Assembly (NCBI GenBank): GCA_913777665.1
Contig: CAJYTF010000022.1
Coordinates: 16,048 to 80,047 of the forward strand
Source of the DNA: an uncultured Myroides sp.
GTDB taxonomy: Bacteria > Bacteroidota > Bacteroidia > Flavobacteriales > Flavobacteriaceae
DNA: 64,000 nucleotides
Reading direction: 5' to 3'
The notes beneath the pieces are model-generated. The model did no database searches, had not been told where the DNA came from, and saw only the letters and a program-made list of their open reading frames with translations. A program made the translations under genes and the position numbers. Shown here one piece after another: positions 1 through 64,000 of this stretch; within the stretch, counting starts at the first letter, position 1; every line of letters starts with the position of its first letter.

Positions 1-90
1 ATTTTGTATGAATGCAGTATTATAATTGCTAAAGTAATTACAAAACGTAACGTACAAAAAGAGAAAAACGAAGCCTTAACAAAGAATTAA
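1..90 (+). CDS. tatC: Partial C-terminus, probably twin-arginine translocase subunit TatC
   Basis: Frame 1 reads ILYECSIIIAKVITKRNVQKEKNEALTKN* up to the TAA at 88-90; TatC-like C-terminal LYE-SII motif directly upstream of lptB, as in other flavobacteria (from memory). Truncated by the window edge. Confidence 0.6.
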   Translation: MLYECSIIIAKVITKRNVQKEKNEALTKN

Positions 91-93
91 GCA

Positions 94-834
94 ATGAAAT
101 TAAGAGCAGAGAATTTAATTAAAACATACAAAGGACGAAAAGTTGTAAAAGGCGTTTCGGTTGAAGTAAACCAAGGGGAAATTGTAGGTTTATTAGGACC
201 AAATGGTGCCGGAAAAACAACATCGTTCTACATGATTGTGGGTTTGGTAAAACCAAATTCGGGCAATATTTTTCTAGATAATTTAAATATTACCAATTAT
301 CCCATGTACAAACGTGCCCAAAACGGCATTGGTTACTTGGCTCAGGAAGCATCGGTTTTTAGAAAGTTAAGTATCGAAGACAATATACTTTCAGTTCTAC
401 AGCTTACAACGCTTTCTAAAAAAGAGCAAGAAGCTAAAATGGAATCATTGATTGATGAGTTCAGTTTGCAGCATATCCGTACCAATCGTGGTGATTTATT
501 ATCGGGTGGTGAACGCAGAAGAACAGAAATTGCTCGAGCTTTGGCAACCGATCCTAAATTTATTTTGTTAGATGAACCGTTTGCTGGTGTAGATCCTGTT
601 GCGGTTGAAGATATTCAGCGCATTGTGGCTCAGCTGAAAAATAAGAACATTGGTATTTTAATTACCGATCACAATGTTCAGGAAACTTTGGCAATTACAG
701 ACAAAACGTATTTAATGTTTGAAGGCGGCATTTTGAAGGCAGGAATTCCTGAGGATTTAGCTGAAGACGAAATGGTTAGAAAAGTATATTTAGGGCAAAA
801 TTTTGAATTACGAAAAAAGAAAATAGAATTTTAA
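94..834 (+). CDS. lptB: LPS export ABC transporter ATP-binding protein LptB
   Basis: Walker A GPNGAGKTT, signature LSGGERRR, Walker B FILLDEPFAGVDP, LptB-type ITDHNVQETL. Confidence 0.95.
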   Translation: MKLRAENLIKTYKGRKVVKGVSVEVNQGEIVGLLGPNGAGKTTSFYMIVGLVKPNSGNIFLDNLNITNYPMYKRAQNGIGYLAQEASVFRKLSIEDNILSVLQLTTLSKKEQEAKMESLIDEFSLQHIRTNRGDLLSGGERRRTEIARALATDPKFILLDEPFAGVDPVAVEDIQRIVAQLKNKNIGILITDHNVQETLAITDKTYLMFEGGILKAGIPEDLAEDEMVRKVYLGQNFELRKKKIEF

Positions 835-906
835 TATTAAATTTTCATTTAAAATTTAAAAACAATACTTTTGCGGAGCTAAGGGGAATCTTATTTAAAA
901 ATTGTT

Positions 907-2835
907 ATGACTTTGTCAAAAAAAATACAGGAGAATTTTTCACATTTGAAAACAATTCAATATCTGCCTCGATGGATTATTTTTTCTATTGATATTGCTA
1001 TTGTAATTTTTTCTGCCGTAATAACACATCTTATTTTAAAAGGAATTGGTATTGACTATCAACCTATTATCCAAGCTCCTTTTGTATTCGCCCTTTTTCT
1101 TGGTACACATCTTTTTGCTTTTTGGTATTTTAAAACTTTTACCGGAATTGTTAGACACACTACCCTAAACGATGCAGCCAAACTTTTCTTTGTAGAAGCT
1201 TTGTGTTTTTTAGCTTTATATATAACCAATACAGTTGTAGATTTAATTTATGACGGCAGGTTATTTTTAAACACACAATTATTAATCAGTATTGCAATTA
1301 CTTACGGTTTACTGGTTATTTTTAGATTACTTGTAAAAGTATGTTTCGATTTTTTTTCAGAATATTCTAACGATAGTCAACAATACATAAAAGCAGTTAT
1401 TTATGGAAGCGACGAACGTGCCATTGCTATTGCAAATGCAATCACTGCCGAAGTTCCTAAAAAATATAAACTACAAGGATTTATAAATCCTAATGCAAAA
1501 AATTCATATAACCGAATTTTAAATATACCAATAATCGGAAAAACACGTAAGGTTTCGGTTTTAGTAAGATCGTTAGGTGCCAACAATTTAATTATAGCCG
1601 ATGAAAATCTTACAAAAGATGAAAAGATTGAGATTATTGAAGATTGTTTAAATTACAACATCAAAGTTTACAGTTTACCAAGATTAACAGACATCAACAA
1701 TCAGAAAAAGGTAGCTTCAAATATCCGAAAAATTAAAATTGAAGACCTTTTAGAGCGCAAACCAATCGTAATTAACAACAATCAGATATCTAATCAAATT
1801 AAAGATAAAGTTGTTTTGGTTTCGGGTGCAGCCGGATCAATCGGAAGCGAAATTGTATGGCAGGTTGCCGCTTTTAATCCAAAAAAACTAATTTTATTAG
1901 ATCAAGCCGAAACTCCATTACATCATATTTCTTTAGAAATTTCAAAATGCACTACCAATGCAGAAATCATCTGCATTATTGCCGATGTACGAAATTACGA
2001 TTCGTTAGAACGCGTTTTTAACGATTACAATCCGGATATTGTATATCATGCTGCCGCTTACAAACACGTACCTTTAATGGAAATGAATCCGCAACAGGCA
2101 ATTTTTACCAATGTTTTAGGTAGTAAATACATGGCAGATTTATCCTTAAAATACAAAGCAGACCGTTTTGTAATGGTTTCTACAGATAAAGCCGTGAACC
2201 CAAGTAATGTTATGGGTGCCAGTAAGCGTATTGCCGAAAAGTACGTTCAATCTTTGGCGCAGAAACTTAAAAAAGAGGACAATCACACAACAAAATATAT
2301 CACAACGCGTTTTGGAAATGTATTAGGATCTAACGGATCGGTAGTACCATTATTCACCAAGCAAATAGAGAACGGCGGACCAATAACCATTACGCATCCT
2401 GATATTATTCGATACTTTATGACAATCCCCGAAGCTTGTCAGTTAGTTTTAGAAGCAGGTTCAATGGGTAACGGAGGTGAAATTTATATTTTTGACATGG
2501 GTAAACCTGTTAAAATTATCGACCTTGCTACAAAAATGATTAAATTAGCCGGTTTGGAACCTAAAAAGGATATCGAAATTAAAGTTGTAGGTTTACGCCC
2601 AGGCGAGAAATTGTACGAAGAACTGTTAAATGACAGTGCTACAACATTACCTACACACCACGAAAAAATTATGATTGCCCAAGATATAAATGAAGATTAC
2701 GAATTTATTTCAAATCAAATTGAAGAATTAAAGCATTTATCAGCAGCATATTTAGTTTTAGATACCGTTGCAACAATGAAAAAAATTGTTCCCGAATTTA
2801 AAAGCTTAAATTCTACTTTTGAAAAACTAGATTAA
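907..2835 (+). CDS. Membrane-anchored nucleoside-diphosphate sugar epimerase/dehydratase (CapD/WbpM/PglF-like)
   Basis: N-terminal TM helices, GAAGSIGSEIV Rossmann motif, VSTDKAVNPSNVMGASKR, RFGNVLGSNGSVVPLF. Confidence 0.92.
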   Translation: MTLSKKIQENFSHLKTIQYLPRWIIFSIDIAIVIFSAVITHLILKGIGIDYQPIIQAPFVFALFLGTHLFAFWYFKTFTGIVRHTTLNDAAKLFFVEALCFLALYITNTVVDLIYDGRLFLNTQLLISIAITYGLLVIFRLLVKVCFDFFSEYSNDSQQYIKAVIYGSDERAIAIANAITAEVPKKYKLQGFINPNAKNSYNRILNIPIIGKTRKVSVLVRSLGANNLIIADENLTKDEKIEIIEDCLNYNIKVYSLPRLTDINNQKKVASNIRKIKIEDLLERKPIVINNNQISNQIKDKVVLVSGAAGSIGSEIVWQVAAFNPKKLILLDQAETPLHHISLEISKCTTNAEIICIIADVRNYDSLERVFNDYNPDIVYHAAAYKHVPLMEMNPQQAIFTNVLGSKYMADLSLKYKADRFVMVSTDKAVNPSNVMGASKRIAEKYVQSLAQKLKKEDNHTTKYITTRFGNVLGSNGSVVPLFTKQIENGGPITITHPDIIRYFMTIPEACQLVLEAGSMGNGGEIYIFDMGKPVKIIDLATKMIKLAGLEPKKDIEIKVVGLRPGEKLYEELLNDSATTLPTHHEKIMIAQDINEDYEFISNQIEELKHLSAAYLVLDTVATMKKIVPEFKSLNSTFEKLD

Positions 2836-2841
2836 ATATTT

Positions 2842-3618
2842 ATGAAGAAGATAATTTTACCTATTGTAGTTGCCACTGTTTTGTTGACTTCCTGCGCATC
2901 AAGAGAAAAAATTGCCTATTATCAGGGAATTGACAATACAGAAATTGTTAACAAAAAGTTTGAAACAAAAATTAATCCAGACGATTTATTAATGATCATT
3001 GTTTCTGCACAAGATCCATTAGCAGTACAACCTTTTAACTTAACTACCAATTTAAGTGTTGATCCAATAAATCAAGCTGGTGGCGGACAAATGCAACAAC
3101 AATTGTATTTGGTTGATGATAAAGGTTATATTGATTTTCCTACTTTAGGAAAGATTGATGTTGGCAATAAAACAAAAGAGCAAATTGTTCAAGATTTACA
3201 AACAAAAATATCAAAGTACGTAAAAAACCCAATTGTTAATCTACGTATCATGAACTACAAAGTAACGGTTCAGGGCGAAGTTAAAATGCCGGGAACGCAC
3301 CGTGTTACATCAGAAAGAATTACGTTGTTAGAAGCAATTTCATTATCGGGCGATTTAACAACCTACGGTAAACGTGATAATATTTTAGTTTTGCGTGAAG
3401 AAAACGGAGAGATAAAATCACACCGTGTTGATTTAACCAAGGCTGATTTCATCAACTCTGATTTTTACTATTTAAAACAAAACGATGTGGTGTATGTAGA
3501 ACCAAATAAAGTAGCTGTTAATTCATCTGCAGTTGGTCCAAACATCTCAATTTATTTATCGGCAATATCTTTATTATTAACCACAGTAGCCATTATACTT
3601 ACAAATTCTAACAAATAA
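2842..3618 (+). CDS. Polysaccharide export outer membrane lipoprotein (Wza-like)
   Basis: Lipobox LLTSC, polysaccharide export/SLBB features (PDDLLMIIVSAQDP, VTVQGEVKMPGTHRV), C-terminal TM. Confidence 0.9.
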   Translation: MKKIILPIVVATVLLTSCASREKIAYYQGIDNTEIVNKKFETKINPDDLLMIIVSAQDPLAVQPFNLTTNLSVDPINQAGGGQMQQQLYLVDDKGYIDFPTLGKIDVGNKTKEQIVQDLQTKISKYVKNPIVNLRIMNYKVTVQGEVKMPGTHRVTSERITLLEAISLSGDLTTYGKRDNILVLREENGEIKSHRVDLTKADFINSDFYYLKQNDVVYVEPNKVAVNSSAVGPNISIYLSAISLLLTTVAIILTNSNK

Positions 3619-5936
3619 TGACTGAAGAAAAAGACAACGTTATAAACTTAAAAGAAGAATTATTTAAGTATTTAGCACATTGGAGGTGGTTTGTTTTAAG
3701 TGTTTTTGTTTCGCTTATTTTAGCTTTTTTATACCTAAAATTTACTCCGAAAAGCTACAGTGTTACTACAAAAATTTTAATTAAAGACGAAAAAAGCAAC
3801 GATTTAGCAAACCAATTAAGTGCATTTTCAGAAATGAGCATGCTTGGTAATTCTAAAAACAATATTGAAAACGAAGTTGAAATTCTTAAATCTAGAACAT
3901 TAATCTACAACACGTTAGATTCTTTAAACTTAAACATTCAATATTTAGATACTTCTGAGGTTATAGAAAAAGATTTGTATAAAAAATCTCCTGTTCAAAT
4001 TATTTGGAACAACGAGCAACTTGCAAAAACAGTAACTATTGAATTACACAATATTACGGCTAATGCTTTCGATGTTTCTGTAAACGATACTAAAATAGGA
4101 AACACTACTTTTGGTAAAAGCATAAACAGTGAATACGGATCTTTTATTGTTAATAAAACTGGTGCGTTTAACAAAGTTACCGAACTTAAAATTAATGTTT
4201 TCCCAAAATTACAACACGCCGAAAGTTACCGCAATATTCTAAGTGTAGCACCGGCAAGCAAAACATCAAGCGTTATTGATGTTTCGATTATTGATAAAAC
4301 TCCCGAAAAAGCTGCCGATTTCTTAAACACGCTGGTTTATAATTATAATTTAGGTGGAATAAAAGACAAACGTTTTATTTCAGAAAACACTTCTGATTTT
4401 ATTTCTGACCGATTAACTTTAATTGGTACAGAATTAGGTGATGTAGAATCACAGGTTGAAGGTTATAAAAACGCTAATAATTTATCAGATATTGAAACTG
4501 AAGTTAAATTATATTTAGATAATTTATCAACATTTGAAAAATCGGTTTTAGAAAATGAAACAAAGATTAATGTTGTTAACGATTTAATTCGCCATATCAG
4601 CAGAACAAAATATGATGACTTGGTTCCTGGAGGATTATTAACTGATGATGCAGGTTCAGAAAGCTTCATTCAGGAAATCAATCAATTAATTTTGGAAAAA
4701 CAAAAGTTAGCTGTTAGCGCAACTACAGAAAACACCAATTACATTCGTTTAGAAGAGCAAATTCGTGCTTTAAAATCAAATTTGCAAGCAAGTTTAAGAA
4801 GAAATTTAAGCTCTTTACAAATCGTAAAAAATGATTACAAGCGTCAAGAAAACGAAATGCAGTCAAAACTTTCTCAAGTTCCTCGTCAAGAAAAAGAATT
4901 TAGAATCATTGATCGTCAGCAAAAAGTAAAAGAAGCTTTATACTTGTTTTTACTTCAAAAACGTGAAGAAACCAATATTACGCTTGCTGCAACTGATATG
5001 AATGCAAAAGTGATTGATAAAGCCATTGCTACAGACAAGCCGGTTGCTCCAAAAACAATGATTATTTTATTGGCGGCTTTAGTTTTAGGAGCTATAATTC
5101 CTTTCATTGTAATTTACATCACCAACCTATTAGATACCAAGATTAAAAACAGATTTGATGTTACCGATAATTCAGATATTCCATTTTTGGGCGATATTCC
5201 TACGTCTGAATCAAGCGGTGAATTAATGGAAATAGGCAGCAGGTCAAGTGCAGCCGAAGCGGTGCGTATTGTTAGAACAAATTTAGATTTTATATTATCA
5301 GACAAAGCAGAAGATGAATGTAAGGTAATCTTTTTAACATCAACCATTTCTGGTGAAGGCAAAACCTTTGTATCGGCAAACTTAGCTGCAACATTCTCTC
5401 TTTCGGGTAAAAAAGTCTTATTGATAGGTTTAGATTTACGTAATCCAAAATTATATGAGTATGTAAAAGTAAATCCTTTAGGAATTTCAAACTATATAAC
5501 ATCAAACAATAAATCTTTGAATGATTATATTTCTCCTGTTGAAGGTTATGAAAACTTTGATGTGTTGTCATCAGGGTCGATCCCTCCTAACCCAACAGAG
5601 ATTTTAATGAACAAAAAAATCAAAGAAGTTTTTGACACCTTAAAAACCCAATACGATTATATTATTGTTGATACGGCTCCGGTAAGTTTAGTTACTGATA
5701 CTTTATTAATAAGTAAATATGCAGATGCTACAATTTATGTGGTTAGAGCTAATAAGATTGATAAAGAAATGTTACGAATTCCTAATGAGTTATACAGAGA
5801 TAAAAAACTGAACAAACTTTCACTGGTTTTAAATGATTCTGACGTCACAAAAGGTTATGGCTATGGCTATGGCTATGGTTACGGAGCAAAGGTTGAGCAA
5901 AAACCACTTTGGAAAAGAATATTTGGTATTAAATAA
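3618..5936 (+). CDS. Polysaccharide co-polymerase / BY-type tyrosine kinase (Wzc-like)
   Basis: Wzz domain, GNVR-like region, TSTISGEGKTFVSANLA Walker A', YIIVDTAPV Walker B, C-terminal Tyr cluster GYGYGYGYGYG. Confidence 0.93.
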   Translation: MTEEKDNVINLKEELFKYLAHWRWFVLSVFVSLILAFLYLKFTPKSYSVTTKILIKDEKSNDLANQLSAFSEMSMLGNSKNNIENEVEILKSRTLIYNTLDSLNLNIQYLDTSEVIEKDLYKKSPVQIIWNNEQLAKTVTIELHNITANAFDVSVNDTKIGNTTFGKSINSEYGSFIVNKTGAFNKVTELKINVFPKLQHAESYRNILSVAPASKTSSVIDVSIIDKTPEKAADFLNTLVYNYNLGGIKDKRFISENTSDFISDRLTLIGTELGDVESQVEGYKNANNLSDIETEVKLYLDNLSTFEKSVLENETKINVVNDLIRHISRTKYDDLVPGGLLTDDAGSESFIQEINQLILEKQKLAVSATTENTNYIRLEEQIRALKSNLQASLRRNLSSLQIVKNDYKRQENEMQSKLSQVPRQEKEFRIIDRQQKVKEALYLFLLQKREETNITLAATDMNAKVIDKAIATDKPVAPKTMIILLAALVLGAIIPFIVIYITNLLDTKIKNRFDVTDNSDIPFLGDIPTSESSGELMEIGSRSSAAEAVRIVRTNLDFILSDKAEDECKVIFLTSTISGEGKTFVSANLAATFSLSGKKVLLIGLDLRNPKLYEYVKVNPLGISNYITSNNKSLNDYISPVEGYENFDVLSSGSIPPNPTEILMNKKIKEVFDTLKTQYDYIIVDTAPVSLVTDTLLISKYADATIYVVRANKIDKEMLRIPNELYRDKKLNKLSLVLNDSDVTKGYGYGYGYGYGAKVEQKPLWKRIFGIK

Positions 5937-5963
5937 AAAATGAGCTTTAAAGCTCATTTTTTT
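5934..5963. terminator. Bidirectional intrinsic terminator between convergent wzc and the phosphatase gene
   Basis: AAAAAATGAGCTTTAAAGCTCATTTTTTTT perfect hairpin. Confidence 0.85.
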
Positions 5964-5965
5964 TA

Positions 5966-6694
5966 TTATCTAAAGAATTCATTTTTATTCAAAACACTTT
6001 CAAACGCATCAATATTTTTTAATCTAATCTCGCTGCTAAAAGCGCTAATGTGTTTTTGATGATGCACATCGCTTCCTGCAAAATCGTACATATTTTCTTT
6101 TAAAAGATAATCTGCAACCGTTGTAATTCCTGCTCCGTAATAACCTGTGCTACTTAACATATTTATTTGAAACAAACAACCAGCACTCTTTAATTTTTTG
6201 AAACTATCGTAATCATTTTTGTAGAAATTATATCGTTCAGGATGCGCCAATATAGGCTGATATCCCTGCGAATTCAATTCCATAATAATTTCATACAACT
6301 GAATAGGCGGATTGATGTAAGACATTTCTATCAACACATAATTATCTTTTACAGTCAATAATTTTTCGTTTTCTAATCGCTTTAAAAATGAATCGTCAAT
6401 TAAATATTCCGATGCCACTCGAAGTTCAGCTTCAGACATATTTAATTCTGCTTTAACTTTTTCGTATTGATCTAAAATCTGGTCTTTTGTGTTTTCCCAA
6501 ACTAATGGCGTAGTATGAGGAGTTGTAATAAACTGCGAAAAACCAAACGATTTTAAATCAGTAATTAAATTTTGAGTATCTTGTAATGACTTTGCTCCGT
6601 CATCTAATCCGTACAAAAGATGCGAATGCATATCAACAAAGTTCTGTGGTATAATTTCTCTAAGAGTTTTCTTCTTTTTAAAAAAACTAAACAT
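5966..6694 (-). CDS. PHP-type tyrosine-protein phosphatase (CpsB/YwqE-like)
   Basis: DMHSHLLYGLDDGA, PHT, AHPERY, GSDVHH metal-binding motifs; convergent with wzc. Confidence 0.9.
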   Translation of the reverse strand: MFSFFKKKKTLREIIPQNFVDMHSHLLYGLDDGAKSLQDTQNLITDLKSFGFSQFITTPHTTPLVWENTKDQILDQYEKVKAELNMSEAELRVASEYLIDDSFLKRLENEKLLTVKDNYVLIEMSYINPPIQLYEIIMELNSQGYQPILAHPERYNFYKNDYDSFKKLKSAGCLFQINMLSSTGYYGAGITTVADYLLKENMYDFAGSDVHHQKHISAFSSEIRLKNIDAFESVLNKNEFFR

Positions 6695-6704
6695 GTGTTA
6701 TTTT

Positions 6705-7817
6705 TTAAGGTTTTGCAAATTTACACGCATTATTTCGCAAAAACAATACCATTATATAACCCAAATTTAATACTATTAATGGTGCGGCAACCAACATTAA
6801 TTCTAACCCCATAAATACCAAACTTATAGCAGTTAAAAAAGTTGCAAAAAATATTATTTTTTTATTTTTTAATACTAATCCAACAAAGAATAAAGGATTA
6901 AAAAAGAGTATTAAAGCGTTAAACTGTAGTTCGGAATGATTACTATATACACTAACTGCGACTAAAAACAAACTAAAAAAGGCAGTTAAAAAAAAGTATA
7001 CCCATCTGCATTTTTTATTAAAGATGCCAATTAATATAATAGCTACAATAATCCATAAAGTATAAATGGAGTTTAATGAAATTTTAGCATTGGTATCATC
7101 TACTTTATTTATGCTTTTTTCTGATTTTAGAATGTTTTTATCAAACGATATTCCGTTCTTTAATTTAACGGGTAAAAACATTAGATCTGCCTGCTTGTTG
7201 GTTGAATATCCAAACAGAAGATTGATTCCCAATTTTTCGAAATAATGCTGATCTAACCCTTCATTCAAAATATATCGGTATGAATGATTATTTGATGAAA
7301 AATCGGCACTTAATGGTTTTTCAATCGATTTATTAATCACATCAACAACCTTTGTAGTACAATTGTTCCTGATAAATCCATAGGTGTAATATCGATCATT
7401 TCCTTTTAATTGTCGATTAATTTCTGTCCATATTTTTGATTTTTCAGTAGATGATAAATTCAAAACCTGTTCAACCACTTCCCTATTTTCAACCGTGTAA
7501 TTGTATAAAAAATCGTCAAACGAATCTACATCTAAATAATAAAGTAAGTTGCCTTTTACAAACTTTGCCAAAAAATTAGGCGTTCTAAAATCGAACATTC
7601 CCCAATTGTAAACCACATCTAAATTTTGATCAATATCTTTAATTCGCAACGCTGTATGACCAAAAAGCGTGTGCATTTCATTAGCAGTTCCGCAGGTTAA
7701 CACGCTAATTTCGGCTTTTTCTGATAAGGTTTCGGGTTGTGCTGCTGCAGTTATAAAAGAAAAACAACAAATCAATAATACGATTTGCTGTTTAAATTTT
7801 GATACTAAATTATTCAT
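6705..7817 (-). CDS. DUF4105 / Lnb N-terminal domain membrane protein (candidate lipoprotein N-acyltransferase)
   Basis: LTCGTANEMHTLFGHTALRI and RNNCTT motifs, N-terminal signal, several C-terminal TM helices. Confidence 0.75.
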   Translation of the reverse strand: MNNLVSKFKQQIVLLICCFSFITAAAQPETLSEKAEISVLTCGTANEMHTLFGHTALRIKDIDQNLDVVYNWGMFDFRTPNFLAKFVKGNLLYYLDVDSFDDFLYNYTVENREVVEQVLNLSSTEKSKIWTEINRQLKGNDRYYTYGFIRNNCTTKVVDVINKSIEKPLSADFSSNNHSYRYILNEGLDQHYFEKLGINLLFGYSTNKQADLMFLPVKLKNGISFDKNILKSEKSINKVDDTNAKISLNSIYTLWIIVAIILIGIFNKKCRWVYFFLTAFFSLFLVAVSVYSNHSELQFNALILFFNPLFFVGLVLKNKKIIFFATFLTAISLVFMGLELMLVAAPLIVLNLGYIMVLFLRNNACKFAKP

Positions 7818-8892
7818 TTGATTTTGTAAAAATTCCTAAATCTAATTTCAGTGAAAAGATGTTTGAGTAAAGCGATGCACTTTGATCGCCAATATCGGTT
7901 AAGGCATAATCTACCTGAATTCCTTTATACTTAAATCCTAAACCAACGTTGGGTTGAAAGGTAACTTTTTCGGAATTATCGATTTGCATTTCATTCTGAA
8001 AATTCCCCACACCGGCACGTACAAAAACCATTCTATCGTATCCAAACTCAAAACCAACCGATGGCTGAATACTGAAAGATGATGTTGAAATCACAGCATT
8101 TGTTTGATAAAATTCGGTATGAAGAACAGCAGCGGTGGTTAAATTGAATTTTTCGGTTAATGCGAAATCTCTTGCAACACCCAATTGTAGTTTCGGTAAC
8201 GTAAGTTCGGTAGTTTCCGGCAACGTTTGATTTTGACCTTCAACTGCACCTCGTATCTTTTCAAATTCTGCTTCGTTAATATTCCAAACATTATAAGTTG
8301 TAGTAATATCGCGCGCCATTAAACCAAATTTCCAGTTTTCGGTATGATATTGCAAACCAACATCCAACCCAAAACCCCACGATTTTGCAAAATCGCCAAT
8401 TACCCTGCGAACAACTTTTGCATTTGCACCCAACGATAACCCTTCTACAGATAATTTTCGAGCATACGATATATTAAAAGCATAATCGGCAGCAGAGAAT
8501 AACGAAATTCTGTTATAATCAATGTTTCCGTTTTGATCGATCAATTCGGTGGTATTCATGATATCATCTACACCAAAACGAATTGCAGAAATTGCCAGCG
8601 CACTTTTATCATCAATAGGCATTGCAAAAGCAGCATAATCGTACTGTGCAATGTTTGCAAAGTAGCTTGCGTGCATTAAACTGATCTGTTTATCTTGCAA
8701 ATGGATCAATCCTGCCGGGTTCCAATACCCCGAATTAACATCACCTGTTTGTGCAATTACACTGCTTGCCATACCAAATGATGCGGCATCTACCCCAATA
8801 TTTAAAAACTCGTTAGAATATTTCCTTGCAGTTTGCGCCTGCATTAAAGCCGTACCAAAAAGTAAAGGCAATAGTAAAAAACGTTTTTTCAC
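7810..8892 (-). CDS. PorV/PorQ-family outer membrane protein
   Basis: Signal peptide; NEFLNIGVDAASFGMASSVIAQTGDVNSGYWNPAGL family signature; beta-barrel-like C-terminus. Confidence 0.85.
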   Translation of the reverse strand: MKKRFLLLPLLFGTALMQAQTARKYSNEFLNIGVDAASFGMASSVIAQTGDVNSGYWNPAGLIHLQDKQISLMHASYFANIAQYDYAAFAMPIDDKSALAISAIRFGVDDIMNTTELIDQNGNIDYNRISLFSAADYAFNISYARKLSVEGLSLGANAKVVRRVIGDFAKSWGFGLDVGLQYHTENWKFGLMARDITTTYNVWNINEAEFEKIRGAVEGQNQTLPETTELTLPKLQLGVARDFALTEKFNLTTAAVLHTEFYQTNAVISTSSFSIQPSVGFEFGYDRMVFVRAGVGNFQNEMQIDNSEKVTFQPNVGLGFKYKGIQVDYALTDIGDQSASLYSNIFSLKLDLGIFTKSNE

Positions 8893-8991
8893 GTAGATAA
8901 TTTTTACAAATATTACAAAAATTTACAATATATAAACTCAAAATACTTACAACTTATTGTTTACTTTTGTTTTTATAATAAAATTATACAA

Positions 8992-9738
8992 TTGATGACA
9001 ATAAAAAAACACATTCCTAATGTAATTACACTTTTAAATTTATTATCGGGATTAGTTGCGTTAGTTTATGCTTTTGACGATAACCTGCAAATGGCTTTTT
9101 TCTGGGTTTGTTTAGGAATTTTCTTTGATTTTTGGGACGGATTTGCCGCACGCGTTTTAAAAGTTTCAAGTCCGTTGGGTGTTCAGTTAGATTCTTTGGC
9201 AGATATGGTAACATCGGGCGTAGTTCCTGGGGTTGTAATGTATCAAATGCTGGCGCATATTCAGGAAAATTACGAACAATACACCATTACCGAAGATACT
9301 TTTTACATGAAACTGGTACCGTTTATTGGTTTTGTAATTACTTTGGGAGCTTGTATGCGTTTGGCAAAATTTAATATTGATACCCGCCAAACCGATAGTT
9401 TCATTGGCTTACCAACACCTGCAAACGCTTTGTTTATATTGAGTATCCCTTTAATAATGAACACCACAGAAAGCGATTTTGTTTTTAACTTTTTCAGCAA
9501 TCCATATGTTTTGGTAGTAATAAGTTTGTTTAGCGCATTTATTATGAATGCCGAATTACCGCTTTTCTCACTAAAAACGAAGAACAAAAATTTAAGCGAC
9601 AACAAGTTAACGCTTTTGTTTTTGGGAGTTTGTGCATTACTGCTATTATTCTTTAGATTTGAAGCTATTCCGCTGATTATAATATTTTATATTATACTTT
9701 CAGTTATACTGAACAAAACAAAAAAATCGGTTTTATAA
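8992..9738 (+). CDS. pssA: CDP-diacylglycerol--serine O-phosphatidyltransferase
   Basis: CDP-alcohol phosphatidyltransferase motif DGFAARVLKVSSPLGVQLDSLAD, multiple TM helices. Confidence 0.92.
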   Translation: MMTIKKHIPNVITLLNLLSGLVALVYAFDDNLQMAFFWVCLGIFFDFWDGFAARVLKVSSPLGVQLDSLADMVTSGVVPGVVMYQMLAHIQENYEQYTITEDTFYMKLVPFIGFVITLGACMRLAKFNIDTRQTDSFIGLPTPANALFILSIPLIMNTTESDFVFNFFSNPYVLVVISLFSAFIMNAELPLFSLKTKNKNLSDNKLTLLFLGVCALLLLFFRFEAIPLIIIFYIILSVILNKTKKSVL

Positions 9739-9749
9739 CCGATTTTTTG
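9721..9749 (+). terminator. Intrinsic terminator after pssA
   Basis: AAAAAATCGGTTTTATAACCGATTTTTTG hairpin with T run. Confidence 0.8.
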
Positions 9750-9768
9750 TTGCTTCAATTTATACAAA

Positions 9769-9804
9769 TAAAAAAAGCCGAAGATTTCTCTTCAGCTTTT
9801 CTTT
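9769..9804 (-). terminator. Probable intrinsic terminator of the tRNA-Phe cluster
   Basis: On the minus strand: AAAAGCTGAAGAGAAATCTTCGGCTTTTTTT. Confidence 0.65.
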
Positions 9805-9806
9805 TG

Positions 9807-9879
<73 letters not shown>

Positions 9880-9903
9880 GAGTAATTAAACTCTGTATTT
9901 CTG

Positions 9904-9976
<73 letters not shown>

Positions 9977-9999
9977 GAGTAATTAAACTCTGTATTTTG

Positions 10000-10072
<73 letters not shown>

Positions 10073-10191
10073 GTTTTGTTAGGTAAACTACCTCTCAAAA
10101 GCGATTGCAAATATAGAGGCTTTTTTTAATAATATCCTAATCTTTTCCAAAAAAAATTTACCTACCTTTGTTCAAATATGCCTGATAAATT

Positions 10192-10926
10192 ATGATTATT
10201 TGTATTGATGTTGGTAACACACGCACTAAAGTTGCTGTGTATGAAAACAGTACGCTGAAAGAACTAATTATTACCAATAACGAAAAATTGATAAAAAATA
10301 TATCGAAACAAATTCAAGGAATAGAGAATTGTGTAGATATTATTCTTTCTTCGGTTGGTGATTTATCTGCGGAAACCATTGAAGATCTTAAAAAGTTGGG
10401 CAATTTAATAACGGTTACACACGAAACGCATCTTCCTTTTAAAAATTTATACAGTACGCCTACCACTTTAGGAATTGATAGAATTGTGCTGGCTGCGGGT
10501 GCAACTTTGAAATATCCTAACCAAAATAGATTAGTTATTGATGCCGGAACCTGCATTACGTACGATTTTATTAATGATTCTGATCAATATCATGGTGGTG
10601 CTATTTCGCCGGGCATCGGACTTCGATACAAAAGCCTGAACGATTATACGGCAAATCTGCCTTTAGAAAAGATTTCGGAACTGCATCCTTTTGTAGGAAA
10701 TTCTACTTCTACCTCTATTCAATCGGGGGTTTTAAACGGTGTTATTGCCGAAATTGAGGCATTTATAGATCATTTTAAACATGTCGATGAAAATTTAACA
10801 GTAATTTTAACGGGCGGAAATTCTGAATTTTTGGTAAACCGTTTAAAAAATAGCATCTTTGCCAATCCAAACTTCTTATTAGAAAGTTTATTTTTATTAC
10901 ATCAACACATTGTATCAAATGATTAA
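10192..10926 (+). CDS. coaX: Type III pantothenate kinase
   Basis: IDVGNTRTKVAVYE, LGIDRI, VIDAGTCITYDF, GGAISPGI motifs. Confidence 0.95.
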   Translation: MIICIDVGNTRTKVAVYENSTLKELIITNNEKLIKNISKQIQGIENCVDIILSSVGDLSAETIEDLKKLGNLITVTHETHLPFKNLYSTPTTLGIDRIVLAAGATLKYPNQNRLVIDAGTCITYDFINDSDQYHGGAISPGIGLRYKSLNDYTANLPLEKISELHPFVGNSTSTSIQSGVLNGVIAEIEAFIDHFKHVDENLTVILTGGNSEFLVNRLKNSIFANPNFLLESLFLLHQHIVSND

Positions 10927-12205
10927 AAAAATTATATTAGGAGTTGCTTTAGCAGGTATATCAAATACTTACGCGCAACAAGGTACAGCTTCTCCTTATT
11001 CTTATTATGGTTTTGGTGAAAAACAATTTAGAGGACCAAACGAAATAAAATCTATGGGTTCTTTAGCTGTTTTTAGCGATAGTTTACACATAAACACATT
11101 AAATCCGGCGTCGTACGCCAAGCTGCAAGCCACAACTTTTTCATTAGGTGCATCCTACAAATCAACAAATTTATCAAACGCAAACAGCAAAGAAAAAGCA
11201 ACAAGCGGATCTTTTGATTATCTGGCATTGGCTTTTCCGGCGGGCGATTTTAGAGTGGCGGTAGGTATTATGCCGTATTCATTTGTTGGATATAATATTC
11301 AGAACACAAGTATTAACGACAAAGGAATGACCCAAGCTAATCAATTTATTGGCGAAGGCGGTTTAAACAGAACGTTTTTAGGGTTGAGCTATAAGATCAG
11401 TAAAAACTTAAGCATTGGTGTTGATGGAGCGTATATTTTTGGTGATACAGAAACTAGTGAGACAAAATTTGTAACCGATAATGGCGATGGTGTTCCTATA
11501 GATCGCGGAAGTCGTTTACGCAACAAGAACAATTACAGCGGACTTGCCGTTAACGCAGCGATAAATTATGAGCAGCCTTTAAACAAAAAAGTGTCTTTGT
11601 TTGCAACGGCTACTTTTAGTCCTGAAATGAAGTTGAAAAACGATCAAGAAAGCATATTGGCTACCGTTAAAGCAGACAGCAATTTAGGTTTTGTTGAAAT
11701 TGATTCCAGAATAACTACAGATTATGATGAAAACATACTTTTACCAATGAATTATTCTATTGGTTTAGGTATTGGTAATCATTTAAAATGGTTTGTTGGG
11801 GCAGAATATACGGCAACACAAACATCAAAATATAATAATTTCTACAATTACTCAAACGCACGTTATAACGATTACATGAAAATTGGATTAGGAGGTTTTT
11901 ACACTCCGAAATACAATTCATTTGAAAATTATTTTCAAAAAATATCATACCGTGCTGGTATAAATTACGAAAATACCGGTTTGGTTATCAACAATGAAGA
12001 AATTAAAGGTTACAATGCAAACATAGGTATTGGCTTACCTGTTCCTTTCAGTAAAACTATGATGAGCAATTCTAATATTAATATTGGTTTTGAATACGGA
12101 CAGAAAGGAAACACGAATATGGGCTTGATAAAAGAAAATTATTACGGTGTTCACGTTGGATTTTCTTTTAGCGATGTTTGGTTTAAACGCAGAAAATTTA
12201 ATTAA
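10919..12205 (+). CDS. Putative outer membrane protein, beta-barrel-like
   Basis: Signal peptide MIKKIILGVALAGISNTYAQ; alternating beta-strand pattern; ATG at 10919 overlaps the coaX stop. Confidence 0.7.
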   Translation: MIKKIILGVALAGISNTYAQQGTASPYSYYGFGEKQFRGPNEIKSMGSLAVFSDSLHINTLNPASYAKLQATTFSLGASYKSTNLSNANSKEKATSGSFDYLALAFPAGDFRVAVGIMPYSFVGYNIQNTSINDKGMTQANQFIGEGGLNRTFLGLSYKISKNLSIGVDGAYIFGDTETSETKFVTDNGDGVPIDRGSRLRNKNNYSGLAVNAAINYEQPLNKKVSLFATATFSPEMKLKNDQESILATVKADSNLGFVEIDSRITTDYDENILLPMNYSIGLGIGNHLKWFVGAEYTATQTSKYNNFYNYSNARYNDYMKIGLGGFYTPKYNSFENYFQKISYRAGINYENTGLVINNEEIKGYNANIGIGLPVPFSKTMMSNSNINIGFEYGQKGNTNMGLIKENYYGVHVGFSFSDVWFKRRKFN

Positions 12206-12757
12206 TTGAAAAAATATTTTGCACATATTATCGTATTTGCTTTTGTATTTTCTGCTTGTAATAATGATTTAAAAGACATTCAGAATTTAAACAAAAAGCA
12301 ACTATATCCTACCGGCGAAGCAGATTCTATCAATGTTAAATATACCGATTCTGCCAAAATAAAAGCAGAATTATATGCTGTTAAAATGTTAGATTACGGA
12401 AAGGCAAAGTACTCGTTCAATCATTTTCCAAACGGTATTAAGGTTACGGTTTACGATAGTAAAAGAAATAAAAATTTCATAGTTGCAAAACAGGCAACTG
12501 TTTATAATAAAACGGGAATTATTAATTTAGTGGGCGATGTAAAAATTACGTCGCACGATGGTAAAGTAATGCAGACACAACAAATGTATTACGACCAAAA
12601 GAACAACTGGTTTTTTACCGAAAATTATTTTAAGGTTACCGATAAGAATAAAAGTTTTTTTGAAGGAATCGGCGTTGATTTCGATCAAAATTTTAAAATT
12701 GTTAATGCACAGCAAAATCGTGCCGAATTAAAAGACGTTAAAGATGAAAATTTATAA
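12206..12757 (+). CDS. lptC: LPS export periplasmic lipoprotein LptC
   Basis: Lipobox VFSAC; LptC-like repeats (VAKQATVYNKTGIINLVGDVKITSHDGKVMQTQQMYYDQKNNWFFTENYFKVTDKNK). TTG start. Confidence 0.8.
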   Translation: MKKYFAHIIVFAFVFSACNNDLKDIQNLNKKQLYPTGEADSINVKYTDSAKIKAELYAVKMLDYGKAKYSFNHFPNGIKVTVYDSKRNKNFIVAKQATVYNKTGIINLVGDVKITSHDGKVMQTQQMYYDQKNNWFFTENYFKVTDKNKSFFEGIGVDFDQNFKIVNAQQNRAELKDVKDENL

Positions 12758-12929
12758 AATTATAGTTTACATTTATTTAGTATTTGCCTTGTTTTTTATT
12801 TACGAAGCGTATCGTGCATACACTAATGGCGAAGATTATTTAATTAGACTTTTATTGGCCGGTGTTGCTATTTTTATGTTTATATTTAGATTGCGAAGCG
12901 TTAACCGTTTGCCGCAAAACAAACAATAA
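12744..12929 (+). CDS. Small two-TM hypothetical protein between lptC and the CNNM gene
   Basis: 61 aa, two hydrophobic segments, overlaps lptC 3' end, same strand. Confidence 0.6.
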   Translation: MKIYKIIVYIYLVFALFFIYEAYRAYTNGEDYLIRLLLAGVAIFMFIFRLRSVNRLPQNKQ

Positions 12930-12933
12930 CTGA

Positions 12934-14160
12934 ATGATTACTTTTGGATTTACATTTCTTAGTATTGCCGTATTAATCTGCTCGGGGTTAATGGTTGCTT
13001 ATTCTAACGCAAATAAAATCTACCTTAATTTAGAGTCTAAAAAAACAGACGCCAACAATCATTACTTAAAAACCGTTACCGAACAGCCTCGATTATTTAT
13101 CGGCGCTTTAAAAGTAGGCAACAGTATTTTTATAACCATTTTAAGTCTGCTTTTTTTTACTACTTTTCTAAATTCGTACGAGTTTGATGATTTATGGAAA
13201 GTACTTCTTTTTTTATTTCTGCTATACATTATCTCTAAATTTCTTCCGCAAACCTTTGTAAAACCGTTTGCAAATGAAATCATTCTTGCAGCAAAACCAT
13301 TTATTCAGGTTATCTTAAAACTTTTCGGATCTATTGCGCAGTTTTTTATTTCGATAAGCGAAAAATCGTTAGAAAGAAAATATCCTTACGCAAAAGATAC
13401 CGAGTTCAACCTTTTAAGTACGGGCGATTTAGGCACTTATATTTCACAGCAGATACAAGCCAGCAGCCAGCAGGAACAGTTAGAAAACGAATTCGAAATC
13501 TTGAAAAACGCCTTATCGTTTCCTAAAGTTAAGGTAAAAGAAATCATGACTCCGCGAAACGAGTTTGAATACATCAATGAAAACGATGCTATTGAAACCA
13601 TTCGTAAAAAGTTTGTAGATACCGGTTTTTCTAAAGTCTTAGTGATTAACGATACCAACGAGCACTTTATTGGTTATCTGCACACTTACGATTTACTACA
13701 ACTGCAACAACCTATCGAAGATTTTATTCGTCCGTTTGTTTATGTTTATGACGATGTTTTAATTAAAGATTTGTTGAACACTTTAACCATTCGTAAAAAA
13801 TCGATTGCCTTAATAAAAAATTCCGATAATGATATTATTGGATTGGTTACTTTAGAAGATATTATCGAAGAACTTTTTGGCGAAATTACCGATGAACATG
13901 ACGATACATTGATTGCCAAACAGATTTCGGACACCGATTATATTTTCTCGGCAAGTTTGGATATCGACGATTTAAAAGAAAAGTTTGATGTAATAATCCC
14001 CGAATCGGAACATTATCATTCTTTAGGCGGATTTATCTTTCATCATTTAAAACGTCATCCCAAAGCAAAAGAAACAATTACTATTAAATCGTTCAAAATA
14101 AAAATTCTGGCAGCCACAAATACCCGAATTAAAACGGTTGCGCTTACTCTTTTAAAATAA
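12934..14160 (+). CDS. CNNM/CBS-domain transporter-associated (hemolysin/CorC-like) protein
   Basis: N-terminal TM CNNM domain, IMTPRNEFEYI CBS pair, EDIIEELFGEITDEHD, C-terminal CorC/HlyC-like domain. Confidence 0.9.
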   Translation: MITFGFTFLSIAVLICSGLMVAYSNANKIYLNLESKKTDANNHYLKTVTEQPRLFIGALKVGNSIFITILSLLFFTTFLNSYEFDDLWKVLLFLFLLYIISKFLPQTFVKPFANEIILAAKPFIQVILKLFGSIAQFFISISEKSLERKYPYAKDTEFNLLSTGDLGTYISQQIQASSQQEQLENEFEILKNALSFPKVKVKEIMTPRNEFEYINENDAIETIRKKFVDTGFSKVLVINDTNEHFIGYLHTYDLLQLQQPIEDFIRPFVYVYDDVLIKDLLNTLTIRKKSIALIKNSDNDIIGLVTLEDIIEELFGEITDEHDDTLIAKQISDTDYIFSASLDIDDLKEKFDVIIPESEHYHSLGGFIFHHLKRHPKAKETITIKSFKIKILAATNTRIKTVALTLLK

Positions 14161-14214
14161 TTTTAATGAATTGCTCGCATATAAATTTGTATTTTTATTA
14201 CAAACTTTATTTGA

Positions 14215-14958
14215 ATGACACTTTATAAACCTTATCTCATCTATATTGCTATTAGTCTAATATCTTTTGTCGCAGCATTTATTATAAGAAAGCATATAAA
14301 CAATGAAAGAAAGCCGGCTAATGACAAGTATATAAAACGAATAGGAATTCCTTTTAGTATTTACTTCTTTGTTAAAATATTTTTTGGCTGGCGCTTAAAT
14401 TGGTATACCGAAACCATTATTTTAATAATACTTTTTATCTGTTTCGATTACTTAATTATTATAAAAAATAAATATCCCGCAAAAACTCAAGGAATCTATT
14501 ACACTCTGCGCTATCTTTTTTTTGGCTTGCCGTTTGTATCTTTTGTAATCATGTATTTTATGATTGTAATTTCTTTTGGCTACGGAGCTTTAGGAATCTG
14601 TAAATTTTTCCCAACAGATCGATCAACAGGGGAACAGAAAGTATATAAGAATCTTTATGTCTTTCGAAATGAATGTGAGGGTATAGTTTTTAAAAAGAAA
14701 CTTTTATTCTTTGAAAAAGATGTTGCGGAGATATCAATAGATGAAATATATAACAAAGGAATACTTACTAATAGTGGTTTTAGCGGATACATTCATCGTA
14801 CGTCGAAAGCAATTTATATAACAGCTGAAAAAGATATGGATTCTTCTTATCAATATATAAAAATCGTTCCCTTACCAAATAACGAAGTACTCATTGAAAA
14901 GAATTACAGATTTTCACACGAGCCTGCCCCATCTGGACAAGAAATCATCAAACTATAA
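14215..14958 (+). CDS. Hypothetical membrane protein
   Basis: 247 aa with four hydrophobic segments; no recognised family. Confidence 0.55.
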   Translation: MTLYKPYLIYIAISLISFVAAFIIRKHINNERKPANDKYIKRIGIPFSIYFFVKIFFGWRLNWYTETIILIILFICFDYLIIIKNKYPAKTQGIYYTLRYLFFGLPFVSFVIMYFMIVISFGYGALGICKFFPTDRSTGEQKVYKNLYVFRNECEGIVFKKKLLFFEKDVAEISIDEIYNKGILTNSGFSGYIHRTSKAIYITAEKDMDSSYQYIKIVPLPNNEVLIEKNYRFSHEPAPSGQEIIKL

Positions 14959-15074
14959 AAACACTCCATCTATTTTTTATTCAGAAGATTTATTTACATT
15001 TTATCTAATCTAAGTTTTTTTATTTAACAGATAATTGTATTTTCGCTCATTGAAAAAATTACACATTATATAAA

Positions 15075-17192
15075 ATGGCAGTTTTACAGAAAATTAGAGA
15101 GAGATCAGGTTTACTTATTGGCGTAATCGGGTTTTGTATTTTGGCATTTGTTGCTGGAGATTTATTAAACGGTGGGATGAACATCAGCTCACGTAATGTT
15201 GGAGAAGTAAACGGAGTTTCGATTTCTTCGGCTGATTATACCAATAAAATTCAAAATTTAGAACAAAGCGGTCGTGGCAAAGGCGCACAGCTGCACAATC
15301 AGGTTTGGACCAACGAAGTTCGTACCATTTTATTTAACGAACAGTTAGATAAAGCCGGATTACGTTTAGGAAAAGATCAATTGATCAATGTTTTAAAAAC
15401 AGATCCAAGTTTCGCTCAAAATCCTCAATTCTTAAATGATGCAGGTAAGTTCGATATCAACAAATTCAACACGTTTTTAGCTCAAATGAAAGCTCAAGGT
15501 CCACAACAATGGAATGCTTGGTTGGCTTACGAAAAACAGTTAGAAACAGTTGCAAAAGAGCAAATGTATCTTAACATGATAAAAGGAGCAATTGTTACTA
15601 CAACTGCCGAAGCTAAAATGGTTTACAAAAACGAAGCTACAAAAGTATCTTTTGATTATGTTACTATTCCTTTTTCTTCAATCAACGACGATCAGGCAAA
15701 AGTTACTAACGATGAGATCAATGCATACGTTAAAAAACACGCAAAACAGTTTAAAACTACGCCATCGCGTAAAGTAGAATATGTATTTGTTGCTAACAAA
15801 CCTTCTAAAGAAGATGAAGCGGCATCAAAACAAATCATCGACGATTTATTGAAGCCATCTGTTGTATTCAACAAAACAACTGGTAAAAACGATACTATTT
15901 CTGGTTTTGCAAAAGCTACAGATATCAAAGCATTCGTGAACCAAAATTCTGATGTTCCTTTTGATTCTACTTACTATGCAAAAGAGCAGTTACCGGTAGA
16001 ACATGCAGAAAAATTATTTGCTGCACCAACAGGATCTATTTACGGTCCGTATTTATTTAACGATTATTATGCGGTTTCTAAAGTTGTTGCAAAGAAAAAT
16101 ACAGCAGAAACGGTTGATGCTTCTCATATTTTAATTGCTTACAAAGGTGCAGACAGAGCAGATGCTACTGTTAGTTTAACAAAAGAAGAAGCTAAAGCTA
16201 AAGCTGAAGCATTATTGAAACAAGCACAAGGTGGTGCAGATTTTGCTAAATTGGCAACAGAAAATACAAACGATGCGGGTTCTAAAGCTAATGGAGGTAA
16301 ATATCCAAACATTAACAAAGGACAAATGGTTCCAACTTTTGATCAATACATCTTTAATAATCCTGTAGGAAAATTAGGAATGGTAGAATCTGATTTTGGT
16401 TTCCACGTTTTAAAAGTTGATAAAATCAATGAAAAAGAAGGTGTTCAATTGGCAACTATCGCTAAAAAAATCGAATCTTCTACTACAACAGAAGACCGTT
16501 TATATGCACAAGCTAACAAGTTTTTAGAAAGTGTTGAAACTGGCGATAAAGATTTTTCTAAAGAAGCAACTGCGCAAGGTTTAATTTCTTTCCCGGCTAC
16601 AAAAATTGATCCTTTCGATGATCAGTTAACAGGTGTTGAAGGAACACAAACTGAAGCGATCCGTTGGGCATCTAACAAAAAAACAAGCATTGGCGATGTT
16701 AAGAAATTTGATTCTGCTGATGGATATTTAGTAGTTAAATTAGTTAGCATTAACGATTCTGAAGTTATGGATGCCGATGATGCACGCCAAACGGTTGAAC
16801 CTATCTTAATTAAAGAGAAAAAAGCAGCAATTATCCGCAAACAAATGGTAGGAAACACTTTAGAAGAAGTTTCTAAAAATGCTAAAGCAGGAATTGTAAA
16901 TGCTATTGAAGTTACAGGTGCAAACCCAATGGTTAACGGTTTCCAAGAGCCTTTGGTTGTGGGTGTAGCGTTAGGTAAAAAGCCAAACGAAACATCAAAA
17001 TTAATCGATGGTAGTAACGGAGTTTACATGGTTAAAACCAAAAATATTACCAAAGCAGTTGATTTACCTAACTATTTAACGTACAAACAAAAAGTAGGAA
17101 CAAACAACCGCCAAATGGCACAAAACATGGTTTACAGCGCAATGTATCAAAATGCGAAGATCGAAGACAACCGTGCGAAAGTTTTACAATAA
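15075..17192 (+). CDS. PpiD/SurA-like membrane-anchored peptidyl-prolyl isomerase
   Basis: N-terminal single TM, SurA_N_3-like region, parvulin domain (ASHILIAYKG...GADFAKLATENTNDAGSKANGGKYPNINKGQMVPTFDQYIFNNPVGKLGMVESDFGFHVLKVD). Confidence 0.92.
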   Translation: MAVLQKIRERSGLLIGVIGFCILAFVAGDLLNGGMNISSRNVGEVNGVSISSADYTNKIQNLEQSGRGKGAQLHNQVWTNEVRTILFNEQLDKAGLRLGKDQLINVLKTDPSFAQNPQFLNDAGKFDINKFNTFLAQMKAQGPQQWNAWLAYEKQLETVAKEQMYLNMIKGAIVTTTAEAKMVYKNEATKVSFDYVTIPFSSINDDQAKVTNDEINAYVKKHAKQFKTTPSRKVEYVFVANKPSKEDEAASKQIIDDLLKPSVVFNKTTGKNDTISGFAKATDIKAFVNQNSDVPFDSTYYAKEQLPVEHAEKLFAAPTGSIYGPYLFNDYYAVSKVVAKKNTAETVDASHILIAYKGADRADATVSLTKEEAKAKAEALLKQAQGGADFAKLATENTNDAGSKANGGKYPNINKGQMVPTFDQYIFNNPVGKLGMVESDFGFHVLKVDKINEKEGVQLATIAKKIESSTTTEDRLYAQANKFLESVETGDKDFSKEATAQGLISFPATKIDPFDDQLTGVEGTQTEAIRWASNKKTSIGDVKKFDSADGYLVVKLVSINDSEVMDADDARQTVEPILIKEKKAAIIRKQMVGNTLEEVSKNAKAGIVNAIEVTGANPMVNGFQEPLVVGVALGKKPNETSKLIDGSNGVYMVKTKNITKAVDLPNYLTYKQKVGTNNRQMAQNMVYSAMYQNAKIEDNRAKVLQ

Positions 17193-17214
17193 AATATATT
17201 TGAGTACAACATAT

Positions 17215-17243
17215 AAAAGTCCGTTTTAAAACGGACTTTTTTT
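17215..17243 (+). terminator. Intrinsic terminator
   Basis: AAAAGTCCGTTTTAAAACGGACTTTTTTTT. Confidence 0.85.
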
Positions 17244-17286
17244 TATCTATTAATTTGCTATTTTTGTAGCAACAAACTAATAACAA

Positions 17287-18159
17287 ATGAAAGCATACGT
17301 ATTTCCCGGACAGGGTGCCCAATTCGTTGGAATGGGTAAAGATTTATATGAAACATCGGCAGTTGCAAAAGAATTGTTTGATAAAGCCAATGAAATTTTA
17401 GGTTTTAACATTACCGAAATTATGTTTAACGGTACCGATGAAGAATTAAAACAAACCAAAGTAACGCAGCCGGCAGTATTTTTACACTCGGTAATTTTAG
17501 CTAAAACCTTAACCGATTTTAAACCAGAAATGGTTGCGGGGCATTCGTTAGGAGAATTTTCTGCTTTGGTTGCAAACGGAACACTTTCTTTTGAAGATGC
17601 TTTACAATTGGTATCAAAACGTGCCCTGGCAATGCAGAAAGCCTGTGAAATTACTCCTTCTACAATGGCGGCAGTTTTAAATTTAGATGATAAAATAGTG
17701 GAAGATATTTGTGCATCGATTGATGGTGTTGTGGTAGCAGCAAATTACAATTGTCCTGGACAATTAGTAATTTCGGGCGAAACAAAAGCGGTTGAATTGG
17801 CTTGCGAAAAGATGAAAGAAGCTGGTGCAAAACGCGCACTGATTTTACCTGTTGGTGGCGCATTTCACTCGCCAATGATGGAGCCTGCACGCGAAGAATT
17901 GGCGGCGGCTATTGAAGCTACAACTTTTAATACGCCAATTTGTCCGGTGTATCAAAATGTAACGGCAAATGCAGTTTCTAATCCTGCTGAAATCAAGAAA
18001 AACTTAATTACGCAATTAACAGCTCCGGTTCGTTGGACACAATCTGTACAGCAAATGATTGCCGACGGAGCTACATCGTTTACCGAAGTTGGTCCTGGTA
18101 AGGTTTTAATGGGCTTGATTAACAAAATCAATAAAGACGTAGAAACGATAAAAGCATAA
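17287..18159 (+). CDS. fabD: Malonyl-CoA:ACP transacylase FabD
   Basis: FPGQGAQFVGMG, GHSLGEFSAL, PVGGAFHSPMM motifs. Confidence 0.95.
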   Translation: MKAYVFPGQGAQFVGMGKDLYETSAVAKELFDKANEILGFNITEIMFNGTDEELKQTKVTQPAVFLHSVILAKTLTDFKPEMVAGHSLGEFSALVANGTLSFEDALQLVSKRALAMQKACEITPSTMAAVLNLDDKIVEDICASIDGVVVAANYNCPGQLVISGETKAVELACEKMKEAGAKRALILPVGGAFHSPMMEPAREELAAAIEATTFNTPICPVYQNVTANAVSNPAEIKKNLITQLTAPVRWTQSVQQMIADGATSFTEVGPGKVLMGLINKINKDVETIKA

Positions 18160-18164
18160 ACTTA

Positions 18165-18196
18165 AAACGACTTCAAAAACAGAAGTCGTTTTTTTA
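18165..18196 (+). terminator. Intrinsic terminator after fabD
   Basis: AAAACGACTTCAAAAACAGAAGTCGTTTTTTTA. Confidence 0.85.
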
Positions 18197-18217
18197 TATC
18201 TTTAAAGAAAAATAGTT

Positions 18218-18775
18218 ATGAAGTTTTTTAGTGTATTATTTCTGATCTTACTCATTAGCTGTGAACCTAAAGAAACCAAACCAGAATTGGATTTTGTGAA
18301 GATCGATATGGATCCTTATCTGGGAAAATGTCCTGTAAACATTTACATTGACTTTAAAAATAGAACATTAGTATTTAGTGAATTACAATATATGGCTGTT
18401 TTTGAAAAAGAATGTGATACCGCATATACATATGAAAGTACAGAAAAAAGTGTTGATTTTTTGCACATCAATTTAAATGATGAAGAATATCATTTATTAA
18501 AATCTAAATTCAACAATAACTTTTTAGAATCCATAAAGAAAAATAATCAAAGTTTACTTGATAATCCTAAAAAATATGATGGAATAAGGTTTGATGGAAT
18601 TGTATTTGAATTAGATATTGTTAAAGATAATCAGGTTTTTTCCACTGATAATTATTTAATTTTAGAGAAAGAAGACCACTTTAAAATATTAGAAGTTCTA
18701 AAAGTTGTAAAAAAACATACTAAATCAAAAGATAATAAAGAATATATAAATTATTTATCTTTCTATTTAGAATAA
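18218..18775 (+). CDS. Hypothetical lipoprotein
   Basis: Lipobox FLILLISC; no recognised family; ends 9 nt before the HipA-like gene. Confidence 0.6.
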   Translation: MKFFSVLFLILLISCEPKETKPELDFVKIDMDPYLGKCPVNIYIDFKNRTLVFSELQYMAVFEKECDTAYTYESTEKSVDFLHINLNDEEYHLLKSKFNNNFLESIKKNNQSLLDNPKKYDGIRFDGIVFELDIVKDNQVFSTDNYLILEKEDHFKILEVLKVVKKHTKSKDNKEYINYLSFYLE

Positions 18776-18784
18776 AATTTATTT

Positions 18785-19558
18785 ATGATCCCAAAATTAC
18801 GAACTGTAACAGTTACCCGATATATTACCCCTTTGCGTGAAGGCGGCTCGTTACCCGCTTTAGCAGAAGCTTGTGACGATTTTAAATACGTGATAAAATT
18901 TCGCGGCGCAGGTCACGGTGTTAAAGCATTGATTTCAGAATTATTAGGTGGAATTATTGCTCGATATTTAGGTTTACCGGTTCCTGAATTAGTCTTTATT
19001 GAATTAGACGAAGCTTTTGGACAAACCGAAAGCGATGAAGAAATTCAAGATTTATTAAAATTCAGTAAAGGATTAAATTTAGGTCTGCACTATCTTTCTG
19101 GTGCCGTTACGTACGATGTAGCGACCAATGATTGCGATGAACTGCTGGCATCTAAAATTGTGTGGTTAGACAGTTTTATTACCAATGTTGACCGCACGTT
19201 TCGTAACACCAATCTGTTAATTTGGCATAAAGAATTATGGCTAATTGATCACGGTGCATCGTTTTACTTTCATCATTCGTGGGATAATTGGGAGAAAACA
19301 TCGGTAACTCCGTTTGCATTGATAAAAGACCATGCACTTATTAAAAAAGCAACCAAATTACAAGAAGTTCATACCGAATTTACTGCAAAATTGAACAACG
19401 AGGTTTTGCGTGAATTAGTAAATACTATTCCCGATGAATTTTTAAACTGGGAAGAAGGTCCTAGCAATGAAGAAATTCGTGAAGTGTATTATCAATTTTT
19501 GTCGAACCGATTGGCGCATGCCGATATCTTTCTAAAAGCTGCTCAAGATGCAAGATAA
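18785..19558 (+). CDS. HipA-family kinase-like protein lacking the HipA N-terminal subdomain
   Basis: YVIKF (ATP Lys), ISELLGGIIARYLGLPVPELVFIEL, catalytic loop FITNVDRTFRNTNLLIW, metal site LIDHGASFYF. Confidence 0.85.
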   Translation: MIPKLRTVTVTRYITPLREGGSLPALAEACDDFKYVIKFRGAGHGVKALISELLGGIIARYLGLPVPELVFIELDEAFGQTESDEEIQDLLKFSKGLNLGLHYLSGAVTYDVATNDCDELLASKIVWLDSFITNVDRTFRNTNLLIWHKELWLIDHGASFYFHHSWDNWEKTSVTPFALIKDHALIKKATKLQEVHTEFTAKLNNEVLRELVNTIPDEFLNWEEGPSNEEIREVYYQFLSNRLAHADIFLKAAQDAR

Positions 19559-19931
19559 AGTTGTTTACGAATACGCTGTGATTCGAGTTGTTCCTAAGGT
19601 TGAACGTGAAGAATTTATAAATATAGGTTTGATTTTATTCAGTAAAAGAAAACGATTCATTCGGTTTGATTATCACATTCCCGAGGAAAAAATAAAAAGT
19701 TTTTGCAACGAATTCGATTTAAACCAATTAAAAGAAAATTTAGAATCGTTTGCTAAAATTTGTTCAGGTGCAAAAGATGGCGGACCAATTGCCGCATTAG
19801 AAGCCGATGAAAAATTCCGTTGGATTACTGCTATAAAAAGTTCAAGTATTCAATCATCAAGACCACATCCAGGTTTATCAGCAGATTTAAATGCTACGTT
19901 TGATAAATTGTATAAAGAATTGGTTTTGTAA
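19548..19931 (+). CDS. DUF3037 family protein
   Basis: YEYAVIRVVPKVEREEFINIGLILFSKRKRFIRF, typical DUF3037 N-terminus; overlaps the HipA-like CDS by 11 nt. Confidence 0.82.
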   Translation: MQDKVVYEYAVIRVVPKVEREEFINIGLILFSKRKRFIRFDYHIPEEKIKSFCNEFDLNQLKENLESFAKICSGAKDGGPIAALEADEKFRWITAIKSSSIQSSRPHPGLSADLNATFDKLYKELVL

Positions 19932-19937
19932 TTTACA

Positions 19938-19965
19938 TAAAAAAGTCCTCAATTGAGGACTTTTA
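19938..19965. terminator. Bidirectional terminator
   Basis: AAAAAAGTCCTCAATTGAGGACTTTTA. Confidence 0.85.
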
Positions 19966-19970
19966 GTGTT

Positions 19971-20171
19971 TTATTCTACTCTGAATGATACTTTACAAAT
20001 AACACCATAAGTTGAAATTTTACCATCGTTTACGTGACATTTCATATCTTTCACATAAACAGAATCAATATTTCTTATTGATTTAGATGCTTCTGCAACT
20101 GCTTGTTTAACTGCATCGTCAAAACTTATTTCAGATTGAGCGATTACTTCAATTACTTTTACAATACCCAT
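19971..20171 (-). CDS. Dodecin family flavin-binding protein
   Basis: 66 aa; KVIEVIAQSEISFDDAVKQAVAEASKSIRNIDSVYVKDMKCHVNDGKISTYGVICKVSFRVE. Confidence 0.93.
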   Translation of the reverse strand: MGIVKVIEVIAQSEISFDDAVKQAVAEASKSIRNIDSVYVKDMKCHVNDGKISTYGVICKVSFRVE

Positions 20172-20246
20172 TACAATTATTTTTTAAATTTATTAAATGT
20201 AATAAAAAAATCAGAACATTATAATACACTCATTAATATCTATCAT

Positions 20247-20287
20247 AAAAAAACTCCTAAATAAATTTACTTTATCAGGAGTTTTTA
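20247..20287 (-). terminator. Intrinsic terminator of the DUF1508 gene
   Basis: AAAAAAACTCCT...AGGAGTTTTT stem-loop (bidirectional composition). Confidence 0.65.
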
Positions 20288-20307
20288 AATTTTAAATACT
20301 TTTTCTA

Positions 20308-20634
20308 CTATTCTTCTACTACTTCAGCATCAGGTGCATTATTCATAACCGATTGAATACCGTTTTGACATCCCGCCAATGATTCATACATTTGGCTTGA
20401 ACCAATGATTTGACCGTTTGTAGCTTTTAAATTGAAATAATGTTTTCCGTTTTTAGCTTCTAAAGTTTCAAATTTACTTTCATCCTGGCTGTTTTTCTTT
20501 ACAGATTCAACACCATTCATACAAGCTGCGTTGGTTGTGTAACCTTCGCTCGATAAAATAATTTGTCCGTTAGTAGCCTTCAAATTAAACTGAAACTCTT
20601 CGTTTTTTCTTTTACTTACAACAAATTTGCCCAT
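20308..20634 (-). CDS. YegP-family (DUF1508) tandem-repeat protein
   Basis: Two repeats of F.F.LKATNGQII.SS..Y....C.NGI.SV. Confidence 0.93.
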   Translation of the reverse strand: MGKFVVSKRKNEEFQFNLKATNGQIILSSEGYTTNAACMNGVESVKKNSQDESKFETLEAKNGKHYFNLKATNGQIIGSSQMYESLAGCQNGIQSVMNNAPDAEVVEE

Positions 20635-20675
20635 GTTTTTGTTTTTAAAATTAATAAATGAATTTGTTTTAAATC

Positions 20676-21806
20676 TTATTTAATAAAATCTAAAACCGTT
20701 GAAGTTATAAAATCAATCTGATCTTTTTCTAATTCGGTATGCATTGGTAAGGCAATAACCTGATCTGCAAACAGATTGGTTACCGGAAAATCGGCATCAT
20801 TGTATCGAGCATCGGCATACGCTTTTTGCTTGTGCAACGGAATTGGGTAATAAATAGCACACGGAATTCCTTTTTCTTGCAAATGTGTTAAAAGTGCATC
20901 GCGCTTACCGTTGGTAATTCTCATAACATATTGGTGAAAAACGTGATCGTCTCCTTCAATATCAAATGCCGGCGTAATAATATTTTCATTTACAGAAAAA
21001 GCATCGTTATAAGCCTTCGCAGCATTTTTTCGTGCTGTATTATATGTATCTAAAAGTGGTAATTTTGCATTTAAAACTACTGCTTGGATACTGTCTAAGC
21101 GTGAATTTACTCCCACAACATCGTGATGATAACGTTCGTACATTCCGTGATTCACAATACCGCGAATGGTATGCGCCAAATCATCATCATTGGTAAAGAT
21201 CGCACCACCATCGCCATAACATCCTAAATTTTTAGAAGGGAAAAACGATGTGGCACCAACATGACCAATAGCTCCCACTTTTGATTTAGTACCATTAGCC
21301 GATGTATAATTAGCACCTATCGCTTGTGCATTGTCTTCTATCACAAATAAATTATGTTCTTTTGCCAAATCCATAATTGCATCCATATTTGCTGCACGAC
21401 CGAATAAATGAACCGGAACAATTGCTTTGGTTTTTGGTGTTATGGCTTTTTTAATGGCATCTACCGAAATGTTCATAGAATCTTCTTCCACATCAACCAA
21501 AACAGGAACCAATCCTAACAACGCAACAACTTCAACCGTTGCAGCAAAAGTAAAATTAGCAGTAATAACCTCATCACCAAGTTTTAAACCCAAGCCCATC
21601 ATTGCAATTTGCAAAGCATCGGTTCCGTTAGCACAAGGAATTACGTGTTTAACGTCCAAATACTGTTCTAAATTCTTTTGAAACTCATGAACTTTTGGCC
21701 CGTTAATGTAGGTTGTTGTGTCCAACACTTCTTGAATACCGGCGTTTACAATTTCTTTTATATCATCGTATTGACTTTTTAAGTCAACCATTTGTAGTTT
21801 TTTCAT
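20676..21806 (-). CDS. DegT/DnrJ/EryC1/StrS family PLP-dependent sugar aminotransferase
   Basis: PCANGTDALQIAM, GDEVITANFTFAAT, VPVHLFGRAANMD, VIEDNAQAIGA, TSFFPSKNLGCYGDGGAI. Confidence 0.94.
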   Translation of the reverse strand: MKKLQMVDLKSQYDDIKEIVNAGIQEVLDTTTYINGPKVHEFQKNLEQYLDVKHVIPCANGTDALQIAMMGLGLKLGDEVITANFTFAATVEVVALLGLVPVLVDVEEDSMNISVDAIKKAITPKTKAIVPVHLFGRAANMDAIMDLAKEHNLFVIEDNAQAIGANYTSANGTKSKVGAIGHVGATSFFPSKNLGCYGDGGAIFTNDDDLAHTIRGIVNHGMYERYHHDVVGVNSRLDSIQAVVLNAKLPLLDTYNTARKNAAKAYNDAFSVNENIITPAFDIEGDDHVFHQYVMRITNGKRDALLTHLQEKGIPCAIYYPIPLHKQKAYADARYNDADFPVTNLFADQVIALPMHTELEKDQIDFITSTVLDFIK

Positions 21807-21858
21807 TATTGAAAATTTGATACGCAAAGGTAAAAAAACCGCTCGAATTATTTTATAG

Positions 21859-22320
21859 TTAGCCGTTTAAAACAACATTTTTTAAAGCTTCTAACGCTTT
21901 TGGATAGATGTTTTTAAAATAATCTAAATATTCATCGATTACATCAATATCAACCGTAACTTTTGTGCTGCCGTTATTTTCTGTAAAGGTATAATTTTCG
22001 TGACCTCCCGCCCATTTTTCAACCATTTCGCCTTCAGTAACTTCTTCATTCCCCTGAACAAAACCGTAATGACGAACGGAAACAAATTCTGCCGGATTAT
22101 TTTCTTCTACCTGCGAAATCATGCCTGCTTTCTCTCCTTTTTCATCGGTTCCAACAAAATAAATTTTGTCGCCTTTGTTCCAGCTGCCTTCATAAGTTGA
22201 TGTCGGGTTAAAAACCGAAGCCCAGCTTTCATAGGTGCTTTTATCGTTCAAACCAAGCATTGCTTCATAAACTTTCTGTGCAGGTGCCGGAATATCAATT
22301 GTAAACTGTAATTTTTCCAT
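21859..22320 (-). CDS. SRPBCC/AHSA1-domain protein
   Basis: FTIDIPAPAQKVYEAMLG start and YTFTENNGSTKVTVDIDV C-terminal half typical of SRPBCC. Confidence 0.8.
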   Translation of the reverse strand: MEKLQFTIDIPAPAQKVYEAMLGLNDKSTYESWASVFNPTSTYEGSWNKGDKIYFVGTDEKGEKAGMISQVEENNPAEFVSVRHYGFVQGNEEVTEGEMVEKWAGGHENYTFTENNGSTKVTVDIDVIDEYLDYFKNIYPKALEALKNVVLNG

Positions 22321-22446
22321 ACTAATAATTTTTGTCAAACTTTAAATGTTCATTGTAACTCAAATTTAATAAATTACAATCTTTAAAATCTTTTCATAAG
22401 ACAATTTATAAGGTAATTTGTATTTTTACAGCAATAATAAATTTTC

Positions 22447-23679
22447 ATGAAATTTCTTTATCAGTTAGGCATCAATTTAGCGGCACTTTTACTGCCGGTT
22501 TCCCGATTTTTCAGTCCGAAAATGAAATTGTTTGTCGATGGCAGAAAGCAATCCTTTGCTGTTTTAGAAAATCAGATCGATAAAAATCAAGAATACATTT
22601 GGTTTCATGTGGCATCGTTAGGCGAATACGAGCAAGGTTTGCCGGTGATGGAAGAAATTAAAGCGAAATATCCCGAATACAAATTGTTGCTGACGTTTTT
22701 TTCTCCGTCGGGATTCGAAATCAGAAAGAACAATAAAATTGCCGATATTACTATTTATCTTCCGTTAGATACAAAGCAGAATGTGAAGCGCTTTTTGGAT
22801 CTTGTTCAGCCTAAAATGGTATTCTTTATAAAGTATGAGTTTTGGCCGAATTATCTGTACGAACTTAAAAACAGAAATATTCCTACCTATTTAATTTCAG
22901 GGATTTTCCGTAAAAACCAATTGTTCTTTAAATGGTACGGCGGTTTTTACAGAAATGCTTTAAAGAGTTTCAATCACTTTTTTCTTCAGAACGATGTATC
23001 AGCTCAACTGCTTAAATCAATCAATTTTGATAATTCAACGGTAAATGGCGATACTCGTTTTGATCGTGTGGCACAGATTGTAGAACGTGCACAACCGCTA
23101 GATTTTATTGCAGAATTTAAAAACAACACAACAACAATTGTTATTGGAAGTTCGTGGATCGATGATGAAAATGTTTATCTACCCTACCTTAATAATAGTA
23201 AAAACGTAAAATTTATTATTGCTCCGCATAATATTAAGGAAGAAGAAATTACGCGTTTGATTTCTAAAATTGATAAAAAAACGGTTCGATACTCCAACTA
23301 CAAAGCCGAAGTTTTAAAAGATGCCGAAGTTTTTATTATTGATACCATTGGGATTCTAACGCAGGTTTACGCCTATGCCGATATTGCGTATGTTGGCGGT
23401 GCTTTTAAAACCGGATTACACAATATTTTAGAACCTGCAACTTATGGAACGCCTGTAGTTATTGGTCCGAAGTATTCAAAATTTCAAGAGGCTAAAGATT
23501 TAGTTGCATTAGGAAGTTGCCTAGTTGTGAACAATACAGAAGAATTATCTGGAATTTTTAATCGATTAATTTCTGATGATGATTATAGAAATGAGTTGGG
23601 TACAAAAAACCGAGAGTTTGTATTGAAAAACAAAGATGCTACTAAAGTTATTATGGATTTTATTGGAAAAACTATTTAA
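22447..23679 (+). CDS. kdtA: 3-deoxy-D-manno-octulosonic acid transferase
   Basis: WFHVASLGEYEQ, KMVFFIKYEFWPNYL, AYVGGAFKTGLHNILEPATYGTPVVIGPKYSKFQEA. Confidence 0.93.
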   Translation: MKFLYQLGINLAALLLPVSRFFSPKMKLFVDGRKQSFAVLENQIDKNQEYIWFHVASLGEYEQGLPVMEEIKAKYPEYKLLLTFFSPSGFEIRKNNKIADITIYLPLDTKQNVKRFLDLVQPKMVFFIKYEFWPNYLYELKNRNIPTYLISGIFRKNQLFFKWYGGFYRNALKSFNHFFLQNDVSAQLLKSINFDNSTVNGDTRFDRVAQIVERAQPLDFIAEFKNNTTTIVIGSSWIDDENVYLPYLNNSKNVKFIIAPHNIKEEEITRLISKIDKKTVRYSNYKAEVLKDAEVFIIDTIGILTQVYAYADIAYVGGAFKTGLHNILEPATYGTPVVIGPKYSKFQEAKDLVALGSCLVVNNTEELSGIFNRLISDDDYRNELGTKNREFVLKNKDATKVIMDFIGKTI

Positions 23680-23897
23680 GCTTTTCTGCGGTTTACATAA
23701 AAATTTACAATGTAAAAAAGTGATGAAACAATGGGTACAAAGAAAAAAGCTGCAATCCATACCGCTTTTGATATTGAAGTTTCTCGTTGATTTTTAATTA
23801 AAAGCACGCATGCCCAAACAAACGGAATAACCATTGCAATCGGAATTAATTGCCAGAAGAAAAGCCCAAAACTAAAATCGTTCACTAATTTTTCCAT
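23676..23897 (-). CDS. Small membrane protein, PLDc_N-like
   Basis: 73 aa, two TM segments, W-AAFFFVPIVSSLFYI pattern. Confidence 0.6.
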   Translation of the reverse strand: MEKLVNDFSFGLFFWQLIPIAMVIPFVWACVLLIKNQRETSISKAVWIAAFFFVPIVSSLFYIVNFYVNRRKA

Positions 23898-23921
23898 AAT
23901 TTTAAGTTTATTTTCAAAGAT

Positions 23922-24362
23922 ATGATAAAATTCGAACTCTTAAAAACCGAAACCATTCCTGCAGTTGTAAACCTAATGATTGATTTTTATGCAATTGATG
24001 GTTATCCTATAAACAAAGAAACCACTACTAACCTGTTTTTTGAATTTTTAAACAAACCCGAAGCCGGTAAATGTTTTGTAATTACATACAACAACGAAAT
24101 TTGCGGTTATACTATTTTGGTTCAATTCTTTAGTTTTGAAATGAGCGGAAATGTGCTTTTGTTAGATGAATTGTATATCGATACTAACTATCAGGGAAAA
24201 GGAATCGGTAAAAAAGCAATGGAATTTATCAAACAATTTGCACAAACCAACAACTACAAAAAAATTGTTTTAGAAGTGGAGCCGCATAATCAACGCGCTA
24301 TTCAACTTTACGAAAAAGAACAATTTAAAAAACACAAACGCGATTTAATGATTTTTCCGTAA
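23922..24362 (+). CDS. GNAT family N-acetyltransferase
   Basis: LDELYIDTNYQGKGIGKKAMEFI and VEPHNQRAIQLYEKEQFKKHKRDLM. Confidence 0.92.
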   Translation: MIKFELLKTETIPAVVNLMIDFYAIDGYPINKETTTNLFFEFLNKPEAGKCFVITYNNEICGYTILVQFFSFEMSGNVLLLDELYIDTNYQGKGIGKKAMEFIKQFAQTNNYKKIVLEVEPHNQRAIQLYEKEQFKKHKRDLMIFP

Positions 24363-24725
24363 ATCTTTATCCAGTAAAAACAAAAATCCAAAACCAATTA
24401 CATAGCAAAGTAAATCCCACCACGAAAACGATGTTCCAATAACAATTCGTGCCAGCTTGTTACCTTCTAATCCTAAAACAGTTACCAATTTAAAATACTG
24501 GCCAATTTCTACAGAAAAGGCAAATGCCAAGGTAACCCACGCAATGTAAATAGGTTTGCAGTTTACAAAAGCGCGTATAAAATAATACACAAACCAAATT
24601 ACAATGATATCGCCCACAAACGGGCGAATAAAATTATCGTGTACAAAAAGTGCAATGTATACCTCAACCGCAAAAATGACCAGCATTAGTGTAAAATAGC
24701 GCAAATTAAATCTTAAAAACTTCAT
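24345..24725 (-). CDS. DUF2809 membrane protein
   Basis: RFNLRYF..., ALAFAFSVEIGQYFKLV, GTSFSWWDLLCYVIG. Confidence 0.85.
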   Translation of the reverse strand: MKFLRFNLRYFTLMLVIFAVEVYIALFVHDNFIRPFVGDIIVIWFVYYFIRAFVNCKPIYIAWVTLAFAFSVEIGQYFKLVTVLGLEGNKLARIVIGTSFSWWDLLCYVIGFGFLFLLDKDLRKNH

Positions 24726-24819
24726 AAATGCAGGCTAATAAACATCAAACATAAAAAAATCGTTTTAAAATTCGTACCTTGGGCATTCAAATTTTTCACT
24801 CTTTTAACAAATCTAAAAA

Positions 24820-26982
24820 ATGAAAAAATTACTACGAGCGCTCGTATTATTTGTTTCTTTTCCAATTTTCGCCCAACAAGGTGGCATGTGGGTTCCTTCT
24901 TTATTAAAAGGAATGAACGAAAAGGAAATGAAAAGCCTTGGAATGAAAATGTCGGTTACCGATATTTATGATGTTAACAATTCAAGTTTAAAAGATGCGG
25001 TTCCGCAATTTAATGGCGGCTGTACAGCAGAAGTGATCTCATCTAAAGGATTATTGCTTACAAACCACCACTGTGGTTACGGAGAAATTCAATCGCATTC
25101 AACGGTAGAACACGATTATTTACAAGACGGTTTTTGGGCAAAATCTTACGAAGAAGAATTACCAAATCCAGATCTTGAAGTTACTTTTATTGTAAGCATT
25201 CACGATGTTACCAAAGAAATAATGAACGGTGTTGATGCTATAAACGGCGAAGCAGAAAAGAAAGCTGCGGTTCAGAAAAACATCAACGATTTACAGAAAT
25301 CATACAAACGCGAAGCTTGGCAAAGTGTTATGATTCGTACCTTTTTTGAAGGAAACCAATACATGCTGTTTGTAACTGAATCTTTTGAAGATGTTCGTTT
25401 GGTTGGTGCACCACCATCATCCATCGGAAAATTTGGGTCGGATACTGATAACTGGGTTTGGCCTCGCCATACCGGAGATTTCTCTTTGTTTAGAATTTAT
25501 GCCGATAAAAATAACCGACCTGCAAAATATTCAAAAGACAATGTGCCTTACACGCCGAAACATTTTTTACCGGTTTCGATTAACGGTGTAGAGCAAAACG
25601 ATTTTACAATGGTTTACGGTTATCCGGGCAGAACGCAGGAATACCTTCCGTCTTTTGCGGTGGAACAAATTGTGAACGATTTAAATCCGGCAAAAATTGA
25701 AATTCGTGATAAAGCGTTGAAAGTTGCCGATGGATTTATGCGTCAGGATCAGGCAATCAAAATTCAGTATGCTTCAAAATACGCAAGTATTGCAAACTAT
25801 TGGAAAAAATGGATTGGCGAAAGTCAGGGTTTAAAAAAATCGAATGCCGTTGCGATTAAAAAATCGTTCGAACAAGAGTTCATTAAACGTGCAAAAGAAA
25901 AAAATAAAATGAACGAATACGGTAATTTGTTGCCACAGTTCGAAAAAATCTATAAAGACATTACTCCTTATACATTATCACGCGATTATTTCCAAGAAGT
26001 TGTTTTAAGAAATAACGAATTATTATCGGTTGGTTTCCGTTTGTATCAATTAGAAAACGCATTTACAAAAGGTGGCGAACAAGCTTTTAACGACCGTAAA
26101 GACAATTTAATTAAAGGATTAGAATCTTTATATAAAGACTATAATAAAGATGTTGACCACGGAATTTTCAATGAAACAGTAAAATTGTACGGAACTAAAG
26201 CTCCGGCAAACCTTACGCCTTCATCTATTAAAGATAAAGATTATGTTGCTTTAGGTAACGATATTTACAGCAAATCTGCATTAACATCTTACGACGGTTT
26301 AAAAAAATTAATGAACGGAAAAGCTGCCGATGTGGTGAAAAACATACAGAAAGATCCGGGTTATATATTAGCGAAAAGTTTAGCAGACAACTATTTCAAC
26401 AACATTGCACCAAGCTACGATAAAATGGCTTTAGAATTAGAAAGTTTGCAACGTACTTATATGAAAGCGCAATTGGAATTATTTCCAGATGCCCGAATTT
26501 TCCCAGACGCCAACTCAACTTTACGCGTTACTTACGGAAAAGTAAACGGCTACCAACCAAGCGATGCTGTTACTTACAGCCATGTTACTTATTTGGATGG
26601 AGTGATGGAAAAATATGTTCCGGGTGATTATGAGTTTGATGTTCCGCAAAAACTGATTGATTTGTATAACACCAAAGACTTTGGTCCGTATGCAGATAAA
26701 AACGGAAAATTACCTGTAAACTTTATTGCTACCAACCACACAACAGGCGGAAATTCTGGTTCACCGGCAATTGATGCACACGGTAATTTAATAGGATTGA
26801 ATTTTGACCGTGTTTGGGAAGGAACAATGAGCGATATTCATTATGATCCGGCTATTTGCAGAAACATTATGGTTGATGCACGCTATATTTTGTTCGTTAT
26901 TGATAAATATGCGGGAGCAAAACACCTGATTGAGGAGATGAAAATTGTAAAACCTAAAGAAACAAAGAAAGCAAAGCGCTAA
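24820..26982 (+). CDS. S46 family dipeptidyl-peptidase (DPP11-type by the NFDR motif)
   Basis: Signal peptide, GGMWVPSLL, TNHHCGY, TGGNSGSPAIDAHGNLIGLNFDRVWEGTMSDI catalytic region. Confidence 0.93.
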   Translation: MKKLLRALVLFVSFPIFAQQGGMWVPSLLKGMNEKEMKSLGMKMSVTDIYDVNNSSLKDAVPQFNGGCTAEVISSKGLLLTNHHCGYGEIQSHSTVEHDYLQDGFWAKSYEEELPNPDLEVTFIVSIHDVTKEIMNGVDAINGEAEKKAAVQKNINDLQKSYKREAWQSVMIRTFFEGNQYMLFVTESFEDVRLVGAPPSSIGKFGSDTDNWVWPRHTGDFSLFRIYADKNNRPAKYSKDNVPYTPKHFLPVSINGVEQNDFTMVYGYPGRTQEYLPSFAVEQIVNDLNPAKIEIRDKALKVADGFMRQDQAIKIQYASKYASIANYWKKWIGESQGLKKSNAVAIKKSFEQEFIKRAKEKNKMNEYGNLLPQFEKIYKDITPYTLSRDYFQEVVLRNNELLSVGFRLYQLENAFTKGGEQAFNDRKDNLIKGLESLYKDYNKDVDHGIFNETVKLYGTKAPANLTPSSIKDKDYVALGNDIYSKSALTSYDGLKKLMNGKAADVVKNIQKDPGYILAKSLADNYFNNIAPSYDKMALELESLQRTYMKAQLELFPDARIFPDANSTLRVTYGKVNGYQPSDAVTYSHVTYLDGVMEKYVPGDYEFDVPQKLIDLYNTKDFGPYADKNGKLPVNFIATNHTTGGNSGSPAIDAHGNLIGLNFDRVWEGTMSDIHYDPAICRNIMVDARYILFVIDKYAGAKHLIEEMKIVKPKETKKAKR

Positions 26983-27036
26983 AAAACAGCTTTTTACGCA
27001 CCATAAATATTTTATAAAAAAAAATACAAAAAAATA

Positions 27037-27064
27037 TTGTGGTATTAAAAAATTCATATCTTTG
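27037..27064 (+). promoter_or_regulatory. Bacteroidetes-type promoter TTG-N17-TATCTTTG
   Basis: TTG at 27037-27039 and TATCTTTG at 27057-27064, upstream of the ATG at 27100. Confidence 0.7.
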
Positions 27065-27099
27065 TAGAGAATTAATAATTAACTTTTATAATTAAAAAA

Positions 27100-27336
27100 A
27101 TGAAAAAATTAGCATTATCATTAGTATTAGTAGCTTCAGTTGCATTCGTATCTTGTAAAGATACAGCTAAAGAAACTACAACTGAAGAAACTACAGTTGA
27201 AACTACAACTACAGAAGCTCCAGTTGTTGAAGAGGCTCCAGTTGTTGAAGAAACTACTACTACAACAGAAACTACTACTGAAGCTGCTCCAGCTACAGAA
27301 GCTGCTCCAGCTACAGAGGCTGCTCCAGCTAAGTAA
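27100..27336 (+). CDS. Small low-complexity Thr/Glu/Ala/Pro lipoprotein
   Basis: Lipobox VAFVSC followed by KDTAKETTTEETTVETTTTEAPVVEEAPVVEETTTTTETTTEAAPATEAAPATEAAPAK. Confidence 0.8.
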   Translation: MKKLALSLVLVASVAFVSCKDTAKETTTEETTVETTTTEAPVVEEAPVVEETTTTTETTTEAAPATEAAPATEAAPAK

Positions 27337-27362
27337 TTTCTAGTTAAGATAGAAAACTAATT

Positions 27363-27387
27363 AAGCCTTGCATTGCAAGGCTTTTTT
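27363..27387 (+). terminator. Intrinsic terminator
   Basis: AAGCCTTGCATTGCAAGGCTTTTTT. Confidence 0.9.
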
Positions 27388-27537
27388 GTTGGATTAAATT
27401 CTGATTATAAAACCTGTCGGAAATTTATCTTTTTGATTCTTCGCTCCATTTCAATTCGTTCTGAATAACAGAAAAAAAACAATTATAAAGATTATGGAAA
27501 TTAAGGTTTTAAAATCAAGCATTAAATAAATTCAAAT

Positions 27538-27571
27538 AAAAAAGGATGCTTCAATTGAAACATCCTTTTTT
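27538..27571 (-). terminator. Intrinsic terminator
   Basis: AAAAAAGGATGCTTCAATTGAAACATCCTTTTTT. Confidence 0.75.
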
Positions 27572-27572
27572 A

Positions 27573-28016
27573 TTAGTTAACCGTTGTTGGGTTTAACGGT
27601 ATTGCCAAATCTTGCTTAATAAACTCGCCACCAATCATTGGAATAAACAAGCGGTTGTATTTATGACCTTCTGTTTTAGTATGTAATACACCACGTGTTG
27701 TATTCATTGTAAACATTGCCAATTCTTGTAACAAGCCTTTAGGTAAAATTAATTGCTCGCCTTTAACGAAGAATTCCCATCCTGCAGGTTCAAATTCAAA
27801 TTCACAAGAAACAGCTACATCAATAACTTCAACTTTGTCTAATAAAAACTTGAATTTAGCAATAGTTTTTACAAACTTTTTGTCATTGTTAACGCCAAAC
27901 TGAAAATCAAAATTTAAATCTAAAGTTCCGTTTTCTGTGTCAACTTCATTTAATTTAAATTCTTCTGTTGTAATATTAATTAATCTGAAATTAATATTTA
28001 CCGGTTGTTCACTCAT
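27573..28016 (-). CDS. SecB-like conserved hypothetical protein
   Basis: 147 aa all-beta pattern (KFLLDKVEVIDVAVSCEFEFE), C-terminal FIPMIGGEFIKQ; family assignment tentative. Confidence 0.55.
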   Translation of the reverse strand: MSEQPVNINFRLINITTEEFKLNEVDTENGTLDLNFDFQFGVNNDKKFVKTIAKFKFLLDKVEVIDVAVSCEFEFEPAGWEFFVKGEQLILPKGLLQELAMFTMNTTRGVLHTKTEGHKYNRLFIPMIGGEFIKQDLAIPLNPTTVN

Positions 28017-28032
28017 AATATTTATTTGATAT

Positions 28033-29547
28033 TTAATTATTCAATTCTTTTAATTGTTCCAGATAACATCGATCGTTTGATAATCGTGGAATTTTATTTT
28101 GTCCGCCCAATTTATCTTTTTTGCTTAACCATAAATGAAAAAGATCCGGCTGTGCCACATTTAAAACCAATTCATTCAAGGTCATGCTGTTGTAACGTTT
28201 GGCTTCGTAATCTGAATTTATTCCTTGTATGTTTTCATCGAGCCTTTTTGTAAAAGCCTTTAAATCATCGGGATTCTTTTTAAATTCAATCATCCATTCG
28301 TGTGCCCCTTTTTCTTTATCCTTCATAAAAACAGGTGCTACTGTATATTCAACAATATCTACATTAAACTCTTTTGCCGTTTTTGCTATGGCGGTGTCGG
28401 TATTTTCGATCATTAATTCTTCGCCAAAAACATTAATATAATGCTTTGTTCTGCCCGTAATTTTAATTCGATACGGACTTAACGATGTAAAACGAACGGT
28501 ATCGCCAATTAAATAACGCCATAATCCTGAATTTGTGGTTATTACTACGGCGTAACTTTTATTGATTTCTACACCCGCTAAAGATACTGTTTTTTGGTTA
28601 GATGTACCAAAAGTATCCATCGGAATAAATTCATAAAAAATTCCATAATCTAACATTAGCAGCATATCGTCGGCATTATTTCGATCCTGAATGGCAAAAA
28701 ATCCCTCGGAAGCGTTGTAATTTTCGTAAAAACGGAACGAATCTTTAGGAAACATTTTTTTGTACTGATCGCGATACGGCTCAAAACTAATTCCGCCGTG
28801 AAAATAAACTTCGGCATTTGGCCAAAGTTCCAATAAATTGTTCTTTCCGGTATCTTGTAAAACATTATTCAGCAAAACCATTAACCACGAAGGAACGCCA
28901 AGCAAACTGGTAACATTTTCGTTTTTGGTTTCTTTAACAATGGCTTTCATTTTCTCTGTCCACTCATTCATTAAAGATGTTTTATGACTTGGGGTTGATC
29001 CCAATTCTGCCCACAACGGTAAATTATCAATCAATATGGCAGACAAATCGCCAAAAACCGTGTTGTTATCCTCGTACAACTGCTTGCTTCCGCCTAAACG
29101 TAAACTTTTTCCTGTGAAAAGTTGAGATTCCTCGTTATTATTCAAATACAAACACAGCATATCTTTACCGGCTTTGTAATGACAATTCTCTAAAGCATCG
29201 GAACTTACCGGAATAAACTTACTTTTAGCATTGGTTGTACCGCTCGATTTTGCAAAAAACCTAATTGGTTCTGGCCAGTAAATGTTTGCTTCGCCTTTGC
29301 GGCTACGTTCAATTAAAGGCTCTACATCTTCGTAGGCTGCAACCGGAACGCGGTCTGCAAACTGTTCGTAGGTTAAAACAGATGAAAAATCGTACTTCTT
29401 CCCTATTTCGGTATGCTTTGCCCGCTGAATTAAATTCAACAGCAATTCGTTTTGTACTTCGTGCGGATATTTCATAAACAATTCAATTTGATGAATACGT
29501 TTTTTTAAAATCCACGAAACAATAGAGTTAATAATAGATAATGCCAT
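28033..29547 (-). CDS. GH3 auxin-responsive-promoter family acyl-amido synthetase-like protein
   Basis: FFAKSSGTTNAKSKFIPVS adenylation motif, YNASEGFFAIQD, LWRYLIGDTVRF, GRTKHYINVFGEELM. Confidence 0.92.
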   Translation of the reverse strand: MALSIINSIVSWILKKRIHQIELFMKYPHEVQNELLLNLIQRAKHTEIGKKYDFSSVLTYEQFADRVPVAAYEDVEPLIERSRKGEANIYWPEPIRFFAKSSGTTNAKSKFIPVSSDALENCHYKAGKDMLCLYLNNNEESQLFTGKSLRLGGSKQLYEDNNTVFGDLSAILIDNLPLWAELGSTPSHKTSLMNEWTEKMKAIVKETKNENVTSLLGVPSWLMVLLNNVLQDTGKNNLLELWPNAEVYFHGGISFEPYRDQYKKMFPKDSFRFYENYNASEGFFAIQDRNNADDMLLMLDYGIFYEFIPMDTFGTSNQKTVSLAGVEINKSYAVVITTNSGLWRYLIGDTVRFTSLSPYRIKITGRTKHYINVFGEELMIENTDTAIAKTAKEFNVDIVEYTVAPVFMKDKEKGAHEWMIEFKKNPDDLKAFTKRLDENIQGINSDYEAKRYNSMTLNELVLNVAQPDLFHLWLSKKDKLGGQNKIPRLSNDRCYLEQLKELNN

Positions 29548-29627
29548 GTGCTTTTAATTGTGCTAAAATGCAAAATATGGTTATTACTTTGTACTTTTAC
29601 AATTCATTCAAAAATAAAAAAAATCTA

Positions 29628-30425
29628 ATGCAATACGAAGGAGTTTTAAATAAAATGCACAGCGAATTTTTAAATCCTATACAATATTATCTGGTTTTTG
29701 AACAGGCGTTTATTAATATGAATCAAGTTATTAACAAACAGATTGAAATTCAGCATATTGGTTACCAATGTTTAAATTGCACAAAAGAGAAAAAAATATT
29801 TAGACAAGGTTTTTGTTATGATTGTTTTATGAAAAGCGCTGCTGCTGGCGATTGGATTATGCGTCCGGAATTAAGCACGGCACATTTAGGAATTGAAGAT
29901 CGTGATTTAGTGTATGAACAAAAAGTTCAATTACAACCACATATTGCTTATTTGGCTGTTGCGAGTGATTTAAAAATTGGAGTTACCCGAAAAACACAGG
30001 TGCCAACAAGATGGATTGATCAAGGAGCGTCGTTTGCGATTCCTGTAACCGAGGTTCCCAACAGATATTTGGCAGGAATTACCGAAGTTGCATTAAAAAG
30101 CCATTATACCGATAAAACCAATTGGCGAAAAATGTTATTAAATCAAATTTTAACTGTTGATTTGAATGAGGCTGTTAAAAATATTGAGCAGTTTTTACCT
30201 GCCGAAATTATTCCGTATTATAAAGAAACCAATCACGAAATTTATGAATTGAATTATCCGGTTGAAAGATATCTTACAAGCTGCAACAGTTTAAATTTAG
30301 ATAAAACTCCGAATTATTCAGGAAAATTGATCGGTATTAAAGGTCAATACCTTCTTTTTGAAGACGGAACGGTTTTTAATGTTAGAAGCTACGAAGGTTA
30401 TAAAGTAAATGTGAGTGTTTTGTAA
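29628..30425 (+). CDS. DUF2797 family protein with CxxC...CxxC zinc-ribbon-like motif
   Basis: CLNCTKEKKIFRQGFCYDC, LQPHIAYLAVASDLKIGVTRKTQVPTRWIDQGA. ATG at 29628 preferred over the track start. Confidence 0.85.
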   Translation: MQYEGVLNKMHSEFLNPIQYYLVFEQAFINMNQVINKQIEIQHIGYQCLNCTKEKKIFRQGFCYDCFMKSAAAGDWIMRPELSTAHLGIEDRDLVYEQKVQLQPHIAYLAVASDLKIGVTRKTQVPTRWIDQGASFAIPVTEVPNRYLAGITEVALKSHYTDKTNWRKMLLNQILTVDLNEAVKNIEQFLPAEIIPYYKETNHEIYELNYPVERYLTSCNSLNLDKTPNYSGKLIGIKGQYLLFEDGTVFNVRSYEGYKVNVSVL

Positions 30426-30453
30426 TTGTATTTTTTTTAAGTGTCACAAAGCA

Positions 30454-32826
30454 CTACTTACTTTTTCTCGCAAAATAATTACTCATAACTGTTACAAAAC
30501 TTATAATAGTTGCTGTACTTACAGGCATTATAATCGCAGCGACCAATGGCGATAAATTGTTTGATAGTGCAAAGCTTAAACCTACAATATTATAGGTAAT
30601 TGCCAAGCAATAACTCATTTTAATGGTTTTCATGGCATTTTTTGCAAAATTTAAAAAGTAAGGTAGTTTAGTAAAAACCGATGCATCGATAATAGCATCG
30701 CTGGCTGGAGTGAAAACATTTACGTTTTCTGAAATCGATATTCCAATATCGCTTTGAGCCAACGCACCGGCGTCGTTCAAACCATCGCCAATCATTAGTA
30801 CATTATGGTTTGTAAGCTGTAAATTTTTAATAAAATTGAGTTTATCATCAGGTTTTTGGTTAAAAATTAATCGAGTATTTTCAGGAACCAACCGTTCCAA
30901 CATACGTTGTTCGCCATTGTTATCGCCCGAAAGCACATATAATTTGTAATTTCTGTTTTTCAGCGTATCAAACAATTCCTTGATTCCTTCGCGGTATTCG
31001 TTTTCGAACACATAAAAACCTTTGACTTTATTATTTATGCTAATATAAACTTTGGTTTGATTGATTTCTGAAGCATCGTTTACTCCTACCCAACTTGCCG
31101 AACCAATTTTCAGCGTTTGATCCTTAAAAAATCCTTCGATACCTTTTCCGGCAACTTCCTGATAATTCAAAGGTTTTTCGATCGATGTTTCTGGTAGAAT
31201 CAAATACAATCGTCGACTTAACGGATGATTTGATCCACGCACGATGTTTTTCAAAGCCGTTAAATCATCTTTTGAAAGCGGATCGCCCACGTATTTAATC
31301 TGCTGATTGGTGTTTGATGTCAACGTACCTGTTTTATCAAAAACAACTGTATCAACTTTAGAAAGCTGTTCAATTACAGCGGTATTCTTCAAATAAAGCT
31401 TTCGTTTCCCCATTAATCGAATCACATTTCCCCAAGTATAAGGTGCGGTTAATGCCAATGCACACGGACATGCAACGATTAAAACGGCGGTTAAAACATT
31501 AAATGCATCGTTAAAACTTGTAAAACTCCACCCAGTAAAACCAATAATGGCAATAGTTAGCAAAGCCGGCGTAAAAATATGGCTGGCTTTATCGGTAATA
31601 GTCTGTATTTTTTGAGAAACTTTTTTCTGAAAAACTTCGTTACTCCACAACTGCGTCAGGTAACTTTGCGAAACCGTATTTATGGCTTCAACAGTCACGG
31701 CGTTACCTACCTGCTTTCCGCCCGCATAAATTTTATCGCCCGATTTTTTCTCAACCGGAACAGCCTCGCCCGTCACAAAACTATAATCGATAAAAGCAGT
31801 ATCAGATAGCAGAATGGCATCAACAGGAATTAATTCTTCGTTACGAATTAACAATTGATTTCCTTTTTCGATCTCATAAACCTGAATGGGAACTTCTTTC
31901 TGTTGATCTATTTTAGTTACTGCAATTGGGAAATACGATTTATAATCTCGTTCAAACGATAAAAAATTATAAGTTGTTTGTTGGATCAATTTACCCGAAA
32001 GCATAAAAAAGACCAATCCGCACATACTGTCTAAAAATCCGGCGCCGTCCTGAAAAAAGATATCAACCAAACTGCGCACAAACATGACGATTATTCCCAA
32101 TGCCATAGGAATATCAATATTATATGCCTTGGTTTTTATACTGTGATAAGCCGATTTATAATAAGGCGTTGCCGAATAAAGAAAAACGGGCAATGCCAAA
32201 AGTATGTTGAAATATCTGAAAAAATCACGGTATTGGTGCATCCAAACATCTTCAACATTAAAATATTCGGGAAATGAAAGCAGCATAATGTTTCCGAAAC
32301 CAAAAAAAGCCACGCCAATTTTATACAGCAAACTACGATCTATTAGCTTTGGCTTTGCATCGTACTGTTCCAAACTAATGTAAGGTTCGTAACCGATTGA
32401 TGCCAAAAGCAATACCAGATTTTTTAAAGAGATATTTTCGCTATTGTAAGTAATACTCACTTTTTTTTGCGAAAAAACTACCTGTGAATGAGTTACGGCT
32501 GCGTTTAAAGTATTCAGGTTTTCTAAAATCCAGATACACGAACTGCAATGAACATGCGGAATGTACAAACGGACAATCTGAGTGGATCCTTCTTTAAAAT
32601 CGAGCAGTTTGTCGGCAATATCTGCGTTTTCCAGATAATTATATTTAGAAGCAACATCTTTTGGAGCTGCTCCCGGATTTTTTTCAAAATCGTAATAAGT
32701 GCCTAAACCGTTTTCCGAAAATAAATCGTAAACCGTTTGGCAGCCTTTACAGCAGAAATCCTTATCATTAAAAACAATCACCTCATTTTCAACAATATCA
32801 TTTCCGCAATGATAACAATTCAACAT
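30454..32826 (-). CDS. ccoI: Heavy-metal translocating P-type ATPase, CcoI/FixI-like (cytochrome cbb3 maturation type)
   Basis: N-terminal Cys-rich CYHCGNDI...FCCKGCQTVY, HMA motif HVHCSSCIWIL, CPCALALTAP, DKTGTLTS, GDGLNDAGAL. Confidence 0.9.
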   Translation of the reverse strand: MLNCYHCGNDIVENEVIVFNDKDFCCKGCQTVYDLFSENGLGTYYDFEKNPGAAPKDVASKYNYLENADIADKLLDFKEGSTQIVRLYIPHVHCSSCIWILENLNTLNAAVTHSQVVFSQKKVSITYNSENISLKNLVLLLASIGYEPYISLEQYDAKPKLIDRSLLYKIGVAFFGFGNIMLLSFPEYFNVEDVWMHQYRDFFRYFNILLALPVFLYSATPYYKSAYHSIKTKAYNIDIPMALGIIVMFVRSLVDIFFQDGAGFLDSMCGLVFFMLSGKLIQQTTYNFLSFERDYKSYFPIAVTKIDQQKEVPIQVYEIEKGNQLLIRNEELIPVDAILLSDTAFIDYSFVTGEAVPVEKKSGDKIYAGGKQVGNAVTVEAINTVSQSYLTQLWSNEVFQKKVSQKIQTITDKASHIFTPALLTIAIIGFTGWSFTSFNDAFNVLTAVLIVACPCALALTAPYTWGNVIRLMGKRKLYLKNTAVIEQLSKVDTVVFDKTGTLTSNTNQQIKYVGDPLSKDDLTALKNIVRGSNHPLSRRLYLILPETSIEKPLNYQEVAGKGIEGFFKDQTLKIGSASWVGVNDASEINQTKVYISINNKVKGFYVFENEYREGIKELFDTLKNRNYKLYVLSGDNNGEQRMLERLVPENTRLIFNQKPDDKLNFIKNLQLTNHNVLMIGDGLNDAGALAQSDIGISISENVNVFTPASDAIIDASVFTKLPYFLNFAKNAMKTIKMSYCLAITYNIVGLSFALSNNLSPLVAAIIMPVSTATIISFVTVMSNYFARKSK

Positions 32827-32879
32827 TTCTTTTTGCTTTATACCTTGTACAAAATTCAGAAGGTCTATCTTTAAAAAAA

Positions 32880-32893
32880 ATGATAATTGTCAT
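32880..32893. promoter_or_regulatory. Inverted repeat, candidate Crp/Fnr-family binding site
   Basis: ATGATAATTGTCAT, near-perfect palindrome between divergent ccoI and the Crp/Fnr regulator gene. Confidence 0.55.
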
Positions 32894-32923
32894 AATAATC
32901 GTATATTTGCAAAAACTAATTTA

Positions 32924-33604
32924 ATGGGCAAGTGTGAGCAGTGCATCGTTAGAGAATTGAGTTCGTTAAAGGCTTTGTCTAAAGACGAACTGATTCATTT
33001 AGCGAAGTGTAAAGACAGTTTTCTTATAAAAAAAGGCGACGTTATTTTTAGCGAAGGCGATGTAATGAATGGCGTTTACTGCATTAAACAAGGCACATGC
33101 AAATTGGTTAAAATGAATTCTAGCGGAAAAGATACTATTCTAAAACTGATTACCAAAGGCGATTTGTTAGGTCAAACATCGATCTTAACCGAAGGAAAAG
33201 CTACTTTAAGCGCCGTTGCTGTGGAAGATATGCAGGTTTGTTTTATTCCGAAAAACGAAGTATTAGGCTTTATTGGCAACAACAAAAATTTTTCGTTTGA
33301 AGTTACAAAAGATGTTTGCCAAAACCTTAATTACGCAACCGATTTTGCCATAAACCATACGCACAAAACCGTAAAAGAACGTTTAGCACAAGCTTTGCTC
33401 GATATTTTAGATTCTGCCGGAACTGATGCTGAAGGTTTTTTAAGTTTACAATTAAGCAGAGAAGAAATTGCAAGTATGGTTGGAACTGCTACCGAAAGTT
33501 GCATAAGACTGCTTGCCGAATTAAAAAAAGCTGGAATTATAGATTTAAAAGCAAAAAGAATAAAAATTTTAAAGCTGAACGAATTAAAAAGTTTAGCACA
33601 ATAA
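32924..33604 (+). CDS. Crp/Fnr family transcriptional regulator
   Basis: cNMP-binding fold (GDVIFSEGDVMNGVYCIKQGTCKLVK), HTH LSREEIASMVGTATESCIRLLAELKKAGII. Confidence 0.93.
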   Translation: MGKCEQCIVRELSSLKALSKDELIHLAKCKDSFLIKKGDVIFSEGDVMNGVYCIKQGTCKLVKMNSSGKDTILKLITKGDLLGQTSILTEGKATLSAVAVEDMQVCFIPKNEVLGFIGNNKNFSFEVTKDVCQNLNYATDFAINHTHKTVKERLAQALLDILDSAGTDAEGFLSLQLSREEIASMVGTATESCIRLLAELKKAGIIDLKAKRIKILKLNELKSLAQ

Positions 33605-33652
33605 TTTTATAAAGCCTTTTAAAGTAAATGCTAATTTGTGTATTTTCGCATT

Positions 33653-34666
33653 ATGATGAATACAAACGATACAGCATTTTTAACCGATTTTTTAAAAACG
33701 CCCAAACAAATAACAATTGTTCCGCACCGCAACCCCGATGGTGATGCATTAGGTTCGTGTTTAGGTCTTTACCACGTTTTAATACAGCTTAACCATACCG
33801 TAAAAGTAATTTCACCTAACGAATTTCCTGAATTTATTTCTTGGCTTCCGGCTTCTGAAGAAGTTTTGGTTTTCGAAAAAAACTTCGATGCCTGCAAAAC
33901 TTTTTTACAAGGAAGTGATTTGGTTTTTACGTTAGATTTTAATGCGTTGCACCGTGCAGGCGATCAAATGGGATCGTATTTAGAGAAACTGCGCAAACCG
34001 TTTGTAATGATCGATCATCACCAAATGCCCGATGCGTATGCAAAAATCACGGTTTCCAATACTTCTTTCGGATCAACCTGCGAATTATTGTATCGTTTCC
34101 TAGAAGAATTAAACCTTAAGCAATATATCAACAGAGATGCAGCAACCTGTATTTACACAGGTATTGTAACCGATTCTGGTTCATTTAAATTCGTAAAAAC
34201 AACCGGCGATACACACCGTGTAGTTGCAGACTTGATCGATTTAGGGGTTGATAATCCAAAAGTACATAATTCACTTTTCAGCACGGCATCGTTCAATCAG
34301 TTGCAATTATTAGGCAGAGCGCTACAGCATTTAAAGGTAATGCCCGAAAAAAGCACGGCATATACGTTTCTTTCTCAAGACGATTTAAACGAATTCGATT
34401 ATCAAAAAGGCGATACCGAAGGAATTGTAAATTACGGATTATCTTTAAAAGGAATTAATCTGGCGGCAATATTCATCGAAAATAAAGAAGAAGGAATGAT
34501 TAAGATTTCTTTTAGATCTGAAGGAGATTTTGATGTAAACGAATTTGCACGCAGCTATTTCAATGGCGGCGGACATATTAATGCAGCTGGAGGAAAATCG
34601 TTCGATACCTTGGAACAAACCGTTCTAAACTTTGAGACTATTTTAAACAATATCAACAAACAGTAA
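33653..34666 (+). CDS. DHH/DHHA1 phosphoesterase (NrnA-like oligoribonuclease/PAP phosphatase)
   Basis: PHRNPDGDALGS, MIDHHQMPD, GIVTDSGSFKF, FNGGGHINAAGG. Confidence 0.93.
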   Translation: MMNTNDTAFLTDFLKTPKQITIVPHRNPDGDALGSCLGLYHVLIQLNHTVKVISPNEFPEFISWLPASEEVLVFEKNFDACKTFLQGSDLVFTLDFNALHRAGDQMGSYLEKLRKPFVMIDHHQMPDAYAKITVSNTSFGSTCELLYRFLEELNLKQYINRDAATCIYTGIVTDSGSFKFVKTTGDTHRVVADLIDLGVDNPKVHNSLFSTASFNQLQLLGRALQHLKVMPEKSTAYTFLSQDDLNEFDYQKGDTEGIVNYGLSLKGINLAAIFIENKEEGMIKISFRSEGDFDVNEFARSYFNGGGHINAAGGKSFDTLEQTVLNFETILNNINKQ

Positions 34667-34667
34667 T

Positions 34668-35204
34668 ATGAAAAAAATAATTGCATGTTTTGCCCTAACC
34701 GGCTTATTGTTTGCCTGTAAACAGCCCGAGCCTCGCAAACCGGTGAGTTACAGTTCAGGTACTTTTATTAAGGAATCTGTTCAGCGAAACAAGAATATTG
34801 TTCAAGACGAAGAAAAACTGATCCAAAACGTCATTAAAAAAGATTCGGCGCATCATTATTACCAATCTACTTTAGGATTTTGGTACAAGTACGATGTTGC
34901 TGTTACAACCGATAGTTTACTGCCTAAAAAAGGCGATATCGTTAAACTGGATTTTGAAATTTACGACATCAACAGCAATTTAATTTATACAAAAGCCGAA
35001 ACAACCCCAAAAGTTTACGCTGTAGACAAGCAGGAAATTATGGTTGGTTTGCGCCACGCCGTAAAATTAATGCACAAAGGCGAAACCGTTTCGTTTATAT
35101 TTCCATCGCACATGGCTTATGGTTATTTGGGCGATAAAGAAAAAATTGGAACCAACGTTCCGCTCATCTGTAAAGTAACCCTTAACGATATTAAACCAGA
35201 ATAA
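34668..35204 (+). CDS. gldI: Gliding motility-associated FKBP-type PPIase lipoprotein GldI
   Basis: Lipobox GLLFAC, SYSSGTFIKESVQRNK, FKBP domain ending FPSHMAYGYLGDKEKIGTNVPLICKVTL. Confidence 0.88.
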   Translation: MKKIIACFALTGLLFACKQPEPRKPVSYSSGTFIKESVQRNKNIVQDEEKLIQNVIKKDSAHHYYQSTLGFWYKYDVAVTTDSLLPKKGDIVKLDFEIYDINSNLIYTKAETTPKVYAVDKQEIMVGLRHAVKLMHKGETVSFIFPSHMAYGYLGDKEKIGTNVPLICKVTLNDIKPE

Positions 35205-35207
35205 AAA

Positions 35208-36269
35208 ATGAAAAAACTATTATTTGCTTTTGCGTTAATTAGTGCGCAGGCTTTTGCACAAACCAAGTTAGCTGACGGTATGTATGCAAACTTTGTTACC
35301 AAAAAAGGTACCATTACCACTCAATTATATTACAATGAAACGCCGTTAACCGTAGCAAATTTTGTTGCTTTGGCAGAAGGAACACATCCGCAGGTTAAAT
35401 CAGAATACAAAGGAAAACCTTTTTATAACGGCTTGAAATTTCACCGCGTTATTGCCAATTTTATGATTCAGGGAGGCGATCCAAAAGGCGATGGTTCTGG
35501 TGAACCAGGTTACTTATTTGCAGATGAAATTGTTCCCACATTGAAACACGATGGTCCCGGAGTTTTATCTATGGCAAATCGTGGACCTATAACAAACGGA
35601 TCTCAATTTTTTATTACACACGTTGCTACGCCTCATTTAGACGGTCGCCATACTGTTTTTGGAAAAGTTGTTGACGGACAAAAAATTGTGGATGCTATTG
35701 AACAAAACGATGTTATTGAAAAAGTAGAAATCGTTCGTGTTGGAAAGGATGCAAAAAAATTCAATGCAGCAAAAACATTTACATCTGTTCAGGAAAAATT
35801 AAAGAAAGAAGAAGAACTTAAAAAGAAACAGGCAGAAGCTTTAAAAATCGAATCAAAAAAAATGTTCGATGATTATCTTGCAAAAGCAACGGCATATCCA
35901 TCGGGAATTAAAATGTATGTTGTTGAAAAAGGTGCAGGTATCAAACCAACCGAAGGCGAAAACATTCATTTTGATTACGCAGGATATTTAGCAGACGGAA
36001 CTTTGTTTGATACAGGTATTGAAGCTTTGGCAGAAAAACACGGAATTTTAAATCCACAAAGAAAAAATGCTAACGCATACCAACCATTAGATTACACTTT
36101 TGGAAATAAAGGTGGATTTATCGAAGGAATGACAGAAGGCTTATTACAATTGAACAAAGGAGATAAAGCATATATCTTTATTCCATCCAATTTAGGATAT
36201 GGCGAGCGCGCTATGGGACCAATTCCGGCAAATTCAAACTTAGTTTTTTACGTAGACATCAAACCTTAA
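35208..36269 (+). CDS. Dual-domain PPIase: cyclophilin (N) + FKBP (C), secreted
   Basis: [72 protein letters not shown]...[23 protein letters not shown]. Confidence 0.94.
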
Positions 36270-36279
36270 TTACTATAAA

Positions 36280-37326
36280 ATGAAGAAAATTTTAGCATTA
36301 GCTGTATTAACGGCAACCTTATTTACAGCATGTAAAAAAGAAGAAGAAAGCAATTTACCAGAAGGCTTATATGCCGAAATTACCACTAACAAAGGAACTA
36401 TCACTGCTCAATTAGAATATGAAAAAGCTCCGTTAACGGTAGCGAACTTTGTAAGTTTGGCAGAAGGTAAAAACCCGTTTGTTGAAGCAAAATTCAAAGA
36501 CAAACCTTTTTACGACGGATTGACTTTTCACCGCGTTATTGCAGATTTTATGATTCAAGGTGGTGATCCATCAGGAACAGGCGAAGGCGGACCGGGTTAT
36601 AAATTTGCCGATGAATTTCATCCAGATTTAAAACACGACAAACCGGGTATTTTATCTATGGCAAATGCCGGTCCAACAACGAACGGTTCGCAATTTTTCA
36701 TAACACACGTTGCTACACCACATTTAGATGGTATGCACAGCGTTTTTGGTCATGTTATTGAAGGACAAGAAATTGTTAACACCATTGCTCAAGGCGATAA
36801 AATAGAAACCATAAAAATTATTCGTTCGGGCGATAAAGCAAAAGCTTTTGATGCAGCTAAAGTTTTCAAAGAAAAACAAGAACAAGCTAACAAAGTTCCA
36901 AACGAAACAAAAGCGGTTTTAGAAGATGCAAAAACAAAAGCAACTACTACTAACAGCGGTTTATCTTATTATATTTTTGAAAAAGGAAACGGCGAAAAAC
37001 CAAAGCAAGGCGACAAAATTAATGTGGCGTATGCAGGGTATTTTGAAGACGGACGTTTGTTTGATACCAGTATAGAAGATGTTGCTACAAAATACAATGT
37101 ATTAAATGCACAACGCAAAGCAGCAAACCAATACATTCCAATTCCTTTTGAATATGGTCAAAAAGTAGGTTTAATTCCAGGTTTTATTGAAGGGATCGAG
37201 CAATTGAGCATTGGTGACAAAGCGTACATCTTTATTCCATCGCATTTAGCTTATGGCGAACAAGGTGCAGGCGGTGTAATTCCACCAAATACCAACTTAA
37301 TTTTTGAACTGCATATTTCAAAATAA
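36280..37326 (+). CDS. Dual-domain PPIase: cyclophilin (N) + FKBP (C), lipoprotein paralog
   Basis: Lipobox TLFTAC; same two-domain architecture; [19 protein letters not shown] and [24 protein letters not shown]. Confidence 0.94.
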
Positions 37327-37329
37327 TAG

Positions 37330-37352
37330 AAAAGAGGCTTTTGCCTCTTTTG
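37330..37352 (+). terminator. Intrinsic terminator
   Basis: AAAAGAGGCTTTTGCCTCTTTT. Confidence 0.75.
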
Positions 37353-37387
37353 CTTTTAAATTCCTAATCTATCCTTAAAAATCAACA

Positions 37388-38941
37388 ATGAACAAAAACT
37401 ATTTAAAATCATCCTTATTACTTTCGTTTTCTGTATTAAGTCTATCTGTTTCAGCACAGAATAAATTTCAGCAAAACAAACAATCTATTTATAGCGAAAT
37501 CATCAATGAAGTTGAAAATAACAATCAGTTAGAGAATTTGGCATTTGAACTGTTAGATGAAATAGGTCCGCGTTTAGTAGGATCTCCAGAAATGCAACAG
37601 GCTCATAATTGGGTTGTTGATACGTACAAAAAATGGAATATTTCGGCTGAAAATGTTGCGTATGGCGAATGGAAATCGTGGCTGCGTGGTACAACGCAGA
37701 TCGAAATGACACATCCAAGAATTAAATCAATCGACGGAATGCAGCTTGCTTGGAATGCCAATACTAAAAAAGCAATTGAAGCAGAAGTGGTTGCAATGCC
37801 GATTTTTGAATCTAAAGCCGATTTTGAAACATGGGCTAATTCGGTTAAAGGAAAAATCGTTTTGATATCTCAATACCAAAAATCAGGCAGACCAGAAAAT
37901 CAGTGGAAAGAACACGCAACCGAAGAAGATTTTACATTGTTCAAAAATGAAAAAACCGATGATTTAACCGCTTGGAACAACAGTATTAAAGCTACCGGAA
38001 AAACCACACGCGAAATTGTAGAATATTTGGAAACCAAGGGCGCTGTTGGTTTTGTACAATCATATTACACCGGAACAATGGGCAGCAACCGTATTTTTTA
38101 TAGTTTTGCTAAAAACACACCAATGGTAGATGTTAGTTTAGAAGATTATGGTTTGTTACATCGTTTGGCAGTTAATGGAAAAACTCCAAAATTAAAGATC
38201 AATACCCAATCTAAAAATTTAGGAACATCAAAAACTTTTAATACCATTGCTACAATTCCCGGGAAAACCAAACCAAACGAATATGTGATGCTTTCGGCAC
38301 ATTTAGATTCTTGGGACGGTGCACAAGGTGCTACAGATAACGGAACGGGAACTATTTTAATGATGGAGGTTGCTCGTTTAATTCAGAAATATGCTCCGAA
38401 TAACGACCGAACCATTGTAATTGGACATTGGGGAAGCGAAGAGCAAGGGTTGAATGGTTCACGTGCATATATTATGGACAACCCAACCGAAGTACAGAAA
38501 ATCAAAGTCCTTTTTAATCAAGACAGCGGAACCGGTCGTATTAATTATATTGGCGGTCAAGGATTTACCCAATCTTACAACTATTTAGGCACTTGGTTGC
38601 AAAATGTTCCTGAAAGTAACAGAAAACACATTAAAACAGATTATCCGGGAATGCCTCAAGGTGGTGGAACAGATAATGCATCGTTTGTAGCAGCAGGTGT
38701 TCCGGCTTTTAACTTAGGAACTCAAAACTGGGATTACGGTCAATACACTTGGCATACCAACCGAGATACCTATGATAAAATTGTTTTTGAAGAATTAGAG
38801 CGAAATGTAATTACGACTACAATTCTTACTTTAGAAGCAGCAAACGATCCAAACGAAATCTCCAACGAAAAAAGAATTTTACCAACAAATACCCAATGGC
38901 CAACAGTAAAAGAGCCAAAAAGAAATTCTAAAGATTATTAA
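37388..38941 (+). CDS. M28 family metallopeptidase, secreted
   Basis: Signal peptide; VMLSAHLDSWDGAQGATDNGTGTILMMEVARLI, GHWGSEEQGLNGSRAY, QDSGTGRI. Confidence 0.92.
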   Translation: MNKNYLKSSLLLSFSVLSLSVSAQNKFQQNKQSIYSEIINEVENNNQLENLAFELLDEIGPRLVGSPEMQQAHNWVVDTYKKWNISAENVAYGEWKSWLRGTTQIEMTHPRIKSIDGMQLAWNANTKKAIEAEVVAMPIFESKADFETWANSVKGKIVLISQYQKSGRPENQWKEHATEEDFTLFKNEKTDDLTAWNNSIKATGKTTREIVEYLETKGAVGFVQSYYTGTMGSNRIFYSFAKNTPMVDVSLEDYGLLHRLAVNGKTPKLKINTQSKNLGTSKTFNTIATIPGKTKPNEYVMLSAHLDSWDGAQGATDNGTGTILMMEVARLIQKYAPNNDRTIVIGHWGSEEQGLNGSRAYIMDNPTEVQKIKVLFNQDSGTGRINYIGGQGFTQSYNYLGTWLQNVPESNRKHIKTDYPGMPQGGGTDNASFVAAGVPAFNLGTQNWDYGQYTWHTNRDTYDKIVFEELERNVITTTILTLEAANDPNEISNEKRILPTNTQWPTVKEPKRNSKDY

Positions 38942-38970
38942 AAAAAGCTGTTCAAATGAACAGCTTTTTT
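38941..38970 (+). terminator. Intrinsic terminator
   Basis: AAAAAAGCTGTTCAAATGAACAGCTTTTTT. Confidence 0.85.
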
Positions 38971-39035
38971 GTTATTTAACAACCTTTTTAATGAAATTAA
39001 TTATGTATATTTGACAATTAACCAAATATTCATTT

Positions 39036-40649
39036 ATGAAGCTAAAACTACTTTTCGCATTGCTATTTGTAACTATAAGTAATGCACAAACACAAATTGG
39101 TCAGGATATTATAGGTGATATGCCTGATGATAAGTTTGGATATGGTGTTGCATTGTCTGCTGATGGCAATGTCATGGCAGTATCGGCTCCTGGAAACGAT
39201 AATAACGGAACGGATGCCGGACATATTAGGGTTTACTTAAAAACTAATGGCACTTGGACACAAATTGGACAAGATATTGAAGGACTTAACCCTGATGATC
39301 AAATAGGCTATAAAATAGCACTTTCAGATGACGGATCTACTTTAGCATTTTCTACCCCATATGTAACGAAAACAGTCAACAATATTAGCTATGGTGGTTT
39401 TGTAAAAGTATATAAATATACAAATGGTTTATGGATACAAATGGGACTAGAATTAAGAGACGATGATCCACTGCCCTTTTCTTTAAAAACTACTGGTTTT
39501 GGTTTATCTTTTTCATTATCTTCAGATGGTACTACAATTGCAATTGGTCAGAATTATTATCTAAATCCCCATAAAAATAATAAAGTCATAGTTTATAAGT
39601 TTATATTTGGAAATTGGACTAAAATAAAAGAAATTACTGCAAGTGATTATAATGTAACTCCTAATACAGAAAATTTTTTTTCATCACATGCTCAATTCGG
39701 TTGGAATGTTTCGTTATCAGGGGATGGTAATACTCTAGCTTTTAGCGACATTACTGGTCGTACATCAACTAGTGTTAATGAGAGTGGTGTTGTTATAGTT
39801 TATAAATATCAGTCAGGAACATGGGTAAAAATAGGCAATACATTATCTGGGAAAAGTAAAAATATAAATTTTGGTCACAGAGTTCTACTTTCTGCAGATG
39901 GAAGTATTTTAGCAATTAGTGCAAGATATTCCAATAATAATGGGACATCCTCTGGTCATGTAGAAGTTTACAAAATTACCGGAAATAATTGGGTACAAAT
40001 AGGAAATGATATTGTAGGCGAAGCATCGTTTGATCTTTGTGGTCAAGGTTTGATTATGTCAGCAAACGGAAATGCTTTAGCTATAGGATGCAATGGATGT
40101 GACACGGCAAACGGATCAGATACCGGCAAAGTTCGCATCTTTGAAAACATTCAGAACAATTGGGTTGAAAAAGGCAGCGTAATTGGTGCTAATGCAGGCG
40201 ATGGGATTGGTTGGTCTATAGCCTTATCTAAAGATGGTTACAATTTAGCGATTGGTAATCCAGGTAGTAGTAGCGTTGGTGGTAAACCATATACTACTAA
40301 TTTTGAAGAACAAACTTTTAGTGACAATTTATTGCAGACAAATAATTATAAAGCAAAAGGTACATTTCCAGGTTCTGTACAAGTGTTTAACTTATCAGGT
40401 ATCTTATCATCTAATACCTTTGTGTTAGAAAACTTCAACATCTACCCTAACCCTACAACGGATATTCTAAATATTGAATTAAAAGAAAACTTAACTTTAG
40501 AAAAAGTACTTATTTACACTACAAGTGGTCAATTGGTAAAAGAAACTTCAGAGAAAATAATTAATGTAAGTGATTTTGCAAAGGGCATTTACAATGTACA
40601 GGTTTTAACAAATCAAGGAAAAGCTACTAAGAAAATAATCTTAAAATAA
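39036..40649 (+). CDS. Secreted beta-propeller-like (FG-GAP-like) protein with T9SS type A sorting domain
   Basis: Signal peptide, repeated 'LS.DG..LA.......G.V.VYK...G.W.QIG' units, CTD NFNIYPNPTTDILNIEL...GKATKKIILK. Confidence 0.9.
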   Translation: MKLKLLFALLFVTISNAQTQIGQDIIGDMPDDKFGYGVALSADGNVMAVSAPGNDNNGTDAGHIRVYLKTNGTWTQIGQDIEGLNPDDQIGYKIALSDDGSTLAFSTPYVTKTVNNISYGGFVKVYKYTNGLWIQMGLELRDDDPLPFSLKTTGFGLSFSLSSDGTTIAIGQNYYLNPHKNNKVIVYKFIFGNWTKIKEITASDYNVTPNTENFFSSHAQFGWNVSLSGDGNTLAFSDITGRTSTSVNESGVVIVYKYQSGTWVKIGNTLSGKSKNINFGHRVLLSADGSILAISARYSNNNGTSSGHVEVYKITGNNWVQIGNDIVGEASFDLCGQGLIMSANGNALAIGCNGCDTANGSDTGKVRIFENIQNNWVEKGSVIGANAGDGIGWSIALSKDGYNLAIGNPGSSSVGGKPYTTNFEEQTFSDNLLQTNNYKAKGTFPGSVQVFNLSGILSSNTFVLENFNIYPNPTTDILNIELKENLTLEKVLIYTTSGQLVKETSEKIINVSDFAKGIYNVQVLTNQGKATKKIILK

Positions 40650-40661
40650 AATCAAATAAAA

Positions 40662-41990
40662 ATGAAACTAAAACTACTTTTCGCATTGCTAATTATTACA
40701 ATAAGTAATGCACAAACACAAATTGGACAAGACATTACATTAAACGCAAACAACTTAGACGCGATTGCATTATCTGAAAATGGTTATGTATTAGCTGTAA
40801 GCAGCGGGAATGTTGTCCAAGTATATTCTAAAGCTTCTGGAAATTGGACACCGATTGGACAAGACATTCAAGGATATGGTTACAGAATCTTGCTTTCAAA
40901 TGACGGATCTACTGTGGCAATTACAAATCATGGAAACATGGTTAGAGTTTACAAAAACATTAATAATACTTGGACTCAAATAGGTCAGGATATTATAGAA
41001 GATGGACATGATATAGCCCTTTCAGGTGATGGATCAACCTTGGCAATTGCACCTATGGCGAATGCGCCATTTAACATCTATAAAAACATTTCAGGTAATT
41101 GGACAGCCATAGGAAACATTAACATTCCAGGAGGAGCATTTAGCGTTTGTTTGTCAGAAGATGGTAATACCATTGCAGCAAGTCCACATCCTGGTACAAC
41201 AATCGATATTTATAAATATGTAAATAATAAGTGGGCTTACAGTAATACAATTGTCGCTAATCCAAATGATATTTCAACAGGATATAGAATGGATATCTCA
41301 AGCGATGGAAACACAATTGCCATAACTACTATGGCTGTTTACCCACAAAATATGGGTTCTATAAATGTTTACAGATACATAAATAACACTTGGACACAAA
41401 TTGGTAATGCAATAACTAGTCAAGTACCAAATGAGCGTTTTGCTCACAATGTTGCTATATCTGGTTCAGGGAATGTTGTTGTAGTGAGTTCTAATGAAAA
41501 TGGTAATACCAAAAATGGTAGAGTGGAAATTCATGAATACCTTCAAGGTAATTGGGTAAAAAAAGGAGAAATAATTGACAAAAATGGTAACAGTATTTAT
41601 TGGGCAATTGCACTTTCAAGAGATGGTCACAGTTTAGCTTTAAGTAGTAACGGAAAAGTTGGTCCTAAACCGGCTGGAAATACTAGTAATAAACAAAGTA
41701 AAGGACCTTCAGGAGAGGTACGAGTTTATGATATTTCAGGCATTTTATCATCAGATACCTTTGTATTGGAAAACTTCAACATTTACCCTAACCCTACAAC
41801 CGACATTTTAAATATTGAATTGAAAGAAAATTTAACTTTAGAAAAAGTATTGATCTACAGCACAACTGGTCAATTAATAAAAGAAACTTCAGAGAAAATA
41901 ATTAATGTAAGTGGTTTTGCAAAAGGTATTTACAATGTACAAGTTTTAACCAATCAAGGGAAAGCTACTAAAAAGGTAATTGTCAAGTAA
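40662..41990 (+). CDS. Secreted beta-propeller-like protein with T9SS type A sorting domain (tandem paralog)
   Basis: Near-identical signal peptide and CTD to the upstream gene; divergent middle with the same repeat pattern. Confidence 0.9.
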   Translation: MKLKLLFALLIITISNAQTQIGQDITLNANNLDAIALSENGYVLAVSSGNVVQVYSKASGNWTPIGQDIQGYGYRILLSNDGSTVAITNHGNMVRVYKNINNTWTQIGQDIIEDGHDIALSGDGSTLAIAPMANAPFNIYKNISGNWTAIGNINIPGGAFSVCLSEDGNTIAASPHPGTTIDIYKYVNNKWAYSNTIVANPNDISTGYRMDISSDGNTIAITTMAVYPQNMGSINVYRYINNTWTQIGNAITSQVPNERFAHNVAISGSGNVVVVSSNENGNTKNGRVEIHEYLQGNWVKKGEIIDKNGNSIYWAIALSRDGHSLALSSNGKVGPKPAGNTSNKQSKGPSGEVRVYDISGILSSDTFVLENFNIYPNPTTDILNIELKENLTLEKVLIYSTTGQLIKETSEKIINVSGFAKGIYNVQVLTNQGKATKKVIVK

Positions 41991-42009
41991 CCAACAATTA
42001 GTATAAAAC

Positions 42010-42039
42010 AAAAAACACGCTTAAACAAGCGTGTTTTTT
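42010..42039. terminator. Bidirectional terminator
   Basis: AAAAACACGCTTAAACAAGCGTGTTTTTTA. Confidence 0.85.
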
Positions 42040-43148
42040 AATGCTTTATTGTAAATAGCTTCGTAAAGCGGAACAATTTTATCTACACTGAAGTTTTTTG
42101 AATGAGCATACGCTTGTTCTTTGAATTGTTGCAGCGTAACATCGTCTTTTAAAATTTCGATAGCGTGTTGAACCATTCCGTCTATATCGCCAATGTTGTC
42201 CATAAAACCAGAAACACCTTGAACGTTTACTTCGGGCAATCCGCCGGTGTTCGATGAAATTACAGGAACTTTATTTGCCATGGCTTCTAATGCTGCCAAA
42301 CCAAAACTTTCAGTTTCAGAAGGAAGCAAAAACAAATCGGAATATTTCAAAATACTGTCGATTTCTGATGAATTTCCAAAGAAAATCACTTTGTTTTCAA
42401 TCCCCAATTCTTTTACTAATTCTTCGGCTCCTAATCGTTCTGGACCATCGCCCACCATCATTAGTTTTGCAGGCATTTCTTTCTGAATTCCGTTAAAAAC
42501 CTTAACAACATCCAAAATACGCTTTACTTTTCTAAAGTTACTAACGTGTGTAACGATTCGCTCACCGTCTTCGGCAAACAAATTTCGTTTACATTGTACA
42601 TGCGTAACATTTTTATCTTCGATAAAATTCGGAATAACGTGTATTTCTTTCGTAGTATCGAACAATTCATAAGTCGATTTTTTCAAATCTGCCGAAACCG
42701 AAGTTACGTAATCGGACTGGTTAATACTGAAACTTACCGCGGTTTTATAGAACGGATGATTGCCCACCAATGTAATATCGGTACCGTGTAAAGTGGTTAC
42801 CATAGGCAGCGAAATGCCTTGTTCTGCCAACATTTGTTTTGCCATATAACCTGCAAAAGCGTGCGGAATGGCGTAATGTACATGCAAAAGATCAATACCA
42901 TATTCTTTCACTGTATCAACAATTTTGCTTGACAAAGCCAACTCATAAGGCTGATAGTGAAACAAAGGATATTCGGGTACCACAACTTCGTGATAATGAA
43001 TATTTTTATTTAAAAGTGCCAAACGAACCGGCTGACTGTAGGTTATAAAATGTACTTCGTGATTGCGTTTTGTTAATTCAATACCTAATTCTGTTGCTAC
43101 TACTCCACTTCCACCGAAGGTTGGATAGCAAACTATGGCTATTTTCAT
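42021..43148 (-). CDS. bshA: N-acetyl-alpha-D-glucosaminyl L-malate synthase BshA (bacillithiol biosynthesis)
   Basis: MKIAIVCYPTFGGSGVVATELGIELTKRNHEVHFI, HVHYAIPHAFAGYMAKQ, PSETESFGLAALEAMA. Confidence 0.93.
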   Translation of the reverse strand: MKIAIVCYPTFGGSGVVATELGIELTKRNHEVHFITYSQPVRLALLNKNIHYHEVVVPEYPLFHYQPYELALSSKIVDTVKEYGIDLLHVHYAIPHAFAGYMAKQMLAEQGISLPMVTTLHGTDITLVGNHPFYKTAVSFSINQSDYVTSVSADLKKSTYELFDTTKEIHVIPNFIEDKNVTHVQCKRNLFAEDGERIVTHVSNFRKVKRILDVVKVFNGIQKEMPAKLMMVGDGPERLGAEELVKELGIENKVIFFGNSSEIDSILKYSDLFLLPSETESFGLAALEAMANKVPVISSNTGGLPEVNVQGVSGFMDNIGDIDGMVQHAIEILKDDVTLQQFKEQAYAHSKNFSVDKIVPLYEAIYNKALKNTLV

Positions 43149-43168
43149 ATTTAAATGTGGAAAATTAA

Positions 43169-46051
43169 TTATTTTAAAGCATCGTAAATTACCTGCTGTA
43201 TATCTTCTCTTGTATTTGCTTTTGAAAGCTTGTTGTCATCGGCATTCGGAAAGGTTCTGTTTGATAGAAAAACGTAAATTAAATCGTTTTCCGGATCAGC
43301 CCAAGCCATTGTACCTGTAAATCCTGTGTGACCAAAACTTTGTTTTGAAGCGCAACCGCATGTTGGCCCGCTTTTACCCAATTGTGGTTTATCAAAACCG
43401 GCTCCTCGCCTATTTCCTTCCTTGCAGTAATAACAGGTATTAAAATCGTTTATGGTTTTTTGCGAGATGATTTCTTCGCCGTTAAACTTACCGCCGTCTA
43501 AAAAAAGCTGCATCATTTTAGAAACATCCAACGCATTGCCGAACAATCCTGCATGACCAGCAACACCGCCAAACATGGCAGCTCCCATATCATGCACATA
43601 ACCTTGAACGGTTGTGTAACGATAATAATTATCGATTTCGGTTGGAGCAATCTGTGATAAATCGAATTTTGTCTGCGGAAGATACGTTAAGGTCTTCGCT
43701 CCGATTTTCTCATAAAAATATTCATTTACCAGTTCGTTTAAAGGTTTCTTGTAAGATCTTTCAACAATTTCTGACAATAAAATGAAATTCAAGTCGCTGT
43801 ATTTGTATTCTTTCTTCCCTAATTTTGATTCTGCAATGGTTTCAATGATGTTCTTTTTATAATCTGATTTTAAAAACAGATTATCGTTTATCTGCAAATT
43901 AAATTCTTTTGAATATGTTGGTTGATACAAATCGGCTTTCGGTTTTCCATTACTGTCTAACGTTTCTTTATAAAATGGAATCCAAGCTACCAAACCCGAA
44001 TTATGCGTCAACAGTTCTTTAACGGTTATGTTTGTTTTGTCGGTCTTTTTAAATTCATGCAATAAATCGCCTAATTTCTGATCGAAACGTAACTTTCCGT
44101 CATCGTACATTTTCATAACCATTGGCAATGTTCCCAACATTTTAGAAAGCGAAGCCAAATCGTAAATTGTTTGATTAGTAACATCAATATTATCATTATA
44201 TGTCATTTTTCCAAACGATTTATTATAGACAATTTTTCCGCTTTTTGCTACTAAAACCTGTGCGCCTGGCGTGTATTTATTTTTGATTGCAGTATTAACC
44301 AAAGCATCAATTTCTTTCAACTTCGCTTCGTTAAAACCTTCTTCGCTAGCACGACCATAACGAATATTTTTATTGGCTTTTATATCAATTCCATCACCTT
44401 CTTTGAAAAATTTGCCAATAGAAACCGGCAGTTTTCCTGTTGCAGGCTGCATTCCAAAAAGAACGTCGGTAACTTTTCTGTGTGCGATAATGTTGTTCTG
44501 ATAACCTAAAATAACCGCTTCAAACTTCGAAAAATCTTTAACCGCACTTAACGCATAAGGTTTTACAAACGATACAAAAATTGACTTATTTGTGTTCGCG
44601 ATATTGTCAAGCAACGTAACTTCGTCCGGAGTCATATCATGTTTTTTCCAAACTCCGTCTGCTTTGTGATAACCTACAATAACCAAATCGAACGCCTTTA
44701 AATCTTCCAAATGATCTTCGATCTGATAATGATTAAAAACCGTAACCGGCTGGTTTGCCTGCAATGCTTCAATAAAAGTATCATTTACATCGTCGCCCAA
44801 TTTCACATACGCAATATTCTGCTGTTTGGTGCTGTTAAAAGGCAACGCATTTTTATTATTTTTTACAACGGTAACAATATTTTCGTACAGTTTATAGCTT
44901 AAATCGGTGTATTCCGGCTTGTTTAAATCTTGATACAAATTCTTGGTATCAATTGGTTTGTAGTTGTTTAAACCAGCTTTGTATTTGTAAAGTAAAATCT
45001 TTTTAACCGAATGTGCCAAACGATCTTCGGTAAACTCGCCTTTTGCAAACGAATCATTAAATTTCTGAATTGCCAACGGAACATTCTCTGCAAAAAGCAA
45101 CACATCGTTTCCTGCCAAAAACGCTGCCAGATCAACTTCTCCCGGAGATTTAAAATTCGCCACGCCTTTCATATTTAAGGCATCGGTAAAAATCAATCCT
45201 TTAAAATTTAAATCGTCTTTTAAAAGATTAGTGATGGTATTGTACGATAACGATGTTGGAACATCCTTTTTAGGTTCTAACGCAGGAACCGACAAATGTG
45301 CCACCATTACAGATGCCAAGCCTTCTTTTATCAGTTTTTTGTAAGGATATAGTTCGATATTATCCAATCTTCTTTTATCGAAATCGATATTTGGAAGTGC
45401 ATGATGCGAATCGGTTGCGGTGTCGCCATGCCCAGGAAAATGTTTAGCTGTTGCAAACACTTGATTTTCTTGCATTCCGTGCATTAAAGCTACAGCTTTA
45501 TCAGCAACATTTTCTTTTGATTCGCCAAAAGATCTGTTTCCGATAATTGGATTCAGAGGATTAATGTTGACATCTACAACGGGAGCAAACATAAAATGAA
45601 TGCCCATACGCTTAGACTGCTCTGCCATTTGCGTTCCCATTTGTTGGATCAAATCGTTTTTTTGAACCGCACCCAATGTCATATTCCACGGGTAAACATA
45701 GGTGGAATCAAGCCTCATACCCAATCCCCATTCTGCATCAATTCCAACAAACAAAGGTAATTTTGAAGCTGCCTGTAATCTATTGGTCATATTTGCCTGA
45801 CGCCCCGGACCGCCTTGAAAGAAAATAACACCACCAATATTTTTAGATTTAACCAAATCTAAAAGTTCTTGAACATGTTTTTCATCTCGGTTGGAATAAG
45901 CTGCTACCATGAAAAGCTGCCCCACTTTTTCATCGAACGACATTTGATTGTAAACACTATCTACCCACTTTTGTGCAGGCTGAAATTTTTGTTTGGGTTG
46001 TGCAAATATTGTGAAGGGAATATATAGAAACGCTAACCAGATTTTTTTCAT
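43169..46051 (-). CDS. Fusion: NagZ-like glycoside hydrolase family 3 + C-terminal serine beta-lactamase-like (PF00144-type) domain
   Basis: GH3: KHFPGHGDTATDSHHALP, LIFTDALNMKG; serine hydrolase: ASLSKML (SxxK), YSDLN, HTGFTG. Confidence 0.92.
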   Translation of the reverse strand: MKKIWLAFLYIPFTIFAQPKQKFQPAQKWVDSVYNQMSFDEKVGQLFMVAAYSNRDEKHVQELLDLVKSKNIGGVIFFQGGPGRQANMTNRLQAASKLPLFVGIDAEWGLGMRLDSTYVYPWNMTLGAVQKNDLIQQMGTQMAEQSKRMGIHFMFAPVVDVNINPLNPIIGNRSFGESKENVADKAVALMHGMQENQVFATAKHFPGHGDTATDSHHALPNIDFDKRRLDNIELYPYKKLIKEGLASVMVAHLSVPALEPKKDVPTSLSYNTITNLLKDDLNFKGLIFTDALNMKGVANFKSPGEVDLAAFLAGNDVLLFAENVPLAIQKFNDSFAKGEFTEDRLAHSVKKILLYKYKAGLNNYKPIDTKNLYQDLNKPEYTDLSYKLYENIVTVVKNNKNALPFNSTKQQNIAYVKLGDDVNDTFIEALQANQPVTVFNHYQIEDHLEDLKAFDLVIVGYHKADGVWKKHDMTPDEVTLLDNIANTNKSIFVSFVKPYALSAVKDFSKFEAVILGYQNNIIAHRKVTDVLFGMQPATGKLPVSIGKFFKEGDGIDIKANKNIRYGRASEEGFNEAKLKEIDALVNTAIKNKYTPGAQVLVAKSGKIVYNKSFGKMTYNDNIDVTNQTIYDLASLSKMLGTLPMVMKMYDDGKLRFDQKLGDLLHEFKKTDKTNITVKELLTHNSGLVAWIPFYKETLDSNGKPKADLYQPTYSKEFNLQINDNLFLKSDYKKNIIETIAESKLGKKEYKYSDLNFILLSEIVERSYKKPLNELVNEYFYEKIGAKTLTYLPQTKFDLSQIAPTEIDNYYRYTTVQGYVHDMGAAMFGGVAGHAGLFGNALDVSKMMQLFLDGGKFNGEEIISQKTINDFNTCYYCKEGNRRGAGFDKPQLGKSGPTCGCASKQSFGHTGFTGTMAWADPENDLIYVFLSNRTFPNADDNKLSKANTREDIQQVIYDALK

Positions 46052-46158
46052 AACTGTTAAAAATAAAACATCATCAAAAATAAACTTTTGAACATGAAAT
46101 TAATAATATAAATTCGGAATTTTCCGTTAAAAAACTCTAACATACATTTACAAGAATA

Positions 46159-46659
46159 ATGACAAACGATTTACAACAGATAGAAATATTACTTTCACAA
46201 TTAACCGATAAAAAAATTACCGATTTTATTATAGATGACGAATGTTTGGAATATTCTGGATGCAGTTTTAAATTGGGCGATCTAAAAATAAAATTTCGAC
46301 AAGCAAAGGTGACTCCGAAAAAAGTTAGTCTGTTTGTAACTCTTTGGAAACGAAATACCGAAAACAAAACCGAACCTTTCAATGTAAATGATCCGTTTGA
46401 CTTTTATATCATCGCTGTAAAACAAGAAGTTTATTCTGGCTTTTTTATTTTTCCGAAAGATATTTTAAGCGATAAAAACATATTAACCAACAGCAAAAAA
46501 GAAGGAAAAAGAGGTTTTAGAGTTTATCCCAATTGGGCAGAAACTACAAACAATCAGGCAGCAAAAACCAAAGCATGGCAAACTAATTATTTTATCAATT
46601 GTAGCGAAAACAACCATACAATAAGTGAAAAAGCAACTATTTTGCTGAACAAATCATAA
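46159..46659 (+). CDS. MepB family protein
   Basis: SGCSFKLGDLKIKFRQAKVTPKKVSLFVTLWKR, GFFIFPKDILSDKNIL, GKRGFRVYPNWAETTNNQAAKTKAWQTNYF. Confidence 0.88.
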   Translation: MTNDLQQIEILLSQLTDKKITDFIIDDECLEYSGCSFKLGDLKIKFRQAKVTPKKVSLFVTLWKRNTENKTEPFNVNDPFDFYIIAVKQEVYSGFFIFPKDILSDKNILTNSKKEGKRGFRVYPNWAETTNNQAAKTKAWQTNYFINCSENNHTISEKATILLNKS

Positions 46660-46674
46660 AAACCCCTATCTTTG
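46642..46674 (+). promoter_or_regulatory. Candidate promoter TTG-N22-TATCTTTG for the ABC-F gene
   Basis: TTG at 46642-46644 and TATCTTTG at 46667-46674. Confidence 0.5.
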
Positions 46675-46784
46675 TACAACAAAAAATAAGCAGTAAAATG
46701 TAAAAAACAATTTCTTTCAGACTTTCAAAAGCGGGAAATTACAAAATGGTGCGCTGTATTGTTACATCTTCAACGAAAGAAATC

Positions 46785-48374
46785 ATGCTTATTATTCAAA
46801 ACTTATCCTATACACATCCAAACAAGGATTTACTTTTCGGCAACATAAATCTTACAGTAAATTCAGGCGAAAAAATCGCATTAATCGGGAACAACGGTTC
46901 CGGTAAATCAACTTTGCTAAAAATCATGGCGGGTTTGCTGCAACCATTAAACGGCTCGGTTAATATCAATTCCAAACCTTATTATATTCCCCAGATTTTT
47001 GGTCAATATAATGATCTTACTATTGCCGAAGCTTTAGGAATCGATAAAAAACTGACTGCATTACATGAAATTTTAAAGGGAAATATTTTGGAAGAAAACT
47101 ACGAAATATTGAACGATGATTGGACTATTGAAGACCGATGCGACGAAGTATTGAAGCATTGGAAGTTAAATGATTTGGATTTATCGCAAAAAATGGAAAC
47201 GTTGAGCGGCGGACAAAAAACGAAGGTGTTTTTAGCGGGAATTTCGATTCATAAACCTGAAATGATTTTATTGGATGAACCCAGCAATCATTTAGATTTT
47301 GAAAGTCGCGAACTTTTGTACGATTTTATCAGATCAACAAAAAGTACATTGATTGTTGTAAGTCACGACAGAAAACTGCTGAATATTCTGAACAAAGTTT
47401 GTGAATTAACCAAAAACGGAATTACTGTTTACGGTGGAAATTTAGATTTTTATACTGAACAGAAACAGATCGAAAAAAATGCATTGGCGCAAGATATTCA
47501 CAGCAAGGAAAAAGCGTTGAAGAAAGCTCGTGAAAAAGAACGCAAAACCATTGAACGCCAGCAAAAATTAGACAGCAGAGGAAAAGGCAAACAAGAAAAA
47601 TCGGGTGTTGCCAAAATAATGATGAATACGCTACGAAATAACGCCGAAAACAGTACGGCGAGGCTAAAAAGTGTTCACACAGAAAAAATTGGAAACATTA
47701 GAGACGAGCTTCAAGACTTACGATCAGCCGTAGTATCAACTGAGCAAATGAAATTCGGTTTTAACAGTTCAACGCTTCATAGAGGAAAAGTGCTTTTTAC
47801 GGCAGAAAATATAAATTTCAAGTACGAAACCAGCGATTTTATATGGCAGAACAATTTAAATCTGCAAATTTTAAGTGGATCGCGCATTGCAGTAAAAGGC
47901 AGTAATGGATCTGGTAAAACGACTTTTATAAAAATACTTTTAGGAAGTTTGAAACCGCAACACGGAAGTATTTTTAGAAAAGAAAGTAAATCTGTTTATA
48001 TTGATCAGGATTATTCTTTAATCAATAACAACTTAAAAGTGTATGAACAAGCTCAACAGTTTAATACTTTTAATTTGGAAGAACATGAAATAAAAATCAG
48101 ACTGAATCGTTTTTTATTTCCACAAAATACTTGGGATAAACCTTGTAGCGCTTTAAGCGGTGGCGAACGTATGCGTTTAATGTTATGCTGCTTGAGCATC
48201 GGTAGTCAATCGCCGGATATTATTATTTTAGATGAACCAACCAACAATCTGGACATTCAAAATATAGAAATTCTTACCAACGCAATTAACGATTATCAAG
48301 GCACTTTACTGGTAATTTCTCACGATGAAACTTTTTTAGATCAGATTAATATAGATCAAATAATAAAATTGTAA
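46785..48374 (+). CDS. ABC-F family ATPase (ribosome-associated / possible antibiotic-resistance type)
   Basis: Two ABC domains (GNNGSGKST, LSGGQKTKV, ILLDEPSNHLD; GSNGSGKTT, LSGGERMRL, IILDEPTNNLD) joined by a charged helical linker; no TM. Start ATG at 46785 preferred over the track start at 46746. Confidence 0.92.
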   Translation: MLIIQNLSYTHPNKDLLFGNINLTVNSGEKIALIGNNGSGKSTLLKIMAGLLQPLNGSVNINSKPYYIPQIFGQYNDLTIAEALGIDKKLTALHEILKGNILEENYEILNDDWTIEDRCDEVLKHWKLNDLDLSQKMETLSGGQKTKVFLAGISIHKPEMILLDEPSNHLDFESRELLYDFIRSTKSTLIVVSHDRKLLNILNKVCELTKNGITVYGGNLDFYTEQKQIEKNALAQDIHSKEKALKKAREKERKTIERQQKLDSRGKGKQEKSGVAKIMMNTLRNNAENSTARLKSVHTEKIGNIRDELQDLRSAVVSTEQMKFGFNSSTLHRGKVLFTAENINFKYETSDFIWQNNLNLQILSGSRIAVKGSNGSGKTTFIKILLGSLKPQHGSIFRKESKSVYIDQDYSLINNNLKVYEQAQQFNTFNLEEHEIKIRLNRFLFPQNTWDKPCSALSGGERMRLMLCCLSIGSQSPDIIILDEPTNNLDIQNIEILTNAINDYQGTLLVISHDETFLDQINIDQIIKL

Positions 48375-48557
48375 ACACTAGTACTTCTCAATTATTAATT
48401 AAATTTAGCGGTTATTTTATTTTAAAATCCATAGAAAATTTAAAAGTATCGGATAAAAATTCAAGTAAATTCTTTGTAACTAACAAATAAATTTGTTTTT
48501 TTGTTAAATTATTATTTTAAACTAAAACTATATATTATAAAACTAAAAAAAACATTT

Positions 48558-49661
48558 ATGAACATTTTTTCAAACTTTCCATCAATGTATTTCAAGAAAA
48601 ATTTCATAACAAAGATTGCGGGCGTTGCCTTATTATCTTTATTATGTCTAAACATAGTATCCTGTACTGATATCGAAGTCCTTAATAATGAAGATGATAT
48701 TCTAAAACCACCCCCGACAGTATATATAGCTAGTACAAGTGGTGGTCTTAACGGAATAATTCCTGTAGTGACTTATTGGAAAGACAGTATAGCATTTCCA
48801 ATTAACAATGGTAATAAAGGTGCCTTTGCGAATTCAATTTTTGTCGAAGGTAATGATGTTTACGTTGCAGGTTTAGAAAATGATGGTCAAATAACTATAG
48901 CAAAATATTGGAAAAATGGAATAGGAGTTTCACTTACAACTTCTCAAAATAATGCAAACGCAAATTCTATTTTTGTATCGGGAACTGATGTATATGTGGC
49001 AGGTTGGAAACAAAAATATCATGGTGCACCTGCAGTTGCTACTTATTGGAAAAATGGTATAGAATTTCCATTACCAAGCAATAAATTTAGTTCTTATGCA
49101 GAATCTATTTTTATTTCTGGAAACGATATTTACGTTGCAGGATACGAAAATGATGCAAACGGTAATGAAATCGCAAAATATTGGAAAAATGGTATTGGTG
49201 TAAATCTTAGTAATGGTTCAATACATACTACTGCTAAATCTCTTTTTGTATCAGGTAGTGATATACACATAGTTGGTATCGAAAATAATGGTTATACTAG
49301 AGTTATCAAATATTGGAAAAACGGTGTAAGCAACTCTCTTACTGACGGGACATTAGATGCCTTCGCGAATTCAATATTTGTATCAGGTAATGATGTTTAT
49401 ATTGCTGGTGGAGAAGGTATCCCTAATGGTGGACCTTCAATTGCTAAATACTGGAAAAATGGCAAGCCAACAGCACTAACTAATGGTCAGCGAGATGCTG
49501 CAGCTGTGTCGATATTTGTTTTAGAAAATGACGTATATATTGCAGGAGACATATATAATTCAAGTGGATATCCTGTTGGTACATACTGGAAAAATGGTGT
49601 ACCTACTAGCCTTACAGATGGTAAAAACATTGGTTATGCAATGGGTATATTTGTAAAATAA
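48558..49661 (+). CDS. Putative surface lipoprotein made of seven YWKNG repeats
   Basis: Lipobox-like LNIVSC; repeating (A/T)(K/T)YWKNG....(A)SIFVSGNDVYVAG units of about 45-47 aa. Confidence 0.75.
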   Translation: MNIFSNFPSMYFKKNFITKIAGVALLSLLCLNIVSCTDIEVLNNEDDILKPPPTVYIASTSGGLNGIIPVVTYWKDSIAFPINNGNKGAFANSIFVEGNDVYVAGLENDGQITIAKYWKNGIGVSLTTSQNNANANSIFVSGTDVYVAGWKQKYHGAPAVATYWKNGIEFPLPSNKFSSYAESIFISGNDIYVAGYENDANGNEIAKYWKNGIGVNLSNGSIHTTAKSLFVSGSDIHIVGIENNGYTRVIKYWKNGVSNSLTDGTLDAFANSIFVSGNDVYIAGGEGIPNGGPSIAKYWKNGKPTALTNGQRDAAAVSIFVLENDVYIAGDIYNSSGYPVGTYWKNGVPTSLTDGKNIGYAMGIFVK

Positions 49662-49680
49662 AAAGATTTAAATTAATAAA

Positions 49681-49710
49681 GAAAGACAGATTATAATCTG
49701 TCTTTCTTTT
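49681..49710. terminator. Intrinsic terminator
   Basis: GAAAGACAGATTATAATCTGTCTTTCTTTT. Confidence 0.85.
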
Positions 49711-49740
49711 ATAAACTTAAAAAGAAATTGAAATTCTAAA

Positions 49741-50223
49741 TTAAAAAAAGCGGCTATGCCAGCTTTCGCCTGCAGGTACTTCCCAAAATTCTTCGAATTC
49801 TTCAATGGTGTTTACCAAATTATTAAAGACAATAGTATTTGCATTAACAGCTTTTTCTTTAGCCATTTTCTTGAAATCGATTAACGATTTATGTGCAATA
49901 AATTCGCCTGTTTTATAGGTTACATTCATTTTATCTAATAGATCGATTCCAAATTTTTGTTCTAAATCCTGAATGATTTTCACAGAAGCATCAATTGAAC
50001 AACCCGATGCGGCATGATATTCCTGATCTACCGCTAAAATAATAAAACGATTGTATTTTATTTGGTACGATGCTTTTAAAGGTGTGCTGTGCGCTGCCCA
50101 ATTTTCAACAAAATTAGTCAACAGTTCGTTCGCAGTTGCCACTTCTTCATCGGTCATTTTTCTGTTTGCCTGGTAAATCCAGATTCTTGCCGATTTCGGC
50201 ATTTCTTCAAAAGCTATCAACAT
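49741..50223 (-). CDS. Conserved flavobacterial protein (often named 'ABC transporter ATPase' but lacks ABC motifs)
   Basis: FEEMPKSARIWIYQANRKMTDEE...HSTPLKASYQIKYNRFIILAVDQEYHAASGCSIDASV...; no Walker motifs. Confidence 0.7.
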   Translation of the reverse strand: MLIAFEEMPKSARIWIYQANRKMTDEEVATANELLTNFVENWAAHSTPLKASYQIKYNRFIILAVDQEYHAASGCSIDASVKIIQDLEQKFGIDLLDKMNVTYKTGEFIAHKSLIDFKKMAKEKAVNANTIVFNNLVNTIEEFEEFWEVPAGESWHSRFF

Positions 50224-50224
50224 A

Positions 50225-50812
50225 TTATTTGGCTTCTATATAAGATACTATATTATAATTTACAAATTTTCCTATTTTGGCATCGTATATTTCAGATACA
50301 TAATAAGAAATTTCTACTTTATCTTTAATTTTTAATAATGAATCTGTTAGCAAATACGCTGTTTCAAAATCATATAATAAAATAAAATCGTGCTTTTTGC
50401 CGGAGTTTTCTTGAACTGTAAAACTTAAAAACTGCTCTTTACGAATATTAGTTAAAGATCCTTCAATAGTCTTAATTTCTACATTCTCGGTTGCTTCTTC
50501 CATCCAAAAATGCTCAAAAACTTCGGGACAAGTCATTCCCATATACATTCCTAATTCTTCGCTAATACTTTCAAAAGCATCTTCTTTAATTAAAAAGTCT
50601 TTACCAAAGTGATGTTCAACTTCTTCTTTATGCTTGTTTACATTTTTAATCATGTACAAACCTAAAATTTGTTCTGATTTTACTTCAACCTTATTATCGG
50701 CAATATCTTTACAAATATCTGTTGCAATTGCAGAAAGCAATTCTATTTTTGAAAGCTTTTGTGCTGAAACCGTTGTGCAAAGTAATAGGAATACAAAGAG
50801 ATATTTTATCAT
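50225..50812 (-). CDS. Hypothetical secreted protein
   Basis: Signal peptide MIKYLFVFLLLCTTVSAQ; no family recognised. Confidence 0.6.
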   Translation of the reverse strand: MIKYLFVFLLLCTTVSAQKLSKIELLSAIATDICKDIADNKVEVKSEQILGLYMIKNVNKHKEEVEHHFGKDFLIKEDAFESISEELGMYMGMTCPEVFEHFWMEEATENVEIKTIEGSLTNIRKEQFLSFTVQENSGKKHDFILLYDFETAYLLTDSLLKIKDKVEISYYVSEIYDAKIGKFVNYNIVSYIEAK

Positions 50813-50817
50813 TATTG

Positions 50818-51609
50818 CTATAAATCTTGTGCGTTAGCAATTAATTCGGCAATATCTAACACCTTAATTTCATTTTCTTTATGGTTAAACTTTACCCCAT
50901 CGGTTAACATTGTATTGCAATAAGGGCAGCCCGTTGCTATAATATTTGGATTGGTTTCCATGGCGTCTTTGGTGCGCAGCACATTAACATCCATATCGCC
51001 TTTTTCAGGTTCTTTAAACATTTGTGCACCACCGGCACCACAACATAAACCTTTGGCTTTTGATCGTTTCATTTCTACAATGGTGGCGGTTGTTTTTTGT
51101 AACACTTCGCGCGGGGCATTGTAAATTTTATTGGCGCGACCTAAATAACAAGGATCGTGAAAAGTAATGCGTTTGCCTTTATACGTATTTTCGCTAAATT
51201 TTAATTTTCCTTCGCTTATTAATTCATTTATAAACTGTGTGTGGTGTATTACTTCGTAATTGCCGCCTAAACCCGGATATTCGTTTTTTAAGCAATTAAA
51301 CGAATGTGGATCGCAGGTTACTATTTTTTTAATTTCGTAAGCATTTAGAATTTCAATATTCATCATAGCCTGCATTTGAAACAAAAATTCGTTTCCGGCA
51401 CGCTTTGCTAAATCGCCGGTGGCACTTTCTTCTGTTCCTAAAACAGCAAAATTAACTTGAGCAGCATTTAAAATTTTAACAAATGCACGCGTTATTTTTT
51501 TTGCTCTATCATCATAACTTCCGGCCGAACCTACCCAGAACAATATTTCGGGCTGTTTGCCTTGCGCCATCATTTCGGCCATTGTAGGTACTACTAAACT
51601 TTCTGACAT
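50818..51609 (-). CDS. (Fe-S)-binding protein, CCG-domain (heterodisulfide reductase subunit-like)
   Basis: ITFHDPCYLGRANKIYNAPREVL, GLCCGAGGAQMF, IATGCPYCNTML. Confidence 0.92.
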   Translation of the reverse strand: MSESLVVPTMAEMMAQGKQPEILFWVGSAGSYDDRAKKITRAFVKILNAAQVNFAVLGTEESATGDLAKRAGNEFLFQMQAMMNIEILNAYEIKKIVTCDPHSFNCLKNEYPGLGGNYEVIHHTQFINELISEGKLKFSENTYKGKRITFHDPCYLGRANKIYNAPREVLQKTTATIVEMKRSKAKGLCCGAGGAQMFKEPEKGDMDVNVLRTKDAMETNPNIIATGCPYCNTMLTDGVKFNHKENEIKVLDIAELIANAQDL

Positions 51610-51643
51610 TTTTCTCTTAATTTTTAGTTGATGATATGGTAGG

Positions 51644-52984
51644 TTAATTTTCGTCTTTCCAATTTAAACGATCCATTTGGCTGTATTGCCAAGGTGCCCC
51701 ATTGTTCTCAATGTTGGTCATCATGGTGTTTAATTCCATAGGTGCGGCACTTTGTTCCATAACCAAAAATCGGCGCATATCCATAATGATAGATAAGGGA
51801 CTGATGTCTATTGGACAAGCTTCTACACAGGCGTTACAGGTTGTACAAGCCCACAATTCTTCGGGTGTAATATAATCATTCAACAATGTTTTACCATCGT
51901 CTACAAATGTTCCTTTATTGGTATCAATATTTTTACCAACTTCTTCTAAACGATCGCGCGTTTTCATCATTATTAAACGTGGCGATAGTTTTTTACCGGT
52001 TAAATTTGCCGGACAAGACGCTGTACAACGACCACATTCGGTACACGAATAGGCATTTAACAGCTGCACCCAGTTTAAATCCTGAACATCTTGTGCACCA
52101 AATTTTGCTGGCACTGCATCTGCATCAGGTGCTGGTGCTGCAAACGGATCGGCATTTGGATCCATCATTAATTTTACTTCATTGGTAACTGCCTGCAAAT
52201 TATCGAATTTACCCAACGGTTCTATGTGTGCAAAATAGGTATTCGGGAATGCCAATATAATGTGCAAGTGCTTAGAATAGTACAAATAATTAAGGAAAGA
52301 CAACACCATAATAAAGTGTCCCCACCAACCTATGCGTTCTAAAACATGCAAAGTTCCTTCGCTAAAAGATCCAAAAACTGCTGGACCGATGAATTGAGAA
52401 ATGGTAAAATTAAAAGATCCCTGACCTTCAAAATGTGATTTGCCTATGTTATATAAAACCTCATCGGTTCCGTTCATGGTAAAAATGCACAATACCAAAA
52501 TAATTTCCATCATTAAAATTAAATTGGCATCTTTTTTAGGCCATCCCATTAATTCTTTCATGTTTAAACGCGGAAGTTTTAACAGGTTTCGTCTTGATAA
52601 AAAGATAATTGTTGCGGTTAATGCTGCAACCGACAATATTTCGATTAAACTGATCATGAAAGTATAGAAACCACCAAGCGATTCTTTAAAAACACGGTGT
52701 GTTCCAAAAATTCCGTCGATAAAAATTTCTATCAGTTCAATCTGGGTAATCATAAATGCTGCATAGATGGCAAAGTGTAAAAGTGCCGGAATGGGTCTGG
52801 CAAACATTTTCTTTTGCCCGAAAGCTACAAGAAGCATATTTCTCCAGCGTTCTGAAGAGCGGTCGGTTCTGTTCACAGACTGACCCAACTTTATATTGCG
52901 GTAGATTTTCTTGGCATTTACTGCAAAAAATCCAAAGCCTGCAACGGTTAAAGCTATAAATAAAATACTGCTTAAAATGTGCAT
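51644..52984 (-). CDS. Membrane 4Fe-4S dicluster oxidoreductase (HdrD / nitrate-reductase-gamma-like)
   Basis: N-terminal TM helices; CTECGRCTASCPANLTGKKLSPRLI and CTTCNACVEACPIDISPLSI. Confidence 0.92.
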   Translation of the reverse strand: MHILSSILFIALTVAGFGFFAVNAKKIYRNIKLGQSVNRTDRSSERWRNMLLVAFGQKKMFARPIPALLHFAIYAAFMITQIELIEIFIDGIFGTHRVFKESLGGFYTFMISLIEILSVAALTATIIFLSRRNLLKLPRLNMKELMGWPKKDANLILMMEIILVLCIFTMNGTDEVLYNIGKSHFEGQGSFNFTISQFIGPAVFGSFSEGTLHVLERIGWWGHFIMVLSFLNYLYYSKHLHIILAFPNTYFAHIEPLGKFDNLQAVTNEVKLMMDPNADPFAAPAPDADAVPAKFGAQDVQDLNWVQLLNAYSCTECGRCTASCPANLTGKKLSPRLIMMKTRDRLEEVGKNIDTNKGTFVDDGKTLLNDYITPEELWACTTCNACVEACPIDISPLSIIMDMRRFLVMEQSAAPMELNTMMTNIENNGAPWQYSQMDRLNWKDEN

Positions 52985-53032
52985 TACTGTTATAAATTAA
53001 TTATTGTTTTTGTTGTATTTAGTTTTGTATGA

Positions 53033-53989
53033 TTATTGTTTTATGGGTTCTGCATAAGGCTGTGCTTTTTTACCGAAAACCGAAATGTTTATGTAACGAC
53101 GTGGGTTTAATTTAACGTCTTCTAACAAACTGTTTAATTCTTTTGTTGCCGATTCCAAGTTGTTGTACAGCTGCTCTTCTTTCATTAATTTACCAATGTT
53201 TCCTTTGCCGCTGTTGGCATCGCTCATCATTTTATCAAGGCTTGATGCTGCATTATCGAATTTATTTAAGATATCTTGTAATTTTTGTAATTGGATCTTA
53301 TCTAAATCGTTAGAAAAAGCCGAAAGATTTTTAGATGTGGTGTTGAAATCTGAAACAATATTACTGATTTTAGCTTCGTTGCTTGATACAATTCGGTCAA
53401 ACTTACCCGTTATGGCATTTGCGTTACCCATTGTAGCGTTTAATTTAGCCAAAGCTTCTTGCAGGTTTTTCTGCGCAGCAGGATCTAACGTTTTGTTTAT
53501 GGTTTGCACCAAGATGTTTACATTGTAAAGAACAGAATCTAATTTTTTTGCGATAGGATCTACTCGTTGCCCTAAATCATCAATTAAACCTGCCATTTGT
53601 CCCGATTGCAAATAATCGCCGCTTTTTGCCAAGGTTGGATCGTTATAATTAATTTGAAGTGCAATTTGTTTTCCTCCGATTAAATCAGGCGAATAAATTA
53701 CGGCTTTAGATGAGATCGGAATATCAACCTTATCGGTCATTACAATTTCTACCAACAGTTTTCCCTGACCTTTTAACGAAATATGATGCACCTTACCTAC
53801 TACCATTCCGTTTATTGTTACAGATGATGCGGTTGAAAGACCTTCGACATTATCGTATTCCACAAAAAATGTTCTGGAACTGCTAAAAATGTTTTTACCA
53901 TTTAAAAAGGTGTATCCCCAAATTAACATTCCTATAGATAATAACACTAGTACAGCGGTTTTTACCTCTCTTGATATAGCTATTTTCAA
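53033..53989 (-). CDS. MlaD/MCE family lipid-transport protein
   Basis: N-terminal TM, FFVEYDNVEGLSTASSVTINGMVVGKV MCE motif, coiled-coil C-terminus. Confidence 0.92.
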   Translation of the reverse strand: MKIAISREVKTAVLVLLSIGMLIWGYTFLNGKNIFSSSRTFFVEYDNVEGLSTASSVTINGMVVGKVHHISLKGQGKLLVEIVMTDKVDIPISSKAVIYSPDLIGGKQIALQINYNDPTLAKSGDYLQSGQMAGLIDDLGQRVDPIAKKLDSVLYNVNILVQTINKTLDPAAQKNLQEALAKLNATMGNANAITGKFDRIVSSNEAKISNIVSDFNTTSKNLSAFSNDLDKIQLQKLQDILNKFDNAASSLDKMMSDANSGKGNIGKLMKEEQLYNNLESATKELNSLLEDVKLNPRRYINISVFGKKAQPYAEPIKQ

Positions 53990-54005
53990 TTTTCTATTTT
54001 TTTAG

Positions 54006-55172
54006 TTACTTGTTAATTGCTTCTTTAATGCTTATTTTTTTACCGTTTTTGTAGGCAACCAAAAACGCAGAATTGTATCCTTTGTTTTTAGCTACTTCCA
54101 ACGCTTTACGTGCATGATCGTAATCGGTAGTTTCATTGTAAAAATACTTAAACATATTACCTTCTTTAACCATAGAAATATTGTTTAAGCCGTTGAAGTT
54201 ACTTGGCGTTAAGGCAATATCTTTACTGCTTGCAGAAATTTGAACTTTAAACGAAACACCGGTTTTTGTAACTGTTGCAGGTTTAGATGCATCTACAGAC
54301 GATGTTTTAGCAGGTTCCGGAGCTTTCTGTTTTATGGTATCGACCTTTTTAGGCTCGTCTTCTTTAATTGGAGTTTCTCTTGGTTTTTGAGCCGAAATAT
54401 TCTCGCTTGCTGAATGATACTGCTTTTTATAATCGATGATTGCATTGGCAATTGATCTCGCTAATTCGTTTCTACCTTCTTCACTGTTTAAATATGCCCC
54501 TTCTTCGCTGTTCGATAAAAATCCTAATTCAACCAAAACACTCGGCATAAAAGCGGTGTACAAAACCACAAACGGAGCTTGTTTAACACCTCGGTTTTTT
54601 CTTTCGGCATCGTTTGTAAATCGAGTTTGAACTTTCGAAGCCAGCTCAATACTCTGCGTTACAAACTGTTCCTGTATTAACGTTAACCCAATTAATGATT
54701 CGGGTTTGCTTGGATCGTAACCAGAATACGATGTTTCATAATTATCTTCTAACGTAATAACGGCATTCTCTTTTTTAGCAATTTCTAAATTCGATGCGTT
54801 TTTACTTGTACCCATTATAAAGGTTTCAGTTCCTGTTGCACTTGGTGCGTTAGAAGCGGCATTTGCGTGAATGGATACAAAAATATCTGCTTTTTCACGG
54901 TTGGCTATTTCGGTACGTTCTCTTAACTCTAAAAAAACATCGGTTTTACGAGTATAAATAACGCTTATTCCTTTATCTCTTTTTAACAAGTCGCCTACCT
55001 TTTCGGCAACGTCTAAAACAATTTTCTTTTCTACATAATTTCCGCGCACAGCACCAAAATCTTTACCTCCGTGACCGGGATCTAAAACCACTTTAAAATT
55101 TTGGGCATAAACCGTTGATCCAACACACATTAAAAAGGCACCAATAGCAACTTTAAAGTTATCTATAAACAT
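54006..55172 (-). CDS. N-acetylmuramoyl-L-alanine amidase with C-terminal SPOR-like region
   Basis: VVLDPGHGGKDFGAVRG, FVSIHANAA, VLVELGFLSNSEEG; C-terminal SFKVQISASSKDI...YNSAFLVAYKNGKKI. Confidence 0.93.
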   Translation of the reverse strand: MFIDNFKVAIGAFLMCVGSTVYAQNFKVVLDPGHGGKDFGAVRGNYVEKKIVLDVAEKVGDLLKRDKGISVIYTRKTDVFLELRERTEIANREKADIFVSIHANAASNAPSATGTETFIMGTSKNASNLEIAKKENAVITLEDNYETSYSGYDPSKPESLIGLTLIQEQFVTQSIELASKVQTRFTNDAERKNRGVKQAPFVVLYTAFMPSVLVELGFLSNSEEGAYLNSEEGRNELARSIANAIIDYKKQYHSASENISAQKPRETPIKEDEPKKVDTIKQKAPEPAKTSSVDASKPATVTKTGVSFKVQISASSKDIALTPSNFNGLNNISMVKEGNMFKYFYNETTDYDHARKALEVAKNKGYNSAFLVAYKNGKKISIKEAINK

Positions 55173-55286
55173 AGCATATTTATATTTCGTTTCATATAAT
55201 AAAGTCTAAATTTTAAAAAATATCGAATTTCGGATTTTCGCACAAAACAAAAACCTATTCTAATTTACAAAAATAGTATATAAAAC

Positions 55287-55346
55287 TTGCATACAAAAGT
55301 AATATATCTCGTTTTTAACTCGATTTTACCTACAGCACGCTATTAA
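55287..55346 (+). pseudogene. Relic of the lptD 5' end
   Basis: TTG start reads MHTKVIYLVFNSILPTARY*, aligning with lptD MHRKVIYIVFNLILIPGALSK; upstream nucleotides also align. Confidence 0.7.
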
Positions 55347-55407
55347 GAATTAAAACGAATAAGAGATTTGCTTACCAAAAAAGTATTTTTACCCCCATTG
55401 TGTGTAA

Positions 55408-55570
55408 TTATTTCCACTACATAGAAACATTGACTTTTCTTATATTTTTAAAAGATTATGATAGACATTTTACTTCTCGCATAGAAAACTATGTGAAAAA
55501 TAATATAATTTCCAATCCTATCTTTTACAATTAGTAATAATTCTATTCGTCTATGTGGTTAATTTTTATT
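55408..55570. repeat. REP/MITE-like inverted-repeat element (copy A)
   Basis: CCACTACATAGA at 55414-55425, internal hairpin CATAGAAAACTATG at 55480-55493, TCTATGTGGTTAA at 55550-55562. Confidence 0.5.
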
Positions 55571-55602
55571 TATTTTGAATTACACCTAACGGTTTATTTT
55601 AT

Positions 55603-56364
55603 TTAGATTGAATTACTTTTTTTATAATCTCTAATAGCTCTTGCAATTGCAATTGCTAGCTCGTTTTTACCTTCTTCAGAATTCAAAAATTCTCCTTCTT
55701 CTTTGTTTGAAATAAAACCCAATTCAACTAAAATACTCGGCATAAGTGCACTATGCAAAACCCAAAACGGACCTTGCCTAACGCCTCTGTCGGTTCGTAA
55801 AACCTCATCTTTAAATCGAACCTGGATTTTAGATGCCAGATCAATACTTTGTTTGATAAATTGTTCTTGCATTAAAGTCAACCCTATTAAAGATTCCGGA
55901 CGATTTGGATCGTATCCTTCATAATGCTTTTCATAATTATCTTCTAGCGTAATAACGGCATTTTCTCGTTTGGCAACATCTAAATTCGCTTCGTTTTTAC
56001 TGATACCCATTATGTAAGTTTCGGCACCATAAGCAGCGGTATTCTTTGCGGCATTTACGTGAATCGATACAAAAACATCGGCTTTTTCGCGGTTTGCTAT
56101 TTTTGTTCGTTCGGCAACTTCAACAAAAACATCCGTTTTACGGGTAAAAATCACTTTAATATCTTTATCAAGCTTTAGCAGTTCGCCAACCTTTAAAGCA
56201 ACATCCAAAACAATTTTCTTTTCTACACAATTTCCACGCATCGCACCGGGATCTTTCCCTCCGTGACCGGGATCTAAAACTACTTTAAAATTTTGCGCAT
56301 AAACGGTTGATCCAACACACATTAAAAAGGCAGCACAAGCAGCTTTAACTTTATTTACAATCAT
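55603..56364 (-). CDS. N-acetylmuramoyl-L-alanine amidase, short paralog without SPOR-like tail
   Basis: VVLDPGHGGKDPGAMRG, FVSIHVNAA, ILVELGFISNKEEG; strongly similar to the 54006-55172 protein. Confidence 0.93.
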   Translation of the reverse strand: MIVNKVKAACAAFLMCVGSTVYAQNFKVVLDPGHGGKDPGAMRGNCVEKKIVLDVALKVGELLKLDKDIKVIFTRKTDVFVEVAERTKIANREKADVFVSIHVNAAKNTAAYGAETYIMGISKNEANLDVAKRENAVITLEDNYEKHYEGYDPNRPESLIGLTLMQEQFIKQSIDLASKIQVRFKDEVLRTDRGVRQGPFWVLHSALMPSILVELGFISNKEEGEFLNSEEGKNELAIAIARAIRDYKKSNSI

Positions 56365-56477
56365 GATTTATTTTATATTTTCGTTTCTTATTTAAAAGTC
56401 TAAAAGTAAAAAAAAATATTAGTAAGTTTGAAGTCTAAAAAACACACCTACCAATTTTACAAAATAGCTTTAAAAAG

Positions 56478-59171
56478 TTGCACAGAAAAGTAATATATAT
56501 CGTTTTTAATTTGATTTTGATTCCGGGCGCATTGTCAAAGGTTTCGGCACAAGAATTCCCTCATGTAAACAAGCGCTTAAATATTGAAAGTAAGAACGAT
56601 ACACTTACAAAAAATCTTATTCCTAATACAACTTTAGATACTGTAAAGCCCGTTAAAAATGACAGTGTAAAACCTAAACAAGGACAAAAATTAGAAGCGC
56701 CTATGTTTAGAACTGCGAAAGATTACGAAAAGCTGGATCAGAAAAATAAAAAGGTTACGTTGTACAATCAGGCGGTTTTTAAGTATCAGGATTACGAACT
56801 TACGGCGGGAATCATTATTTATGATTATGAAAAGGAAGAAGTTTATGCCGGCAGAATTAAAGATTCGTTAGGAAATTTAACGCAGCATCCGGTTTTTAAA
56901 CAAGGAACGCAGGTTGTTGAGCCAGATTCTATTCGCTTCAACACCAAAACAAAAAAAGCAATTGTTTGGAACACCCGTACAAAATATCAGGATTTTAATG
57001 TTAAGGCGGCGAAAACCAAAAAAGTAAACGATTCGGTTTACTTTATGAAAGATGTAATTTTTACAACGGCTGAAGATATTGAAAATCCAGAGTATTATTT
57101 CCGTACATCGAACGCTAAGTTTGTTCCTAACAAAAAAATTGTAACCGGAGTTACCAATTTGGTTATTGAAGATGTGCCTACGCCTATTGGTTTACCGTTT
57201 GCTTTTTTCCCGTTATCGCAAGGATCTGTTTCGGGGTTTATCATTCCATCTTTTGGAGATACCAATTTAAGAGGATATTATTTACAGAATGGTGGTTATT
57301 ATTTTGCCTTTAATGATATGGTTGATTTAACCTTATTGGGAGATGTTTACCAAAACGGAAGTAATGCTTTTAATGCGCAATCGCAATACCGCAAAAGATA
57401 CAAATACAGTGGAAATCTTAATTTAAGATATGAAACTTTGATTGATGGTGAACGTGGTTTTGACAATTATCAGAAAGCGAAAATTTATAATATTCAGTGG
57501 AGTCATTCGCAAGATGCAAAGGCAAACCCAACATCGCGTTTTTCGGCATCGGTTAACTTGGGTAGTAGTAATTATTTCCGAAACTCGTTAAACACGCAGA
57601 ATATCGGATCAAATATGAACAACACCTTATCATCATCGATAAGTTATTCAAAAACAATCCAGTCTGTTCCGCAGGTAAATTACACTATTTCTGCAAATCA
57701 TCAGCAAAATACCAACACGCAGCAAATTACAATGTCTTTACCAAATGTTCAGGCAAGTGTAGATCGCGTGTTCCCATTCGCACCAAAAAACGGAAGTAAA
57801 AAAGGTTTCATTCAAAACATTAACCTACAGTATAATTTAAGAGGAGAAAATAGAATTCAAACTACCGATTCATTGTTCTTTAAACCGGAAATGTTTAACG
57901 AAATGAATGCAGGTATCCAGCACAGTATTCCGCTGGCAACCAACTTTAAAGTCTTAAAGTATCTGTCGGTTACCATGACGGGAAATTATAACGAAACTTG
58001 GGTTTTAAATACGTTCGATCGTTTTTACAGTAATGAAACCGGGCAGGTTGAAACTGTAAGAAATAATGGTTTTGACAGTTATCGAACTTATAATTTCAGT
58101 ACGAATGTTGGAACAACCATTTATGGAACCTTCAATTTTAATAAAAATTCAAAAATTCAGGCAATACGTCACGTAATGCGTCCGGCTGTTTCTTATTCAT
58201 ATACTCCAAGTTTTGATCAATATTACGATACTTACGCAATTGACGCATTAGGTACAACCATGCAAGAATATTCTCGTTTTCAGGGTACGTTGTTTGGCGA
58301 ACCTAACAAAACCATGTCTAATATGGTAGGTTTATCGTTAGGAAACAATTTTGAAGCTAAAGTGCGTGATGATGAATCTACAACCGGCGAACCTAAAAAA
58401 GTGATGTTATTAAATTCGTTAAACTTTAATACATCGTACAACTTTACTGCCGATTCGTTAAAATTAGCACCTATTGGTATGAGTGCGAATACCAATTTAT
58501 TAAAAGATAAGTTACGATTGAATTTTGGTGCAAGTTTAGATCCGTTAGCGCTTGATAATAGTGGCAGAAGAATTGATAAGTTTAACATTGCAAATGGTGG
58601 AAGTTTACTACGTTTAACCAGTGCCAACATTACAGTAAATTATTCTTTGGCAAGTACCGATCCGTTATTTGGTGGAAGTCCGAAACGTGAAGACGAAGTA
58701 GATCAAAATGTTCAGAATGGTGGCCGTGGAGATGATTTATTTGGGCAGTCGGTGGATTTGGCAGATAGACAAAAATCGATGTTTGATGACAAAAAACGCG
58801 AAAAACCAAAAACATCATTTTATAACACCGAAATTCCTTGGGATTTAACGCTGGCATGGAGTTTAACCTATAACAATGCAAGCAGAAATTCAGAAATATC
58901 GAACAACTCGTTAATGGTTTCCGGAAACGTAACATTAGCTCCGGGCTGGCTGGCTGGTTTTTCTACCGGATACGATTTCAAAAATAAGGGTGTAACTTAT
59001 ACCCAATTACGTTTTGAACGAGATTTGAAGTCATGGCGAATGGATTTTTCTTGGATTCCGAATGGATATTACAAACAATGGAACTTTTTCATTGGAATTA
59101 AATCGTCGATCCTACAAGATATCAAATACGAAAAAAGAAATGCTGCCGAACGTCGTTTCCGAACCAGATAA
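56478..59171 (+). CDS. lptD: LPS-assembly protein LptD / OstA-like
   Basis: TTG start; AVFKYQDYELTAGIIIYDYEKEEVYAG, PIGLPFAFFPLSQGSVSGFIIPSFG, long beta-barrel C-terminus. Confidence 0.9.
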   Translation: MHRKVIYIVFNLILIPGALSKVSAQEFPHVNKRLNIESKNDTLTKNLIPNTTLDTVKPVKNDSVKPKQGQKLEAPMFRTAKDYEKLDQKNKKVTLYNQAVFKYQDYELTAGIIIYDYEKEEVYAGRIKDSLGNLTQHPVFKQGTQVVEPDSIRFNTKTKKAIVWNTRTKYQDFNVKAAKTKKVNDSVYFMKDVIFTTAEDIENPEYYFRTSNAKFVPNKKIVTGVTNLVIEDVPTPIGLPFAFFPLSQGSVSGFIIPSFGDTNLRGYYLQNGGYYFAFNDMVDLTLLGDVYQNGSNAFNAQSQYRKRYKYSGNLNLRYETLIDGERGFDNYQKAKIYNIQWSHSQDAKANPTSRFSASVNLGSSNYFRNSLNTQNIGSNMNNTLSSSISYSKTIQSVPQVNYTISANHQQNTNTQQITMSLPNVQASVDRVFPFAPKNGSKKGFIQNINLQYNLRGENRIQTTDSLFFKPEMFNEMNAGIQHSIPLATNFKVLKYLSVTMTGNYNETWVLNTFDRFYSNETGQVETVRNNGFDSYRTYNFSTNVGTTIYGTFNFNKNSKIQAIRHVMRPAVSYSYTPSFDQYYDTYAIDALGTTMQEYSRFQGTLFGEPNKTMSNMVGLSLGNNFEAKVRDDESTTGEPKKVMLLNSLNFNTSYNFTADSLKLAPIGMSANTNLLKDKLRLNFGASLDPLALDNSGRRIDKFNIANGGSLLRLTSANITVNYSLASTDPLFGGSPKREDEVDQNVQNGGRGDDLFGQSVDLADRQKSMFDDKKREKPKTSFYNTEIPWDLTLAWSLTYNNASRNSEISNNSLMVSGNVTLAPGWLAGFSTGYDFKNKGVTYTQLRFERDLKSWRMDFSWIPNGYYKQWNFFIGIKSSILQDIKYEKRNAAERRFRTR

Positions 59172-59221
59172 TTTCATAACTTTAAGCTATTCGTTTTTAG
59201 TTTTAACTTAATATACATCAA

Positions 59222-59602
59222 ATGAAACAAATAATCAACTCATCAAAAGCACCTGCTCCAATTGGTCCGTACAATCATTCGGTTATGGTTGGCGACTTAC
59301 TTTTTATATCTGGACAAATTCCTTTTAACCAAGCAACCGAAACCTTGGTAACAACAGGTATTCAAGACGAAACCAAACAGGTAATGCAAAACCTTTACTA
59401 TATTATTGAGGAAGCCGGACTGACTTTTGACCATGTTGTAAAAGCAACTATTTTTATTAGAAACATGGATCATTTTAGTATGATTAACGAAATATACGGA
59501 AGTTATTTTTCTGCCGAAACCGCACCAGCACGTGAATGTGTTCAGGTTGAAAAACTGCCACGAAACGTAAATATTGAAATTTCAATGATTTTGCATAAAT
59601 AA
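59222..59602 (+). CDS. ridA: RidA family enamine/imine deaminase
   Basis: SSKAPAPIGPYNHSV, FISGQIPFN, APARECVQVEKLPRNVNIEISMI. Confidence 0.94.
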   Translation: MKQIINSSKAPAPIGPYNHSVMVGDLLFISGQIPFNQATETLVTTGIQDETKQVMQNLYYIIEEAGLTFDHVVKATIFIRNMDHFSMINEIYGSYFSAETAPARECVQVEKLPRNVNIEISMILHK

Positions 59603-59637
59603 AAAAATCGCTTTCAGTTTTGAAAGCTATTTTTTTA
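59601..59637. terminator. Bidirectional terminator between ridA and kdsB (imperfect stem)
   Basis: AAAAAAATCGCTTTCAGTTTTGAAAGCTATTTTTTT. Confidence 0.6.
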
Positions 59638-60372
59638 TCTCCAAAGCAATCTCGCTTTATCTAAATCTTCTTTAGTGTCAATACCTACGCCTGTGTGGTT
59701 TGTAAGTACCATTTGTATGGTTCTGCCGTATTCTAAATAACGTAACTGTTCTAATTTTTCGGTTGCTTCTAAGCCTTTCATTTGCCATTTAGTAAAGTCT
59801 AAAAGTGCTTGCTTTCTGTACGCATAAACACCTATGTGCTGATAATACGGAACGTAGCTTTTACCATCGCGCGGAAAAGGAATAGCAGCTCGAGAAAAAT
59901 ACAATGCTTTTAAGTTTTGATCTACCACAACTTTTACGTTGTTTGGATTATTGATTGTTTCCAAATCATTAATTTCGAACATCAAAGATGCCAGATCAAT
60001 TTTTTGGTCGATATCTTTCTTAAAAATTTCAATTAAACTTTGTAGGTTTTCTTTGTTTACAAAAGGTTCATCTCCCTGAACATTTACAACAATATCACAA
60101 TTAATATTTTCGATTACTTCTGCAATACGATCGCTTCCGCTTTCGTGTGTATCACTGCTCATGACCACATTCACGTTATGCTCTTTTAGTAAATCGAAAA
60201 TAATCTGATGATCGGTTGCTACTAAAACTTCGTCAAACAACTGTGTTGCAACTGTTGCCAAATAGGTTTGAACCACAACGGGTTTTCCGCCTAAATCTTG
60301 AACTAATTTTGCAGGAAAACGTGTAGATGCATACCTTGCCGGAATTACTGCTATTATTTTTAAATTATTCAT
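59635..60372 (-). CDS. kdsB: 3-deoxy-manno-octulosonate cytidylyltransferase
   Basis: [51 protein letters not shown]. Confidence 0.95.
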
Positions 60373-60386
60373 TTTATCTCTTTTTT

Positions 60387-60475
60387 AACCACATAGATTT
60401 ATTTTAACGAAGTTTCAATTTTAAGATAGACATAGTTTTATATAAATCTATGATTACTATTGTAGTAAAACCACA
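60387..60475. repeat. REP/MITE-like inverted-repeat element (copy B)
   Basis: AACCACATAGATTTATTTTA...TATAAATCTATG; perfect 10-bp arms CATAGATTTA (60392-60401) / TAAATCTATG (60443-60452); shares GATAGACAT with copy A. Confidence 0.5.
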
Positions 60476-60480
60476 AAAAC

Positions 60481-61905
60481 TTATTCACTGAAAAAATCGT
60501 CGTTAAAACCTATTAAATAAACTTTTTCTTTTGCGCGTGTTAATGCTGTGTACAACCAGCGCATGTAATCTTTACTGATACCGTCAGGCAAATAAGGTTG
60601 TTCTATAAAAACGGTATCCCATTGTCCACCCTGCGATTTATGACAAGTTACTGCATACGCAAACTTAATCTGTAAGGCATTAAAATATTCGTTATTCTTA
60701 ACTTTTTGCATTCTGCGAAACGCCGTTATTTCATCCTGATAATCTAACAAAACTTCTTGATACAGCTTATTAGATTCTTCGTACGTTAAACTTGCCGATT
60801 CGGAATGTAGCGTGTCTAACAAAACAATGGTATCAAAAGGTAACATATCAGGATAATCAATCATACGGACTTTTACCGATGCAAACCTAAAACCATACAA
60901 TTCATGGTGTTTATAAATCTGCAAAATTTCTAAAATATCTCCGTTTGCAATAAAATCGGTTGTTTTAGAATCTTTCAACCAAAAGTAATTATTTTTCACC
61001 ACCATTATGTAATCGCCGGCACTAATTTCGCTTTCGTTGTCTAAAATCCGCGTTCTAATTTGTTGATTGTATTGGTTGGCGCGTTTGTTAGATCGAACAA
61101 TAAAAATGGTTTCTTCGGATCCTTTTTTTGAATACGCATCGTGAATAGCATCTAATGTTTCGTATCCATCTTGCAAACGAACAATGTCTTTAAAAGGTTT
61201 TACATCAAACTCAAAAAAATCGTAGAATTCTTGTTGCAGCTGTTCGCGCAATTCGGTAGCATTATACAAAATACCCGAATCTTCTTCCTGACGCATTACT
61301 TCGGTCAATTCAATAAAATCGACTTTCATGTGATAATTCAATGCCAGCTTGTTTTCGTTCAAAGCCGGACTTTCATCCATTCCTACAGGCGGTAACTGCG
61401 CGGTATCGCCCACGATAATCAGTTTACAGTTTTGTCCAGAATACACATAATACAGCAAATCATCTAATAACGAACCGTGCGTGTACATGGTGGCATCAGT
61501 CACATTATCGGAAATCATAGACGATTCATCGACAATAAAAATGGTATTTTTGTGTTTGTTAGCCTGCATGGTAAATGCCATGCCCGAGTTTTTATCTTTT
61601 TTAGGATAATAAATTTTTTTGTGAATGGTAAACGCTGGCTGTTTGGCGTAGTTTGATATTACTTTTGCAGCCCTACCAGTTGGAGCCAGCATAACATATT
61701 TTTTGTTAACCAACGGCAGTTGATTGACCAAATTTGACAATAACGTGGTTTTACCTGTTCCAGCGTATCCTTTTAAAACAAAAACTTCGTCTTGATTTTC
61801 GCTTAAAATAAATTGCGAAATCTTTTTTAAAAAGGCATCTTGTTTTAAGGTAACATTAAACGGAAAGCTGTTTTTTATGTGAAGGTAAAATTCGGTAATG
61901 GTCAT
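60481..61905 (-). CDS. RecD/UvrD-like ATP-dependent DNA helicase
   Basis: GYAGTGKTTLLSNLV, FIVDESSMISD, IVGDTAQLPPVG, AVTCHKSQGGQWDTVF, YTALTRAKEKVYLIG. Confidence 0.94.
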   Translation of the reverse strand: MTITEFYLHIKNSFPFNVTLKQDAFLKKISQFILSENQDEVFVLKGYAGTGKTTLLSNLVNQLPLVNKKYVMLAPTGRAAKVISNYAKQPAFTIHKKIYYPKKDKNSGMAFTMQANKHKNTIFIVDESSMISDNVTDATMYTHGSLLDDLLYYVYSGQNCKLIIVGDTAQLPPVGMDESPALNENKLALNYHMKVDFIELTEVMRQEEDSGILYNATELREQLQQEFYDFFEFDVKPFKDIVRLQDGYETLDAIHDAYSKKGSEETIFIVRSNKRANQYNQQIRTRILDNESEISAGDYIMVVKNNYFWLKDSKTTDFIANGDILEILQIYKHHELYGFRFASVKVRMIDYPDMLPFDTIVLLDTLHSESASLTYEESNKLYQEVLLDYQDEITAFRRMQKVKNNEYFNALQIKFAYAVTCHKSQGGQWDTVFIEQPYLPDGISKDYMRWLYTALTRAKEKVYLIGFNDDFFSE

Positions 61906-62441
61906 TGGTTTGTAGATTTCTTATATTTTATAAAACTTGTTTTCAACAAATTATCTAAATCTTTAAATGAAATCTTTAATCCGTTTGGAGATATAGCAAC
62001 AGGAGAGCCATACATTCTATAATTTATTGATGCAACCTTTTTCTTAAAGCCTTTACTTCGCTCAATATATTTATCATTATTTTTTAGATAGATCATTAAA
62101 AATCTTTGATCTTTCACTTTTTTAATTTCGATCTCTAAAATGTCTTCCCATTCAATTAACCCTAAACCAACAAAAGAACTATTTTCAAATATTCCTTTGT
62201 CAGAAATTATCAATCCTTTTTTTGAATCAAATATTTTAAACAAAGAAGCGATAAGAGTTAGTGAAAAAAAAGCGATCGACAAAATACCCGCAAATTTAAC
62301 AAATGAATCTGAATACCTCATAGAAGTGTTTGTATGATAAAATGCTAAATATATACCTAATGCCGCAAATAGTAATGAACCCACTGCTATTAGAAAAATT
62401 TTGATTTTACTTAACTCTACTTCTATTTGTTCTGTTTGCAT
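61902..62441 (-). CDS. Two-TM PH-like membrane protein (STM3941-like)
   Basis: Two N-terminal TM helices then ISDKGIFENSSFVGLGLIEWEDI; overlaps the helicase gene by 4 nt. Confidence 0.65.
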   Translation of the reverse strand: MQTEQIEVELSKIKIFLIAVGSLLFAALGIYLAFYHTNTSMRYSDSFVKFAGILSIAFFSLTLIASLFKIFDSKKGLIISDKGIFENSSFVGLGLIEWEDILEIEIKKVKDQRFLMIYLKNNDKYIERSKGFKKKVASINYRMYGSPVAISPNGLKISFKDLDNLLKTSFIKYKKSTNQ

Positions 62442-62517
62442 AAAAAGGTGTTTTCACAAAGATACTATTAATCAGTAAAAAAAATTGTACTTTTGATTCT
62501 TATACATTTTATGATTT

Positions 62518-63309
62518 ATGACTAACGAAACGTTTCAAAAATTATACATACAGGTATCGTTACAAAATTTTAGTTACTGCGTTAAAAATCAGGTAAACAA
62601 TCAGGTTATTCAGTTTAAATCGTTTGCTTTAGATCCGCACAAAACCATTGAACAACAGTTAGATGTTTTTTTTGATAAGGAAGAAGCCTTGCAAACCGGT
62701 TTTAACGATGTGCTTGTTTTACACGATAACAATTTAAATACGTTTGTACCAACGGCTTTGTTCTATGAAGCTGCTTTAGGAAGCTATTTGCAGTATAACA
62801 CAAAGGTTTTCCCAACCGATTATTTTGATTTTGATTCGTTAACACAACATCAAATGGAAAATATCTATGTGCCGTATGTTGCCTTTAACAACTATTTTTT
62901 AGATGTTTTTGGCAGCTTTAATTTTCAGCATATAAACACCGGTTTGGTGCAACATTTTTTAAATAAATCTGCAAACAACAATCAAGTAGAATTTTTTGTG
63001 CATGTTGCCGACACACATTTTGAAGTGGTATTGCTACAAAACAAAAAACTGTTGCTTTTTAACAGTTACGAATATCAAACTCAAGAAGATTTTATTTATT
63101 ACCTGCTTTTTGTGTTTGAACAATTACAGTTAGATCCGCAAAAACAACCGGTGAAAATTGTTGGTAATTGCACCAAAGAAAGTAATTTATACCAAATTGC
63201 CTACAAATTTATTCGCAATGTAGAAATTGCCGATTTAAAAACCGTAGCGCAAACACTATCGGTAACCAACGAACAAATACAACAACATTACATTTTATTA
63301 CACGCATGA
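62518..63309 (+). CDS. DUF3822 family protein (actin-like fold expected)
   Basis: LYIQVSLQNFSYCVKN, FVHVADTHFEVVLLQNKKLLLFNSYEYQTQEDFIYYLLFVFEQL; directly upstream of rsmD, a common flavobacterial order (from memory). Confidence 0.85.
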   Translation: MTNETFQKLYIQVSLQNFSYCVKNQVNNQVIQFKSFALDPHKTIEQQLDVFFDKEEALQTGFNDVLVLHDNNLNTFVPTALFYEAALGSYLQYNTKVFPTDYFDFDSLTQHQMENIYVPYVAFNNYFLDVFGSFNFQHINTGLVQHFLNKSANNNQVEFFVHVADTHFEVVLLQNKKLLLFNSYEYQTQEDFIYYLLFVFEQLQLDPQKQPVKIVGNCTKESNLYQIAYKFIRNVEIADLKTVAQTLSVTNEQIQQHYILLHA

Positions 63310-63905
63310 GAATAGTTTCTGGAAAATTTAAAGGCCGACGCATAACTGCTCCCAAAAATTTGCCTGTTCGCCCAACAACCGATTTAAGTAAAGAGGCACT
63401 TTTTAATATATTAAACCACCAGTTTTCGTTTCACGAATTAAAGGTTTTGGATTTGTTTGCAGGAACGGGAAACATTAGCTACGAATTTGCATCGCGAGGT
63501 GCCGAACCTATTACGTGTGTTGATGCCGATTTTGGCTGTGTGAATTTTATTAAGAAAACGGCACAAGAGTTTGATATGGATATCACAGCGATTAAAAGTG
63601 ATGTTTATAAGTTTTTAGAACGCAGTAAAATTAAATACGATATTATTTTTGCCGATCCGCCATACGATTTTTCTCAGGAACAGTTTGATAAGATTTATCA
63701 GTTAATTTTTGAAAATGAATTGTTAGAGGACGATGGTTTACTAATTATTGAACATTCTACCCAAACAAAAATGGAGCATTTAGAACATTTTAGTAACAGC
63801 AGAAAATACGGTGGTTCTATTTTTTCGTTTTTTGAATACGAACAAGAAGAAACCGAAGATGACGATGATTTTGACGACGATGATTACGATAACGAAGAGG
63901 AATAG
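63306..63905 (+). CDS. rsmD: 16S rRNA (guanine(966)-N(2))-methyltransferase RsmD
   Basis: MRIVSGKFKGRRI, RPTTDLSKEALFNIL, VLDLFAGTGNISYEF, IIFADPPYDF. Confidence 0.95.
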   Translation: MRIVSGKFKGRRITAPKNLPVRPTTDLSKEALFNILNHQFSFHELKVLDLFAGTGNISYEFASRGAEPITCVDADFGCVNFIKKTAQEFDMDITAIKSDVYKFLERSKIKYDIIFADPPYDFSQEQFDKIYQLIFENELLEDDGLLIIEHSTQTKMEHLEHFSNSRKYGGSIFSFFEYEQEETEDDDDFDDDDYDNEEE

Positions 63906-63921
63906 ATTTTCCTCTTTTTTT
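63895..63921 (+). terminator. Intrinsic terminator overlapping the rsmD stop
   Basis: GAGGAATAGATTTTCCTCTTTTTTT. Confidence 0.75.
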
Positions 63922-64000
63922 GTATTTCGTTTTTAAGTATGATATCTGAAAATTTTCTAATTAAAGCAACATAAATATCTATATAATATTTAATATTTTA

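Follow-up and report, generated by a model that had tools for sequence, protein, structure and literature searches.

A segmental duplication beside lptD in Paenimyroides and the probable splitting of an overlapping bidirectional promoter

Duplication-degeneration-complementation, or subfunctionalisation, describes duplicates whose copies lose different regulatory elements and jointly keep the ancestral set, and a yeast GAL study is reportedly related to the subfunctionalisation of regulatory elements. No paper came up in a literature search that combined subfunctionalisation, bidirectional promoters and bacteria. Sigma-A promoters space their -33 and -7 elements about 17-23 bp apart. In Bacteroidota these elements read TTTG at -33 and TAnnTTTG at -7 (PMC6847099, PMC9723704). 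The SM5 promoter class of Flavobacterium psychrophilum has the box TAnnTTGY instead and stands before LPS-related genes among others; the LPS-related genes that it serves include lptE (PMC9723704).

The locus described here lies in a window of 64,000 nucleotides from an uncultured Myroides sp. (contig CAJYTF010000022.1), whose rpoB is 97.4% identical to that of Paenimyroides ummariense, a close relative. Two amidase genes, am1 and am2, precede a divergently oriented lptD (Table 1), and the gene order mce - amidase - lptD is kept in the relatives examined. An earlier note, made from the window's letters, had described the amidases as tandem paralogs with a fragment of the lptD 5' end left between them; the sequences and coordinates that it quoted are all present, including the relic TTG at 55287, the lptD TTG at 56478 and both minus-strand amidases, and the TTG that it took as the lptD start is supported by conservation across the family. 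Both amidases match Amidase_3 over the full domain (Pfam PF01520) and keep its conserved motifs, whose residues we take to have metal and catalytic roles. The SPOR-like tail claimed for am1 fared unevenly: the strand/helix order of a predicted model is SPOR-like, but Pfam gave no SPOR match (PF05036) in the tail even at E<=10. A fold search listed amidase-domain matches first and returned nothing specific to the tail.

Table 1. Features of the amidase-lptD locus, in coordinates of the window.
Feature	Coordinates	Strand	Remarks	Basis
MlaD/MCE-domain gene (mce)	53033..53989	-	downstream of am1; conserved neighbour	Pfam, relatives
am1	54006..55172	-	distal full-length Amidase_3 protein, 388 aa, C-terminal small domain	ORF, Pfam PF01520, predicted model
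Duplicated unit, distal copy	54411..55327		amidase catalytic part, intergenic region and lptD up to codon ~14	alignment
Place of lost lptD-directed -7 box TAAGTTTG	55219..55240	+	destroyed in 7/7; approximate	alignment
Putative am1 -7 box TATTTTTG	55268..55275	-		consensus match, relatives
lptD 5' relic, homologous part	55287..55327	+	overlaps putative am1 promoter	alignment
Putative am1 -33 element TTTTG	55294..55298	-	18 bp from -7 box, inside relic codons 3-4	
Conserved 18-bp block AAGAATTAAAACGAATAA	55345..55362		between relic and MITE-like repeat	spacer comparison
MITE-like dispersed repeat, 203 bp	55392..55594		flanking repeats 55384-55391 and 55595-55602	
am2	55603..56364	-	253-aa amidase, catalytic domain only	ORF, Pfam, dN/dS, motif comparison
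Duplicated unit, proximal copy	55609..56518		homologous to 54411..55327	alignment
Putative lptD -7 box TAAGTTTG	56423..56430	+		consensus match, relatives
Candidate am2-directed box TATTTTGT	56459..56466	-	after 1-bp deletion; fits SM5 TAnnTTGY, no longer TAnnTTTG	
lptD	56478..59171	+	TTG start, 897 aa, LptD_2	ORF, Pfam, relatives

Local DNA alignment of 54000-55600 with 55600-56620 runs unbroken from 54411/55609 to 55327/56518 with a score of 697. The intergenic regions alone score 100, against a mean of 24 and a maximum of 44 for 1000 dinucleotide-preserving shuffled pairs. For the piece of the relic ORF by itself the score is 58 (shuffled mean 14, maximum 26); the resemblance thus lies far above that of shuffled AT-rich sequence, the outcome which the earlier note had allowed might undo its proposal. 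The two copies are adjacent and in the same orientation, with homology through coding and non-coding parts, and this end-to-end homology bears out a tandem duplication of amidase, promoter and lptD 5' end. Homology in am1 begins at the end of the catalytic domain, at about codon 254, exactly where am2 stops. A segment of about 920 bp, which begins just past the catalytic domain of the amidase and crosses the divergent intergenic region to about codon 14 of lptD, was copied in tandem in an ancestor of a Paenimyroides clade; a copy that starts there, in the amidase linker, would leave an lptD-proximal am2 without a C-terminal domain and a distal copy that ends in lptD codons, as is observed. The missing tail of am2 most simply reflects the point at which the duplication started, rather than later divergence, a later deletion being a possible alternative.

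At the single-copy divergons of relatives, the lptD-directed box TAAGTTTG is followed by the amidase-directed box TATTTTTG and, 11-16 bp further on, by the lptD TTG, and the amidase -33 region falls within the opening codons of lptD. The consensus pair TAnnTTTG...CAAAnnTA is found at 49 of 53 lptD/amidase divergons of Flavobacteriaceae (shuffled mean 0.4, maximum 3) and in its strict form at 39 of the 53, loci which are mutually related and are not independent trials. The am1 boxes agree with both parts of the sigma-A consensus, TAnnTTTG at -7 and a -33 match at a spacing of 18 bp, and the am1 -7 box is unchanged in all seven duplicated genomes and in close single copies. This arrangement of facing boxes is observed directly, and consensus, conservation and the pattern of loss suggest that they function as amidase and lptD promoters; the two starts would then face each other about 20 bp apart, with each transcript crossing the other promoter. 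As this places the amidase -33 element within the coding start of lptD, any duplicate with a working amidase promoter would have had to include that start.

The order am1 - spacer - am2 - lptD is present in seven Paenimyroides genomes, from a small set of environmental bacteria: the window genome (G000), P. ummariense (G107), P. baculatum (G311), P. viscosum (G027), G022, G175 and G207. In their distal copies, the spacers, the amidase box is kept in 7/7, with both the -7 and the -33 element unchanged, and the lptD-directed TAAGTTTG in 0/7; in the proximal copies the lptD box is kept in 7/7 and the ancestral amidase box in 0/7. The five closest single copies carry both boxes, so that the sequence states are those of an ancestral region with both elements and of copies that lost opposite ones. 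These seven genomes represent about three lineages and the box counts are non-independent, which limits their statistical weight (three lineages each, Fisher p 0.1). The proximal amidase -7 box was hit by a 1-bp deletion in six genomes, in which the -33 element is also altered, and by substitutions in G207, where the lesions are unlike those of the other genomes on both sides. What decayed is the lptD-directed half of the distal copy and the amidase-directed half of the proximal copy. At the level of sequence, the two copies of the control region degenerated in complementary fashion, the distal one keeping the amidase direction and the proximal one the lptD direction, by which one overlapping bidirectional promoter may have been split into two one-way promoters. 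The full sequence of events, in which duplication of facing promoters was followed by complementary loss and am2 was kept on a changed promoter, is considered probable. A possible benefit of such a split is that lptD would be freed from interference by amidase transcription.

Amidase copy number in relatives, which the earlier note had suggested comparing, sets the seven duplicated genomes against single-copy outgroups (G308, G084, G072 and G018); G263 and G278, which belong to the same clade, also have a single amidase at the locus. A frameshift interrupts am2 in the draft assembly of P. baculatum. The short amidases (am2) are monophyletic (100/100) beside the local long ones, and the local single copies join am1 and am2 in a single group (90/87), in which am1 and am2 are closer to each other than to outgroup homologs; on these trees the duplication is local to the Paenimyroides clade and single in origin. 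A tree of rpoB and gyrA makes G207 the first branch (92/98) and joins G278 to G022 and G175 (94/99). Since first-branching G207 carries the duplication, the event would predate the split of the clade, and G263 and G278 would either have lost the second amidase or have exchanged the locus. The single copies of these two genomes are nested among duplicated genomes and have both promoter halves intact, which requires either loss before degeneration or exchange of the locus, and the grouping of the G263 locus with G207, which its rpoB and gyrA do not share, suggests exchange. It is rather unlikely that gene conversion or exchange of the locus between species produced part of the complementary pattern, in place of independent decay after a single vertical duplication. 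Besides the disagreement at G263, am1 and am2 of the window lineage resemble each other unusually closely at their 5' ends (87% across the initial 60 nt of the catalytic domain), as conversion would have it; against this, the am1 and am2 trees mostly match the species groups and the lesions of G207 are its own. At issue here is the number of times that the split came about; that the two halves are separated is not in question.

In five genomes, 48 of 55 columns of a spacer core show no variation, while elsewhere in the spacer the figure is 43 of 140 (p 3e-13), and this best-conserved part of the spacer, over which no reading frame is conserved, contains the first ~41 bp of the relic and is still conserved at a synonymous divergence among the compared genomes of 1 or more. 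These ~41 bp appear to be conserved as an amidase promoter, the -33 region that they hold being the best explanation of their conservation. Detectable lptD homology stops after about codon 14; extension of the relic past GTTTTTAA, including a comparison of AAGAATT... with later lptD codons, aligned no better than shuffles. The simple decay that the earlier note had assumed for the lptD fragment was not borne out, as its first part lies where the spacer is most conserved. An ordinary tandem duplication that left a decaying lptD 5' pseudogene fragment, the relic having no functional meaning, would account for a frame that is not kept (stops come at 11-26 codons depending on species), for the loss of the lptD-directed box and for the end of homology past codon ~14, but is judged improbable, since the relic core has outlasted that synonymous divergence as the most conserved spacer part and agrees with the -33/-7 pair that single-copy divergons retain. 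Retention of the relic as coding sequence, for a small peptide or a leader ORF, is highly improbable and was rejected: the first ~11 relic codons are similar in all spacers, but the frames are not conserved and end at differing points (11 codons in G022 and 19 in G000), the lptD-directed box that stood upstream has been lost, and the nucleotide constraint extends into the non-coding part upstream of the relic TTG. Least probable of all is a derivation of am1 and am2 from an older full-length tandem amidase pair of Flavobacterium by later truncation and spacer insertion, which was rejected by the tree under the model used: such pairs do occupy the same place beside lptD in many Flavobacterium species, but they stand only 27-133 bp apart (between matches) with no lptD piece, am2 groups with Paenimyroides am1 (forcing it onto the other lptD-proximal copies is rejected, p-AU 2e-68), and the spacer reproduces the region on the lptD side at the level of DNA.

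Two further elements are found in the spacer. The block AAGAATTAAAACGAATAA is conserved in six of the seven spacers, with one mismatch in one, and has one near-identical genomic site, barely above a reversed-pattern control. The MITE-like repeat makes up 203 of the 275 bp that separate the relic homology from am2; among the spacers, those of the window genome and of P. ummariense are the only two that contain it. It has six copies including that of the window, the other five being near-full with similar ends, and 8-9 bp flanking repeats as read from the alignment; the ends of the window copy show GTGTAATT as their sole clean inverted match. A search with the end sequences for a full-length relative gave too many chance matches to be used.

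With the split promoter as the preferred reading, expression of am2 has to be accounted for. Its dN/dS between species is 0.04-0.10, with 0-0.095 for am1 and similar values for mce and lptD, and am2 is therefore a selected gene, under purifying selection. No TAnnTTTG was found on the am2 strand up to lptD +300 in six genomes. Transcription of am2 would have to come from a changed promoter, perhaps the TATTTTGT box in these six and a different site in the remaining one. Across four genomes the TATTTTGT box does not vary (14/14, compared with 23/33 in the rest of the leader), which supports its use weakly, as these bases belong to the lptD leader too. Membership of the SM5 class takes in a TAnnTTGY box, a transcript that begins 5-6 bp downstream of it and regulation of the SM5 type; the box is present in the six genomes and absent at that place in G207, and is a lead only, since any 1-bp deletion in a T run followed by T produces the fit automatically. 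That the loss of one base from the -7 box moved am2 from the housekeeping sigma to the SM5 class while am1 kept the old regulation is doubtful; if true, the switch would be a new envelope-linked regulation for the amidase neighbouring lptD. The proximal copy of G207 keeps CAAAAG in the -33 region and has a TAATTTTG box 36 bp before am2, which may thus still be read from a sigma-A promoter in that genome.

Overlapping face-to-face promoters would tie lptD, an essential gene of outer-membrane assembly, to a cell-wall amidase across Flavobacteriaceae, and the importance of this coupling can be tested by way of coupled and uncoupled species. The Paenimyroides duplicates amount to a natural mutagenesis experiment, in which only the boxes for the needed direction survive in each copy, and this supports the promoter assignments. 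The locus points to a route by which a bidirectional bacterial promoter may be split, and suggests that an apparent pseudogene fragment can persist as the promoter of another gene.

In comparing the locus with described systems, the am1 and lptD-directed boxes fit the -7 consensus of the Bacteroidota sigma-A promoter, and am1 also fits at -33; the lptD box differs in having no clear -33 element, and the sites here are known from sequence matches. The candidate am2-directed TATTTTGT box fits the SM5 consensus of F. psychrophilum in six genomes; however, the fit in Paenimyroides is an automatic result of the T-run deletion. Like the Amidase_3 N-acetylmuramoyl-L-alanine amidases CwlV (1jwq), AmiA (8c2o) and AmiC (4bin), am1 and am2 keep the conserved motifs; am1 differs in adding a small C-terminal domain without a Pfam match, which am2 lacks. 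The likeness to duplication-degeneration-complementation is that the Paenimyroides copies have lost different elements and together retain the ancestral pair, whereas the difference is that the unit divided here would be an overlapping bacterial bidirectional promoter of two unrelated genes, only one of which was duplicated whole.

The spacer between the full-length amidase gene (am1) and its short, catalytic-domain-only neighbor (am2) carries a MITE-like dispersed repeat, of which five further near-full copies (84-90% identical) lie elsewhere in the genome. It is absent from the corresponding spacer of P. viscosum, P. baculatum and the remaining duplicated genomes (G022, G175 and G207). The 18-bp block AAGAATTAAAACGAATAA lies about 80 bp upstream of the predicted am1 start, amid otherwise variable spacer sequence.

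Features in and around the am1-am2 spacer
Feature	Position	Remark
MITE-like repeat, 203 bp	55392-55594	insertion immediately past am2 stop codon
AAGAATTAAAACGAATAA	55345-55362	kept in 6 of 7 spacers of duplicated genomes
am1 5' end	55112-55172	
am2 5' end	56304-56364	
lptD TTG start	56478	

In the window lineage the am1 and am2 5' ends, spanning the signal peptide and domain start, are unusually similar, as recent gene conversion would give. In the P. baculatum draft assembly (locus L095) am2 is interrupted by a frameshift, which may be a real loss or an assembly error. The TTG start of lptD recurs at the homologous position in nearly all Flavobacteriaceae loci read, and both here and in relatives the predicted amidase promoter has its -33 box on one side of this codon and its -7 box on the other.

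The mce/amidase/lptD locus of G263 (L094), a single-amidase genome of the same Paenimyroides clade, clusters with that of G207, whereas its rpoB and gyrA do not, suggesting that the locus has been swapped between Paenimyroides species. Tandem full-length amidases adjoining lptD, with operon-like spacing, are widespread in Flavobacterium (loci L013, L015, L016, L023, L040, L041 and L045-L062), and this pair is older than and separate from the Paenimyroides am1/am2 pair.
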